From the NCBI GenBank assembly GCA_026770025.1, contig JAMXDE010000006.1, forward strand, positions 682,001 to 746,000: 64,000 nt of DNA, read 5' to 3'. Position numbers and translations under genes: made by a program. Shown in pieces: positions 1-64,000 of the stretch; the first letter of the stretch is position 1, and the number at the start of each line of letters is the position of its first letter. The notes under the pieces were generated by a model. That model was not told where the DNA came from. It made no database searches and saw only the letters and a program-made list of their open reading frames with translations. Source of the stretch: Craspedostauros australis (taxonomy: Eukaryota > Bacillariophyta > Bacillariophyceae > Mastogloiales > Achnanthaceae).

Positions 1-1
1 C

Positions 2-1465
2 CGCTTCTGCCACAGGATCGTGTCAGAAAACGAACATGTTCTCATGCGCGACGCCGTGCGTGCTGGAGGGATGAGCATGAATGTGCGCCCCGCATTCTGG
101 ATGTGGATCACGCTGCAAAAGCTGAACGGCAACTTTCGCAACGGCCGTGGCGAAAACCGGGGAGATATCGGCGGCAACCTCAACGAGGATGGCGCGAATG
201 CTGTCAGTGACGATGACAGGAATCTCGTGATGCTGTCTCAGGAAGGCGAGGATAGTCGATGGAGTCATATCATCGAACGCGATGTGGCGAGGTCATTCGG
301 CAACATGCCACCGCACAAGACTGGCGCGCGGCTGAGAACCGACTCGATCGTCCGCGCGCTGGTGACATGGGGGCGGAACCGAATCATGTCGCGAGGAGTC
401 AAGGGAGGCGGCGATGTGATCCCAACCCCCACCGTCGGCACTGATGGCAAGTTGCAGAAAGAACGTGCCCGGCCGTCGACGAGCCCGCCGCCTTGGGAAC
501 AAGGCGATGATGCGTCTGCACACAGCGAAGTGAGCCAAACCCCAACCGACACCGTCAGCGACTGGGGAGGTGTATCTCCCGTTGGCAGCTTCACTGGCAG
601 CCTCTCCGGTATGCAACGAGAAGACAGCCTCGACCGGTCGGCGTCGCTGCGCCTGACCACACCGGCCGAAGATCTGGCGCTCAGCGGGAATGCTCTCACT
701 GATGAGATGAAGTCGAGCATGAAGAAAAAGCTTGGCTTCATCCTTCACGCCTTATCAGCGGCTCACCCAGATGTGGGGTACTGCCAAGGCATGGACTACG
801 TCGTGGCGCATCTGCTCAGGATCCTGCAGGACACAGTCCAGTGGAAGTGTGCACAAGGTACATTGCCCAGCGTCGTGATATCCGCCGGGAACGTGTCTGG
901 CTTGTCCGACACAGTGCCCGATGTTGATGCATTGAAGGTGATCAAGGGCGAGGTGGACAAGCACATGGTGCTGGAGGAGACGGTGTTCCGTGTTATGGAC
1001 ACGTTCTTCACCACCTACAACCTCCGCCACATGTACTGGCCAGAATTACGCTGTCTGAAGATCTGCTGCCGCGTCTTCGAAAGGCTGATCCAAATCAAGC
1101 TTCCCGTACTGGCGGACCACTTCGAACATCATGAGCTCAATGTGGGCCTCTTCGCCTTGGGATGGTTCCAAACTCTCTTCCTTTATCTGCCCTCCATGCC
1201 CTCCGCGACGGTGTGTCACATGTGGGACATCTGGCTCGTCGAGCGTTCCTTCAAGATCTTCTTCCGGGTGGGAACAGCCATCCTCTTCCTCAGCCAGCCC
1301 ATCCTGCTGAACCACGAGCTGGAGGGGATGATGACATACCTCAACACTTTCCCGGATGCTACGCTTCTCAATCCAGACATTCTCATTGCGTGCGCATTGA
1401 ACATCAAGGTCACCAACAGCATGCTCGCAGAGTTGGAGAGCGAGGTGGTGGCTGAGACATGCTAG
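2..1465 (+). CDS. TBC-domain Rab GTPase-activating protein, 5' partial
   Basis: This is the C-terminal part of a Tre2/Bub2/Cdc16 (TBC) protein, which speeds GTP hydrolysis by Rab GTPases in membrane traffic. The frame is open to the left edge, so the true start lies outside; an AG at 14-15 after a pyrimidine stretch could be an intron acceptor. The arginine-finger motif (ERDVARSFG, around 271-297) and the glutamine-finger motif (YCQGMD, around 779-796) are both present, so it looks catalytically competent. They are separated by about 160 codons rather than the usual 35-40, because of a Ser/Thr/Pro-rich insert. The later helices (MWDIWLVERSFKIFFRV) match the C-terminal half of the fold. The stop is TAG at 1463-1465. 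Family assignment is firm; the Rab target cannot be told. Confidence 0.85.
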   Translation, partial: RFCHRIVSENEHVLMRDAVRAGGMSMNVRPAFWMWITLQKLNGNFRNGRGENRGDIGGNLNEDGANAVSDDDRNLVMLSQEGEDSRWSHIIERDVARSFGNMPPHKTGARLRTDSIVRALVTWGRNRIMSRGVKGGGDVIPTPTVGTDGKLQKERARPSTSPPPWEQGDDASAHSEVSQTPTDTVSDWGGVSPVGSFTGSLSGMQREDSLDRSASLRLTTPAEDLALSGNALTDEMKSSMKKKLGFILHALSAAHPDVGYCQGMDYVVAHLLRILQDTVQWKCAQGTLPSVVISAGNVSGLSDTVPDVDALKVIKGEVDKHMVLEETVFRVMDTFFTTYNLRHMYWPELRCLKICCRVFERLIQIKLPVLADHFEHHELNVGLFALGWFQTLFLYLPSMPSATVCHMWDIWLVERSFKIFFRVGTAILFLSQPILLNHELEGMMTYLNTFPDATLLNPDILIACALNIKVTNSMLAELESEVVAETC

Positions 1466-4400
1466 ACACAGAGAGAGAGAGCGAGTCAGAGGCGGAAGTT
1501 TGACCTGCATCATTCCACCATGCACGGCTGTAACTTGACGCAGAGGTCTCTCGAGAGCATGCTCCCCTCCAGTGATACGTTTAGAGTAACCTGAACGATA
1601 ACACGTCCAACACACAATATAATATCTTGCTGGAGGACATCGATTGCTTTCATTTGTCTCGTCCAACCTGAGTTGTTTCAATCTGAGATGTTGAAACTTG
1701 TGGAGTGGAGCTCTCTGCACACAATAGTATAATACGAGCTCAATGAGCCACGGATGCTATTACTCGTGGTTTCATCTGTTGTTGAGAGGATTGCGACCGC
1801 GGAAGATCGACGATGATGTTCTCGCACCACGACGGCAGAAGCACATGCAGAGCAATGCAGTCAAAGCGACCATGAGTCAACACGTTGCTGTGACGTACCA
1901 CCTCTCATGAACAAAGCATCGCGCTAATGGCATCCAAGTGATGCAGAATGCTTGGTTCGGAGAAGCACCACCCGCAGCACACTTCGCTGTGTATGGTGCA
2001 ACTGCTGGAGGACTACTCGCGCCATGCCTGCTCCACTTGCGACATCTCTCGAGAGGAGCCGACTCGTATGTACGACTGCCAATGCATTGCCTATTTGCAG
2101 CCTTGGGGTTCACCAGAGCATCATCCACGCCTTCACCAACAGGATGCACTCGTCGACTACATTCTCCAACCATCTCATGAGGTTGTGCTGACGATGTCAA
2201 GTGCCGTTGTTGCGGTTCCATGGACTCGATTGTTGTGATCGAGATTGCGATTGTGATTGTTGCGCTGTTTGTCGTCGTTGTTCGCGAGAAGAGAGTGGAC
2301 CGCCGAAAGCGTGGATCAAAGCGACGCTCAGTGGTCATTTCGCGGCTACGTCCTCGGACGTACGGGTACTGTACGACTACTGCACAAACTATGAGATGAT
2401 TCAAGCGCCCTTCGGTTCGCCATCTGATTTCGCACTAATACGGATTGTGGCTTAAGTGGAGTCGGCATTATCAACATGACGCCATGAAAATGCCTCTTAG
2501 TAGCGGTCTCATCATGCGCCTCTCGGATAAATAATGTATGAACATGGTGGCGCTGAGTCACCCAAGGTGCTCGCGTCAACTGCAAAACCACGTCGCCACA
2601 AGAGAGATGGCGAAAACTCCAACACTCACATGCGAGAAACGCGCGGAAGATCCCATGTCGCTGTCGACGCACTTTGGTTGTGCATGGACTCCAACAACTC
2701 ACAAATCGTCCTCACCCACATGGGAGACACAGGATCAGAAAACGACCTTCGTGCGAATGAGATGGTCGTAGATCTATTTCTGCCTATCCGCATCATACGT
2801 CTTGGTGGAAGGTTACTTGTTGCACTCTCCACGAGCTGTGTGTGGCACATTGGAGAGCACGAGCTATTGTTCTTGCGTTGCTCCTCTCCATTGTCAGTAT
2901 TGCGACTCTGACATCGTGTTCCTGTTGCTACTCCTCCTCTCACCCTGCGATGGTACCTCTCGACAGCCACGTTGCGCCATTCTTCGCCCAAAGGAACCGC
3001 CATCACGATGGCGGACACTTTGACACAAGGACCTCGCCAGAATTACTGGTTGACGACCTGACCAACAATCTCATTCAAACAGCATTTAATCTTTGCCGTG
3101 AGCATAGGAAGCGCTTGATGGGACATGTGCGCATGGGTGGACAGGTGTGTGCCGGAAGTTCGCCACAGCGTCCTTCGCTCGCATTCGCATGAACATTCGT
3201 ACTCGTATTCGTATTCGTAGTCGTAACGATGTCACGACGCAGTACCATTGAATCCAGGCAGATTTGATGCGGGCGAGAGGATACGTAGCTCGCAATGACG
3301 GGACAGCACTCTTCCACGAGCACCCTTCGAATACGAGTGCTCGAGCAGATTCTGCCATACGAGCTACAATCGCTCTACGAATAGGACGTACTCGATGAGA
3401 GCACCAGGGGGTCATGATGGGCGACGAGGCTACACTCTCCGACCATCCTCCGCCGCCGTGTTGCGCGAGCTATTGCAGCGACCGAACAGCATCAGCTTCC
3501 CTGTTTTCATTTCGGTCTTCGTTTCCATCTCTTCGCGAAAACATCTGCGGTGTGCAATCACTTCGGTTGGTGGTGTAGGAATGGTCATGTTCTTTCTGTA
3601 TCTCGTTTGACCCATGCCGTGCTCAGAGTTCGTATTCTTCAGTGTATCTGGTTCCTCCTCGTCCTCGTGTTGTTCTCGATCATTTGCGCCTGCGAGTAGT
3701 CGTACGAGTACAAACATTCGCAGGCTCACCGATGCGGAATGGGTGCGGCGTCTGGCACAAACAAGAAAACTTCGGGAAGGGCCACGAGGAGAATTCTCAC
3801 GAGGGTCGCAGCCTCCTGCTTCGGGCTGAAGCGTCGACGCGGAAGGTATTCGTACCGATACGAGCATCGGCGCAAGAGCAAAGCAATCATGAGACGAATG
3901 CTCCCAGTGTTTTCGTTCGAATGCAGATGACATGCCTCCTTGCCAAATGGATTCAACAGTCTCCACTCGACCACAAATAGAAATAGCCATAGCCATAGCT
4001 ACGGCCACAGCCACAGCCCACTGGAGAGCACATGGGTCGTGCCACGCGGGTGGGAACAGATGGCGCCTGGTGCAAAGTTATGAGATGGGAACCAATCGAA
4101 GGTAAAAGACAAAGAGCGCAGTGCTCTTACTCCACTGCGACGGAGAATAATATGTCAGTGCGAGCCAGAATACTAATGCAATAGGTCGATTGTGCTCGTT
4201 GAAGTGCAGGGCAACTTGCGATAGCCACTGCGTATGGTGCCATTGGCCAATGTCGAGCAGTTGACGGGAAGCTGCAATGGACGATGCTTGATGCGGTTGT
4301 TGTCTCACCCATGCATCTATGAGGCGGTATGGGTACGATCTACAACGAGCTATCTGTGCACAACTGTGCACTAGCCTGTATGGATGGTAGCGCGCGAAAG

Positions 4401-4832
4401 TTGTATAGCTCGTACCAGCCTGCAGATGTTTCACACCATCGGTGTAGTCGTCAGCTGCCAAGGTTCTGTGTTGCATTTCTGAGCAACGCCACACAGGTCA
4501 AGCGCATCCTTGGGCGCTGATTGATCGGAGTTTGGTTGTCGCTTGCTGTTGTCCTTTGCGCCTCACATTCTGTATCAATTGGTGACGAAGACATCCTTGA
4601 TTTGTGCTTCGTCGCAATCGCGGACACTCATAGCGCCAAAGGCTCCGCCTTCAATTATGCCACTCCCGAAAAGACAGTACTGGTTTATGACACTGGGTTG
4701 GAACAGAGAATCCACGACAAAAAATGAGGTTATTTGTTGTTGATCGGCAATTGTATTCGTGGCTTCTGCGAGGATCGGACAACGTATTTTCACAAGGAAG
4801 AAAATGCGAAAAGTAACCACAAACATCCCTCT

Positions 4833-4874
4833 CATCACACCACATCACACCACATCACACCACATCACATCACA
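4833..4874. repeat. Tandem 10-mer (ATCACACCAC) array
   Basis: About four near-perfect copies of the 10-base unit ATCACACCAC lie head to tail, about 335 bp upstream of the TPR gene start. It is a short microsatellite-like array, without the spacing of a CRISPR. Confidence 0.8.
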
Positions 4875-5188
4875 ATTGTTCACAACGGTCAATAGCAACC
4901 CCACAACACTTGTTTTGGGACCCAAGTTCGCGGCTGCGGATGCAAACAAACCAAAGCAACCTCACTTTCACCAAGGCCCAAGCCGACAGAATCACAAACA
5001 TACCCCAACCCGGCACACAAACAATCAAACGCACCCAAAGGCATCTCCGAGTATCCGTCTGCGGCCCAGAACAAGTCACACAAATTGCAACTGTGCTCGC
5101 AGACTTCCAAATCGGCTCTCCCCCGAACCACCAACACCATCACCATCACCTTCGGACGACATACTCTCCGCCCTTCGCCTCCACGCTC

Positions 5189-5198
5189 ATACGAGTAC
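5189..5198 (+). promoter_or_regulatory. ATACGAGTAC motif just upstream of a start codon
   Basis: This is one occurrence of the TACTCGTA/TACGAGTA motif that recurs upstream of many genes here. It lies 10 bases before the ATG at 5208. A promoter or initiator role is inferred from the recurrence only. Confidence 0.3.
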
Positions 5199-5207
5199 AC
5201 CAACGCC

Positions 5208-8162
5208 ATGAATGCTCCGATCCACACTTCCGCTGTCAACATCGCCGTCAAGCAGACAGCCGCAATTAGGCATTCTCCTATCTCAGCCATGGCATCTTCG
5301 ACCTCCACACCCACCCCATCAACCGGGTCCATCGTCAACACTTCATCGACAAGACGGCGGGCATTGGCAACGAAAGATGAGCGGCCTCCCAAACGTTCAA
5401 GGATGTTTCATGAACCTGCATCCATAGACACCTCTGGCACTGATGCACGTTGTGGCCCCGTTGTGAAAGGCTCATGTGACAATCAACCAACGCAGAGACA
5501 TCATCATCGTCATCGTCAGCAGCAGCAGCAGCAGCCAAACCATTCGCTGGTGTCGCTGCTCGCGAGTATGGGAATGTCGAACTTCCGTCACAACGAGATG
5601 AGCGCGGCGAAGCGGTACTTCTCGCAGGCCTTGGCCATGGCGATCGCTACGATCAAAGACTCAGGCGCCGCCTGCGACATAGGCGCCTCTATCAAGCCAA
5701 ACACGATCGTCTCGAGCATCGGCGGCATCCATTTCTCCACCCTCACCTGTGATCGTTGTGAGTTACCACCCGCTCCATCCAGCAACACACAGGACGGTGC
5801 TCATCTCGCAAATCAATTCACGGTCCACCACGATCATGTGCATCATGAACAGGCCACTCGCAAGCAACATGGGTCGACTGGACCGCAACACTTGTGTGTT
5901 CGCGGGATGTCACCACTCATTGAAAGGTCAGCCGCGGGGCACCTTGTCAGGCCGCAGTTCCCAACAGTACCAGTCTCCCCAAATGAGCCAGGAGGAAAGA
6001 CGGGACACGAAGTAGCGCCGCCCACAGACACATCGTCGTCACAATCACGCCAGGCTTCCAGAAAACACATCTTTGACGAGGGCATGTGGAAATACAGGAA
6101 TGCGTTGCCGCTCGACTTCATCGGCAAAGCGCCACGAGCAGAAGCAGAAGCTCCACCGCATCGAATCAACCAGCGGAAAGAGCACCCGACTCCCATGATT
6201 GCCGTCCTCCAGTACAACATAGCGATGACCTGTGCGCGCTCTGGTGACTTTTCTGCCGCGCTGCAGCTATTCCAGACGGCCCTTGTGTCCCTTGCTGACA
6301 TTCACGGTGACAGCATCCTCTCAGATCGTGCGTCGAAAACAACACAAGGGGCACAGATGAGCGATGCATCGGATCGCAAGCACAGTGACGCCGATGGGCG
6401 CTGTGGCGAAGCACATGGGCCACAAACGAACGGTAGATACCGGCTGTCTGCACATCGTCAGGAGCTGGTGCACTTCTGTGCCATGGCCTTGCACAACATC
6501 GCCAACTGCCATTATCGACTGGGGTGCAACCGCATTGCGTACGAATGCTACAAGGAGTCCCTCTCCCTGCTGACAGGATTCACGTCGAAGACCGGGAATC
6601 GCGGTGAGACACAAGCATCCTGCAGGATGTCGCACAACCATCACTTGGCCATCGCGCTGAACTGCACAGCCTGCGTCTCCTTCCATCTCTCCCTCCCTGG
6701 CCAGACCGATTGCATCCTCGAGATGCTGCGACAGAGCTACCAGCTGTACCATCAGAATCGTTTCCACGATGACGAGCATGCGACGTCAGATGCATCCACT
6801 TGGGCGGTATCAGCCGCAACCGTCCTGAACAACATGGGCCGGGTACAGTTCTCCACCGGCGACTTCAACCTCTCGCTCTCGACGTACCAGAAGGCGTTGG
6901 AGCTGCGCCTCGAAGCGCTTGGCCGCAACTCCATCGATGCTGCAGCTACCATGTACAACACGGGGCAGTGCTACCATCATCTCAAGCAGTACGACTTGGC
7001 GATGAAGCACTACAGGATGTTTCTGGACATCGCCACGAAGGTGCTGGGCGAATGCTCAGAGGATATTGCCATGGTACACAAACGCATGGCGGAAGTGCAC
7101 TTGGAGCATGGGCGACGATCCGACGCCTTGGCATGCCTCCAACGGGCCCATGAATCTGCGCAGAGGGCCTTGGGCGACCATCATCCGGAAGTGGCGTCGT
7201 TGCTCAACCGGCTTGGCAACCTCTCGTACGAGCTCCATGACTTCCGATCGGCGATGAAGTACTACTGCGCTGGATATCGCATCGAGATCGAAGTGTTGGA
7301 ACCGAATCACCCGCACATCATCATCACGCTCACGAACATCGCGCACATCCACAAGGACTGGGGCAACCACGAGGCGGCGCTCAAGGCCTACCAGTCCGTG
7401 TATTCAATGCAGCTCGCTAGCTTCGGCATGAACAACATCGCGGCTGCAGGGACGTTGTCCAGCATGGGGCTCATCCAGTACCACATGAAGGACTACCCGT
7501 CGTCGTTCGACTCGTACCAGGAGGCTCTGCGCATCCGACGCGATCACTACGGCACGGATGACCACGCGGACATCGCCAGCACGCTCAATTCGGTCGGCCT
7601 CGTCCTGTTCAAGCAGGAGTTCCACGATCTCGCGAAGGCATGCTTCCTGGAGAGTCTGAGGATCCGCAAAGCGCTGCTGGGGCCCAACCACAAGGACGTG
7701 GCGATACTGTGGTACAACATAGCCACCATCTACTTCGAGACGGGGCAAGACGATTTGGCGATCGAGGCCTACAAGGAGACGCTGCGCGTGGAACAGGCCT
7801 CGTTGGGTGAAGACCACCCGGACGTCGTCCTGACGATGCAGCACTTGGGACAGGTCCATCAGCAGCTGGGATGCCTCGAGCAGGCCTTGCGCTACTACTC
7901 GGATGCTCTGCGAACGGAACGCAGGCGCCCGAAGCCCAACGACGCCACGATTGCGAAGATCTTGAACTTGTTGGGCAACTGCCACCTCCAGCAGGGTCAT
8001 GTCAAAGAGATGATGGGCTGCTACTCCGAGGCGTCTAGGATCTACGAATCGTTGTTCGTCAGCAATCCTTCGAGGAGGACGGTGGGCGAAACCTTGATTA
8101 TTGCTGGTTACAACTTCTACGGCATCAGCCGCATCCACCCGCCCGCTGCGCCGGTGGCGTGA
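5208..8162 (+). CDS. Kinesin-light-chain-type TPR repeat protein
   Basis: Single-exon gene for a protein of 984 residues. The first ATG in the frame is at 5208 and upstream codons have no Met. The N-terminal 100 residues are Ser/Thr/Pro-rich and end in a His/Gln run (about 5510-5535). From about 6170 onward the protein is a solenoid of tetratricopeptide repeats. The first units are interrupted by low-complexity loops. From about 6800 to 8060 there is a regular array of roughly ten 42-residue units with the kinesin-light-chain spacing (for example STLNSVGLVLFKQEFHDLAK and ILWYNIATIYFETGQDDLAI). Such TPR_12 arrays bind proteins and are very numerous in diatoms. There is no signal peptide or membrane segment, so it is probably a cytosolic scaffold. 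Partner and pathway cannot be told. Confidence 0.88.
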   Translation: MNAPIHTSAVNIAVKQTAAIRHSPISAMASSTSTPTPSTGSIVNTSSTRRRALATKDERPPKRSRMFHEPASIDTSGTDARCGPVVKGSCDNQPTQRHHHRHRQQQQQQPNHSLVSLLASMGMSNFRHNEMSAAKRYFSQALAMAIATIKDSGAACDIGASIKPNTIVSSIGGIHFSTLTCDRCELPPAPSSNTQDGAHLANQFTVHHDHVHHEQATRKQHGSTGPQHLCVRGMSPLIERSAAGHLVRPQFPTVPVSPNEPGGKTGHEVAPPTDTSSSQSRQASRKHIFDEGMWKYRNALPLDFIGKAPRAEAEAPPHRINQRKEHPTPMIAVLQYNIAMTCARSGDFSAALQLFQTALVSLADIHGDSILSDRASKTTQGAQMSDASDRKHSDADGRCGEAHGPQTNGRYRLSAHRQELVHFCAMALHNIANCHYRLGCNRIAYECYKESLSLLTGFTSKTGNRGETQASCRMSHNHHLAIALNCTACVSFHLSLPGQTDCILEMLRQSYQLYHQNRFHDDEHATSDASTWAVSAATVLNNMGRVQFSTGDFNLSLSTYQKALELRLEALGRNSIDAAATMYNTGQCYHHLKQYDLAMKHYRMFLDIATKVLGECSEDIAMVHKRMAEVHLEHGRRSDALACLQRAHESAQRALGDHHPEVASLLNRLGNLSYELHDFRSAMKYYCAGYRIEIEVLEPNHPHIIITLTNIAHIHKDWGNHEAALKAYQSVYSMQLASFGMNNIAAAGTLSSMGLIQYHMKDYPSSFDSYQEALRIRRDHYGTDDHADIASTLNSVGLVLFKQEFHDLAKACFLESLRIRKALLGPNHKDVAILWYNIATIYFETGQDDLAIEAYKETLRVEQASLGEDHPDVVLTMQHLGQVHQQLGCLEQALRYYSDALRTERRRPKPNDATIAKILNLLGNCHLQQGHVKEMMGCYSEASRIYESLFVSNPSRRTVGETLIIAGYNFYGISRIHPPAAPVA

Positions 8163-8895
8163 GGTGGATGAATGTAGAGGAGGGGGGATTTGAGTGGAGT
8201 GGAGCAATTGTGCTTGTGACGGTGACTGCAACTGTACATGGACAGGTGGAGCATGGTACTGGGGGCAGTACCATGCTTTGCATTCGATGATCCGCGCGTC
8301 GATCATTGTAGCGGTGCAAGTCTTCATGCTCTATTAGTACTCTACTAAAACCAATGGGACTATTCTGCTATTATAATATATTCTAGGATAACGACTATTC
8401 GATATATGCACACATACTCCAGTGCATGCGTGCAATACGCGCATATTATACTCGTATGCTGCTTGTTTATTCGTTGATGGTGGCGCCCTCTGCTCGTGGG
8501 TTGTGAAGATGTGAATTGTTCATGAAGTGCTCTTCGCGTTGGGGAGATCGGGTGCTTGAATGCAATAGGCACACGCAGCCAGAAGGTTGTGGACAGGGGG
8601 CGATGCCCTGGCGGCAACAGCATTCTACGTGCCCACATGTCATCAACACAGATCTGAACAGAGTGGAGCTCATGATTTCAAAAAGAAGAAAAAAATAGAA
8701 CTGTTCCTCCCTACTCGTTATGGTACTCTGAAGGCGTGGCGAATTAGTCTCTGTCCTCATCGAGGGTTGGACGTAAACTCGGTTTCGTCGTCGTCGTCGT
8801 CGTCGTTGTCGTCGCCGTCAACTGTCAATGCGGCTGTTGCTTCGACTGGTGCGTAGTAGGGTTTGCAGAGTTTGGTGAGCATATCCTCATACCGT
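8163..8895. other. Convergent 3' intergenic region
   Basis: The region lies between the converging ends of the TPR gene and ftsH. It has an AT-rich stretch (8340-8450, including TTATAATATATTC) that may hold the TPR gene's polyadenylation signals. A GTC/GTT trinucleotide run at about 8787-8820 lies just beyond the ftsH stop. No gene seen. Confidence 0.6.
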
Positions 8896-11267
8896 TTACA
8901 CGGCGGTTGGGAGGCCCTTGAATGGGAGCTTGTCGCGGTTCTGCTCCTGTCCGATGACACCATAGTCAATTGTCCGCGCCTTGAACTGGACCAACATCAT
9001 CTGGAATTCTTCGGCGGAAACGACCTCCTGCTCGATAAGGACCTGGCTCACGTGCTCCAGCAACTCACGGTTGTCAGTGAGGATCTTCTTGGCCACGATG
9101 TAGCTGTTGTTCACCAGTCTCTCGACCTCGGTGTCGACGGTTCCCATGAGCTTGTCACCCCACTTGGTCTGGCCCTGCAACATCATGCGTCCCATGAATG
9201 GACCTCCGCCGGATGGCTCGTCCAATGCGACGCGTCCGACCTTGTCGCTCATTCCCCATTCCTTGACCATGCGCTTGGCGGTGCTGGCCACCTGCTGGAT
9301 GTCGTTGGAGGCACCGGTGGTGACCATGTCCTCACCGTAGACGATCTCCTCCGCCAGACGTCCTCCGAGAGCGACGGCGAGCTGGGACTCGAGGTACTGC
9401 TTGCTGTACATGCCGGACTCGAGGCGAGACTCCTGTGGTGCGAAGAAGGTCAATCCTCCGGCTCCGTTGGATCGTGGGATGATGGTGATCTTCTGGACCT
9501 GATCGTAGTCTGGCACGAGGGCACCGACGATGGCGTGTCCGGCCTCGTGGTAGGCGACGAGCTCCTTCTGCTTGGCGACCTGGTTGCCACCCTTCTTTTC
9601 GAGACCGACCATGATACGATCGATGGCTCCATCGACTTCCTCCCATCCGATGGTGCTCTTGGCTTTGCGGGCGGCGGAGATGGCGGCCTCGTTCATGAGG
9701 TTCTCAAGCTGGGCTCCGGAGAATCCTGGAGTACGGCGCGAGACGGCCTCAAGGTCGACATCTGGCTCCAAAGGCTTGCCGCGGGAGTGGACGCCCAAGA
9801 TGCGGGTGCGGCCCTTGAAGTCTGGGAGGTCGACGGTGACCTTACGATCGAAACGTCCTGGACGCAAGAGGGCCTGGTCCAAAATGTCGACGCGGTTGGT
9901 GGCGGCGATGGTGATGATACCTGGGTTTCCGGCGAAACCGTCCATCTCGACGAGGATCTGGTTGATGGTCTGCTCACGCTCGTCGTTACCTCCGGCGTAT
10001 CCGGCACCACGCTGGCGACCGACGGCGTCGATCTCATCGATGAAGATGATGCATGGGGCGTTCTTCTTGGCCTGCCCGAAAATGTCACGCACACGGGAGG
10101 CTCCAACTCCGACGAACATCTCCACGAATTCAGATCCGGAGATGCTGATGAATGGGACACCGGATTCTCCGGCGACGGCCTTGGCGAGGAGGGTCTTTCC
10201 TGTTCCTGGTGGTCCGTCAAGGATGACACCACGTGGGATGCGGCATCCGTTCTTGGTGTAGGCCTCTGGCTGCTTGAGGAAGTCGACGACCTCCGCGAGC
10301 TCGAGCTTGGCACCGTCGCATCCGGCGACATCATCGAAGCTGACGCCGGTATCTGGGACCATCTGGATTTCGGCCTTGCTCTTTCCGAATCCCATTGGGT
10401 TCTGTCCGCCGAATCCGCCCATGCCGCCGCCGCCGGCCTGGCCGCCGGATCGTCGGCTGAGGAAGAAGAGTCCAGCAAAGAGGGCTGCTGGGAAGATGAG
10501 GCTCTGCGCGAGCTCACCGAGTCCACCGGCCTCCTGGGTTGGGAGGACAGTGACATCGACCTGTTGTTGTGGGTGTTGTCGATGGCGCAATTGAAGTTCG
10601 TAGTTGGTGTAATTAATAGATGGGCAAAATTGGGGTCAGAGCTTGGTTCATGATGGGCGTTCCTCAGTTGTGCGTACTGTGGCTGTGTGCATAATGATGC
10701 AGATTGACCGGCACACATTTCATTTCGATGCCAATCAGGCTGAACCGACGCAATGGACCCCCAAATGAAATCATACGCAACAGGATCCATCTCTCAATCT
10801 GGTGACTGACGCAGACTGGATTTTGGATTCGCACGTTGATGCGTCTGCATGTCTGCGCAACGTTCTATCTGTCTGCCATCGCGCTTTCGTACCTTGTGGT
10901 CGGTGAGCTGAGTCAAGAGACCTGGGTCATTTGGGAGGGCCTCGATCTTGAGACGGGCACCATCGACATCGACTCCAAGGAGCTGGGTTCCGTCAGAAGA
11001 GAAGGTGACCTTCTCGATGCGGTCGCCGTCGACGAGTTTGAGGAAGTCGGAGTATCGCACATCGCTTGGTCCGTACTGGTTCTGCTGGATGACCGGGAGG
11101 TTGCTGTTGGTGTTGGCAGCAGGTGGCATGTCCGCGGCCATGAAGACGGCAGACGACGACGATGAGGACGACGACTGCTGGTAGCTTGTCATGGGTGTGA
11201 ATGGAGCGAAAGCGGAGGCGCTCTCTGCGAGCAGGAGGCTCATGGCGGCTGTGATTGCGAACTTCAT
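8896..11267 (-). CDS. ftsH: Plastid ATP-dependent zinc metalloprotease FtsH
   Basis: Two exons, 11267-10893 and 10560-8896, are joined in phase 0 across a 332-nt GT-AG intron (AAG|GTACGA ... AACAG|GTC), giving 679 residues. Residues 1-19 are a signal peptide and 17-22 read ASAFAP, the hallmark of import into a secondary red plastid. A lumenal FtsH_ext-type domain follows, then one clear membrane segment ([18 protein letters not shown]). The AAA+ module has Walker A GPPGTGKT (241-248), Walker B IIFIDEID (296-303) and the arginine-finger region [10 protein letters not shown]. The M41 protease has HEAGH (463-467). It is expected in the thylakoid membrane, removing photodamaged D1 and other membrane proteins. 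The first membrane segment usual in FtsH is not obvious once the signal peptide is discounted. Confidence 0.95.
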
Positions 11268-12005
11268 GGTGGTAGCTGGGTTTGGTGGGTGGGGGGTTTT
11301 CGTTGTTGAGAGTAGTTTTATGTCCGATGCGAAGCGATGAGTGTGATCTTGTTGTTGCCGTTGTCTTTCCTGATTCAGGCGCTGTCACTGATTGTGACTA
11401 ACCCTGTGCGTGTGGTGTGTTGATTGCTGACGGGTGAACCTGAGGCTGAGGCTGGTGTCGAGGCAATTCTGCTTTTGCGCTGGTTTGGATCGTCATCAGC
11501 GCGAAACTACGCGACGCACTGTCACACCGTTGCGCATCACACCGCCTTCTTTTGCCAGCACAGAGCGAAATCCACCATGTCACCGCGACGCATTCGTGTT
11601 CTCTGCGCCTCCTTTTTGGATTTGTCGTCTTTTGGGCGGTTTGGGCCGTTGATGTGTTTGGTGACTCGTTCGCATGCACGTCATCACCCGTGATTCACCA
11701 TCAAGATTGTGTCTCTCATGACTGGAAGTTGTTGTTTTGCTGACGTCATCCAAGATACCCCAGCAAAGGAGACGAATTCTGACTCACACATCCCTTGCTT
11801 GGAAATCTGCACAGCGAAGTTTCGCTTTTTCGTCAGTTTTCCACCACGAACGAGCATCGTCCTGATCCCACAAGGCAAACAATCCAATTCGGCTTCGCAT
11901 CACCTTACTCTTTCGATTTCTCCACTCGTTGACACCAGAGACATGTTTGATGTGTGTCTGGTGTCAGCTGCTCCACCGGCTCGATACTTGAAGCGCGTGT
12001 ACGAC
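11268..12005. other. ftsH upstream region
   Basis: This is the DNA between the ftsH start codon and the left inverted repeat of the transposon. It should include the ftsH promoter and 5' leader. No coding gene and no clear TACTCGTA motif was seen. Confidence 0.5.
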
Positions 12006-12053
12006 CTGCACCAAATGCAGAATGGGTCACGATAGCACTGGTTGTGGAGTTTT
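12006..12053 (+). repeat. Left terminal inverted repeat of mariner-like element
   Basis: It starts CTGCACCAAATGCAG and matches the reverse complement of 16704-16752, with three mismatches and a one-base length difference (GGG against GGGG). Confidence 0.92.
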
Positions 12054-13112
12054 ACTCGTGATGAGTCGTGATAAAGTAGACTAAAATAGAGCACACCCAA
12101 AACTATCCAACCAACTACTTATGATGTTATATCTCGACACCATATCGTTTAAAATAAAAAATAGACAGTGCATTCGGACGCTTGGCTATCGATTATTCTG
12201 AATATCGAAGTTAAAATTGTATGAACTTTATTTTTAATGTCGTTTTGGCTTGCTGTCAGTCAGGTGGTGGGTGCGAAAAATTCTCGATGGCACCATGCTG
12301 CCCTACCTTCAGCACCCATGATCATCATTATCATCCTTGGCATTTTCACAATCTGCGCACCACATTGGCTCCGAATACCCCCCATCTATCCACTCCATGA
12401 AGGACAGAAAAATCTGGGCGCATTGGATATCCCAAAGGCTCCCTGCACTGAAACGCAGAATTTTCGAACACCCGATTCCGACACGGATGCCGTTCGTATT
12501 TGGATCCGTATCTCGTCGATACGATCGTTGCAGCTCCTCCACATGCCCCTCATGCGTTACCACATTCTCTGGCGACACACTGATGTGTTCAGAATGGGTG
12601 GGGCGCTCATACCTCCAAAGGTACACCTCCATGTGATGATGTCATCATGGAGTTTTTCCGACACCCCAAAAAATCCCTTTTGTGTGCATCCCAGGCTGAA
12701 GCCTCTTCCAGACCTTTGTTTTTTCCGGCGCTTCATGAACCGATCCCTGAGTTAATTCTGAACACATCTTGAATGGGTAGCTTGGCGATCTGGGTGACTT
12801 GTCAATGGCACCCATCATCAGCGAAGTCATGTAATGTTCCGCCACCACCCACCAAAAAAATCTTGCCCTCCACTTGTTTCTTGCGGAGGGCACCTTCCAG
12901 GCCACCCCCGACCCTCAAACTTCGTGTGCATCTTCATCGTATCCTCTTGGATGCGTCTTGCCCATCAATAGTTGTTGGGATGGCCTGTGCATTCCAGGCA
13001 GAGACCATATCCAACGAGCAGATGTTCCTCGGAATCGTGTCATGTGCGCGTGGGCCTGCCACGGTCCCAAATCAATCACGATGGCATCCCCCTCTCGCTC
13101 ATCTACCAAGAT

Positions 13113-13450
13113 TTACATGGCGGTTCCGCCCATATGCTCAGATATTGCACTGGGCTGCTGGTTGTCGCAGTGTCGATGATGCCGTTCGACGGCGCTTGAG
13201 GAGTTTTGTTGTGTTTCTCCATTGTCGTGTTGTTGTGTTGTGTTTGGTGTTCTCAAACAGTTTTTGCTGTTGGGGGCCATGGAGATTAACCACAATTCTA
13301 CCGAATGTGGCAACCAATGCGAACACTTTGCGAGTCCCGAATTTCGCCTCCATTCCACAACATCAAAACTGTCCTCACACAGTGGACAACGGAAACGCTG
13401 CACATCTGGGACGAGCTGCTGTTGATTCTCTGCTGCTTGTAGTTATAGCT
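13113..13450 (-). other. Possible antisense zinc-motif coding fragment inside the transposon
   Basis: On the minus strand an open frame without an ATG reads QRFRCPLCEDSFD, then an LAKCSHW segment, and could place four metal ligands. It lies left of the transposase gene, in the opposite direction. It could be an exon of a second transposon-borne gene or pure chance; no intron borders were settled. Confidence 0.2.
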
Positions 13451-13572
13451 TGTACAACAATGCACAATGACTGTGACCCTCCACATCGGAGAGAGTGGAC
13501 GATACGATGCACCTTGTGACCATCCAATGTTGCCCATGCCCCCTGTGATGCGCTGCGCCGTGCTGTGCATTG

Positions 13573-16248
13573 ATGGCTGGTGATGCGATGCGCTGTGTCG
13601 CTGTCCTCGTGATTCTGATGTGCGATGCGACACGCCTTTCAACTCAACTGCAGCCTCCATCAACACAGCACACATCATCCTGCAATCACTGTACTCTTCA
13701 CCTTGCAAACATGCTGCGCGCTGGTGATTGTGTAAAGGTGGCACCTCACACCGACTCGAATGACAAGGTCCACAACCTGGGTGTATGTCATGTTGAGTTT
13801 GCAATGAAGCTGACTGCTGAAGGCGCTACGATCAAACGCAATGGGTCTCTTGCACCAGGAGAGGTGGCAATGGTCATGGTGACCCCAGTGATGGGGCAGA
13901 GCCAAATGTACGTTGTTCGTGAGGATCTGTGCACGTCACACAGCCTCGCTACCTTCGCGCGGACTCCAAACGCTGGTGGCCTTGCTAAGCCTTCCCTCCT
14001 TTCTCCCCAGCATCGCTCCGTCGCTGTTACACGTGTCAACAACAAGGCTAAGCCCCCCACACCATCCCCAACTACCACGGAATCGCAAGAAGCCAAACTC
14101 GCTGCTTTTCTGGAGGTCTCACGTCAACAGAAAGAAACGGCAATCGCCCGTCTCAACAAGCAGATGAAGAGAGGTGCAACAACAAAAGGATGGCTACAAA
14201 AGGATGGAGGGCGTAGCAACACTAAGTCCACCAATAGAAAGAAACAACTTGATACGCAAAACAAGCACAACTACATTGTTCTCTACTTCAATTTGGGTGG
14301 GATCCCAGCCAACACAAAATTGATCGCCCACGCTTGGGATATTGGTGCCACCACTGTTGCAAGCAACATCAAGAAATTCCAACAGAACAAGCTGGAACGG
14401 AAGAAGTGCAGTGATGCAGGCAGCACCATCTTCACCTGCCCCAAGAAGCAAAAGCAATACTTCACGCTGCGTGCCATCTTTGTGAAACGACTGCAGCTCA
14501 AACATCCACAACAACGGTTGCTGCCCGAAGACATCTCTTATGCCTATGCCTCTGCTTCTCCTGAAGAGCTGGCATCCGCAAAATCCCTGTCTGATTCATG
14601 GTTGGAGCGTGGTCCCTTCCTGCAAGTTGAGCTCCAGGATGTGTTGCAACGATGCAATGGCGCAATCTTGTGGGACGATGTTGCACGTGAACTAGCAGGA
14701 AGCGGCAACATCCAATGCATCTGCAAAGAAACCATCCAAACATACGTGATGGGATTGGAGGGCAGCAAATATTGTTCTACAACAATGCTCCCCAAGATCA
14801 AGGGTGACATCAAGGTGAAGCGCAACAGGTGGGCCAAGGACTTCTGTGTGTTCTGGGAATCAGCGGAGCTGTTCCCGAATACGCAAGTTGTTGTTGTCCA
14901 CATGGACGAGAAGTGGTTCTACTCTATTGTCGCTCGCAAGCATCTCAAACATGTGCCCCAGATGGGTGTTAAGCCTGTTGACCATGCTGTGCACCACAAG
15001 TGCCACATTGAAAAGACCATGGCGATTGCATCAACAGCGTTCGCTCCAACAGACAACCGCTTTGATCGAGGAGGAAAGGCGTATCGTGTCAGCTTTGAAC
15101 GTGTTGGGCGCATGGTCCCAGCGCAGAAGAATACGTACCAGCGAACTTGGGTCTCGCCAACCAAGTACAAGCACCTTCCTGATCCCATGAAAATCTCTCG
15201 GGAGAAGGGTAAACTGTATTTCCAACCACTGGAGATCACTGGCAGCAAGGAATCAGTTGGTCCTCCTGATAAGCCCAAGCCGAAATACAGCCTCAAGAAC
15301 TTCTTCCGCGAAAAAGAAATCCCCGCACTGGATTCGCTCGCCAGCAAAATCAAGGCCGAAACGGGCAAGAACGTGGTGATTCGGTACCAGATGGATGGCG
15401 CAGGGCCACACAGAGACACAGAACTGCTCAGGTTCATCAACCAAGAGTTCGACAGTCATGGATGGCACCTACAATTTCAACCATCGAATTCTCCCATCAC
15501 GAATGTGAAAGACGATGCAATATTCCCAGCAATGTCGAAGCACGTATCGGCACATCAAGGTAAGCACTACGGGAGTCGCATGCTCACCACTGATGCGTTG
15601 TGGGGCGCTTGTGGAACCTGTTGGGAGCAATTTGGGCTGGACAAGGTGGCTCGCGCGTATGTTTGCCACCATCAGATCGCCTACGCAATTTGTGCTGCGA
15701 AAGGAGGTGACGAATTTGTGACGGAGCGCAAGGGATTGAGCATGAATGTGCAGAAACAAACGTTCACCGAAACTGACAAGGATGGCAACAAGATTGGCGT
15801 TACTGTGTCTCACATGGACTTCGTGTTGGAGGAGGATGAGGCATCCAACACGACCACCAAGAAACCAGCTGCAACAGGCAACAAAGGAAAATCAGCTGAC
15901 TTCAAATATGCCAAGCCCAACATCAAAGGTATGTACAATGATGCGCTCAAGGTGATGGCTATCAGTGGACTGCAGTGCCTGAAAACGAACCTGCCAACAA
16001 CCAGCAGCCTCATTCCGTTGCTGGAGAAGCAAATCATTGTGACCACCAAAGCCAACGAGGAGGCTGAACAACAGAAGAAAGGCAAGAAGAAGAAGACGCC
16101 CAGCAAGAGCAAAGCTGAGATCATTGAGCCTCACAACAACAACACCGAGGCAGCACCCACCATGAACACATTCGAAGTGGCCTGTCTGAGTGGCAAGACC
16201 GAGCATCGCAGCAAAGCAGAGCAGGATACCAACACAGCAGAGATGTAA
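13573..16248 (+). CDS. Mariner-like DDD transposase
   Basis: Uninterrupted gene of 891 residues; the first ATG is at 13573. It is the transposase of the surrounding element and should bind the inverted repeats and cut and join the DNA. The catalytic acids sit in family motifs: HMDEKWFY (D445), YQMDGAGPH (D608) and SNSPITNVKDD (D647 or D648). This gives 38 or 39 residues between the last two, close to the DD39D plant-type mariners. A helix-turn-helix-like region lies around residues 225-270. The first about 200 residues and the Lys/Asn-rich last 120 go well beyond a usual 350-450-residue mariner transposase, and I do not recognise them. Starts at later Mets (for example 13711) are possible. 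Confidence 0.88.
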   Translation: MAGDAMRCVAVLVILMCDATRLSTQLQPPSTQHTSSCNHCTLHLANMLRAGDCVKVAPHTDSNDKVHNLGVCHVEFAMKLTAEGATIKRNGSLAPGEVAMVMVTPVMGQSQMYVVREDLCTSHSLATFARTPNAGGLAKPSLLSPQHRSVAVTRVNNKAKPPTPSPTTTESQEAKLAAFLEVSRQQKETAIARLNKQMKRGATTKGWLQKDGGRSNTKSTNRKKQLDTQNKHNYIVLYFNLGGIPANTKLIAHAWDIGATTVASNIKKFQQNKLERKKCSDAGSTIFTCPKKQKQYFTLRAIFVKRLQLKHPQQRLLPEDISYAYASASPEELASAKSLSDSWLERGPFLQVELQDVLQRCNGAILWDDVARELAGSGNIQCICKETIQTYVMGLEGSKYCSTTMLPKIKGDIKVKRNRWAKDFCVFWESAELFPNTQVVVVHMDEKWFYSIVARKHLKHVPQMGVKPVDHAVHHKCHIEKTMAIASTAFAPTDNRFDRGGKAYRVSFERVGRMVPAQKNTYQRTWVSPTKYKHLPDPMKISREKGKLYFQPLEITGSKESVGPPDKPKPKYSLKNFFREKEIPALDSLASKIKAETGKNVVIRYQMDGAGPHRDTELLRFINQEFDSHGWHLQFQPSNSPITNVKDDAIFPAMSKHVSAHQGKHYGSRMLTTDALWGACGTCWEQFGLDKVARAYVCHHQIAYAICAAKGGDEFVTERKGLSMNVQKQTFTETDKDGNKIGVTVSHMDFVLEEDEASNTTTKKPAATGNKGKSADFKYAKPNIKGMYNDALKVMAISGLQCLKTNLPTTSSLIPLLEKQIIVTTKANEEAEQQKKGKKKKTPSKSKAEIIEPHNNNTEAAPTMNTFEVACLSGKTEHRSKAEQDTNTAEM

Positions 16249-16703
16249 CTGCAAATTGTAGTAGTAGTACTGTATGTTGTAGGTACACCTGTGATTCGAA
16301 TGGTTGTGTGCGCATCGTCTGCTTGATGGCATGGAGGATTGTGGTGTGTGGTGTTGTGTTTGAGTTTTTGTTTGTGACGAGGACCGTTATTTTTGTGTCG
16401 TGGTTGGTGCGCGTCGCCACACGATTGGTGTGTTGTGTCGCGGAGCCGTCACGTTGTGTTGTGGCACGGTCCGCGTGTGTTGCGGCGCGATTGGTGTGTG
16501 CTGCGCAGCCATCACGTTGTGTCGCGGAGCAAGGGCCACGTGCTGCGAGACGCACTCACATCTTGTGTTGTGAGTGGTTTCGCATGACGTCGAATCCGTC
16601 CTGTGACGTAGAAGACGGATCCGAGAGGGACAACACGAAATAGCTCTAAATATGCAATCGCCGCTTCTCCCAAAAGCAAGCAAACCAGTGGCAACAAGGG
16701 GCC

Positions 16704-16752
16704 AAAACTCTACAACTAGTGTTATCGTGACCCCATTCTGCATTTGGTGCAG
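16704..16752 (-). repeat. Right terminal inverted repeat of mariner-like element
   Basis: It ends CTGCATTTGGTGCAG, the inverse of the left repeat. Followed by CTAG, so a TA lies one base outside. Confidence 0.92.
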
Positions 16753-17636
16753 CTAGTAAGTGCAGTGCTGAACAATGCATGGATAAGTTGCTCTCCCTTG
16801 CCACCAAGTTCAGGTGAGTGTGCATGGTCCGTGTATGGGAGGTTATGTGAAGCTGATGGATTGTGTCCTTGTTTTAGACCATTGCAGAGTAGAGCACGCG
16901 TGCTCGAGCTCGTACTCGGAAGAAAGTGCAGATAGGAGCACCAAGATGTACCATCCGTAGCTTCGCTCCTCGATTGGTAGCCTGACGCCGCCAATGCAGC
17001 GTTCTGATACGTGCACTTGCAGCCATAGTTCCTTTGTTTGCTCTCGATTCCATTCCATTCCACCAAGTGAGATCGCTGCCGTTCTGCCGAGGCAAGTACC
17101 GATGACAACAACCGATGTACTCTGAACAATGGCGGCACGGATCTCTGAAAGAGACTGACACTCTTAGTCTGACCTAGTGTTCCGAAGCGCCACAATATTC
17201 AGTAGAACATAATACAATGCATCTAATAGAGGCTCCTGGCTGCTCTGCGAGCTGCATATTCTCCGAGTACTCGTGGCTTTGCTGACCAGAGCAGGCTACG
17301 AACTACCGTTCCGAGCGGTATACACGAAATCGAGATATTCATTCGTGTGAAATGACTCGGGACTTGTCCGCCCCCGCCCAGCTTCCACGTGAAACCAACT
17401 GGCTCGCACATGAGCGCAGAGTCGTGAAAGATACGACAACACAACCACCACGAACAGCACCAACAGCACCAACACCACAACAACGAGCTCAACCATCAGA
17501 GACAACACACACACACCACCTCTGAAGGTCCCCAGCACCCAAAGACCATACTCGTACGATCTACTTGTGCCAACAAATACCACAGTTACCAGTTATAGAT
17601 CGTACTCGGAGCATTCCATCAGTTTCCAGAGCAACC
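16753..17636. other. Upstream region of the CAAX protease gene
   Basis: No coding gene is seen between the transposon and the CAAX protease start. The last about 190 bases are A/C-rich like a 5' leader and carry the TACTCGTA motif. Confidence 0.5.
17549..17609 (+). promoter_or_regulatory. Two TACTCG-type motifs upstream of the CAAX protease
   Basis: TACTCGTACG (17549-17558) and GTACTCGG (17602-17609) lie 28-88 bases before the ATG at 17637. They belong to the motif family recurring upstream of genes in this window; function is inferred. Confidence 0.35.
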
Positions 17637-19420
17637 ATGACACCGCTCGCGCCGCTGTACACGCAGAGTGGGGCTGGTGCGGAGGTAGCCGCGCAGGATG
17701 GCTCTTCCAGCATCGCAGCATGGTCGTTGACAGCCACGATCGCCTTCACGCTGATTGTGTACACGTTGGAGGGCAGCCTGGACGGTCGCCAGAAGAAGGC
17801 CTACCAGAAGACCAAGTTCCCCGTTGAGCTCGAGACGACCGTCTCCAAGATCGACACGGAGACTCCCCGGACGGCTTCGAAGAAAGAGAGCAGCAAGGAC
17901 GGCGACAATGATGGCGACAATGATGGCGATGATAAGGACAAGATCAAGAGCACGGAGTCGTTGCTGAAACAGCTGCAGGCCAAATTCAAGAACTCGCAGA
18001 CGTACGGCTTGGACAAGGTCAACTTCGGCATGATTGCATCCGCCTACGATGCCTTTGAGTCTATCGTGTTCCTCATCATCGGCTTCCTGCCATTCGTGTG
18101 GGACAAATCTGTGGAGATCGGTCAGTCGTTCTTTGGCTTGACCCAAGAGAACGAGATCAAGATCACGCTTATTTTTCTGCTGCTCGTCACCATCGTTGGC
18201 ACCATCACCTCGCTGCCATTCGAGCTCTACTCAACCTTCCAGATCGAACGCAAGCACGGATTCAACAAGCAAACCTACGGCCTTTTCTTCACGGACAAGA
18301 TCAAGTCATTGATTCTCACGTTTGCCATCGGAGGCCCGTTCATCGCGCTGCTGCTCAGGATCATTCAGAGCGGGGGTCAGTACTTCTACCTCTACGTTTG
18401 GGCATTCATGTTCGTCTTCTCAGTCTTCATGATGACCATCGTCCCCGTCTTCATCATGCCACTGTTCAACAAGTACGAACCGCTCGCGGAGGGAGATTTG
18501 AAGACCAGGATCTACCAGCTGGCAGACAGGCTCGAGTACCCGCTCAAGAAGCTCTTTGTCATGGACGGCTCCAAGCGTTCGGCGCATTCCAACGCCTTCA
18601 TGTTTGGATTTGGCAGCAACAAGCGAATCGGTAAGACGCGGCGCAGCTTGTGTGTGGACTTTGCCATGTTCGTCTTCGCGTGGTGTGCACCATGAATATC
18701 AATATCATCCTGCGTGGTGCCATCCATTGTACCAATATTCGTACTAGAGTTTGCACACAAGTGAAGGCATTTCATACAGTCCAGCACATACCAAATGTAT
18801 GGCACTCACCCTTCGCGAAATGTTGACTCTCATCCAATTCCTTCATTCCTTCCGCTGGTGACATCTCTGCGTCACGCTCATATACCACGTTCCATACCAC
18901 TCTCCCTGTGCATTCATCAGTCCTTTTCGACACACTCCTGGAGCAGGTCAGCGATGATGAAGTCTTGGCCATTCTTGGGCACGAGCTCGGTCATTGGAAA
19001 CTCGGGCATACTCTCACAAACTTTGCTGTCACCCAGTTTTACTTCGGTGCCGCGTTCTACTTCTTCTCCCTCTGCTACACCAACCGTGAACTGTATGCCG
19101 CGTTTGGATTCGACGATGAGTCGCAGCCAGTCCCCACAGTCATCGCCCTCATGCTGTTCTTCCAAACCATCTGGGCACCCATCGACAAGATACTCAGCTT
19201 CGTTCTAACTGTCTTTTCCCGACACTGCGAGTTTGCTGCGGACAAGTTCTCTGTCGATCTCGACATGAGCAAGGAGTTGCAGAGCGGCCTTTGCAAGATC
19301 CACCTGGAGAATTTGGGTGCAATGTGCCCCGACCCGTGGTATTCCAGCTATCATTACTCTCACCCTCCACTGGTCGAACGGTTATCGGCCATGATGAAAT
19401 TCGATGACAAGAGGAAGTAG
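17637..19420 (+). CDS. STE24: CAAX prenyl protease 1 (Ste24/ZMPSTE24 family)
   Basis: Two exons, 17637-18630 and 18921-19420, flank a 290-nt GT-AG intron (ATCG|GTAAG ... CATCAG|TCC). The joint restores the family motif NKRIVLFDTLLE; the protein has 497 residues. It is a multi-spanning ER-membrane zinc metalloprotease that removes the AAX tripeptide from prenylated proteins and may make a second N-terminal cut. The M48 zinc motif HELGH opens exon 2 (HELGHWKLGH), and the third ligand is in CEFAADKF. Several hydrophobic helices precede it. An acidic Asp/Gly/Asn-rich insert (around 17905-17940, DGDNDGDNDGDDKDK) sits in the first cytosolic loop and is unusual. The chosen ATG follows an in-frame stretch without Met. 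Identification is firm. Confidence 0.93.
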
Positions 19421-19723
19421 ACGACAACAGATTGGAGGGGTGGAGTGTTTGTGGAGTACACAAGCCTACGACTCCACATACGGACGATCCTCAAACGCAA
19501 CATATTCACACAGTATCAATCAAAATGGCTGAAACATCGCCCTTCACTCAACTGGTAGGTTGGCAATATATGTCTTAACATCTGGTTCTGCTCCCATCAC
19601 AGGGAATCACCTTCGCCCGCCATACAGATGCAGGTACATGCTGGTACTTGTACGGTCCCGAGTACACCAAATGATAGCGCCGTATGATCTTATGCAAGAG
19701 CAGCAACATGCGGAGAGATAACT

Positions 19724-21161
19724 TCACTTTGTCTGGAAGACGTTTTGAATCATTGGCTTGCCCACACTCAGGGCAGCGTTGTCCAGCTCCAACACAGCAT
19801 CTGGCTTCAGTTTCCAACCAGTAGCGCCGATGTTTTCTCGTGCTTGAGCCACTGTTGAGTCGGCACGAGGTGAAAATGGCGATGCGTGGCGAGTTGTTGT
19901 GCAGTGTGATCGCAACAGTGGACAAGCGGGTTTGAGTGAGGATGACAGCGGGCACGAGTACGACCACGAGCATTGCGCATGTGTCGGAGTCAATAAGATT
20001 GAATCGCACGCGGTCCCTGCTCAGACATAGACAAGCACACAAGTCAAAGCGCAAATGGAAAAGTAGAAGTCCACATACATTCGGCTGGGTACAGAATGTA
20101 GGAATACCATACGAGCGCCAATCTCTTCCAATGGCAACAGTCAGAGGCGGCCACTTACGATTGCGAGCGCCAGGGATCGGGACTGTGCCCTTGCGGATGG
20201 CCCAGTTGATCGCCACCTGACTTTGCGATTTCCCGTACTCCTTTCCGATCACTTCCATCGTTTGAAGAAGCTGCTGCGCGCCCGGAAGCAGTTCTCTGAA
20301 CAACTGGCGCCTTGGACCCTTTTGCGGCAGGTTATCCACGTCATACTTGCCAGTCAGCAATCCCAAGCACAGCGGCGAATATGAAATCAAGCGGCAGTCG
20401 ACCTCGTCGCAGGCCTCGTTCATTTCTTTGGCGACGTCGTACGTCATGAGCGAGTACTGGATCTGAGCAACACCGAGCGGAACGTCGCGTGACTTCATAT
20501 ACTCCGATGCCTTTCGCAGTTGCTTCGGGCCGTAGTTGGAGAGACCCACGGCGTCGCAGAGACCTTGATCATATATGTCGCACAGACCGTCCCAGAATGC
20601 GCGTTCCTGAAATGGCTGGTAGTTCGACGTCGACCAGTGCGCCTGCGCAATGGAAAGCTTATCTTGCTCCAACCTCTTCAAGCTTTGTCGTGCCGCCTGC
20701 ACAATCTGCGAGCTCGTGATGCGCCATGGATACGGCGCCAGCTTGGTGGCCACCTGCTGCTCATTGCTCGTCACCGAGGATGGGTTGAAGCCAAAACTGA
20801 TACCGCCGGCACCACTGAACCATCCCTTTTTGTCTTTGGCTTGAGATCGCTCTTCCAAGTACCGACGTTCGAATTGGCCCAGCAGTATCTCGGCACGTCC
20901 GTTCAGGTCGAGGGTACCGTACGAATCGGCAGTGTCGAACAACGTCACGCCGGCGCTGCGGACTTCCCTATACGCCTCGTAGATGTCCTCATCCTGCGAC
21001 GGATCGTAGTCAAACAGCAGGCGATTCCCCCAGCTCCACGTTCCGCATCCCAGCTCGCTGATGGTGATTGGCCCGGCCGACACCCTGCCCACCTGCAATG
21101 CGACCGAACTGTGGGACAGCAGAAGCAGAGTCGCCGCTGCTCTGATGATCAGGTTTGACAT
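19724..21161 (-). CDS. Aldo/keto reductase with N-terminal signal-like segment
   Basis: Two exons, 21161-20159 and 19851-19724, flank a 307-nt GT-AG intron (AATC|GTAAGT ... CAACAG|TGG). The joint gives the conserved PIPGARN...QARENIGATGW ending; the protein has 376 residues. It is an NAD(P)H-dependent oxidoreductase of the TIM-barrel AKR superfamily. The catalytic tetrad is visible as Asp and Tyr in FDTADSYG, Lys in VATKLAP and His in QAHWSTSNY, and the cofactor-binding end PIPGARN is present. The N-terminal 22 residues (SNLIIRAAATLLLLSHSSVA) look like a signal peptide but lack a Phe at the cleavage site, so plastid or secretory fate is open. An upstream in-frame ATG at 21194 would spoil the signal peptide. 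Substrate unknown; plant relatives in plastids act on sugars and aldehydes. Confidence 0.9.
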
Positions 21162-21162
21162 G

Positions 21163-21231
21163 ATACTCGTGTGCGTCGCAATTCGATCTTTCATTCTGCT
21201 CTTGGCGTGTGTGGTACTGTACTCGCACTCG
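21163..21231 (-). promoter_or_regulatory. TACTCG-type motifs directly upstream of the aldo/keto reductase
   Basis: Plus-strand ATACTCGTG (21163-21171) abuts the start codon and GTACTGTACTCGCACTCG (21214-21231) lies 50-70 bases upstream. They belong to the recurring motif family. Confidence 0.3.
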
Positions 21232-21267
21232 ATTGGAGTATTGGTTCCCACGAGTAGAGATTAATGA

Positions 21268-21330
21268 CAGTGGCAGTGGCAGTGGCAGTAGCAGTGGCAG
21301 TGCCAATGGTAATGACAATGACAATGGCAA
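21268..21330. repeat. CAGTGG hexamer and AATGAC repeats
   Basis: About six copies of CAGTGG (one changed to CAGTAG) are followed by AATGRC-type units. They sit about 105-170 bp upstream of the aldo/keto reductase start, within its likely promoter or leader. Confidence 0.75.
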
Positions 21331-21668
21331 AGGGCGTGGGTGCAGTGGCAGTGATAGTGACGAGATGGATGGCGTGCATGGAGTCGCGGTGGATCCTGTC
21401 GATTTGTGCAAACAAGAAGATGGAGGAAGAAATCCAGGCTGACGTCAGGGAATTGTTTATGCATCGAAACCTTTTGCAATGGCCAGTCTACCGCTGACCC
21501 CAAGAGCGCCCGAGGCACTCGCTGGACGCCATGATGCCCACGCAAATGATGTTACCGGACATGGTCATCTACAAAGTAGAGTACTTATGCGATTATGTTG
21601 AGTAGCATTTCATGTTTCTACGTAATACTCGTGAGAATTGCACCATGATGCTTTCCTAGAATAGAATA

Positions 21669-23020
21669 TTAGCTGCCATCTGTCTCCGTGGGTGCCGTGA
21701 GTATGGGACGAAGCCATTGCAACAGTTCCACAAGACGATCTCGATCCTGAATGTAGAGATATCCGACGAAGGCTTCGAAGGCGGTGGAATCTTGGTACGC
21801 GGCTGGGTTCCTCCTGTTCTTTGATTTGGTGACTGAATTGCGTCCTCTCGAGATGACTTGCTTTTCCTTGTTGGAGAGATCGAAGCCCTCGCGTATTGAT
21901 GTCAGCAGTCTTGACTGATTCTCGGCTGGCAGCGCAGTAGGCGAGATTTGGATGCAGACGGGCGAAAGCAGTTGCCAAATTGGCAACATCATATTGTGAG
22001 TCAATCAGTCAATCAGCTGGTTGGTGTTGTGTGCAGAAGGGGTGAGATGCCATTGTCAGCACTACAACGTCGATGGCGAGCTTGGTTGTCGCCTCGCCGC
22101 AGTCCATGATCTGCTACTCTACTCCGTGTGCCCCTTTGCTTGGACTGGACGAGTGATGAACGACACAGCACGACGAAGATGGATAGTAGGCACAATCTCA
22201 CTCACCTCGAACAGTCCCAACAACCACGTCCTGCAAATTAGATGTTCGCATGGATGGCCACACATTGAGTGAACGCACGTACAGCTCAAAAACGACATCT
22301 CCGACATATGCTGTGATTGATCCATCGAAGGGGTGAACGAGACATCGAGCGGCGCAATGGCACAGTGGAGGATAGAGTGGGAGAGAATGTAGTGAACATC
22401 GAATGTCAGTAAAACCTGCGTCTGTGTACTCGACGCGTATCATGGAGCAATATCGCTTTTGAGTCGAGTGGATCCGAGTGGATCGGAGTGGGGCAGAGAA
22501 GTCGAGCACGTCTCTTTCTCCACCCACGAAGGCAAACATGAACGCTCATTTGTGTTTTTGTGTTGGATGCGTTCATGTCTCGCCCAAGTCGAAGATTGCA
22601 TGGCCTTAGAGTTACAGATGCGGCGTGTGGTCTCTGGTCCCCACCGTACTGACTGATCTCACCTAAGTCCGTTCCACTCATCTGGTTCACGTCACATGTT
22701 GATGCAGGCAGGAGGAGCTGAAGTAAGTCTGGTTCCTGGACATCGAGAGGGGGCTCGTCACCGCTATCGCCATTGTCACCCGTCGCGTCCAATGCATCTG
22801 AAATAGCTGCCAAAATACATTGCTGTAGGCGCCTCGGAGGGTGATGCTGCTTCTGTGCAGTCGATACCGCTATTCTCGCTCTTGTTGCTGAAAAAGCGCA
22901 AACTCGATGGTTGGTGATGGCGACGAAGACTATGCAGAGCGCAAGGATAATATGGTGGTGTCGCCTCGTAGTTGTGCCGACCGTGCTAGCCACGCTGGTT
23001 GTTCTCCTCGTGCCTGTCAT
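21669..23020 (-). CDS. Plastid Mini-ribonuclease III (MrnC-type)
   Basis: Three exons, 23020-22663, 22310-22206 and 21925-21669, with GT-AG introns of 352 and 280 nt, give 239 residues. Both joints restore family motifs: TDLAYVGDVVFELYVRS and VVVGTVRAENQSRLLTSI. It is an RNase III catalytic domain without a double-strand-binding domain. The acidic active site is seen in YVGDVVFE and DSTAFEAFVGYLYI, and the signature SRGRNS is present. Bacterial Mini-III trims 23S rRNA ends; plant plastid homologues mature rRNA and clear introns. The N-terminus has a hydrophobic core (IILALCIVFVA) ending RVCA|FSATRARI, an ASAFAP-like site with Phe +1, so import into the plastid is likely. Residues 55-110 are a poorly conserved acidic linker. 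The start is the ATG at 23020. Confidence 0.9.
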
Positions 23021-23919
23021 CACGTTGCTTTTCTGGAACAGCGTGTCGTTGGGTTCTGTTGCGAGTTGCAGCAGTCAGACGATACGTCCTGTTCAGCACA
23101 AGCTGGCTGGCCAGGTGTTAAGTTGTCGTCAGAAGATGGAAGGCTGGTCGCGGATGATGCATTGCCTTTGGAAGGCTGTGCAAGGAACTGTCACGGATAT
23201 CCGTACTCCTGCTATCGTCGTTGCCACTCGCACCGATGCTGCTGTCGTTCCTCTCTGTATTTGTAACTGTAACTGTACGACTATGGTGCAGAGTAGACCA
23301 GAGCAGAGAATATTGTGCCCATAGTAGTAGTCATGCTCTGCTCATGTCGGCACATCCCTGACACGCTACAGGTCCTTGCTTTTGTTGGTGGATGATGGGT
23401 GATGGGCGTCGTTGGTTCTTTGTTCGGTTGCGACACGCGAAGATACCCTCCGTCCGCCCAACAAACGATGGACAGACGCTATCACCAAAACCTGACGAGG
23501 TGATCGTTTCCGTATCAAGATCCCCCCACCCAGGTCGTCACTTTCCTCGCATGCTCTTCCCTCCTCGAGAAGCAGTACGTGTCAGCAACCGCCCATGAAC
23601 TGCATCTGTTGACAAATTGGGAGGTGGCACTTTGGCAAGTACCATATGATGTCATATTAATATCATGAAATTTAAAACATTGTTCTAATAGATTGGTACA
23701 GATATGGCTATGCACTGCGGATGATAGAAGTCAATGATGGAGTGTACTAGAAATAAGTGCTGTTTATGGCACGAGTATCATGGAGTAATAAACAATGGTG
23801 TGATATGAATAACCTCGATGCTGGCCCAGCCAAGCGGCTAGTTCAGTTTCAGTTTCAAAAGGGTTTCGCTCCGTCGAAGAGTTGAACGATAACAGGAGGA
23901 CGGGCGTACGCGAAGGAGT
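23021..23919. other. Intergenic region upstream of Mini-III
   Basis: It lies between the Mini-III start and the RING protein stop and should hold the Mini-III promoter and the 3' end of the RING gene. An AT-rich block (23635-23700) is visible. The frames open here are antisense shadows or lack features. Confidence 0.5.
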
Positions 23920-25170
23920 TTAGAATTCCTCCCAGCGCAGTTTCTGGCGGCAGCTTGGGCATTCTTCGTTGTGTTCGGTCCACTGGTACAAGCATGGGAG
24001 GTGGAAGTAGGTATTGTTTTGGCCACATCCACACAGAGTGGGCATGCGCGGGTTCGTCGGGTCGAACGTCTCCATGCAGATCACGCATTCATCATCTTCC
24101 TGTTCGTCCAGGGCCTGCGCGGCTGCCAGCGCCATGGCCATTTGCAGTTTGCTGCCCGGCACGACCACTTCCGACTCTGCGATGGTGGGCACGTAATTCG
24201 AAGAATTGAACGTTTTGGCGAGCTTCAAGAAAGGGGTCCGCTGGACCTTCATGTCATCGTCGGAGCACGAATCCGCATCATCCGAGGAGTTGCTAGAGTC
24301 GACGTTCACGTTGGTTGATCGCGTTCTATTGCCAGACCCCAGGGCTTGGAAGAAATTGCGCTTCCAGAAAGGCCGAGGTCGCTCTTGTGTCTGTCCGTCT
24401 TCATGGTCCTGCTGGAAGTGAGTGCGAGGATGTTCCTGAACTTGGGCTGTGGAATCTATTTCTAGACTTGCGCTGGCGTCACGATCACCCATCCTTGAGG
24501 CCGCGGCTGCCGTCGACGCAGTAGGGGCGACAGCAGCGATCGCAGCACGCGGCTCCATCTTTTCTACCAACGACTGTTGAAGGTTGCTCCAGAACCTCCT
24601 CATGGGTTGGAGCGCACGCCTAGCATTGGGTTGGTTGGAATGTGTGTCGGTGTGCTCATCCGTGTGCTCATCCGTGCTTCCTTCATTCCCGACCACCTGG
24701 TGGGAAGCCACGCGGTCTTCCCATTCGCTCTCAGGTTCGGTGATGTCTGTCTGGTTTGTTTGAAGCGCGTTATCTCCGGCGCGGTTGTTGTTGCTGCTGC
24801 TGTTGTTGACATCACCGCCAGGTGCAGCGACCTTGGCGGGACCAACGGTGACGTATGAAGATTGCCGACCGCCCAAAGGCGAATGGGGGCACCCAGCGCA
24901 GCAGTCTCCATCTGCCTGAAGGTCCTCGCGTCCACACGATTGATCGGAGTACAGCGACGTCACCTCATGATACCGCGCCCCGCGGCCGAGACTGAGCGCA
25001 CTTGGTGGTCCTGCTGTCGAGCGCGCTCCTGTGCCGCGGTAGTTCTCTGCGCCTGCGTGATCTCCGTCGTCATCGTGGTCTTCGCCGGACCGTCGATGGC
25101 TGCCATCCTCATTGCCATCTTCATCCACGCAGAAGCAGTAACGGAGCAAGCAACCCGTAATCGAAGCCAT
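23920..25170 (-). CDS. RING-variant (RING-CH-like) zinc-finger protein, probable E3 ubiquitin ligase
   Basis: Single-exon gene, 416 residues from the ATG at 25170 (upstream codons in frame have no Met). The last 55 residues form a cross-brace zinc finger: CVIC, then LCGCG, FHLPC, a conserved Trp and CPSC. The CxC pair plus H-x2-C matches the RINGv/C4HC3 arrangement better than classical RING-H2. Such domains recruit E2 enzymes. The rest is low-complexity: a Cys-containing N-terminus (GCLLRYCFC, possibly lipid-modified), Asp/Gly-rich and Ser/Asn-rich linkers, and a THTDEHTDTH-like His/Asp stretch. No membrane helix is seen, unlike MARCH ligases. Substrates unknown. Confidence 0.82.
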   Translation of the reverse strand: MASITGCLLRYCFCVDEDGNEDGSHRRSGEDHDDDGDHAGAENYRGTGARSTAGPPSALSLGRGARYHEVTSLYSDQSCGREDLQADGDCCAGCPHSPLGGRQSSYVTVGPAKVAAPGGDVNNSSSNNNRAGDNALQTNQTDITEPESEWEDRVASHQVVGNEGSTDEHTDEHTDTHSNQPNARRALQPMRRFWSNLQQSLVEKMEPRAAIAAVAPTASTAAAASRMGDRDASASLEIDSTAQVQEHPRTHFQQDHEDGQTQERPRPFWKRNFFQALGSGNRTRSTNVNVDSSNSSDDADSCSDDDMKVQRTPFLKLAKTFNSSNYVPTIAESEVVVPGSKLQMAMALAAAQALDEQEDDECVICMETFDPTNPRMPTLCGCGQNNTYFHLPCLYQWTEHNEECPSCRQKLRWEEF

Positions 25171-26539
25171 ACCTATCGTGTCGTGCCGTGTTTGTGTTAT
25201 CTGTGGGAAGAGTTGTGGTCTGTGCAAATACGTGTGTGTATGTGTGTGGTTGTGTATGTGTATGTGCGTGGGTGGCTAGTTGGTTGGCTGGTTGGAATGC
25301 TGTAATGTTTGGACTGTGATGCTGTGAGTTTCTCTGTCAGCGGCGATGCTTTGTCTTCCTTCGCTTCGTTTGGTTTGGTTCGTGTGGAAGGCTTGTGCCC
25401 TTGCGGGACGAGCAGTCGTGGTCGTCGGACCGCAACCTATTGATAGGTCAAGTAGATCGCAAGGTGATGGCCCAGAGCTCGTGCGCGTGTCTGTGCGAAG
25501 GGTGTCGTGGAGGGTGTCTTGGTCGTGTGGAATTTCCGCAACACGTCGAACAAGAAATTCTCGCGGTGAGCAGATGTGCGGGAGCGGCTTTCCCCTCGTT
25601 TGCACTGTCCCAACAGGTTTGAATGGCGATTCCGCTTTCGGTTTTGCCCCAAGAGAGCTCCGGAGTTGTTGCGTCTGTGACCGTTGGCTGATGGTCCACA
25701 CAAGGAAGAGCGTCTTCTCCCTCTCCGACTTTTGCTGGTTACTTCTCCTTTGGTTTTGCTCTTGGTTTGGTTTGCGCCCTGTCTTTCTTCTTTGTTTGTT
25801 CAGTTCTCCCTTGTTTGCTTGCTTACCAACAAAGTGCTCCACCTTGCGAGTCCTCTCGCTCTCTCTCTCTCTCTCTCTCTGGGAGTTGAACCGCAATCAC
25901 AAACCTCTCTTGTCTTGTGGTATGTTTAAATTCTGTTTCGCTCTGCACCGTCCTCGCGATCAATCGTCGTGCTCTCTGCTCGTTCGCTCTCGCTTTGTCC
26001 GTCTCTTTGTTTTCTCTCTCTGATGCGGCTTCTTCGCTTCAACGAAAAAGAACAAACCGCCCCAAAATCGCGATGTTCTGAGATGTCGTCTTCCCCACGC
26101 GTCAAACGAAGTCCGCCGTCACATTCCGTGATTCAGCCACCAGTCAATCGTGGAAAAACTCGAACAAGACCACAAGAGAACGAGAACCCGAGAAGCGGAA
26201 TGAACCTCCAAACGCGTGATGGATCCATCCAAACATCGATTCAGGCCTTCACACCTCCACGATCATCCGCCCAAACCTGCACAACCATGCACTGCCCACT
26301 TGCGCACTCGCACACTCGCACACTCATACTCGTCATAGTAGTACCATACGATAGTTGAGACTCCATCAATCTCCTCGTACGACTACTCTGTCGCATTGTC
26401 GGATCGGATCGAATCCGATCGGATGCACATGACATCATAAGTCTGCACTTGGTCGAACATTCCAACCACCCTGTTCAGCACGAAGGCACCCCATGCAACC
26501 AGCACCGATACTCTCCCTGAGAAGACGACGGACGAAGCC
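25171..26539. other. Divergent intergenic region with CT microsatellite
   Basis: This 1.37-kb region separates the divergent RING-variant and AlgH-like genes and must contain both promoters. A CT dinucleotide run lies at about 25857-25880 and a TG/TGTATG-rich tract at 25229-25270. No gene seen. Confidence 0.55.
26327..26382 (+). promoter_or_regulatory. TACTCGT/CTCGTACGA motifs upstream of the AlgH-like gene
   Basis: ATACTCGTCA (26327-26336) and CTCGTACGAC (26373-26382) lie 158-213 bases before the ATG at 26540, with GTACCATACG between them. They belong to the recurring motif family. Confidence 0.3.
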
Positions 26540-27613
26540 ATGATCTATCAAACCGGTGGGCTGCCGGCGGCAGCAGCGGCCAATGAAGGCCATTGCGTTC
26601 ATCACAACGATGGAGCGCACGCTGGGAAGGGCACGCTGCGCACCTTGGTCCCGCTTGTCATCTGCCTGATGATCTCCTTGATGGGAACGTCGAACGCGCT
26701 GTCCCCGATCCGCCAGCACAAGCACAGGGGCTGTCGCCAGCGCACGAGTGCCAATGCTCAAGCCCAAGTCTGGCCTGGCCTTCATCAAGCCGCCCAACGT
26801 CCGCAGCATCCGACTTCCTGTTGGATGGTCGCAGCTAATGATGGTGACGCTGATGCTGATGCCGGCGACCAGCCACAAGCGTCCTCTGCCATGGCTGCCG
26901 CATTGTCGTCATCCTTCGCGTCGTCGTCGGTGTCGTCGAATCTTCGATTCCTAGGACGCGGTGCGGATGCCATCGTGCGCCCAGGAGTCGTCCTGCTGTC
27001 ACCAAAAGAGGAGTACGACCACTTCTTGAGACGATCGGCCGTCTTCATCTACGCCATGGGCCATGATGATCACGACGTCTACGTAATCCGAGGTGTCATC
27101 TTGGACCACCCCACGCCATTCACGGTCCGCGAGATGATCGACGAGGCTCGGCAGGGTCCTCCGTCGGCCACCGACGCACCGGGTGCAACATCGGATCCTC
27201 AGGCCGATCAAGGAGCCGACGCCATCATGGAAAATCTCGTATTTCGGGGTGGCCGAACAGGAGATGACGCCTCCGTGGCCATGTTCCATTGCAACGAAAG
27301 CTTGGCTAATCGTTGTGGTTCTGAGATGATCGGCACAAGCGGGATATACCAGGGTGGTTTTGCAACCCTGTTCGACGAACAAGGAGAGGCGTATGCAAGC
27401 GCAAAGCGGGACGGTTGTGACCCAGAAGACTTCAAATTCTTCTTCAACTACGTCGAATTCACGGAGCAGGAGCTCGAGAACATGCTGTGCGACGTTGCTA
27501 GCGATGGTGATGCCTGGGTGTCGGTGGAAGTGCCAGCAAAGGCTGTCCTGGATTCCATGTACGATCGTGGAGACGCGTGGTCTCGGCTGCGGACGTTGAC
27601 CCGTCAGGACTGA
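26540..27613 (+). CDS. AlgH/UPF0301 (DUF179) family protein, probably plastid-targeted
   Basis: Single exon, 357 residues from the ATG at 26540. The second half matches the AlgH/UPF0301 fold: RPGVVLLSP near residue 150, FIYAMGHDDHDVYVIRGVIL with DHPTPF in place of the bacterial LNRP strand, LVFRGGR in place of FGGPV, GIYQGGF for the G+Y.GG motif, and FKFFFNYVEFTEQELENML for the GYAGW-QLE end. The family is widespread in bacteria and plastids and its biochemical role is unsettled. A hydrophobic segment (LVPLVICLMISLMGTSNA, about residues 37-54) followed by LSP looks like a signal anchor or bipartite presequence, though without Phe. An Ala/Ser-rich linker precedes the domain. Confidence 0.8.
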   Translation: MIYQTGGLPAAAAANEGHCVHHNDGAHAGKGTLRTLVPLVICLMISLMGTSNALSPIRQHKHRGCRQRTSANAQAQVWPGLHQAAQRPQHPTSCWMVAANDGDADADAGDQPQASSAMAAALSSSFASSSVSSNLRFLGRGADAIVRPGVVLLSPKEEYDHFLRRSAVFIYAMGHDDHDVYVIRGVILDHPTPFTVREMIDEARQGPPSATDAPGATSDPQADQGADAIMENLVFRGGRTGDDASVAMFHCNESLANRCGSEMIGTSGIYQGGFATLFDEQGEAYASAKRDGCDPEDFKFFFNYVEFTEQELENMLCDVASDGDAWVSVEVPAKAVLDSMYDRGDAWSRLRTLTRQD

Positions 27614-28400
27614 GCGACGTTCGTTCTCCAGCTATCCGTCGCATTCCCTCGATCAGGCCGCCCGCGTGATACATGAACGTACTAGCATGACAGAGAATCT
27701 GTACGGAATTGCACATTTCGTCCAAGGCTGATCGGCATTCTCAGACGGGTACAGTGGGCTCTTCCATCCTTCCGCATTCAAACTAGAACATGCGAATGCA
27801 TGCAATACGCACAAACGCAAACTTAAACATAATCACAGGCACAGGCACAGGCAAACGGCTCCGCAATCATATCACATACGCATACATGTAGAGAGCTACG
27901 CGCCCGCAGAGGAGTAACAGATTTCGGCTCTGGATGGTAATGGAATTCTCCAAGCGCATAGAAGCCCCCAGGCACCATAGGATGGCGAGAATTGCTCACC
28001 CCGCGAATTGATAATGTCGACCAGACTTGTGCTGCTGGTGGGATTGCATAACATGAGGATACAACTCTGGCACTGGAGCATGGCGGAGTGTGGTACGACC
28101 TACTCTTTTGTAAATATCATGCGTTTATCGTGGGTGTACGAGTAGTAGGTATGGTATAGTGCATACCATACGGGTAATGAGATGAGTACGGATAAGGTAC
28201 CACTGCCAGAAACCAAATCAAATTCCCCGTTGACTTGTGTGGCATGGCATAGCATGGTTTTACGTTCGTTGGCGAGTGCTTTGGGGGCGATGAGTGGAAC
28301 CCAGCGGACCATGCGCAAGCGTGGAGTTGATGTTCGCAGTTTCCTCTAAAACGCGACGACGTTGGTACACGCGGCCGACCGAAGATTCCACACCTTGGAA
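27614..28400. other. Convergent 3' intergenic region
   Basis: It lies between the 3' ends of the AlgH-like gene and the Gln-rich gene. GTACGAGTAGTAGGTATGGTATAG around 28136 is another TACGAGTA-type stretch. No gene seen. Confidence 0.5.
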
Positions 28401-31400
28401 TCAAGACTTCGCCTTTTGCTTGCTTGGGAGAACTCTAAGCCCGCGTTTGCGAGCGGTTTGGACGTAGCTCTTGTAGTAGCAACGGATTCTGTCTCGGATC
28501 GCAACAAAGTTGAAGCTGTCCGGGTCGAATTCGTAGTTGTGCTGTGAGGCGACTTCCAACAGGCGTTCAGTGAGCCAATTGTTGTACTGCTTTTGCTCTG
28601 CGGTGTAGTTCATCTGTGAATGCTTCAGGTAATCTTCCCGATTCGCGATCAGGAAGCGCTCCAGCTGTTTGAATTCAAAGATAATAGTCAAACAGAAACG
28701 TGAAAGGTCATGGGAAAGAAGGCATTGTGCTTTGAGTGAAGACAGCGTGAAGATGGGTACTTCTGAACGATCAAGGGCATCTCCTTTACCACAGGCTGCA
28801 TTCGCCCGTAGCAAGCACGCAATGGACTGAGATGGCACGGCGGTTTTCTAGTTCGTGCATGTGACGCACGGCCACGTGCTCGCAGGTATGATGCGGATGC
28901 GAAACAAGTGATTGGACTTACCGGAGGATAATGCTTCCAGGAGAATTTCTTCCGCAGGATTGTCTTTTCCTCCATGCTTGGTTGTTGCACGAATGGGTAT
29001 GGTCCAGGATGGACTTGGTGCGGTGGCAAGTACGGCGGTGGCAAGGGATGGCCTGGATATCCGTGCATCCCCATCGGTGGCATGCTCATCGGTGGGCCCC
29101 GATCGTGTGCGTGCATGTGTGGGTGTGCTTGCATATGCGCGTGCGGGTTGGCAGGATGGTGCGGAGGGCTCAAGCCGTATGCGCCCTCGTGCTCGTGATA
29201 AGGAGAATCGTAACGATTGGGACGATCCTCGAACGAATGGTTCGTTGGCCTCCCCTGCCACGGACCATCCAGGCCGCCACCATTCGGCGTTTGCGTTGCA
29301 TGCGACGCGTTCGACATGCCATGCCCGTCAACCCAACGGTAACCATATGCAGGCGGCTGATGTCCCTCTGCAGCGGCTTCTTGTGGATATTGCGAAGGGT
29401 GCGGTGTGGGCTCGTCTCGGAGATGAGGCGGCGGAGCATATCGTCCAGGTGGCTTGGGTGTGTGGAGGAAGTGAGCGTCCCGGAAAGGAGGGGGCTGCTG
29501 ACCGTGTGGCTGCTGCTGATGATGAGAGTGGTGCGGGTGCTGGGCATGTTGCAAATCGGCTCGTGCTCCATACGCATTTAAATGCGGGTGTGGGTGTTGG
29601 TGCGGGTATGGATGGAGGCGAGGGCGGGGAGAATCTGGTGGCGGATTGCCCATCCCGTCAGCCACCGACCCATCGAAGCTGCCCCGTTCCACCAGCGCTG
29701 GTGCATTCCCTCGGCCCATCTCGTGCTGTTCATTGCCATGGAATGGATGGCGTCTGGGTTGCGGTGATGAGTCGTATTGTCGCTGCTCCCAGTACGACAG
29801 ACCCTCAGATTGTGCGCGCCAACGTCCTTGGAAGGGCGGGTCTGGATACGAAGGCTGGCGCTTGAAGTGCGAGCCTTGCGCACCTAATCCTGCGGGATGA
29901 CCGTTGGTTGTGCTATTCGGAGTGATCTGGACACGGTCATTTCGGTTGTCTTGGGGCGGGGTTGTTGTCTGGTGGATTGTATGCGGAGGCGAGCGCAATG
30001 AATGAGATCTCGGCCTTGGGACCACAAGGGGCGACGTCGGTGTCGGACCTGGCGCGACATGCTTACCAGAACTTTCAGCCGACAAAGTCGCGGCGAGCGC
30101 GCCGACGCCCTCCTGCGTGCTATCACCATGGTGCATTGTGTGCGACTGGCGTCCCATCCTCCCAGATGCAGTGCGGTCTTCGGGTGCTGGACCATCACCG
30201 TGCTTCGAGCCTCTCCCTGAAGCTGGTCCAGGACTTCCAGCGCCAGCGTCGATGTCCCCTCTGTTGTTCCCAGGCTCGTAAGTCGTTGAATCTGCTCTCG
30301 GGTTCCCGTTGTTTGAATCAATCTCTCGGTCTGCTTGATCTTTGGAATCCTTCTTGGTGATATCTGCGGATACGTCAGCTAGGACACTGAGAGGATCTCC
30401 TTCACCATTGCTCTTATCATTGCTGTTCTTGTGCTTCGGCGTCTCCATCATGGCGGCTCTTTCCACGCTCCGAGTTCCCAGCGGATGGCCGCTATCACCG
30501 ACTCTCATCACAGGAGGATGCGCGGCTCCTTCCTTGCGCAAGGATGGCGTGGTAGGCGACAGCATGGGAACAGACGCCGACTCGCCATCGAGTGGCTGGT
30601 GGGGACCATTCCGGTAGGGGGAGTGATAAGGTGACCGCCGTTGCATCGCTTCGAGGCTTTCTTCCTTCAGCATGCGCGGTTGGTGGTCTGTCATGTTGGA
30701 GGAAGGGCGATGAGGGTGCTGCGGAGCGGGCATCGGCACTTTGAGATCTTCATTCCGTGGGAGGTACGGCCTCGGCGAATGCTCGTGCTGTTGTTCGCCA
30801 CGGTACGGAGCGTAATGTCGCGGTGGCGTTTGGGCTGAGCCTTTCCAAGGACCTTGTGGGCCTCCCGCAGGCCCACCAGCATTCATCTGCGGCGCTGGCT
30901 GTTGCTCGTACCAGCTATCCGTGGCTTGGATGGGATATGGCGAGGCCTTTTGGTGCTGATAGTGGTGCTGATGTTGATTTTGGTGTTGATACTGGTTTTG
31001 GTGCTGATACTGCTGGTGTTGCTGATTGTGGTGCTGATGTTGGGGATTTCCATTGTAATTGTAGGGCGCCGGACCGCCATGAGGTGCACTGTACGGACTA
31101 AAGCGAGGTGGAGGAGTCTGTTGTTGTTGCTGCTGTTGTTGTTGCTGTTGGTGTTGCTGCTGCAGGTGCTGTTGATGCTGCTGTTGGTGGTGAGGTGTTG
31201 GGAATGGAGGCGGTGCGTGTTCAGAGCTGTCTTCGCTTGGATGACCTCGCCTGTAGAATAAGTCCATCTCGCGAGAATACGGCATCGGGGCGGATGGGGG
31301 TGGCACTCGTTGATTGCTGTCGTGATGCCAGGGGCCGTCTCTGTTGTGATGCAGCGCTGGCGGAGACAGTGGCTGTGTCTGCGCGGGGATCGATGATACC

Positions 31401-31402
31401 AT
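28401..31402 (-). CDS. Gln/Pro/His-rich protein with a conserved-looking C-terminal module of unknown function
   Basis: Two exons, 31402-28922 and 28664-28401, are joined in phase 0 across a 257-nt GT-AG intron (CCTCCG|GTAAGT ... AAACAG|CTG), giving 914 residues. The first ATG in frame is at 31402. Residues 1-820 are low complexity: a glutamine run (coded around 31105-31180), Pro/His/Tyr-rich stretches and many HPH-type clusters. The last about 100 residues are quite different, compact and charged. They begin RKKFSWKHYPP, continue across the splice site with LERFLIANREDYLKHS, then NNWLTERLLEVASQHNYEFD and end FVAIRDRIRCYYKSYVQTARKRG. I do not recognise a named family; its basic helical look could suit nucleic-acid binding. 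The disordered Q-rich part resembles transcriptional or RNA-granule proteins. Function is not assignable. Confidence 0.78.
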
Positions 31403-34107
31403 CACAATCACTCCAACTCTGCTGTTGTTTCGGTTTTGCAGTATCCGCAACTCCTAGTGTCGTCGCCAGAGCCTGGTTCACGGTGGTCGCTGCCTGCTGT
31501 TTCCCAGCGACGGTGCGTTGGTGCGTTGGTGCTTCTGTGGCTCGTATGGTACCTTGTTCGGCGGTGATCAGCCTCGTGTGTCTGATTCGATTCAGCACGG
31601 ACTGTGAGCGCCAAATCTACCTGCCGGCAAGTCGGCTGCGGAAGACAGTGCTACTCGAGACAAGAATGTCTTCTCGTAGGTAAGTCTGCGAGGCGTTTGC
31701 AGAGTCGGATGCTTGTGCGTCCAACGAGATCTATTCCTTGGGTTGGACCTCGCTTGAGAGTATACTGCTGGCACGATCAGCTTCTGCGGTGGCTTTGCGA
31801 TTCTGTCCGTCTGTCTGACACGACCTGCTGGGTGGGTTGCAGCAGCGTGGAGTGGTTTCGGTTCTGTGTACGGTGCTCTCTATCGGTGTCGGCACAGCCC
31901 AGGCGAGCGTTCTTTGGTCCAACACGAGTTGTGCTCCGTCGCGCTTTGGTAAGGTATAGCTCGGTGCTCGTGGTCGTATCCGTACCCGCAATGTGATGGC
32001 TCGTCTCCGCCGGTCGCTGATGTTCCGCGAAGGTCGCTCTGCTAATGTTTCGTTGCGATGTCGTGATGGGTCGTCGTTCTGCCTCTCTTGCGATGCGGAT
32101 TCGTGTCGCTTCGCGATCGTCGTCGTCCAGATTCTGCGTCTGTTGGTGGTCTTGCTCTTCTGGTTTATGGTTACTATGATCCCTGTCGATGATTTGGTGA
32201 TGTCGAGAATGCCATTCCCTGTTGCTCTCGTTGTGTTGTGACGGTTGGTGGGTTGGGCAAGACCATCCTCGGTGGAGTTTATGTCGTTGTGGCTGTTCTG
32301 GTGGTGGCTCTTGGATGCTCTTTCGGAAGACTCTTGGCATCCATTTCGAAATCCACTTGCAGGAGATGTGTCTTGTGAGCACCTTTCCTCGCAAGCAGTC
32401 CCATGGGCTTGCCACCTCTGGAACGATCCAAATGGTACTATTCGTGCTTGAGGAAGACCATTCAAATCACGGAAGGGCAGGTCCCGGATTCTGAAGCGTC
32501 TTCTTGTCGTATCCTGACGTGTGTCGCGCTTCTTACTTATGGAAGTGGGGACGACTCCCCTCACGTTGGCACACGACTAACAGCAACATGGGCGGCGTGA
32601 TTATAAAGCACATGTATTATAACGTACAGACGGTTAAGTTGACTCATGCCGTTAAGTTACTTACAAGTCCCGCCCCATCGCGTCTCCATCCAACAACACC
32701 CGCAAACGGTCCGAATACAACCACCGTTCTTTCCCCGACTGTCTCCCGATTCCACCTTCCCATCCGAAGAATCCTCGATGGATGCATCCGATGACCAATC
32801 CACAACGCAAACCGCACAAGCTGAAGGGAGTTGTTGAGCCGGTGCCGTCACATTTCGTGCCTTTCGGAGGCTCATTTCATTTCTATCGTTTCCATAATCT
32901 TCACCGTTGCCTTCGCCATCGTCGCCAAAGCAGAATTCGCCTCTCTCCTTCGCTCTCTCTGTCTTGTGTGGAACCAAGACAAAGAACCGTGGCGATGATG
33001 ATGGCGATGGCGATGATCAGATCATCGTTTCGACACACATGCGGATTGGATGGATGATCGAAAGTCTTATTCCCGCGAAAAACGTGATCTGAATTCCGTT
33101 CGATGGCTGTTGCCACCGAGGTGGTCGAGGTCACACACAACCACATGACCCCAGTCATGGCTCGTCGGCACAGGTCGTTGAGCAAGAGCTGCTGTACTCG
33201 TACGGTACGGTACGGTACGGCACTACTACATAGCTCGTACATTCATGCCGCATGCATGTCATCCGCGAAGAGCATGAAGTTTCTTCTCTGTACTCTGTCT
33301 CCAAAAATCACGATCGCAGATACATCATGGAAGATAATAGTACCTACTATGAGCTCCTCCGGAGGACAGTACCCGCACAGCAACTACGCAATACTTGCTT
33401 GTGACCCACGCGTGTTGCGACTACCCCACCTCAGTTGTACTCCCGAGACCTCGCTCATACCCACTTCTCCCCAGTACCGGCATGCTTGTATACTACTGTT
33501 CTAGTCTGTAGTCGCATGGTAGGCCCTGCATTTGTTGTTCTCTCTCTCTCTCTCTCTGTGTGTGTGGAGAGACGCGTTTCCCTGCGCTCTTGCATGGTCG
33601 TCCTTTGTGGCTCATGTTGGTGGTATACTTCCAGCGATGCTCTCTCTCTCTCTTTCTCTCGAGGCAGAATGGTGTGACCTCCGTATCCTCACCATGCAAG
33701 GAGATCGAATCTGCGACATCCTCCAAGGATGTGATAGAGTACTCGCATTTGTGCGAGTATCCGCACGAGTACAAGCTTGCCGTGAGATCGACAGTGTGCG
33801 AGTACCATGGAATCCCCGAGGTGGTAGCAGGACGACTGGACCACTGTGTGTCGGATGTGGCAAAGGACAGGAGTGCTGTGACACCTCTGGGCGTGGCCGC
33901 ATGCGCATTCCAGATGTAGGTTCATTCTCTTTTCATGATGGGCAATCGTATCACTGTGCACGTTGTCTCTTTCATCCCACATCCCTCGATACTGCATTGG
34001 CAGGACGCGCCCGAGTATTCGCACTCTATTGATAGTACTATGAAGCAGAGTAGAGCGCTGTGCCACTCGATCATGCCCATACTCTTCTCTTCTCTACCTC
34101 CGAGTGT
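31403..34107. other. Intergenic region with simple-sequence tracts
   Basis: No convincing gene in 2.7 kb. The part nearest 31402 should be the promoter and leader of the Gln-rich gene. Notable tracts are TACGG x4 (33201-33220), CT runs (33541-33560 and 33640-33660), and a cluster of GAGTACTCGCA/GCGAGTATCCGCACGAGTAC at about 33737-33773. A long minus-strand frame at 31731-32564 has no Met codon and was rejected. Confidence 0.55.
33201..33220. repeat. TACGG pentamer x4
   Basis: Four perfect head-to-tail TACGG units follow GTACTCG; it is a short local amplification of the GTAC/TACTCG-type sequence common in the intergenic DNA. Confidence 0.85.
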
Positions 34108-36614
34108 TTATGCACGCCGGGCTAATGTGGCAAGCTCACGTTGGAGCTCCAATAGTCCTGGCTGCCCTGGTGCTCTCGCGCTAACAAACATGATGGGCAA
34201 CGCGCTTGGTTCACGTATCAGCGCGTCAGAGAGGTCTTTCTGAATTGCCGTCACTCGACGCGCCAACGCCACCTGGTCGACCAGATCACATTTCGTTAGA
34301 ACGATTTGAATCGGTGGCAATTCTGACTTCACCTTGCGCTTCGGACACATCCGCACAGAGGTGTTACCGATTGCCAACCAATACCCACAACATGGTCGTT
34401 CGTGTTTGATTGATTTTTTTTTTTGCGTCATCAAGCCATATGTGTGCATGTGTTAGATTGGAAATATCGTTGTTTGGAATATGGAAGAAGATGAAGAGCG
34501 CCCGAGGCACATAGAAGGACAGCGTGGGGAAGCAATGAAGCATGTACATACAATAGCTTGTAAGGATAATGAAATGCCACGCCCATTCCATTCCATCCCA
34601 TCTCACCCAATGAACAAGACTAACACGTGCACCGGCGCCGGTACCAATGCAGCCCATTGCAACGACTCACCTGTTTGTCTGCATGCGATTCATGGGGGAA
34701 GGCACGCCCATTTCCCATCGGTGCTTCCTCGTGGCGGTCATGCAATCCCTTCTGCAAGAGCGCAAGGAAGTCAAAATCTGCCTTTTTCATGCCATGTCGC
34801 GAATCGATCAGCAACAGCACCCGTTTGAGCGCGCGTCCTCTGTAGAGGATATAATGCTCCATCAATGCTTGCCAATCCTTGGCAACCGCTTCGTTGGCAT
34901 AAGCAAAGCCATAACCTGGCAAATCCACCAGGAGTAGCGACATTTTCGACCTCCGCTTGTCTTTGGATGTTCCTACGGACGTGTCCTGCCCTGGTTGGTT
35001 GTCTCCTTTGGAGACGATGGCAGTGAGTTGATAGAAGGTCAAACTACGGGTTTCACCAGGCTTTGAAGACGTCAAGGCTTTGGCACCTCGCGGGAGCTTC
35101 GCAGTCTGTGTTGACCTACCACGCCCCCGTGCCTTGCCGCTTTTCATTTGGCGTATGGACGCGGCATGGATTTCGTCGCCGTACAGCAAGATGTTTAAAA
35201 GTGTAGATTTTCCCACGTTGGATCTTCCAGCAATGGCCTGTCACACGGCATTCGGCGTAGAGTGCAGGATTCGAGCAACGGCGCGCGAGCACCACAGAGA
35301 AGTTAGGGAGGATTCAGATAAATTACAAAGGGCAATGGGTCTAAGCCAGAGCAATTCGAAATGGACAGTGCCAGGTTCTTCGCTCATGGTGGTTTGCGCT
35401 CGTAATTGCACAACAACGAAGAGCAGCGTGCTCCATCCCACGGAGGTCTCTGCTTTTCTCGTACATTGAACATCGCATCGCATCACAGTGTGTCGGGACT
35501 GCTCTGCTCAACTCTACTCTCCCCAGGCTCACAGCAGCAGGCAGTAGTACCGGCAGCGGCAACCGGGTCGTTTCGAACTTACAACTTCTGATAATCCCTT
35601 TGAACCTCTTGGAAATGCGTCAGCAGCCGAACCAACCGTGCCCAGAATTCGAACAGGTTCTTTTTCGAAATAGAGCTCTGAGATGGGGGCGTCTGAAGCG
35701 GACGCAGTCGCTCCTTGATCTCTGAAGCTCGTCTTGTCCCGGTAGCCTGATGTTGTTTTCGCGTTGCTTGGCTGTGGCCCGTTGTCGTCGACTCCTGCGG
35801 CCCGGAAGACCCCAGTCCCGAAAGGAGGAGGGGCTTGGTGCAGAGTTGGCTGCCTCGTCGATGTTTCGGGTCTCGATCGCTGCCTTGCATTATTCGCAAC
35901 GGGTCTCCTTTTGCCCAGCGTGTCCTGAAAGAATTCCATCTCATCCTTCTTCTCCATGAGCTGATGAGGACCACCTTCTCTTTGTTCACCTCTTGCGCTC
36001 TTTGCATGTCGTTGCATTTGCATTTGCTTGCGACTGCTGTTGTTTCCTTTGCCGTTATTGATGCTGTTGGCATTCCGACTAGCATCGTCGTCCCCACTAT
36101 CATTCCCGTTGCCTCTGTCGCTGGCTCGGTCGATCTTGCCACGATTGCGATTACGATTGCGTCGCCGTCTATCCGGGATGCCGACGCCGATTGATTTGAT
36201 GTATCTCAAGATGGATTGTTCTGCTGGGTCCAAACGATTTTGAGACGGCTTGGCTTCCGATGCCTGCATGTGCGCCTGATTCGATTCCGCCATGTCCCTC
36301 TTCTTCATCCTTTTCATGCGGCGTTGGCGAGTCGATAGGTTCTTTGATCCCTTCACATTCACGCTGAGCAGCCTTTGGGACATTTGGAGGTGATTCGATT
36401 GAAACGGGAGCATGCTTGGATGCACCTGGCGACCGCAGTCGCTCCCGATGTCAACACCGAAAACGCCCATGCTTCGTCGGTGCTGGTATCGTGGAGCTTG
36501 CTGAGGTCTCAAAGTTGGCCGTTCGGCGACCATGAGGGCCCTCCGCCAAGCTGCGCTCCGAAACTGGACGCCACATCCCGAAGGCCCGCACAATAGAGAC
36601 CTTCCACGGATCAT
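34108..36614 (-). CDS. engB: EngB/YihA-type GTP-binding protein, probably organellar
   Basis: Three exons, 36614-35583, 35237-34671 and about 34338-34108, with introns of 345 and about 332 nt, give about 609 residues. The first joint makes KGLSEV-AIAGRSNVGKST, the EngB N-terminus. The acceptor of exon 3 is the least certain; AAG|CGCAAG was chosen on phase. G motifs are all present: G1 GRSNVGKST, G2 in PGETRSLTFY, G3 DLPGYGFA, G4 TKCD and G5 SAR. EngB GTPases help assemble the large ribosomal subunit. The N-terminal extension of about 340 residues is very long. Its first 30 residues carry many Arg and no acidic residue, which suggests a mitochondrial presequence; no plastid signal peptide is seen. 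The stretch between G1 and G2 has a basic insert. Confidence 0.85.
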
Positions 36615-36939
36615 CGCGCTGCTTGTTGCTTCTGCTGTCCTCTACTGGGCGGGGCACAGAATGGAAGCAAGCCACCACGCTTCGTCACTTCGTCGCCGCC
36701 TTGCCGCCTTCGTTCCACTCGAATGTACTCGAGCGTACTCGGTTGTTGAGTTGTTGTGTTGTGCTGTGCGACGCAAATGAAGTCCGTGATTTGGTGTTGC
36801 GATTGTTGGTGGCCTTGCGTGGTGGCGTATCGGCATGGCGGGCACGTGTGGTAGTACGCAGGTCGTATGGCGCTATGCAAGTACGACGACATGCAGTTCG
36901 CACAGAATGGCGTACGGTGGATCCAAGATCTCTTGAGCG
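36615..36939. other. engB upstream region
   Basis: It lies between the engB start and the TRIM element. TGTACTCGAGCGTACTCGG (36724-36742) carries two TACTCG motifs 110-128 bases upstream of the start codon. Confidence 0.5.
36724..36742 (-). promoter_or_regulatory. Double TACTCG motif upstream of engB
   Basis: Two copies of GTACTCG in tandem, 12 bases apart, lie 110-128 bases upstream of the engB ATG. They match the motif family seen before other genes. Confidence 0.35.
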
Positions 36940-37104
36940 TGTCGAAATTCCCCGTAGTCCCAAAAGTAACGTGCTCCTGTAACGCTCAGGAGTGATCGAT
37001 CATGCGCTTGCCACGTTTACGGTAGGGGGGTATTTGTTGTTTCTGTACTCTATTTTGGTTCAGTCCCGTACAATCGGGAATTACTGATGTCACACATTTC
37101 GACA
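36940..37104 (-). repeat. LTR copy 1 (left)
   Basis: 165 bp, TG...CA ends, same sequence as 37462-37626. In minus-strand reading this is the 3' LTR, preceded by the AGGGAGGG purine tract. Confidence 0.93.
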
Positions 37105-37461
37105 CCCTCCCTAATTCGCGATTTGTACTCGATGATTGGTTGGTTGGTTGTTGTGCTTGTCCGTCTCTGTGTGTCTTCTTCTGGGGTCGTTGGGCCTTCA
37201 GCTTCTCTCTTGCACTCTGCTTGAAACCGTTGTCACGTTCCTTTTTCGTATACCGCTGATGCAAGCGGTCGCCCTCCCAGGTCTCGATGTTCCACCTGCG
37301 GGTTGCTCTGCACTTTTTGCTCTCGTTGTATCGTCGTTCATCTTTTTTGCTTTGGAAAATCAGGTGTTGGTGGTATCGAACCCATGAAGTTGGTCCGGTC
37401 TGATTCTTCCTCAGTCAACTATTTCGCTCTCCCGGGCGTAAGCCACAGGTTTACGTTACCA

Positions 37462-37626
37462 TGTCGAAATTCCCCGTAGTCCCAAAAGTAACGTGCTCCT
37501 GTAACGCTCAGGAGTGATCGATCATGCGCTTGCCACGTTTACGGTAGGGGGGTATTTGTTGTTTCTGTACTCTATTTTGGTTCAGTCCCGTACAATCGGG
37601 AATTACTGATGTCACACATTTCGACA
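37462..37626 (-). repeat. LTR copy 2 (right)
   Basis: 165 bp, same sequence as the left copy. In minus-strand reading it is the 5' LTR, followed directly by the TGG-starting putative primer-binding site. Confidence 0.93.
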
Positions 37627-38975
37627 TGAGCGCATGACAACTTCCAATCGGACCAGTCGTTCAATTTCGTCAAGACGATTCTGATCCGTTGGGGCGCAGT
37701 CTCACACAGAAATACGTGGACACAAGTTCGTCTGTCCAACATCCAATCGCCACACTCCGCGACTGATTTCAAACCCGTTTGAAACACGATCGCTGTGATG
37801 CTGGCGACAGCAACATCAGTCGTCGCTGGCTGTCGAACAGATGGACGATTCCTCCGGCACGTACCATCCACAGCAACAACAAAACAAACAGAGGCAAAAA
37901 CAGAAACAGAAGGACTTGTCGACAACGGAGGCCTCAAGCCACACGCGTCGCGAACGCAGACACAACCCACCTCAACACAAAACTCCAGAGACAACGCAAC
38001 GAGGCACAGCAATACCGCACCACCGTTCAACGAAACGCACACACGCACACACGCAGACTACATCCGCGCACACAAACGCATCCTGAGGGGGCAAGCGCAA
38101 GACAGAGACAGAGAAGAGAGACGAGCTGGGACCGGCAACTCACGATGGTCGATGCGTATGAAGACTTCGAAAATGGCGACGATCAAGAGGTACGAAGAAT
38201 CTGGGTGTCGGTGACGGGGAGGAATCTGCTCGATCCCTGCGTCGTCGCAGGAAGCAGCATGGCGGCATCAAGAACAGGACGGCAAACCGGATCCAAGATG
38301 GGCCACCGCCGACCGCACGATCGTCTCCGTGCCCTGCGACAACCGCAAGACGAAGCTTCCGGAGGCGGGCCCGTGAAGCGGTCCCCTGGCCCATCGTCCA
38401 TGAGGGGCTGGGATGCTTCTGTTGCTTCAGGGCTGCGGGTGCTGTTCTTGTTGGAGTTTCTTTGCTCCTGCTCCTGCTGCTCCGATTCTTTTGCTACTGT
38501 TCTTGTACTTCCTGTGCGGGAGTTCGTGTCGCTGCAGCTGATTGGCGTCGCATAAGACGTTTCGCTCATATGATTCTGATGTCACCTTGCATGTCGCGAG
38601 ACATGGTGCATTTATGGGAACTTCAACCACACATCAACCACACTCACGCGTTGCTGGTTTCCTTTGTGCGAATTTTGTGTCCCGCCACATTCTGCCGTAC
38701 TTTCATCATTCGTTATCTGTTCACCCATTGCCTCCAATTTGACGTCCGTATCCGTATCCCTCACAATCAACGCGCCACATATGTACTCTGCCCCATCGTT
38801 GCTGCTGACACTGCATCATCTTCCACTGTTCTACTCTATACACAATCGTACCCTATGATATCTCCGTCGCCTTTTGTCACACCTATTTCCCCAATGTTCG
38901 AACCATTCCTTTCGTCGTCCCTGATCCTCTCGCTCATCGTGGCTTCCCCGAACGAAGGGAAACGATGACGATGAG
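37627..38975. other. bZIP gene upstream region with possible 5' leader and first exon
   Basis: From about 37850 to 38144 the plus strand is C/A-rich and T-poor like an untranslated leader. It leads into ATG at 38145, fifteen codons (VDAYEDFENGDDQE) and a GTACGA donor at 38190. Joining in phase 0 to an AG at 38974-38975 would add this exon to the bZIP gene. The implied intron of about 786 nt is much longer than others here, so this is a possibility only. Confidence 0.35.
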
Positions 38976-41624
38976 ATGGACGCCTTCGAATCGATAATGT
39001 CGTGGGACGAGAATGAGGACGATGGGGCAGACACCAACGGTGAAAGCAATGCCGCGTTGTCAGATCAGATAGCCGGGAACAACCTCCCTGATCTGGTCTC
39101 TTTCAACTCACTGAAAGATGATGGTTTGAACGCAAACATGCTACAGCTGTTCAATCATGCGAACGCCGCGACAGTGCAGAACCTCAACATGAACAATGGC
39201 GCCGCAGTTGGTCTCGATTCCTCTGTTCTTTCAATCCCAATGCCAAATCCTGTCCAAGGCGGGAACAACGAATCATCGACACTTGCAGAATCACAGTCGA
39301 TGCCCCTCGTTGGTGCCGGAGCATCTTCAGCGACACCCGCGACGATGGGAGCGCCACCAGCTTCTGCCCTCCAACACTCCTTGCCGGCGTCACAGCAGCC
39401 CCAATCGACGTCTTTCCCACAGCACCAGAACACGCAGAACCTGCAGCATGAATTCCCAAACAGTACCAACCAACCAAGGAAGAAGCAAAGGGTCCACAAC
39501 AAGAGCCATCCCTCCAGCTTCACATCATCAAAGACAAAGCAAAAGACTGAAGCTCTTAGTTGTGGCCAGCAGCAGCGGAGACGGCAAAACTCAAAACAAC
39601 ACAAATCAATGGCTCGATCACAGACAAAGCCACATGCTCAGACACAGATTCAGCCTACTCCACAACAGCAGCAACAACAACACCAACAACAACACCAACA
39701 ACAACAGTTCGTCCAGCCCGCGAACATGATCGCCGCGTCGCAGCCGGCACCACAGCCGCAGACACAGCAAGATGGGAACCAAGCAGCAGCGCAGGGCGCC
39801 TCGCAGAACGCTCTGAACCAACGAGGTGCGCTATCGCTGTCGATGTACCAGCAAGGGGCTCTGCTTGCGCAATCTCGGATTGTCAAGCAGCAACATCACC
39901 ATGCACCGACCGCACCACCGCAGCAGCAACAACAGCAGCAGCAGCTCCAGATGCCACAACCAACTCAGGTGCAGGGGCATACACAAGGACAAGTCCAGGT
40001 GCAACCGCAGCAACAACAACTGTCGCTTGCCTCTGTTGTCCCACAGAGCATGCTGCAAAGCGTCGCTGCGACTATACAAAGCCAACAAGCGCATCAACCT
40101 TTTGGTCTTGCGAACAGTCAAAATGCTGTGCGTCAAATTCAGCTCGCGCAGCTGCACCAGCGATACAACGCTGCACAAGCGGGAGCGGCACCGATGCAGC
40201 AGCCCTTCATGTCTCGCGTAGCAGGAGTCGCTTCGCTCCCCGCGCAGCAGGCCCCAGCCCCTGCGTCATCCACACAAGCGCAAGCGGATTCCAAGAAGAT
40301 GATTCCGCAGACGACGCTCAGCGCGCAGCATCAGGCGAGCAGCGTGGCAGCGGTGGCGAGTCTGCAACAGCCCAGGCAGGCCGTTGTATCTGCCAGCGAT
40401 ACAGACGGAGAATTGACCTCGTCGCTTACACTGGCGAGAGGAGATCGCAAGGGAGCATCGCTCTTGTCATCCACATCTGCGTCGCTGGCGGCGTCTTTGT
40501 CAACACGAAAGCGAGCCGACCCAATCGACACTTCGAACATGACACCTGAAGACAGAGCGAGGATCAACAGGGACAGGAACAGAGAGCATGCTCGGAATAC
40601 AAGAATGCGCAAGAAAGCATACCTGGAGAAGCTGAAGAGCATGGTAGAAGATCTTTGCAGAGAGCGCGACACACTCATGTCTGAACGAGCTGGTGCCGCC
40701 AACATCCTAGTGGAGATGCACAACACGAGGACAGAGGTGCTCATGTCTTTCTTCGCGCTCCGCTCGGCCAACGAAAAACGACGAGAGCTTTGGGCGAGCA
40801 TCCTCGACGAGAGCTGTTTTGCTTGCGTCATCCCCGTCACGCCGTACAGATCCTTTCCTGCCAGTGAGGTCCAAGTATCGAAATGTCAACGCACGATCTT
40901 GGGAATCGACGGGATGATGGCAGACACGGCATCGTTGCACGTCCTGCTCAACTCCCTCGTAGATCGCTCGCGCTATCCGAACGCGACGATCAAATTCCGG
41001 TATACTCTCGTGACAGAGGAGGCTGTGGTGGCTGGCAATCAGATGATGGCGCGTTGGGTCATGACAACGGAAAACGCAGCGCAGTGCGGCGCTCGCATGG
41101 AGGTGACCAAGCAGGGCATGCTATGCTGCAAGTTCAACAGCGCACACAAGATCATCGGTCTAGAGCTCATGTTCGACGTGATGGCATTAATGCTGCAGTT
41201 GAAGCAGGCGGCAGGGTCGGACACATTCTCGGTCGTCCCGAACACTGTCCAGACATGCCAACGAAACTTCGATATGCCCATGCTGATGATGCTTGCCGAT
41301 GAGCCTTACACCATCGTGCAAGTCAACAAGCTGTGGGAAAACATGAGCAACTACCAGGCTGAGCAAGTTGTGGGGAAGTCATCGTGCAGGATTCTGGAGG
41401 GAGAAGCCACGGATCCCACAGCGGTCGAAGCATTGATCAACGAAATCCGGTACAAGCGCCCAGCTTCGGCGATGGTCGTGCACTACAAGAAGACTGGGGA
41501 GAGGTTCCGCAACTTTTTCCTTGCATTTCCCTTGAGCACCGATTCCAGAATCACTCATTACCTCATGCTGTCCACGCATGTGGAGCCCATCGCGACGGTT
41601 CTGCCTACTCCGAAAGACATTTGA
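38976..41624 (+). CDS. bZIP transcription factor with NTF2-like and PAS/LOV-like domains
   Basis: Uninterrupted 882 codons from the ATG at 38976. Residues 1-120 are acidic and probably activating; about 120-480 are Gln-rich. The bZIP is at about 522-570: basic region NREHARNTRMRKKAYLEKLK, then a short zipper. Residues about 590-750 look like the NTF2/SnoaL-like domain seen in stramenopile bZIP proteins (PYRSF, GIDGMMADTASL, RWVMTTENAAQCG, LMFDVMALMLQLKQA). The C-terminus (about 765-880) is PAS-like and close to LOV: VVGKSSCRILEGEATD recalls the flavin-Cys motif GRNCRFLQG, with Cys nearly in place. However, LNY is replaced by VHY, FWN by FRN, and the last-strand Gln is missing. Flavin photochemistry is therefore doubtful, unlike true aureochromes. 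Nuclear regulator; targets unknown. Confidence 0.88.
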   Translation: MDAFESIMSWDENEDDGADTNGESNAALSDQIAGNNLPDLVSFNSLKDDGLNANMLQLFNHANAATVQNLNMNNGAAVGLDSSVLSIPMPNPVQGGNNESSTLAESQSMPLVGAGASSATPATMGAPPASALQHSLPASQQPQSTSFPQHQNTQNLQHEFPNSTNQPRKKQRVHNKSHPSSFTSSKTKQKTEALSCGQQQRRRQNSKQHKSMARSQTKPHAQTQIQPTPQQQQQQHQQQHQQQQFVQPANMIAASQPAPQPQTQQDGNQAAAQGASQNALNQRGALSLSMYQQGALLAQSRIVKQQHHHAPTAPPQQQQQQQQLQMPQPTQVQGHTQGQVQVQPQQQQLSLASVVPQSMLQSVAATIQSQQAHQPFGLANSQNAVRQIQLAQLHQRYNAAQAGAAPMQQPFMSRVAGVASLPAQQAPAPASSTQAQADSKKMIPQTTLSAQHQASSVAAVASLQQPRQAVVSASDTDGELTSSLTLARGDRKGASLLSSTSASLAASLSTRKRADPIDTSNMTPEDRARINRDRNREHARNTRMRKKAYLEKLKSMVEDLCRERDTLMSERAGAANILVEMHNTRTEVLMSFFALRSANEKRRELWASILDESCFACVIPVTPYRSFPASEVQVSKCQRTILGIDGMMADTASLHVLLNSLVDRSRYPNATIKFRYTLVTEEAVVAGNQMMARWVMTTENAAQCGARMEVTKQGMLCCKFNSAHKIIGLELMFDVMALMLQLKQAAGSDTFSVVPNTVQTCQRNFDMPMLMMLADEPYTIVQVNKLWENMSNYQAEQVVGKSSCRILEGEATDPTAVEALINEIRYKRPASAMVVHYKKTGERFRNFFLAFPLSTDSRITHYLMLSTHVEPIATVLPTPKDI

Positions 41625-42685
41625 GGAAGCAACCACGGTGGTTGGCACCAAGGCCTGCTTCTTGAGCCCGAGTCTCCGATGCTCTGAGCAGCAGCCCGGC
41701 ATCCAGTTAGCATTCCGGGCACATGCAGCAGTGGCAAACAGGAGGTCGGCTCTGACCGGACCAGATCCAGCCGAGCGACTACCGCAAGAACACAGCACCG
41801 CCGGCGCCACCACCACCATCCAGGAAGGCTTCTGCTCTCGCTCTCCCTCATTTGGAGACAATGGTACGATGAGCTTCGCCTCAGATCGAGGCATGAGTCA
41901 CCAGCCAGTCAGACAAGTAGCAAAGCAGATTTCATGAAAGACATATAATACGTTGTAGATAGGATTTTTACCCACGCTGCTCCAGCTTCTGCTCGTCCTC
42001 TTGTTTTGGGTCGGATCTTCAACCTTTTCGCATTCATGAGTGCATGGGTGCATGTCAGGTTGGCCTGCACAATAGAGTAGATACTTGTCCGACGCCGAGC
42101 CCACATCTTTCTCAAAAACAAGCATCCATTCGCAAAACTCTACGGAGGCAATGTTTCAGGCCAAAACAGCAGTGTGGAAGATGTCCGAGGCCATCGCGTT
42201 GACTACACGCACACGTGTTCGTATCTCCCATAATAGATCCGGTAGAGTACAGTGCAGTCGCATGGTCTTGGCCACGGCGGCGACTGCAATATCTTTATCA
42301 ACAATGTGGACGACTCCACGATTAGCATGCCTTCGGAAAACGAGACTGCGCCAGCGGAGCATCTGAAAAGCAATACATACATAGATAGATGCCAGCACAA
42401 GTGCCATACATGAATGCACATGTGTGCGGTGCAACGAAACAACCGCCTCCGCGAAGATCCAATACTTCTACAACAGCCGATCAATCTCTCTCCCCAGAGA
42501 GAGAGAGAGAGAGAGAGAGAAGGCACCGGTGAAAACCAAATGCACTTGGCGGCATTCGTTTCTTTTAACCATTAGCCCCGGTTTTCATACTTCTCAATCT
42601 AGCTCTCAATTCCATCCCTACTTTCCGTCTTTCCAGCACGATGAATGGGTTCGCATATTTCGAGTTGCCGCTGTGTGCTCTTCGT
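41625..42685. other. Convergent 3' intergenic region with GA microsatellite
   Basis: It lies between the converging bZIP and riboflavin kinase genes. A GA dinucleotide run lies at about 42498-42521. No gene seen. Confidence 0.55.
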
Positions 42686-43631
42686 TCAAATACCGTCGGA
42701 CGACTTGACCCATGCCTCTTCTTCAATCACATTGCGGTCTTCCTTTCGGCCCGCGAGCATCTCAGTATTCTTGATGTCATTCTTGATCGCATCAATCAGC
42801 TTATCCAGACCTTCGAAGGGAAGTTCTGGGCGCAAGTACCCAACAAGGGATAGCCTGATCGTTTGGTCGTAGAAGTCCTTCAGGATCGTCTCCTGGCAGC
42901 TGGAAACATGCCGACGGCTATCGCTCTCTGGTGCGATCAGATGAGGTTCAATTGTTTTCGTCTTGTTCTTGTATGTTGGGTTGTAGCCAATCGAGCATGC
43001 GGTTTTGTAAACGTTGCCTTCGTCGCCAATTCTGGCAAAACCCCAATAGATACCTGGACGTTGCGGCAGGAGTGGAGCGACGCCACGTTTCATCGAGGTG
43101 TCAACGAGTTTGAATGAATCCCAAGGTCGGCGCAAAAAGAAAGGCATCATCAGCAAGGGTACAAAGTGAGGGCAGGGTTGGGAAGCTTCAGCCACAGCGC
43201 CTTTCCTTCAGCAAGCCTGCGATCTCATGCGATCATGCATCATTATCTTTGGCAGATCATCACGCACCGCACGATTGCGCAGAAATCTTCAGACTGAACG
43301 ATGCAAGACTCCACCACATAACCGCACCGGCATACTTGTACTGCCATGCCATACTATCATGGTCCGCATGAAAGGCACAGGCTCACATATCCACCACAAG
43401 CGTTGTCCACACACCTGTGGGTAGGTCGTCAAAGTTGGTATCGCCAAACTGCCCGCCCTCTGCAGAGAGATTAGCCGTCGGGATGCCGAGCTCTGAGCTG
43501 CCGCGGCCGAACCCGCGCACGACCTGGCTGATCATGCGCAGCGGGAACTTCATCCGCTCATGCACCTGGCTGCCCACTTTCACGCTCTCCTCCGCGTCTG
43601 TTGCTGGCTCTGATGACATCCCGTCCGCCAT
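42686..43631 (-). CDS. Riboflavin kinase (ATP:riboflavin 5'-phosphotransferase)
   Basis: Two exons, 43631-43415 and 43053-42686, flank a 361-nt GT-AG intron (CCACAG|GTGTGT ... GTCCAG|GTATC). The joint yields the conserved LPTGIYWGFA; the protein has 194 residues. It makes FMN from riboflavin and ATP. The family motifs are clear: VVRGFGRGSSELGIPTANL (nucleotide and Thr-Asn metal site), then SIGYNPTYKNKTKTIEPHLI and VGYLRPELPFEGLDKLIDAI. The length suits a monofunctional eukaryotic kinase, without the HAD phosphatase or FAD synthetase partner found in plants or bacteria. There is no evident targeting peptide, so it is probably cytosolic. About 15 extra residues sit between EPHLIAP and DFYDQ. 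Confidence 0.93.
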
Positions 43632-44236
43632 GATGGTCCGGTCAATGCACTTGCGGTTATCCTACGCGATCTTCTGTCCCGTCCACGCAGGAGAGGGGGT
43701 TCGATGTTGGTCTTGGCGCTGCTGTTGCCAGTGTGGGTGCGTCTGTTGTTGGCCCTCTCCGGAGGGGCGCCGGAAGTCATCTCCGCAGTCGCGTTCTCAT
43801 GTTTTGTTTCGTTTCGTTTCGTTTCTTTCCGCAGCCTGGCGTTCTCGTCCCTGACGCGCTCCGGCCACCGAAAAGACAGATGGCGTTCTGCGTCATAGAT
43901 TTCGACTGACCGCCGACGGTGTGGCAAAACCTCTGAGGATACCATCGGCACCAACAGTAGAACAAACCCATCACAGTCCCGTCATGGTATCTCGTTGTGG
44001 GCGTGCACCTTGGCTCTACTCAACTGATGGGCCGTACGCCACCATGCATACCATAGCTCGTATAATACATGCTATTACAGTATTATTCTATTCCATAAGA
44101 TTATTCTATGATACGAGCACACCTTGTGTTTGCTACATGTGACCTCTCGCACATACCATCACGCGTACATGCTTCCGGAGTGTACTACTATTCGTCCGCA
44201 TACTTGTACACACTCGTACGAACTTGGCGATCAACC
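43632..44236. promoter_or_regulatory. Bidirectional promoter region (riboflavin kinase / AlkB-like)
   Basis: A 605-bp stretch lies between two divergent starts. The AlkB side carries an AT-rich block (44060-44110) and CACTCGTACG (44211-44220) 17 bases before the AlkB ATG. The kinase side shows GTTTCGTTTCGTTTC repeats (43805-43826). Confidence 0.45.
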
Positions 44237-45994
44237 ATGATGATCCTTCTCCCGCCGCCGACAACCTGCCCAGTCCTACATGCTGTCGTTTGTTTCGTGG
44301 CAGCAGCCATCATCTGCGTCGCAAGGGGGAATGCATACACCGTCTGTGCCTTCTCCCCACCGATTGGAGGTGCGCCAACGTCGACACTTACGATTGCACG
44401 CCGCGTATCAGTCAGAAGCACTGCCACTCTCTTCGCTGCTGATCGTGCTCGCCACAGTAGCAGGACCCACTCCAAAGACAGCGCAAGAAAGCATCATCCA
44501 GCTTCTGTTGGACAGGCCATCCAGGATGCCGAAACGATCCCCCAGCTTTTGGATGTCGCATCTGACATGTGGTTGCCTGACGATGCGCATTTGGCATCGC
44601 ATCTTGCCACCCAGCGCGTCCACCATGAGAAACGACAGAGATGGGCGAGCCAGCTGCTCACAAAGCTATCTCTGCTTCTGACATCGCAAGACCTCGGGGA
44701 TGGTCACGCCGCCAAGTGGATCCGCCCGAACCAGCTAGAGCGTGCCATTTTGGCGGCTGCAATGCCATTCGACGATGAGCCGGCCCTTCCCGAAAAGGAA
44801 GGAAACTGCATTTCGGACGCTCTCAAGGCTATCCATTCGATCCTGGGTCGATGTGAGGAATGCACCGGAGGATTGGAAGTGCTTTCATTGACACCGAGAA
44901 CCACCCAGGCAATTGTCATGCTCGTGCACAGAATCCATGCCATTCTTGATGGGTTGTCCTTGCGAAGCGTTTGCGAATTGCGCTGGGCCATCCAAGGGAT
45001 CAAGTGTCGGCTGCTGCACCACCAAGTCATGGTTGCCAACGCGGGAGAAGATGTGGAATTGACTGCCTCATCCATGGATCTGTCTGCATTCCATTCGAGA
45101 ACGGCTGAATTGCCATTTGACATCATTCCAAAAGCACTCGACTGGCGTCGCATCTGCGCATCTGCACATCGCAGCGATGCCGCAATTCTGCTGCTACGCG
45201 AAGCAATTCCATTTTCGAAGGACACCATCGTGACACGCACGGGAAAGTCCGTCAAGGAACGACGTGGCACCGCCTGGCTGGCCGATAATGGCATTGGCGC
45301 ATTGGCATACAGTGGGAAATTGATGCAGCCACAACCCATCCCTGACATCCTCAACGATGTCATGAAGGCCACAGAAAGTCAGCTGGGCCTGCAGCATGGC
45401 TTCTTTGATTGCGTTTTGTGCAATCATTATCCAGATGGCGATTCCGCTTGCAAATTCCACACAGATCCTGAACATGGAACACACTGGGACCGGATGACAG
45501 TCGTCGTGGCCGCAGGGGAGGATCGCAAATTTGCATTCCGACCCATCCCTCAGCTGTCACAGTGGGAGGAATGGGATCCAAACTCAACGCGATCGGACCG
45601 CTCACCGACGTCCAATTTTGGCGTGGAGAACTTGGCGGCGGCCACCCATTTGTTCTCAGGAGACTTGGTGATAATGAAAGGCGCATGCAACGACCTCTTT
45701 CATCATGCCGTGCACGCATCCGATAGCGATCAACCAGGCGAACGAGTCAGCCTCGTGCTCAAGCGCGCGATTGATCGCGGTGGTGGGAAACGAGGCCACA
45801 GTCTTCGCGGGGAAGGGCGAAGGTCAAGGAAGCCAGGTGCGCCACGTGTTCTGCGCAAGACTTCAGTAGAGGACCACAGAAGACCACAGTCGCCATCCAG
45901 GAATGCAGAACGGCGCAGGAGAAGGACTGCGGCGGCCATGGCGGCGACAGCAACGACGACAACGACGACAAACAGAAATAGTAAGAAGAAATGA
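44237..45994 (+). CDS. AlkB-like Fe(II)/2-oxoglutarate dioxygenase with plastid-type presequence
   Basis: Single exon, 585 residues from the ATG at 44237. Residues about 10-33 are a signal peptide core and the site VCA|FSPP is ASAFAP-like with Phe +1, so plastid import is likely. A helical region of unknown role fills about 80-330. The AlkB domain at about 360-545 has NHYPDGD (N-x-Y), the iron ligands FHTD (HxD) and FHHAV (distal His), and the 2-oxoglutarate region RVSLVLKR. In the last motif the second Arg of the usual R-x5-R falls on Lys, with Arg one position later. AlkB enzymes remove alkyl groups from DNA or RNA bases by oxidation. A basic Ser/Arg and Thr-rich tail ends the protein. Substrate is unproven; organelle DNA or RNA repair is the inference. 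Confidence 0.85.
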   Translation: MMILLPPPTTCPVLHAVVCFVAAAIICVARGNAYTVCAFSPPIGGAPTSTLTIARRVSVRSTATLFAADRARHSSRTHSKDSARKHHPASVGQAIQDAETIPQLLDVASDMWLPDDAHLASHLATQRVHHEKRQRWASQLLTKLSLLLTSQDLGDGHAAKWIRPNQLERAILAAAMPFDDEPALPEKEGNCISDALKAIHSILGRCEECTGGLEVLSLTPRTTQAIVMLVHRIHAILDGLSLRSVCELRWAIQGIKCRLLHHQVMVANAGEDVELTASSMDLSAFHSRTAELPFDIIPKALDWRRICASAHRSDAAILLLREAIPFSKDTIVTRTGKSVKERRGTAWLADNGIGALAYSGKLMQPQPIPDILNDVMKATESQLGLQHGFFDCVLCNHYPDGDSACKFHTDPEHGTHWDRMTVVVAAGEDRKFAFRPIPQLSQWEEWDPNSTRSDRSPTSNFGVENLAAATHLFSGDLVIMKGACNDLFHHAVHASDSDQPGERVSLVLKRAIDRGGGKRGHSLRGEGRRSRKPGAPRVLRKTSVEDHRRPQSPSRNAERRRRRTAAAMAATATTTTTTNRNSKKK

Positions 45995-46356
45995 GTTCGT
46001 TTCCATCAAATTGTAACGGCGCTATGATGTGACGGCATTGACAAATGCCGTACGACGTATACGAGCTGCGAGCGGAGTACGGTACGAGTTACAGGAGAGC
46101 AAGCCATGTGCGCTGCGCCGCGTCACCCGCGAAGTGATGGTACCATGACGATCGACGATCAGGCATATTAGCACCAATACTACTACGAGCCGAGTGGAGC
46201 AGAACAGAGCAGAGGAGAGGAGAGAGGCACTCTTGACCACAATTTTTGACGGCCTCGGCACAAGAGCTGCCCCTCGAGAAAGATACCAATTCCGTCTGAC
46301 ACCACCCCTCGAGAAAGATACCAATTCCATCTGACGCCACCCCTCGCCCAAAAAAA
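45995..46356. other. Intergenic region with 35-bp tandem repeat
   Basis: It follows the AlkB-like gene. Contains ACGTATACGAG and GAGTACGGTACGAG (about 46057-46090), another TACTCGTA-type cluster, and the tandem repeat listed separately. Confidence 0.5.
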
Positions 46357-46366
46357 TCACGAGGGG
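46270..46366. repeat. 35-bp tandem repeat ending in a hairpin
   Basis: Two 35-bp units starting CCCCTCGAGAAAGATACC (46270-46304 and 46305-46339, two differences) are followed by the first seven bases of a third (46340-46346). That stub pairs with CGAGGGG (46360-46366) to form a 7-bp stem with an A-rich loop. Confidence 0.85.
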
Positions 46367-46713
46367 ACATCAGGAGCACCTCGTACATCCACCACCAACG
46401 CAAGGCCGCGAACATCATACTGGAGTAGCTCGCATTCGGAGGAGCAATAGTAACTCACCTTTGGGGAGAGGACATCACGCAGTGGCTGATGCGAGTTCAG
46501 AGGGTCACAGCCGGCGCCCACGATTGTCAAACCTAAGAGAGCGAAGTCGTACTGTACTTGTACCTTCTTGCCGTGACTTGCGCACGCCATCCATTGATTT
46601 GGTGTACCCGCCATCATTACGAACGCTGAACTCGTCGGGCCAAAGGCTGGAGAAGAGGCATAGACGTCTTCCAAAGAACACCGTCTGCCAACAGTGTGCC
46701 CAGATTGCAACAT
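46357..46713 (-). CDS. Possible small protein, antisense-abutting the homeodomain gene
   Basis: A minus-strand frame of 118 codons starts at ATG 46713 and ends near the tandem repeat. Its composition is protein-like (YDFALLGLTIVGAGCDP, PNQWMACASHGKKVQVQ). A GTGAGT donor after LSPK (around 46457) could make it an exon. Its ATG shares the tetramer CATG (46711-46714) with the ATG of the opposite gene, leaving no promoter between them, so at least one start may be misplaced. No family recognised. Confidence 0.3.
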   Translation of the reverse strand: MLQSGHTVGRRCSLEDVYASSPAFGPTSSAFVMMAGTPNQWMACASHGKKVQVQYDFALLGLTIVGAGCDPLNSHQPLRDVLSPKVSYYCSSECELLQYDVRGLALVVDVRGAPDVPS

Positions 46714-48748
46714 GGGTCGCAACGGACCCAACGCCGACAACGATGATACCTCACAACGCACGTCGCCCGGGTATCATTTGCGATACATCGATGAATTTGT
46801 TCGGTTGCGATCAGCACCGTTGCTGTTGGAACTGGGTGTATACCCAGACGCCAAGGAAATCACGGAAGCCATGGGAGCATTTGAAGCGATGAGAGCGTTC
46901 GTACAGCCCAATATAATCCCCACATCGAGCGGAGGCGGCGACATCGACAGGAGCGACAGTCTCGGGAATGGAGCGCAGCATCTCGCGCAGCCAGCCGAGG
47001 TAGAACAGGTGAGATCGGCGCAGAACCAACAGGCTCGCAGGCGATGCATCATCTGTGTTGGGGATGGATCGACGCCCCGTTCAGCTGCATTGTTTGCCGT
47101 ACGTTGCAAGGAATGGGAGGCGGTTGCTATCGACCCGATGCTACGGCCGCTGGGCGAGAATCCGAAAAAACTCGAGCCAAAGGCTGCCGATCGATCGTTG
47201 GATGGCAGGAGAATCCCGAGGGTGATCGATCACACACCGTCATGGTCGCACAGGGTCCAACGACTGACGGTTTACCAAGCCAAGATCCAGGATGTTCAGA
47301 TCTCCTGCGACGAGGCCATCATTGTGCTGCTTCATGCCCACGTATCGTTGCATGATGTACTGAACGCGGTCGATTGCCCTTCCATACATGGGCTCATCAC
47401 CCTTCCATGCTGCCAATACATTCACCAGCATCGTCGGCTGTGGAACCGCGGTCCTGACATTGCCTATCACGATGCATCGATCGCGAGTCCTCATAATGAA
47501 ATCAGGATCTGGACTCAACGTACGAGTGGAACTGGGCAGTGCCAACTGACCACGAAAATGGGACAGGTGCGCGAGTATTGTGAAAGTGTCACCAACATCA
47601 GTGGCGCGAGGAACGCACAGTGCGATGGACCAAACTCGACCACGCCTACTTCTGCCGCTTCAAACGGTGAATTGCACCACATTGATGATGGTACTCCCAA
47701 TAGGCGCAGCCAGACTGGAAACGCCTCATCAGTTGGAGACGGTGCAGAGGCCAGCAGCTTAATTCAGAGCGATGCGGGCAGCAGTGCCCTTGAAGACGAA
47801 GAGAAGAAGACGACCCGGTCTTGCCTCACGCAGGACATCCCGAAAAGGTACCAACGGCCCAGCGATGATCAAACGAGTCAGCTGAAGGCAGCTTTTAGTC
47901 GGCAGACATACTATTCCAACAACGAAATCGATGCCCTTGCTGCTTCCATCGGGCTATCATCGGAGCAATGCAAACAGTGGTTCAAGAAGAGACGGAAGCA
48001 GCAGAACAAGAACAACAACAAGAGCAGGGCAAAGTCAGGCAGGTGTGCCGATGGTACCAATGGTGGCTCTGTGCCACCGGATACGGCTCAGCTCACTCAG
48101 CCGTCCGAATGGCGAAGATATGCCATCGCCACGACGCCAGCGCCGTGGAAGGAGGCAGCGAATGCTCGGGATCTTGCTGCGGTTGCAGCCGAGGCAACTA
48201 CTTCACTGAGTGCTGGTGAAGTCTGCCCGAAGGCGCACACTGTGTCTTCGAGCAGCGAGGGGGTGACAATGAACGCCGTAGCACATTATTTTCGACCCAG
48301 TTCAGATGTGTATGGAGATAACGAACGCTTCGCGCTATCGCATGGTATCGTGGTCGCGGTGAGAAAATGCAGCAACATGTGCTTCTTCAGCATTGCGGAC
48401 AAGAACGATCCCAGGACACGCAACATCTTGCAGATCTGTGTATCTGCAACGCTGATGAAAGATCTTTCGGTGTCCGCGGTGGCAGCTTCGGCTGGCGAAA
48501 AGTCCCATGCGAGCCAGAGTGGGAGGGTGCCACTTGGTGAAGGGGGGTCATCTCGCATACTGACAGCAGAACAGACGGTGCGCTGTTGGAAGAAAGCCAT
48601 CAAGGTTGGCGATTGGATTCAATTCTGCGGGATGCTGGGCATTCCGCGCGCCAGCAGCACGGCAGCGCATCGAGGCAAGCCCACCATGTTCTGTTGGCAA
48701 ATGTGGTTGGTCGGTGACGTAGAAAGTATGGGTAGAGCCATCATATAG
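46712..48748 (+). CDS. Rossmann (methyltransferase-like) + homeodomain + OB-fold protein
   Basis: Single frame of 678 residues from the ATG at 46712. Region 1 (about 110-270) looks like a Rossmann fold with a SAM-type glycine loop: IICVGDGSTPRSAALFAVR, then VAIDP, and later AIIVLLHAHV as the mid-sheet strand. Region 2 (about 377-433) is a homeodomain: KRYQRPSDDQTSQLKAAF through LSSEQCKQWFKKRRKQQ, with helix 3 WF-KKRR. The otherwise invariant Asn51 of WFQNRR is Lys here. Region 3 (about 530-678) resembles a nucleic-acid OB-fold: IVVAVRKCSNMCFFSIADK, LQICV, then KVGDWIQFCGMLGIPRA and WLVGDVESMG. Linkers are Ser/Thr/Asn-rich and acidic. A nuclear nucleic-acid-binding role follows from regions 2-3. 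Region 1 lacks a proven catalytic motif and could be enzymatic or structural. Confidence 0.72.
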   Translation: MGRNGPNADNDDTSQRTSPGYHLRYIDEFVRLRSAPLLLELGVYPDAKEITEAMGAFEAMRAFVQPNIIPTSSGGGDIDRSDSLGNGAQHLAQPAEVEQVRSAQNQQARRRCIICVGDGSTPRSAALFAVRCKEWEAVAIDPMLRPLGENPKKLEPKAADRSLDGRRIPRVIDHTPSWSHRVQRLTVYQAKIQDVQISCDEAIIVLLHAHVSLHDVLNAVDCPSIHGLITLPCCQYIHQHRRLWNRGPDIAYHDASIASPHNEIRIWTQRTSGTGQCQLTTKMGQVREYCESVTNISGARNAQCDGPNSTTPTSAASNGELHHIDDGTPNRRSQTGNASSVGDGAEASSLIQSDAGSSALEDEEKKTTRSCLTQDIPKRYQRPSDDQTSQLKAAFSRQTYYSNNEIDALAASIGLSSEQCKQWFKKRRKQQNKNNNKSRAKSGRCADGTNGGSVPPDTAQLTQPSEWRRYAIATTPAPWKEAANARDLAAVAAEATTSLSAGEVCPKAHTVSSSSEGVTMNAVAHYFRPSSDVYGDNERFALSHGIVVAVRKCSNMCFFSIADKNDPRTRNILQICVSATLMKDLSVSAVAASAGEKSHASQSGRVPLGEGGSSRILTAEQTVRCWKKAIKVGDWIQFCGMLGIPRASSTAAHRGKPTMFCWQMWLVGDVESMGRAII

Positions 48749-49037
48749 TTCTACTCTCCGAGTTTCCGCAGACTACTCGTCGCGCACTGCTGTCTGTTTG
48801 AGGCACGTCATCGTACTCTTTGTGAACCTTATGCAAGTACATTCATGCTACTCACTCCCCGTATCCGCACGATGAAAATCCGGGGTACTACTACGGATGG
48901 ATGTGTGAGAGCAGCAATCTAACTGAGCCCCTTCCCCTGCGACCCGATTTGACAAGAAGGGTGTGCCACTTCCATGTTCTTCATTGTTCCATACCACTAT
49001 TAGCATACTCGTACAAGTACATATGATACCCGCGCGG

Positions 49038-50852
49038 TCATATGATCCCGTCCAAGCATAGCACAACATTATCTTGTGGGCCACATGAGGCGGTCGGTGG
49101 TCTGTCGGGCACAATGCCAACGCCGTGGATGTCACGGCCATTCGGCGTGATGTACTTCGCCTTGGTAACCGCAATACCGCTTCCATCCTCCAATGGTTGC
49201 ACATTCTGAATCCTCCCTTTCCCAAACGTCTTGTATCCGACCACAGTGGCGCGTTGGTTATCCTGGAGTGCGGCGGTGAGAATTTCTGACGCGCTCGCTG
49301 TGCGCTTGTCGACGACGACGTAAAGAGGGATGTCTGCATCGCTTCCGACGCCATCATTGATATAGATTGCTGACCGGCCTGTCTTGTCAACCTCGGAAAT
49401 GATCCTTGCCCGTGGTGGGAGGAAGAGCTTGGCCACGTCGACGCCAGCAGGCATGTATCCACCGGCATTTCCGCGCAGATCGAGGACCACGGCAGTGCTT
49501 CCCTTGCGCACTTCAGCCACGGCAGCCATAACTTGATTGGCCGTGTTCTGATTGAAGCTGGTGATCCGAATCACCCCGATGGCATTCCCCATCCTCGTGG
49601 AGACTATCTGGCCCGCTATCTGGTTGCTCCTGATGGTTGCCCTCGTGACGGAAACCCGGATCGTTTCGGCTTGATGATCTTGCGTACGAGTACTGCCATC
49701 GCTGTTCTTGCTGCCGCTGCTGCTGCTCAATCTATGGGCATCTGCATCGCGCCGCCCAATTGCCAAGGTTAAATCAGTCCCGATTTCGCCCCGACACTTG
49801 GCGGCGACCACATCAGAGGTTGCACCCGTCATGTCCTCGCCGTTGATCTCTTCCACTATATCGCCAGGTACGACGCCAGCCTTTGCAGCTGGTCCATCCA
49901 GAATCGTGTTGAGGATCAGGACCTTTCCAGTGAGGGGATCTGACATGAGCTGAACACCGATGCCACCGGTCGATGTCCCTTTCGCGTATGCTGTCAACGA
50001 ATCAAACTGCGACGGCGTAAGGAACCTGGTGTACGGATCTCCCAGCGGTTCCAACATGCTCCGGATGACCGAGTACACTTCCTCCTTGTCGTCAGGTCCG
50101 ATATTGGCAACTTTCTTCATCGCTTCCGTCCTTTTGCTTTTCCATCGTTCTTCACCAAGGCCGTTGAAGGTTGGATCCACGAACTGCCGATTCACCTCTT
50201 TCCATACGTCGTCCACGAGCCATTGCTGCTCGGTCAACGCCAGCGCCACTGAATTCGTCACCAACCTTGGTGATCTGGCCAGGATACTCATCCGGTCGTT
50301 CTCTGGCGGAGCGGCTTGCGTTCCAAGGGTAATTTTCATCGCAGGAGCGCAGAGAATGGATACCATCAGGAGCATGCTCGTTGCCATCTTGCGAAAAGCT
50401 ACCGTCTTCGGCATCTGCAAATTGAAGGCGTGCTTCGTAGATTCGCGATGAGCGCGACTGGAGGCCTTTGGCGGGAGGCCTGCCGCGAGGTGCTGTTCTG
50501 GCTGTGAGTCCGCATCGAGCTGCGCCGGGCGTGCGAGATGCGTCGCATGCGAACCTACGCCTGATCCAACCTGTTGGTTTTGCTGCCGCAAGTTGAACCA
50601 CTGGCGTGGCTGTGCTTGTGGTTGCGGCTGTTCGGCTCGTAGTGCTGTTCGTTTCGCCTGCGGGCATGGCGAAACGGGCGTGGCCAAGGCCCTATTTCTG
50701 TCATTTCCACCGGCGCTGGTGCATTTGTTCCCTCTACGAACGTTGGCGTTCCACGAGGCGATCTGCAAGCAGGACACAGCGCCGCCACGGGGGTAGCAGC
50801 TGGTGATAGCAACGGCAACCAAAAGAAAACGCCAGCATGTTTGTATCCTCAT
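49038..50852 (-). CDS. ctpA: Carboxyl-terminal processing protease CtpA (D1 processing), thylakoid lumen
   Basis: Single exon, 604 residues from the ATG at 50852. It is an S41 serine protease that trims the C-terminus of the photosystem II D1 precursor so the manganese cluster can assemble. An N-terminal domain leads to a PDZ domain (about 291-365: GGIGVQL, GPAAKAGVVPGDIVEEING). The tail-specific protease core has LDLRGNAGGYM, catalytic Ser522 in TASASEIL and Lys545 in YKTFGKGRIQ. Two hydrophobic segments precede: residues about 8-18 (ER signal peptide) and about 157-180 (SMLLMVSILCAPAM...TQAAPP, lumen transfer). These make a tripartite route to the thylakoid lumen; the long linker between them serves as transit peptide. 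A short Ser-rich insert (about 374-390) interrupts the domain after PDZ. Only members of this family have this Ser/Lys pair. Confidence 0.94.
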   Translation of the reverse strand: MRIQTCWRFLLVAVAITSCYPRGGAVSCLQIASWNANVRRGNKCTSAGGNDRNRALATPVSPCPQAKRTALRAEQPQPQAQPRQWFNLRQQNQQVGSGVGSHATHLARPAQLDADSQPEQHLAAGLPPKASSRAHRESTKHAFNLQMPKTVAFRKMATSMLLMVSILCAPAMKITLGTQAAPPENDRMSILARSPRLVTNSVALALTEQQWLVDDVWKEVNRQFVDPTFNGLGEERWKSKRTEAMKKVANIGPDDKEEVYSVIRSMLEPLGDPYTRFLTPSQFDSLTAYAKGTSTGGIGVQLMSDPLTGKVLILNTILDGPAAKAGVVPGDIVEEINGEDMTGATSDVVAAKCRGEIGTDLTLAIGRRDADAHRLSSSSGSKNSDGSTRTQDHQAETIRVSVTRATIRSNQIAGQIVSTRMGNAIGVIRITSFNQNTANQVMAAVAEVRKGSTAVVLDLRGNAGGYMPAGVDVAKLFLPPRARIISEVDKTGRSAIYINDGVGSDADIPLYVVVDKRTASASEILTAALQDNQRATVVGYKTFGKGRIQNVQPLEDGSGIAVTKAKYITPNGRDIHGVGIVPDRPPTASCGPQDNVVLCLDGII

Positions 50853-51444
50853 GATCTTGGGGCTGCGCAGCTGTGTGGCTGCGTGGTTGCGTTCTTACGC
50901 GTCTGGTTAGGAGTGTGGATAGGAATGTGGTTAGGAGTATGGTAAGAGTTTGCACGAGCGCAGCGACCACTCGCACAGCGTGAAATGAACAAGGACCGAT
51001 GGTTTGTGGAATGCGAAAAATGACGACCACGAAAGAATGCGAGAGACCACGCAAAGACCACACAAAGACCAGAAGACATGAGGAGACAGCACGCAGACCA
51101 CACACGACAGAGCGACCCAAGACCAAGGCCCAAACCGCCACCTCAGAGCTCCAGACCAATTCTACTCTTCGCAAACCACAATTGCATCAGGAACTCGTAC
51201 CTGCACGGCAGAGCAGCCAGATAGTAACTGTCAACCGAAATCCATCTGGAAATGATAATACTACGGTGCTTCTCTGCTCTGTGCCAGAGCCTTGCTTGCG
51301 AAATAGCACGAGAATAGCACTAATAGAGTCGTAGAGTTTTGGATGGCAGAGTGTACATCCTGTACTCTAGCTACCATACCATTTTGGCACCATACCTGTG
51401 AATTGAAGAGGTTGGGATGATGTTGTTCTCGTGCGAATAGATTT
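50853..51444. other. ctpA upstream region
   Basis: It lies between the ctpA start and the stop of the next minus-strand gene. It contains repeated TTAGGAGTGTGG/ATGTGG-like units near 50908-50945 and GACCACACAAAGACC-type repeats near 51045-51075. No gene seen. Confidence 0.5.
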
Positions 51445-52542
51445 CTACTCCTCTTCGTCTTGCTTGGACGCCTCTCGTTCCTTCTCGTCCTGCTCCAGTG
51501 CCTGCTGGCTGGCCTCGATGCCTCCGATGATCGACTTGAGATCGGGTTGCTTGCTGCTGACAACCACGGTTGCGACAGACTTGGCTTCCTTGGGTACGTT
51601 AACAGCTTCCATCGCCGCGGCTCCGTCTGCAGGGGGTGCGACGGCCACCTCGATCTCCTCGATACTGAAACCGGCGAAAGGCTCGTCGCTTCCCTCGTAC
51701 ACAAAACATGTGATGGGCATCGAAAGCGGCGACGTCTTTGGGCACCGGTCCAAGTAAGCAACCAGATCGCTGGCGATGGAAGCTCCCGAGTTGGTGATCA
51801 CTCGGACGCCCGTGTGGGTACCAGGAACGTGGCCCTCGGGACAGTAAAGAGCGTCCGCCAGGCTCAGGTTGTCTCGCACCACTTGGCAGGCTTCGTCGAA
51901 CTTCTCGAAGGAGAGCGATTCAGACCCTGCCTCCGGGATGGCGGTTCCGTCCACCTTCAACGGGTTGGTTTTGGGAGCGTTCAACCCTGCCACTTTCAAG
52001 TCCAAGGACTTGTTGATGCGAAACGCGTTCCTCTTGAGCGGCGTCACCCCGTCTCCGTTCAGCGCCCAGTTGAACTCGTACACCATACCAGGTCCCTCAT
52101 TTGGAAACGCGGAGACCTCGCCGACCCTCTTGATGGAGTCAGGGAGGCCTTCGTCCCATTCAACACTTGCGGCCGCTGAATGTCGCAGATCGTAAGAGCA
52201 TTGTCGTCCGATGGTTGAAGGTGACATATGTACGCGCCATACCACATGAAAGCAGTTTGTTCGTTGTTGTTGTCGATGACATTCGTCGTAGCGAATGTAT
52301 TGGGTTGGACGGTGATGGTGGCATAACACAGATAAGGTGAGTTTAGTCTGGTTTTGCGTTCTGCATAGCATGCATGGTAGAATCCGAGTATGGAGAGCTT
52401 GGCAAGCGCTGGGCATGATACGGCTGTACCCAATCAATCCATCGCAGCTGCCAGCATCACCTTTCAAAAGCAGCGCAGGTGAGCCAGAACAGAGCAAGGA
52501 ATCTTTCCGCATGTCCATTCCTTCGAGATAGGGCGACGCCAT
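51445..52542 (-). CDS. Unrecognised two-exon gene, 270-residue protein
   Basis: Two exons, 52542-52461 and 52175-51445, flank a 285-nt GT-AG intron (TTGAAAG|GTGATG ... ATTCAG|CGGCC). Phase 1 and intron size agree with the other genes. The protein is compact with no low complexity until the acidic Glu/Lys-rich tail (EQDEKEREASKQDEEE). Typical stretches are EWDEGLPDSIKRVGEV, FNWALNGDGVTPLKRNAF, SLADALYCPEGHVPGTHTG and ITCFVYEG. No signal peptide, membrane segment or catalytic motif is recognised. The codon content and splice-site fit make it a real gene. Possible exon 1 alternatives exist, so the first 27 residues are less certain than the rest. Confidence 0.65.
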   Translation of the reverse strand: MASPYLEGMDMRKDSLLCSGSPALLLKGDAGSCDGLIGYSRIMPSACQALHTRILPCMLCRTQNQTKLTLSVLCHHHRPTQYIRYDECHRQQQRTNCFHVVWRVHMSPSTIGRQCSYDLRHSAAASVEWDEGLPDSIKRVGEVSAFPNEGPGMVYEFNWALNGDGVTPLKRNAFRINKSLDLKVAGLNAPKTNPLKVDGTAIPEAGSESLSFEKFDEACQVVRDNLSLADALYCPEGHVPGTHTGVRVITNSGASIASDLVAYLDRCPKTSPLSMPITCFVYEGSDEPFAGFSIEEIEVAVAPPADGAAAMEAVNVPKEAKSVATVVVSSKQPDLKSIIGGIEASQQALEQDEKEREASKQDEEE

Positions 52543-53857
52543 CCAGCAACAGCAACGGTAACAGTAACAGTAACGGCCCTGCCTCCACCAACTCCACCCA
52601 GACTCCACACGACGTCATCGGGCACCTCTGACCACAGACCAAAGGGAACCGACACTAATCTCACACCCACAACATCGACGTACACGACAAGGAACGGGCC
52701 GCGCCTCTGCGCAGCACTGATCGCGGCAAGGATAGCTTGGCAGCTCTCGTAAGGAAGGTCATCTTCGCACGTTGTTTCGGTGCTATGTCGTACTGTTACG
52801 GGCACGGGCACGGATACGGATACGGATAGGAATGGTGTGATGACGGCTGGTGATGGGTGATCATTGCTTGACGACCACAACGATCAGCAGCAACACCACC
52901 ACCACCACCACCAACAACGCCAACAACAACGCCAACAGCACCAGCCAAAACAACAAGTTCGGTTGTCGTTGGTGTTGCTTTTGCTGTTGTTCGAGGAACA
53001 AGATACAAGACTGATCAGTGACTGATGATTGGGAGACCAGGTTGAAATGGCATATACTTTTATTTCCAGACAATTCCAAACAACAGACGGTCGTTGAACG
53101 GACCGAACATGTGACTTCTGCATTTCCATCTCTTGTTGGTCAAGGTAGTCGATTCGGTCGTCCGTTCAACGGACAAGCGACTACGAATCAACGTTCACGC
53201 GTGTGGAATCGGATGCAAGGTCACGACTTGTGTGTGTGCGGTTTTTGTTGTCTGCCACGAGGTACTGGCGCCACAGAGACCACTCGTGCCAATCGATGTT
53301 TCAGCCGTCATCATACTATCCTTCACGAGTCACGACCAAATGTGTCGCGTGTACTGGTTGGGAGCCAGGATGTGTTCATGTGAGCTGAGAAATCAGCCGA
53401 TCTGATTGGGCGTGCACTGTTCGCATTGCGCAAGGTCATCGCAACCTCAGCCAACAAAGCTGGTGAACCCAACGACCAAACGGACCATAGCATCTTCTTC
53501 GCCGCTAAGCGGGACATTTTGGCGTTGCGTGCCGCCGAACTTCTCCACATTTTCAGCTGGTCACATGACACGAGAGTCACAGAAGGTCGCAACAACGACA
53601 TGACTGCGCGTGGCGACCAGGTCCGCACAAACTGTGACAGAAACAAGGGTTTGGTGTGGGTGCAGTATTGTTGAAGCGCTTCGTCTGCCTCTGGTTGCTG
53701 CCCCCTCCAGAGTACTATCGATCGGCACGAGTAGTCACAGGGTACTAGTACTTGTGAGCCACCATTCTCCCACAAACAAACCAGCCCAGTTGGACCAGAC
53801 CCAGCCAGCAAGACAACCAAACACATCACAACCGTCTGGAGAACGAAAGAAGACAAG
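52543..53857. other. Divergent intergenic region
   Basis: It holds the promoters of the 270-residue gene (minus) and the Cys-rich gene (plus). A CAC/CAA run (52890-52945) and ACGGATACGGATACGG units (52810-52827) are visible. GCACGAGTAGTC and GTACTAGTACTTG (53725-53755) precede the Cys-rich gene by about 105-130 bases. Short open frames look spurious. Confidence 0.5.
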
Positions 53858-56473
53858 ATGATGAAGCCATCCGCCTCCGAACCAGCACGCCGTGGCCTGA
53901 AGATGGGTGCGTACGTCGCCATGTTGGCGGTCATTGGTCTGCTCCTCGCGGCCATGCCAAGACAAGCCGAAGGTTTTCGTGAGAGCCTTCAACGCCAAAG
54001 ACGCCGTCAGCGCCAGCATCAGCTCGGGCTTCAGTATGATTCCAACGACGCGGATCACAACGCGCGAGCGCTGCAGGATGTCAAGGTCTGCGCCGTGCCA
54101 ACAGAGATCTTCGAACTGGCGGCCTTCGTCCGCATCGAGGGCATCCCCGAGGACTTCGAGGACGGTGATGAGGACCTGCTCGCGCTGTCCTTTCAGACGG
54201 CGTACAACAACCTCGCGTCGTGCCCGCAGGAAGGCTCCATTCGCCTCATCACGAGATCTGAAGTTGTCGATATCTCGCAGGAAGTTCCGGGGTTTGGCGG
54301 AACGACGCGCAAGTCTAGCAGGAAAAAGAAGGCACGCAAAACGACCTACGTCGTCGAGGTGGACTTGGAATGCAACAGCTGCAAGGGCAACCAAATTGAT
54401 GAGGATGAAGATGAGGATGAGGAAGACTTCTTTGAGCGATTGTTCCGAGCCAACAACACCGATCCGACCAACAATACTGATACAGCCGATGACGCCGACG
54501 CCAGCACACGTCGACGACTGTCCTCCATCTTTGCACCGTCGACCGATGATGATGCCAACGGCGACGGCAACGACAACGACGACAAAGATACTGGCGATGA
54601 TCAAGACACTCTCACCATCACCATCAACATCCAAGCACCCGTCGTTGAAGAAACAGCGAAGGAGGATGCCAATGCCAATGCTGAGGCCGAGGCCGATGAG
54701 GACCTGATTCCCATGCTTCCGTCAATCACCGCGGCCACCATGAAGCGAAAACTCAAGGAAGGGGGAGGGGAACAAAGCAGGAGAATGATCAAGGCCAACA
54801 AGATGGGGAAAAACGTCTTCCAACCTTCGGCAGAAACAGTCAAATGCACCCGTTGCCTCGAGCCGACACGTTCTGCCTTCGTCGAAGAGTACAACAGCGT
54901 CTTCTCCGCGGCGTTGGAGCTCCGACGCTCTCGTCGTCGTCGCCAGCTTGAACGCGGACTCGGCCAATCTGACCGCAACAACAGCCCCGACAGCAACATG
55001 CTCCGAGGCCAGAAGCCAACGACGGACCAAGACCTGCCCGTCGCGTCTGCGAACGGTCGTGGCCTCATGGACGACCCAGACGAGCCACAGCCGGTGTACA
55101 CCATCGAGAACGTTGTTCAGGTAATCGAGGAAGGGGATTGCAACAAAACCACCGAGCAATTCGAAACCTTCTTCACCGTGGTGGAGATCGCGATCAACAC
55201 GGACGAGGTCAACATCACTGATCCAGACGAGCTGTCGGACCTGGAGCAGGACATTCTGGCGGCGTACAACGAGCTCAATTTCTACTCGACGGACACGTGT
55301 GACACCTCCCACCGCCAATTCAACTCCATCGAGTCCTACGGAAGCACCGTTGCAGTCAACAGACGCCGGCTCAACGAAGATGAAGACCGAATCCAAAGCG
55401 CACGGCTACCAGCGAACAATGCGACCTCGGCGCATCGCGACTTGCAAACAACCTTCGACTCATCATCCTTCGTCTACCTTCAAAACCTCTACGCCATGGC
55501 CGGGCAGTGCATCTCCTGCTCCAACAGCTTCTCGTTCTCCAACGACATCACCTTTGCTCGACGTCTGCCCGAAGACCCAAGATACAAGGTCGATTGGACA
55601 CGCGCCTTGACAGTCACGCGACCGACCCCGCCGGGCTCCATCCCCGATGCAGGCCAATCGGTTGGAAATGTTACCAACCGCCTGTGCTACTGCCCCATCG
55701 ACGGCTCCCGCCAGAACAGGGCACCCAGCGCTTCTGAAACCTTGGCATTCCTCGAGTCCGACGGAATCAACGTAATCCAAAGCCTGAACGAGCTGCAGCT
55801 GCAGCAGTGCTCGAACAACATCTCGTCACTTTCCACTGAGCTCTTCTTGGATGAAATCTTCGCGTCGTACCTCGGCGAAACAAGCTTGGAGATGTTGACG
55901 GACGGTGAGCTAGAGGCATTTGAGGAATGCGCAATCATCAGCTACGAGCTCGCCTCTCTTGAGGTTTGCGACTCCAACTTCATTTCCATCGAAGAAGCGG
56001 AACTCCTCGCCATTTCCGGCGAGTCTCCCACCCTCCACTTCAACTTGAAAGCAAGGTGCCGCGGCTGTGACCCAGCGACGACTACCATCATCGATACGTC
56101 AGCGCGACGCCAGCTGAATACTCCTGACATCTTCGGGAACACCCACGCGCAGGAATCGTGCGCCTTCACCAAGGATGGGAGAGGTATGAGAAACGCACGT
56201 CGCCGCCAGATCTTGCAAGAACGTTTGCACCGACACCGCAGATCATCCACGTCTTCCTCCGATTCCTGGAACGACGGCAGGTCGGTCCACCGCTGGATGG
56301 AGGGAGAGGTTGTGGATGAAGTTGACGAAGATGACGGGTTTGATGAATGCTTCTGCGAAGCTGGCAACGAAGACGACACTCCAACGCTGTTGTCAGATTT
56401 CTTGTTCGAGTTTGTGGACTGCGTGAACGAGGAGCTCGATCTATCTGAACCGTATCCCAGCTCAATCCTGTAG
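53858..56473 (+). CDS. Secreted Cys-containing protein with three degenerate modules
   Basis: Single exon, 871 residues; ATGs at 53858 and 53861. A hydrophobic stretch (MGAYVAMLAVIGLLLAAMP, about 16-34) followed by QAEG is a signal peptide. Three related modules follow. Each starts with a Cys, a helix rich in acidic residues ending in a FxxAYN/xIxSYEL-like motif, a second Cys, an RRL-type basic stretch and a CxxC pair (CNSC, CISC, CRGC; also CTRC). Modules 2 and 3 end in CYCP and CFCE. Acidic low-complexity inserts lie near residues 180-300. N-glycosylation sites are frequent. I recognise this as a style of secreted or cell-surface protein common in diatoms, not a named family. Role unknown; cell wall or extracellular matrix is plausible. 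Confidence 0.72.
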   Translation: MMKPSASEPARRGLKMGAYVAMLAVIGLLLAAMPRQAEGFRESLQRQRRRQRQHQLGLQYDSNDADHNARALQDVKVCAVPTEIFELAAFVRIEGIPEDFEDGDEDLLALSFQTAYNNLASCPQEGSIRLITRSEVVDISQEVPGFGGTTRKSSRKKKARKTTYVVEVDLECNSCKGNQIDEDEDEDEEDFFERLFRANNTDPTNNTDTADDADASTRRRLSSIFAPSTDDDANGDGNDNDDKDTGDDQDTLTITINIQAPVVEETAKEDANANAEAEADEDLIPMLPSITAATMKRKLKEGGGEQSRRMIKANKMGKNVFQPSAETVKCTRCLEPTRSAFVEEYNSVFSAALELRRSRRRRQLERGLGQSDRNNSPDSNMLRGQKPTTDQDLPVASANGRGLMDDPDEPQPVYTIENVVQVIEEGDCNKTTEQFETFFTVVEIAINTDEVNITDPDELSDLEQDILAAYNELNFYSTDTCDTSHRQFNSIESYGSTVAVNRRRLNEDEDRIQSARLPANNATSAHRDLQTTFDSSSFVYLQNLYAMAGQCISCSNSFSFSNDITFARRLPEDPRYKVDWTRALTVTRPTPPGSIPDAGQSVGNVTNRLCYCPIDGSRQNRAPSASETLAFLESDGINVIQSLNELQLQQCSNNISSLSTELFLDEIFASYLGETSLEMLTDGELEAFEECAIISYELASLEVCDSNFISIEEAELLAISGESPTLHFNLKARCRGCDPATTTIIDTSARRQLNTPDIFGNTHAQESCAFTKDGRGMRNARRRQILQERLHRHRRSSTSSSDSWNDGRSVHRWMEGEVVDEVDEDDGFDECFCEAGNEDDTPTLLSDFLFEFVDCVNEELDLSEPYPSSIL

Positions 56474-59400
56474 CTTCCAAGCCACTCGAACGCAGAAGTG
56501 CTTGTGCTAATACAAGCCGCGTACTCCATGCACACTGCCATAAGAAATACTCGTCCATATATATATAATACTACAATTAAATGAGAGATTATAGTATAAT
56601 ATAAGTAGAATACATTGTATTCCAGTACATTATGCGATGATATTCCATCACATTGTCCAACACAACAACATATGCTCATCCGTGATTGAACAATGCACTA
56701 AAAACAAACTCGTAAGTGTCATTAAAACAACCACAAACACCATCACCACAACGCCTCGATAGAGAGAGATCCTCCATGATGTATAGAGGAGCCTTCCGAA
56801 CGTATAATGTGCCCATGCAGAACGCAATGTGTGTGTGTTCGCATCCATGAAAGAACTTTCCGTCCAACATATATTGTACTTCGTTCGTGGCGAGAGCGCT
56901 GTCATACAAACCAAGCAGAGGCAGCAGCAACGGCTTCACACAGAACGGAGCAGCAAAAGTGAAGCAAGTCGACCGCCAAAATGCGAGTGAAATCGTCAGC
57001 CCAAGTTAACAAGACTGACATATTGCATGAACCAAGAAAAATGTGCCAAATACAATCGAAATCTAAACTGCAAAACACAATACGTCCGGAAGACACCGTC
57101 ACCATGATGCACGTGAAGCAATAGAAAGGTGAAATCAGAGATTGCGCAACCAGCGGCAGCACGACAAGAAGCAATGCACCAGTGAAACAGACAACAATCG
57201 CGAAGAAACAAATCATACCATACGCAGCTCACAGCATCGGATTGTCAAGGATGATTCACAAACCACCATGATCTGCCAAGAATGAAAGCGGTGGTGGGAG
57301 AGAAGGGAATAGATTAACATCGGAACCACAGAATCGATCGAAAAAGCAAACGCTGTGATAAGAGAAGCGTTTCACTGTATGTCCGCAAAGAGCAAAACAA
57401 TTGTACAAATACGTTGGTGGATTGATTTGAATAACAAGGCGTGTGCAATAGTACAATTATCAGATCATCCACAAGCACATGCGTAGACGCAGAAAACAGT
57501 TCAGGTGGAAATCCCTTTCAACCAGTCATTGGAGCGGATCATGCATGGAAAAGACAAGGATAAGATAGAGGTGGCCTTGCCACTGTATTTCTTGTCTCTG
57601 AAGCGAATCTCTTGACCAGGCCGAGGTAGGTCACTCTGTTGCAACGCAGTGAGTGAAATTATTATTCTACTTAGGAATACTACCGATGGGGACGAACATA
57701 CAGTCTGCACAACAAAATAGTTCACGGAATGTTCGTCGCACGTAGAGAAACAGATTGTCGTCCGAAGGAAGCCTCACGGAACGACGTCAGTGATTCCATG
57801 GCCCGTTGTGTTCCATCGGAAGCATATACCCTTTCAGTGGTGACGTCGCGATCAGTGGAATCGATCAAATGCAAAGAACCAAACAAATCACGACGAACGA
57901 ATATAGTTCAAGCGACAATTTGACGCAGTTGTCCCTGGTTCGCACCAGAATAGCGATGTCAAGTTCAGGTACTCTTCTTTCGTTTGACCTGATCTCGCGA
58001 ATGCCTGGTCAAACCAAAGCTAAGCTGATGGCGTCGCCGTCCTCGCAGCAATCAATGGAACGCGAGGCACAACGGGTTTTACCAGGCGCATACTACCTTT
58101 TCCGATACAGTCAGTTCGAAGCGCCTTACCAATAATGACTTCCGCCATCTCGATCACTTATTGCGACCCAGTTCCTTAATGTCAACGCAGATCACTAACT
58201 TCGCACGGCGGCGTGAATTCTGCCATTGTCGCACGCAATACAAGATGCAATGAGCTTACCATATCTCTCTAGCAAGAGAAAAATTGATCCAATGCGGCAG
58301 GGGAGAACTCAACGCCAATGTCGCAATCGTAGCTGTCGGTTTCGGCTTTGTCAAATTGTTCACTTTTCGGTCAAGAGAGGTTGAATCTTGTTGAGAAACA
58401 ACAAAGCGTCGTGGAACCAAGCCGATGGAAGAAAGACAGGTGAAACAATCCCACATTGCGTCTCTCCTGATTTTTGTGCACGTGTGGGAGAAGACGCCAT
58501 TCAGAGAGTGTAAACCTGGGCATACCAAACCTCTCACGTGCGAATTAGTCAAACCTCTGTTATTCTTCCTGTCTTGAGTGATTGTTTCAATCAACAAAAA
58601 CCGGACTATTCACGTTCGAAGGGAGTCCAATGCCCTGAAGACGTGCTCTGCAACACTTGTCTTGACTACTTGAAGCACTTGCACAAGCCAGCAAAGCATC
58701 GAGGATGCAAGAGCAAATCGCAACATTGGCGAAGTCAGGCTTCGTCAAGTCGAACAATCTGTGGGTGAAGTTTTCCGTTCAGACACACAACTTGCGTGCT
58801 TGCAGTCATCCTTTCAGACTGATGGGAGTCCAGTTGCATGAGCTTGAGGAACGCTGTGTGAGAGACGAAGAGCCATGTCGAGGCACAGAACAATCTGTGC
58901 TACCCACATTGCCGAGACGTCCCCGCGACAACAAAGTGCACAGCTGTGATTGTTGCGAAGAGTGTGGACAGGAAAAGCGTCAACAAGAATATTCAAGATG
59001 TTGCAGAACACACGAGCTAACAACATGAGCCCCAACGAAAATGTTTCTCAACATGGTACATATTGTGGTGTTTGATGTCTCCATTTGCAGTTTGATATGG
59101 ATTGCTTGGAGCATTTTGCTCATAATGCATGGGGCAAGTGAATTCTTGGAAGAGTGCGCACTTCCAGTATTGCAATGGGTGCATCAATATTGGGTCTGTG
59201 CTGGTTCATGAACACCACACTTACCACTATCTCACGGAAACACAAAGAATCGGTTGTTGAGCAAACGCGAGACGTCGGTGAATTGTAGAAAACCAATTTC
59301 ACGTGGGGAATGTCTAGCCGTCACAGTTCCATGATTCCACAACCAACTCTCCTTCTCGTATTGACTGTAGAATTAGACTATCTATTCCAATGCAAACTGG

Positions 59401-61876
59401 ATGGAGAAAAACGCTCATGAGACATGTTGGTTTCCATCGCGAGACGAAAATAAATGGGTGCAACCCACCAATGACTCCTGCATGGACTGAAGAACGTGGA
59501 TTCGTGTGACACCAGTAATGAAAGCACTCCCAAGCGCTTCGGCTGCATTGGAGAGATGACAATATCACGGTTCATCGCAAAGCATCAAAGATACAAAGTG
59601 ACAGGTAAATCAAGGCAACAGATTATCTTTCTGCTGAGTTGATTCGGTGCATCCGTTTTCGTCATGTCCGCTGTTGATCGGACAAAATGGTGTTGGAGAA
59701 GTTCGCGAAATTGGTTGTTTGAAGCATGTCCTACTACATCTTTGTGTTTTTGTGCCCGTCATTCCTTTTCGTCGACATTCAATGCAACGTGGGTGTTGAT
59801 TCTGCTCGGCCTGATTTTTTTTGACAACACACACTCGCATCCCATATTCTTTGAAAAATGCACTGTTGTTTCCATGGCCCCAAGGCGTATCGTCTCAATC
59901 GATCGACGAAGGCAGATTTCGTCACACCTGTTTTGCATCGATTGGATGAGTTCTTTTTGTGTCAGGGCGAAGTGATCAGATCGTGAGAAGTCAGTTTGCA
60001 AGCGAATGGATATTCCTCGCGCAGGTAGCAGCAAAACCACGAAAGAAAGAACCAATGGAAATACCTTTCTGATTCTGTTACTAAGGTCATTTGCTGTCCT
60101 CTCCCACTTCGCCGCCTTCTTGAACTTGAGAAACCAACCATTTGCCAGACGTTGGTCTGACAAAGATGCCTGAATTGCAAGAACACAACACAATATGTTT
60201 CTCAAGTATATTTCAGTCGGCTAGAAAGTCGCGTAACAAGCTATGTGATTGCAATGTTCCGTCAAGGGACTGAATCAAACCCAGAAAGCAAAACCTGAAT
60301 GCCATCAATCAAATCTGCCTAGCGCCTTTTTCTGACCCAATGGCTATCAAGCACTTGTCCATTTTGAATACCAAATACACTTGGTCTCTTTTCATGATTA
60401 AGCTGTGGTACCGAAACACGGTTTTAAAATACAATTGACAGTTGCTTAGAAGACTTGGTTGCTCTGAGCAACGGAGAGGCATACGAAGATATTTTTTACT
60501 TGGGTTGTCGGCAGACTACTTTTGGCTTGGATTGTTTCTCATCTCGTCGTTGTTCCTGCTTGACTTGCTCCCGCGGCTTCGTGTGTGGACGGGAAAGTTT
60601 GCTCCTTGTCTGCCCTGTCCTATCCTACTTTGTCATTGCTTCTTCCATTGTCGTTGCCTCAACAACCGCAACAAATGTCGACGATGAATTTCACAATAGT
60701 GTGATTTAGATGTCTCGGCTGATGCTGTTTGAAATATCCGAGGTGTGGCTTCAATCTCTTAGTTTAAGTCGCATGTCCACCATCACGGTGTGTGTGGATT
60801 TCTCAGCGATGCCAGACTCATTTCAATCAATACTCGGTGCTGGACGTGGGATATGGCAATAACATTGCATCCAGATCAAAATTGCAAGTTTGCATCTGGT
60901 TTTGGTGTTCATAATGAAAGTCTGTTTTGTGTTGCGTTATCGTTGGAATTGATAGTCAATTGAATGTGTGTATGCCGTTTTTGTTGATGTCTACCACTAG
61001 TGTTTTCAAATCCTGTCTTCTCGTGAGTGAAGCCCTTCATTGTCTTCAAATTTAGGTGTGGTGTTCATTCTGGCACGCGAGATGCATCTTGTGCGCTGTG
61101 TCACCAATCAATATTTGGTTCTGACAAAACCAAACAGAACCCTGAGTATGAATGATGTTTTCACGAGTGGTCGTTGCATGTGGTGTCTCATGTTATGTTG
61201 TGTTTTGTAGTGTTCCTACTCTGAATGGACAACTAGTACTTTCTTCGCACTTCTCGGTGGCATGAGATGAATAGATCAATAATGTGATGGCGTCCCATTC
61301 GTCTATTCTGTCGGTCGCGCCGAATCCTCCATTGTTCTCTCTCTTGCTCTTTCTCCACCAACATTCCAGGGATAAAAGGCGCATTCAGGAAGGAGAGTGG
61401 TGGAGCCTTTGCAGAGCTATGGTACGAGCACCAGCACCAGCACCAGCACCTGTAGCATTCTTTGAAGCGCTTCATAGCCAGGCAGAAGGCAGCAGTAATC
61501 CTCGAGAAAGCACACTTTGAGGTCGCGCTGATACTCGATGTCGAGCGGATCCGGTCAGAAAGAGATATATGAATTGCGGCTTCCACAAGTGTTTGCGGAG
61601 ACATCGATGTTGCTGGAATCTTCTTTTGTTGAGCAAGTCCACGCGCATGTTGCTTTCAGAGTCTACAGTTATGCCAGCCCATCTCGCTGCGCATTGCGTC
61701 GCCAAATCTGAACGAGTGCTTGCTTGGCCGTGTGACTAATTCACCATCTGTTCGTCCATTTGTCTTGTATCGTTTGTTTGTTGGACTATCGTGACGTCAT
61801 ACCACCCATACGTACTCGACTCGCATTCTACTAGAGAGCCACTTGCACTATGAAGAGAGTCGTGCGACTGCCTCCA
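56474..61876. other. 5.4-kb AT-richer region without a recognisable gene
   Basis: No open frame of convincing length or composition is found on either strand. Base composition is visibly more AT-rich than in the gene areas (sampled lines near 40% G+C), notably from 56560 to about 61200. I saw no long direct or inverted repeat by eye, no tRNA and no transposase remnant. GT92 lies beyond its right end. It could be decayed repeat DNA, a long non-coding RNA locus or a structural region. Confidence 0.5.
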
Positions 61877-63232
61877 TCACATGTAGTCTCTCCACTCTTC
61901 GTCGTCGTAGGTCTTGTACCTCGGCACCTTGCTCGTCAAGAACCGCCATGCGGAATCATCGAAGACCTCGCCCGGCCGCGGAATCATGTGAGCTGGAACA
62001 TTGCTGGGAAGCTGGGACAAGTCATCGGGGATGTCCAGCTTCTTCGTATCTGGATTGCACAGCCGGTGCGCGCCCACAGCTTCGCCGCGATGGCACATCT
62101 TTTTCTCGAACTCCTTCAGGGTCATGAAGCGATAATGGTGCAGCAAGACGACATCTGATGGAGCCCCGCGGTTGTGTGCCACCCCTTTGCTCGACTGTCG
62201 CATCTGCGTCTCCCAGCTGGCCTCTTCCGCCACCCGTACGAGTTCCGTCGGGAACCCGCCCTTCGTTGATGTATCATGGATGAACTTGTCTTGCCGAACC
62301 TGGACGGCATGCGGGTTCAAGCAGTGCTCATAATCCATCGATTTCACGATGCTCTTAATAGTGCCACCCGGTGCCGAATCGCGGTACTGGAATCTCTTGG
62401 TGATTGGAACTGGTGCATAGAGCGTTCTATTTGAGGTGCCGAAGTACATCCAGTTGATGACTAGCGCCCCGCCGTACGGGACGAGGTAGTCTTGCAACAA
62501 GGCATGGATGCTGTCGTAATCCTTTGGTGCCGACCTCGGCTCTTCGTCTGCGATTGGCTCCAATTGGTTCGTTTGGCTTACATTGTTTTGGAAGACGATG
62601 AATTCATCGCTGTCGATCAAGGCGATGAAGTCATGCTTTGCCCCAAGCTTTCCATTCCGTTTGACGCATTCATCAAACACGAAGTACTGGACAGGCTGAC
62701 CCTGCCTCTTGCCAGGTAACTTGACCTTTCGGCCTGGTTGGTGCACAACATGGACTCTCGAGTAGATGGGATGAGACCGCGTGCGATCGTGCCACACTTG
62801 CAAATCAAAGTCGTCCGAATTATCGTAGAGATATATGGCGTCAAATTCCAATGCCAGGAGGTTGTAGTCGATCCATTCCATGAGGTATGCTTCGTGGTCT
62901 TTGACAAGCGTGCAAATAGCAGCCGTGAAGTTGTATTTCATGCCCGGGCGCCCCTCGCCATGCGCAGATTCTATGAGGCCGTGTGTTGCCTCTTCCGTTG
63001 TTGTTGCTGACGGCGTGGCTGCACTTCCGTGGTTGCCAGCGCCGTCGTGGTTCTGGTTGCGAAGAGAGGAAGTCTGCGCCCCTGCGCCTGTTTGGTTCGT
63101 CTTGGAATGCGTTGTTTCGGTCGTCACGGGGACCATGCAAGTGAGCACGAAGTTGTTGATCACAAGGATGAATCCACCAACAAGCGCACCCACTAGGGTG
63201 GCAAGAACAAAGGCAGACCTTGCCTTCCCCAT
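61877..63232 (-). CDS. Glycosyltransferase family 92 (DUF23) type II membrane protein
   Basis: Single exon, 451 residues from the ATG at 63232 (upstream frame starts only at TTG). A short cytosolic tail, one membrane anchor (SAFVLATLVGALVGGFILVI, about 6-25) and a Ser/Thr/Asn-rich stem are followed by the catalytic domain. GT92 motifs are CTLVKDHEAYLMEWIDYNL, YLYDNSDD, ALIDSDEF (DxD-type metal and nucleotide-sugar site), VINWMYFGTSNR and LLHHYRFMTLKEFEKKM. Such enzymes transfer galactose or similar sugars in the Golgi. Acceptor and sugar are unknown. The closing residues are Asp/Glu/Tyr-rich. Confidence 0.87.
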   Translation of the reverse strand: MGKARSAFVLATLVGALVGGFILVINNFVLTCMVPVTTETTHSKTNQTGAGAQTSSLRNQNHDGAGNHGSAATPSATTTEEATHGLIESAHGEGRPGMKYNFTAAICTLVKDHEAYLMEWIDYNLLALEFDAIYLYDNSDDFDLQVWHDRTRSHPIYSRVHVVHQPGRKVKLPGKRQGQPVQYFVFDECVKRNGKLGAKHDFIALIDSDEFIVFQNNVSQTNQLEPIADEEPRSAPKDYDSIHALLQDYLVPYGGALVINWMYFGTSNRTLYAPVPITKRFQYRDSAPGGTIKSIVKSMDYEHCLNPHAVQVRQDKFIHDTSTKGGFPTELVRVAEEASWETQMRQSSKGVAHNRGAPSDVVLLHHYRFMTLKEFEKKMCHRGEAVGAHRLCNPDTKKLDIPDDLSQLPSNVPAHMIPRPGEVFDDSAWRFLTSKVPRYKTYDDEEWRDYM

Positions 63233-64000
63233 GATGCGGTTTGTGGATGTCAGCAGAGAATCGTCAGGAATTCGCACAGGGCGGCAATGATGGAGGATCG
63301 CTTGCGGGCGTTGCTTGTATGGATGTGTCTGGTTGCTTTGACGATCTCGTCGTGATGTCGCGATGTTTGATGTTGCGGCGTCGTTCTTGTCGTCTTGTTG
63401 TCGTTTGTTGGCGAAGGTTCGCAAGGAGCATGACTCGTGGAAGTCGTGTTGTCACGCTATCCACGACTTGGGATTCTCTCCCGGAGGAAGCAGAGAGGCG
63501 TTCACGGTCACAATGAACACTCTGCATCTCTGCTCCGCATACCGTTGCCTCGTGCTTCAATCCTGTGGAGACATTGGTGGAGAATGTACGGCGCAACTAC
63601 TGTGGAGAGTAGAGTACATACTCGGAGAGGAGAGCCCCACCTGCTTTCGTCTCTTCGCGTTCCATTCTCAGCAACCTGTGCTCGGAAGCACAGCCAGCAC
63701 GACCGCATTGTCGTTTCCCTGTCTCCCTTACCTTCGCCTTTGCCTTGCTTGGTTGTTCTCCACTCGTTCTCCTTCCGCTCTCTCCCTTTTGCTCCAGCCG
63801 TCCAGGTGCTGTCATCGAAGGCAGAGATGAAGGTTGTTTCCCCATGGAGCACCAGTGCGAGTACTGTCAAGATGACACGAGCCTCGCAGCATTGGCCGCA
63901 ATGCATGGTCGTCGGACAAAGAAGGCGTTGAGCATTCAAGATTGGCTTGGGATCGTACTGTCCCGACGCTGCAGCTGCGGCAACAGCGGAGCAAAACACA
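63233..64000. other. GT92 upstream region to right edge
   Basis: It contains the GT92 promoter; GAGTACATACTCGGAG at about 63612 is a TACTCG-type stretch. No gene can be supported; frames reaching the right edge could belong to a gene outside the window. Confidence 0.4.

Follow-up and report, generated by a model that had tools for sequence, protein, structure and literature searches.

A diatom open reading frame joining a viral-contig protein domain, a homeodomain without Asn51 and a possible OB-fold tail

Two kinds of described system bear comparison with the protein reported here. The ciliate MTA1 complex, which comprises MTA1, MTA9, p1 and p2, is a DNA N6-adenine methyltransferase that binds DNA with the help of two homeobox-like subunits, according to accounts of that complex (PMC9174199, PMC9852454). 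A second point of reference is HOP/HOPX. The homeodomain of Hop carries altered DNA-contact residues and is reported to have given no DNA binding in gel shifts (PMC2533040), and HOPX is described as the smallest homeodomain protein (PMC12608687).

The window analysed is a stretch of 64,000 nucleotides from the diatom Craspedostauros australis. As read from its sequence, a single frame on this eukaryotic contig encodes a viral-type domain, a homeodomain with lysine at positions 50 and 51, and a C-terminal region of ~150 residues (P0001; Table 1). The sequence-only reading knew of no described protein joining such parts, and our literature searches likewise gave no such combination. We regard the domain combination as real and unfamiliar, and its function as a prediction.

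Table 1. Features of the P0001 gene in window coordinates.
Feature	Residues	Coordinates	Strand	Evidence
Complete P0001 frame, 678 aa and stop codon	1-678	46712..48748	+	ORF reading, codon usage
N-terminal helical part of viral-contig family (RYIDEF...KEITEA)	23-67	46778..46912	+	35.2 bits, domain 1
Insertion, far longer than in other rows	68-103	46913..47020	+	Alignment A2, profile
Glycine-loop domain (GDGSTPRS, IDP, HAH, PCC)	104-269	47021..47518	+	114.0 bits, domain 2
Second insertion, within glycine-loop domain (edges approximate)	~146-174	47147..47233	+	Alignment A2, profile
Linker	270-375	47519..47836	+	No family match
Homeodomain, WFKKRRK in helix 3	376-435	47837..48016	+	PF00046, 1.2e-9
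Codon AAG, homeodomain position 51 (Lys for Asn)	426	47987..47989	+	Homeodomain numbering
Linker	436-524	48017..48283	+	No significant family match
C-terminal region, possible OB-fold with insert	525-678	48284..48745	+	PF01336, E 0.02, insert left out

When the window sequence was compared with domain libraries and the PDB, only the homeodomain was found. The nature of the N-terminal domain emerged instead from its relatives. A family profile built without the window row, from which the domain bit scores in Table 1 also derive, finds the P0001 frame at an E-value of 2.8e-46 through residues 23-67 and 104-269. The same profile gave a best value of 0.28 among 616 other window frames and of 1.5 among 201 shuffled or reversed controls, and on this basis a chance likeness was rejected. 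In the 23-row alignment that includes the window protein (alignment A2), 12 columns are invariant, corresponding in P0001 to G117, D118, G119, R123, A126, D141, P142, H208, H210, C233, C234 and D254. The algal protein departs from three near-invariant columns (Ser to Ala in KEITES, Thr to Ser in TPRT, and Ser to Ala in SIDP), and its two insertions are missing or far shorter elsewhere in the alignment. With a profile match along the full length and all 12 invariant residues retained, P0001 belongs to a viral-contig GDGxTPR family, and these comparisons show homology between its entire N-terminal domain and a protein that occurs on its own in viral contigs. This assignment of the first ~270 residues, which is made by profile, had no place in the sequence-only reading, an interpretation that is partly supported overall.

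Relatives were sought in viral contigs and prokaryote genomes, using as seed a degenerate DNA pattern for GDGxTPR[ST]AA followed by a whole-length check. The pattern matched 18 viral-contig stretches and 84 prokaryote-genome stretches, of which 14 encode proteins related to P0001 through most of the domain (E-values down to 4.4e-25 by phmmer and 7e-25 by BLASTP). Twelve of these are viral, and the other two come from metagenome-assembled genomes (MAGs) of a gammaproteobacterium (L076) and a member of the Obscuribacterales (L099). Because the L076 protein is identical to that of viral contig L032, and because each of the two contigs is 42,072 bases long, L076 is probably that same viral contig assigned to a MAG during binning. 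A further four stretches cleared the phmmer inclusion line (2.9e-4 to 0.0071). However, BLASTP matches for three of these, and for L048 (22 residues), are confined to 15-22 residues at the motif, and such stretches were therefore counted as chance.

Profile-guided scans raised the number of viral loci to 28 and then to 34 (from 92 pattern-bearing stretches), some of them near-identical; by sequence comparison the known members thus come from 34 viral contigs and a single bacterial MAG. Text patterns recognised all five motifs in 29 of these viral loci. Two motifs are missing from L235 and one from each of L244 and L246, and some are cut off by the contig end in L250 and L251. The viral members stand alone, with the frame ending 0-27 residues past the domain in every one of the 34 loci (in L251 it is the contig itself that ends), unlike the algal protein, which runs ~400 residues beyond it. 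The family is rare in cells, being present in 1 of 386 genomes of one phylum and 1 of 398 of another, in each case the genome that had seeded the search. The viral contig that carries one member (L239) measures 458,729 bases, a length that implies a very large virus.

Other routes to relatives gave nothing. No relative came from scanning viral and prokaryote contigs for exact peptides or from tblastn of plasmid and phage records with the window protein, and tblastn with one viral member against 50,697 named phage records was likewise negative. Existing libraries do not recognise the family either. Pfam searches with 23 members touched 11 families, each in at most two members (best E 0.0032), with none over its cut-off among the matches listed; PHROGs gave 10 families (best 0.0021) and none at E 0.001; NCBIfam, searched with the window protein only, returned no match for the N-terminal domain; and the family profile found nothing convincing in the PDB. 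In a tree of 21 of the 23 rows, from which the partial rows L141 and L148 were dropped, the window protein is unplaced on a long branch (1.63), and the tree is therefore silent on the direction of transfer.

The sequence-only reading had called the glycine-loop region a methyltransferase-like Rossmann domain. That it is a conserved domain holds up, as evident from its viral homologs, whereas profile comparison found no methyltransferase kinship. Cofactor-binding loops usually have this layout, in which GDG follows one strand and IDP the next, and the order of the family motifs (GDG, IDP, HxH, PCC and closing strands) resembles that of a class I enzyme. Nevertheless, hhalign comparisons of the family with PF13679 (Methyltransf_32) and generic methyltransferase profiles gave 0.1-5.1%, with 0.1-0.6% for a reversed control, versus 90.6-98.0% for PF13679 against the generic profiles and 99.9% for two halves of PF13679. 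The generic control is flattered, since its set (16 of 27 sequences, picked by length) had itself been retrieved with PF13679. On these results, a proven kinship with class I SAM-dependent methyltransferases was rejected.

A single one of the 23 members (L125) matched Methyltransf_32 at all, collinearly with positions 9-137 of 143 (E 0.045), and two unrelated families outscore this match. Methyltransf_32 proteins carry HAC...PCC, which corresponds in order to the HxH...PCC of the family, but differ in that the best family score is 14.2 bits against a cut-off of 27 and hhalign gives 0.5-5.1%. An AlphaFold prediction of the N-terminal domain made with no alignment of relatives reached a pLDDT of 41.5, and its Foldseek list was noise. 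With regard to the METHYLTRANSFERASE question, membership was not found, and that the domain works like one stays our best guess. A Rossmann or SAM-type enzyme is likewise retained as the best guess for the first domain because of the motif order and the one sub-threshold, collinear match.

The few viral contigs inspected are phage-like, carrying genes for DnaB, a DnaG-type zinc finger, DNA polymerase A and a DNA methylase. RNA ligase genes occur in 5 of the 27 loci scanned, a raw count from a set that includes duplicates and short stretches. These five represent four lineages, since L023 and L133 are near-identical, and a further weak RNA ligase match occurs in L131. In one locus (L146:8640-10364) the family member is followed directly downstream by a PAPS-reductase-type gene and a gene for Thg1 (tRNA-His guanylyltransferase). 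Such neighbours no more than hint at an RNA role.

These observations bear on the alternative that the first domain is an enzyme other than a methyltransferase, such as an undescribed viral nucleotide or RNA-end enzyme that combines a glycine loop with His and Cys residues for metal or acid-base chemistry. The failure to find profile kinship although the controls worked, the invariance of HxH and CC, and the presence of RNA ligases and Thg1 would all suit such an enzyme. Yet the consecutive-strand setting of GDG and IDP and the collinear L125 match speak for a cofactor-binding enzyme of the methyltransferase type, and the ligase count is a raw one. We consider this alternative rather unlikely.

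The second part of P0001 is certain to be a homeodomain on profile evidence and has the typical length. The PF00046 match covers residues 378-431 at 38.3 bits, above the curated cut-off of 22.9. Asn51 is the adenine-reading residue of homeodomains; in P0001 positions 50 and 51 are Lys425 and Lys426, which agrees with the earlier claim that this asparagine is absent. Elsewhere in the genome, searches with PF00046 at E-values up to 1 bring the number of places to seven, of which six reach the cut-off, a lower bound because the search ignores introns. The five other homeodomains that reach the cut-off (L006-L010) look TALE-like and have Asn at the place corresponding to position 51.

A homeodomain of this kind also enters into the proposal that P0001 is a regulator, in which the enzyme part is an inactive scaffold and the protein works in transcription as a homeodomain factor. 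The three changed near-invariant residues (giving KEITEA, TPRS and AIDP) and the two insertions in the enzyme part would suit this proposal. However, retention of all 12 invariant residues makes a dead enzyme unlikely, and a regulator of transcription is not well served by a homeodomain that has lost Asn51. The dead-enzyme scaffold offered by the sequence-only reading is thus disfavoured, and we judge the regulator quite improbable. An enzyme that retains activity is preferred for the first domain.

The C-terminal region was more difficult to classify, and the earlier suggestion of an OB-fold is weakly supported by sequence matching. The intact tail had no match in Pfam, NCBIfam or PHROGs, and in the PDB it recovered just two chance-level chains. 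When a middle insert was cut out by eye, after a guess that the tail resembles the OB domain of aminoacyl-tRNA synthetases, only two Pfam families were listed and both are OB folds (PF01336 at 0.02 and OB_DEPS-1_1st at 0.29). The tail would resemble the tRNA_anti-codon OB-fold family (PF01336) in that this is its best Pfam match once the insert is left out, but differs in scoring 15.2 bits against a cut-off of 27 and in lacking a PDB match. Each tail half alone gave other, noise-level Pfam families, tail pieces compared with the PDB gave nothing, and an AlphaFold model (pLDDT 34.2) returned a Foldseek list of noise.

That these parts lie in one real, uninterrupted frame is confirmed. It is very improbable that two or three genes, or unrecognised introns, share the open frame by chance: although the gene model derives from genomic sequence alone, its 5′ end is uncertain (GTG 46694 is a possible alternative start) and the first domain carries two insertions, the stop-free stretch spans 694 codons (46664-48745), whereas the longest ORF in each of 20 simulated sequences (first-order Markov, 64 kb each) was 221-317 codons, and codon usage, in a model trained on two neighbouring genes only, ranks the P0001 frame above the other five over the whole length and above the two other forward frames in each of five regions, among them the two linkers. 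The gene is single-copy, with one match in the 74.8-Mb genome at E 0.001, and searches with pieces of P0001 up to E 10 found nothing more, save one match of 0.48. Contamination or a viral insert was rejected because the gene sits within a 3.4-Mb contig, flanked by identified 2OG-Fe(II) oxygenase and S41 peptidase frames.

The oxygenase frame is of AlkB type (44108-45994, forward strand; PF13532, 1.1e-10) and lies ~700 bases upstream on the same strand as P0001, an arrangement that may set a possible demethylase beside a possible methylating enzyme, perhaps by chance. The peptidase frame (49038-50852, reverse strand) includes a PDZ domain, converges on the P0001 gene, and looks like a C-terminal processing protease. 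A tandem repeat with a 35-base unit (2.2 copies) occupies 46270-46346, upstream of the gene. A bZIP domain followed by PAS is the domain order of aureochromes, and a similar, aureochrome-like order is apparent in the forward frame at 38976-41624, where the bZIP match is below the curated cut-off and no LOV motif was recognised by a text pattern. Published accounts place aureochromes exclusively in stramenopiles or heterokont algae (PMC9416419, PMC3779222). The genome also matches the light-harvesting family at 61 places; for one of these proteins the top PDB matches are long fused LHCI chains, with a fucoxanthin chlorophyll a/c protein and VCPI-1 leading among short chains. On these sequence features a photosynthetic stramenopile is the likely source.

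Our best reading, which we find plausible while stopping just short of calling it probable, is that P0001 is a domesticated virus-type and probably nucleic-acid-modifying enzyme with added docking domains, working by a mechanism that we infer. The genes carried by viral contigs of the family, among them those for DnaB, DNA polymerase A, a DNA methylase, RNA ligases and Thg1, also favour this reading. The first domain is predicted to be a catalytically active enzyme of Rossmann type, probably dependent on SAM, with nucleic acid as its substrate. Its GDG would bind the cofactor, the aspartate of IDP would contact the cofactor's ribose, and the active site would be lined by HxH and PCC. Lacking Asn51, the homeodomain would act as a basic module for docking, its specificity relaxed or altered, and the OB-like tail would bind tRNA or nucleic acid in single-stranded form. 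Such a protein probably originated when a virus-type enzyme was captured and then fused with host modules. More tentatively, the alga may have domesticated an undescribed viral nucleic-acid-modifying enzyme through its fusion to a homeodomain that has ceased to read its usual base and to an OB-like tail, thereby gaining a DNA or RNA modifier with built-in docking.

The fusion connects a viral-contig family unrecognised by Pfam and PHROGs with eukaryotic partners that bind nucleic acid, which suggests a substrate class that is open to direct testing. It also presents a homeodomain without Asn51 in a context that may call on it to dock instead of reading sequence. P0001 resembles HOP/HOPX in that DNA-contacting homeodomain residues are changed, but HOPX, as described, has no enzyme domain. 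The lack of DNA binding reported for Hop would suit a protein-docking role for the P0001 homeodomain instead. The nearest described arrangement is the MTA1 complex, where a modifying enzyme likewise works with homeobox-like domains that aid DNA binding. The enzyme of that complex is an MT-A70-type protein with a DPPW motif, whereas P0001 has no Pfam match to such a domain up to E 10 and no DPPW in its translation. In the ciliate complex, as those accounts describe it, the homeobox-like parts reside on separate subunits; in P0001, if the enzyme is active, the homeodomain would be carried on the same chain.
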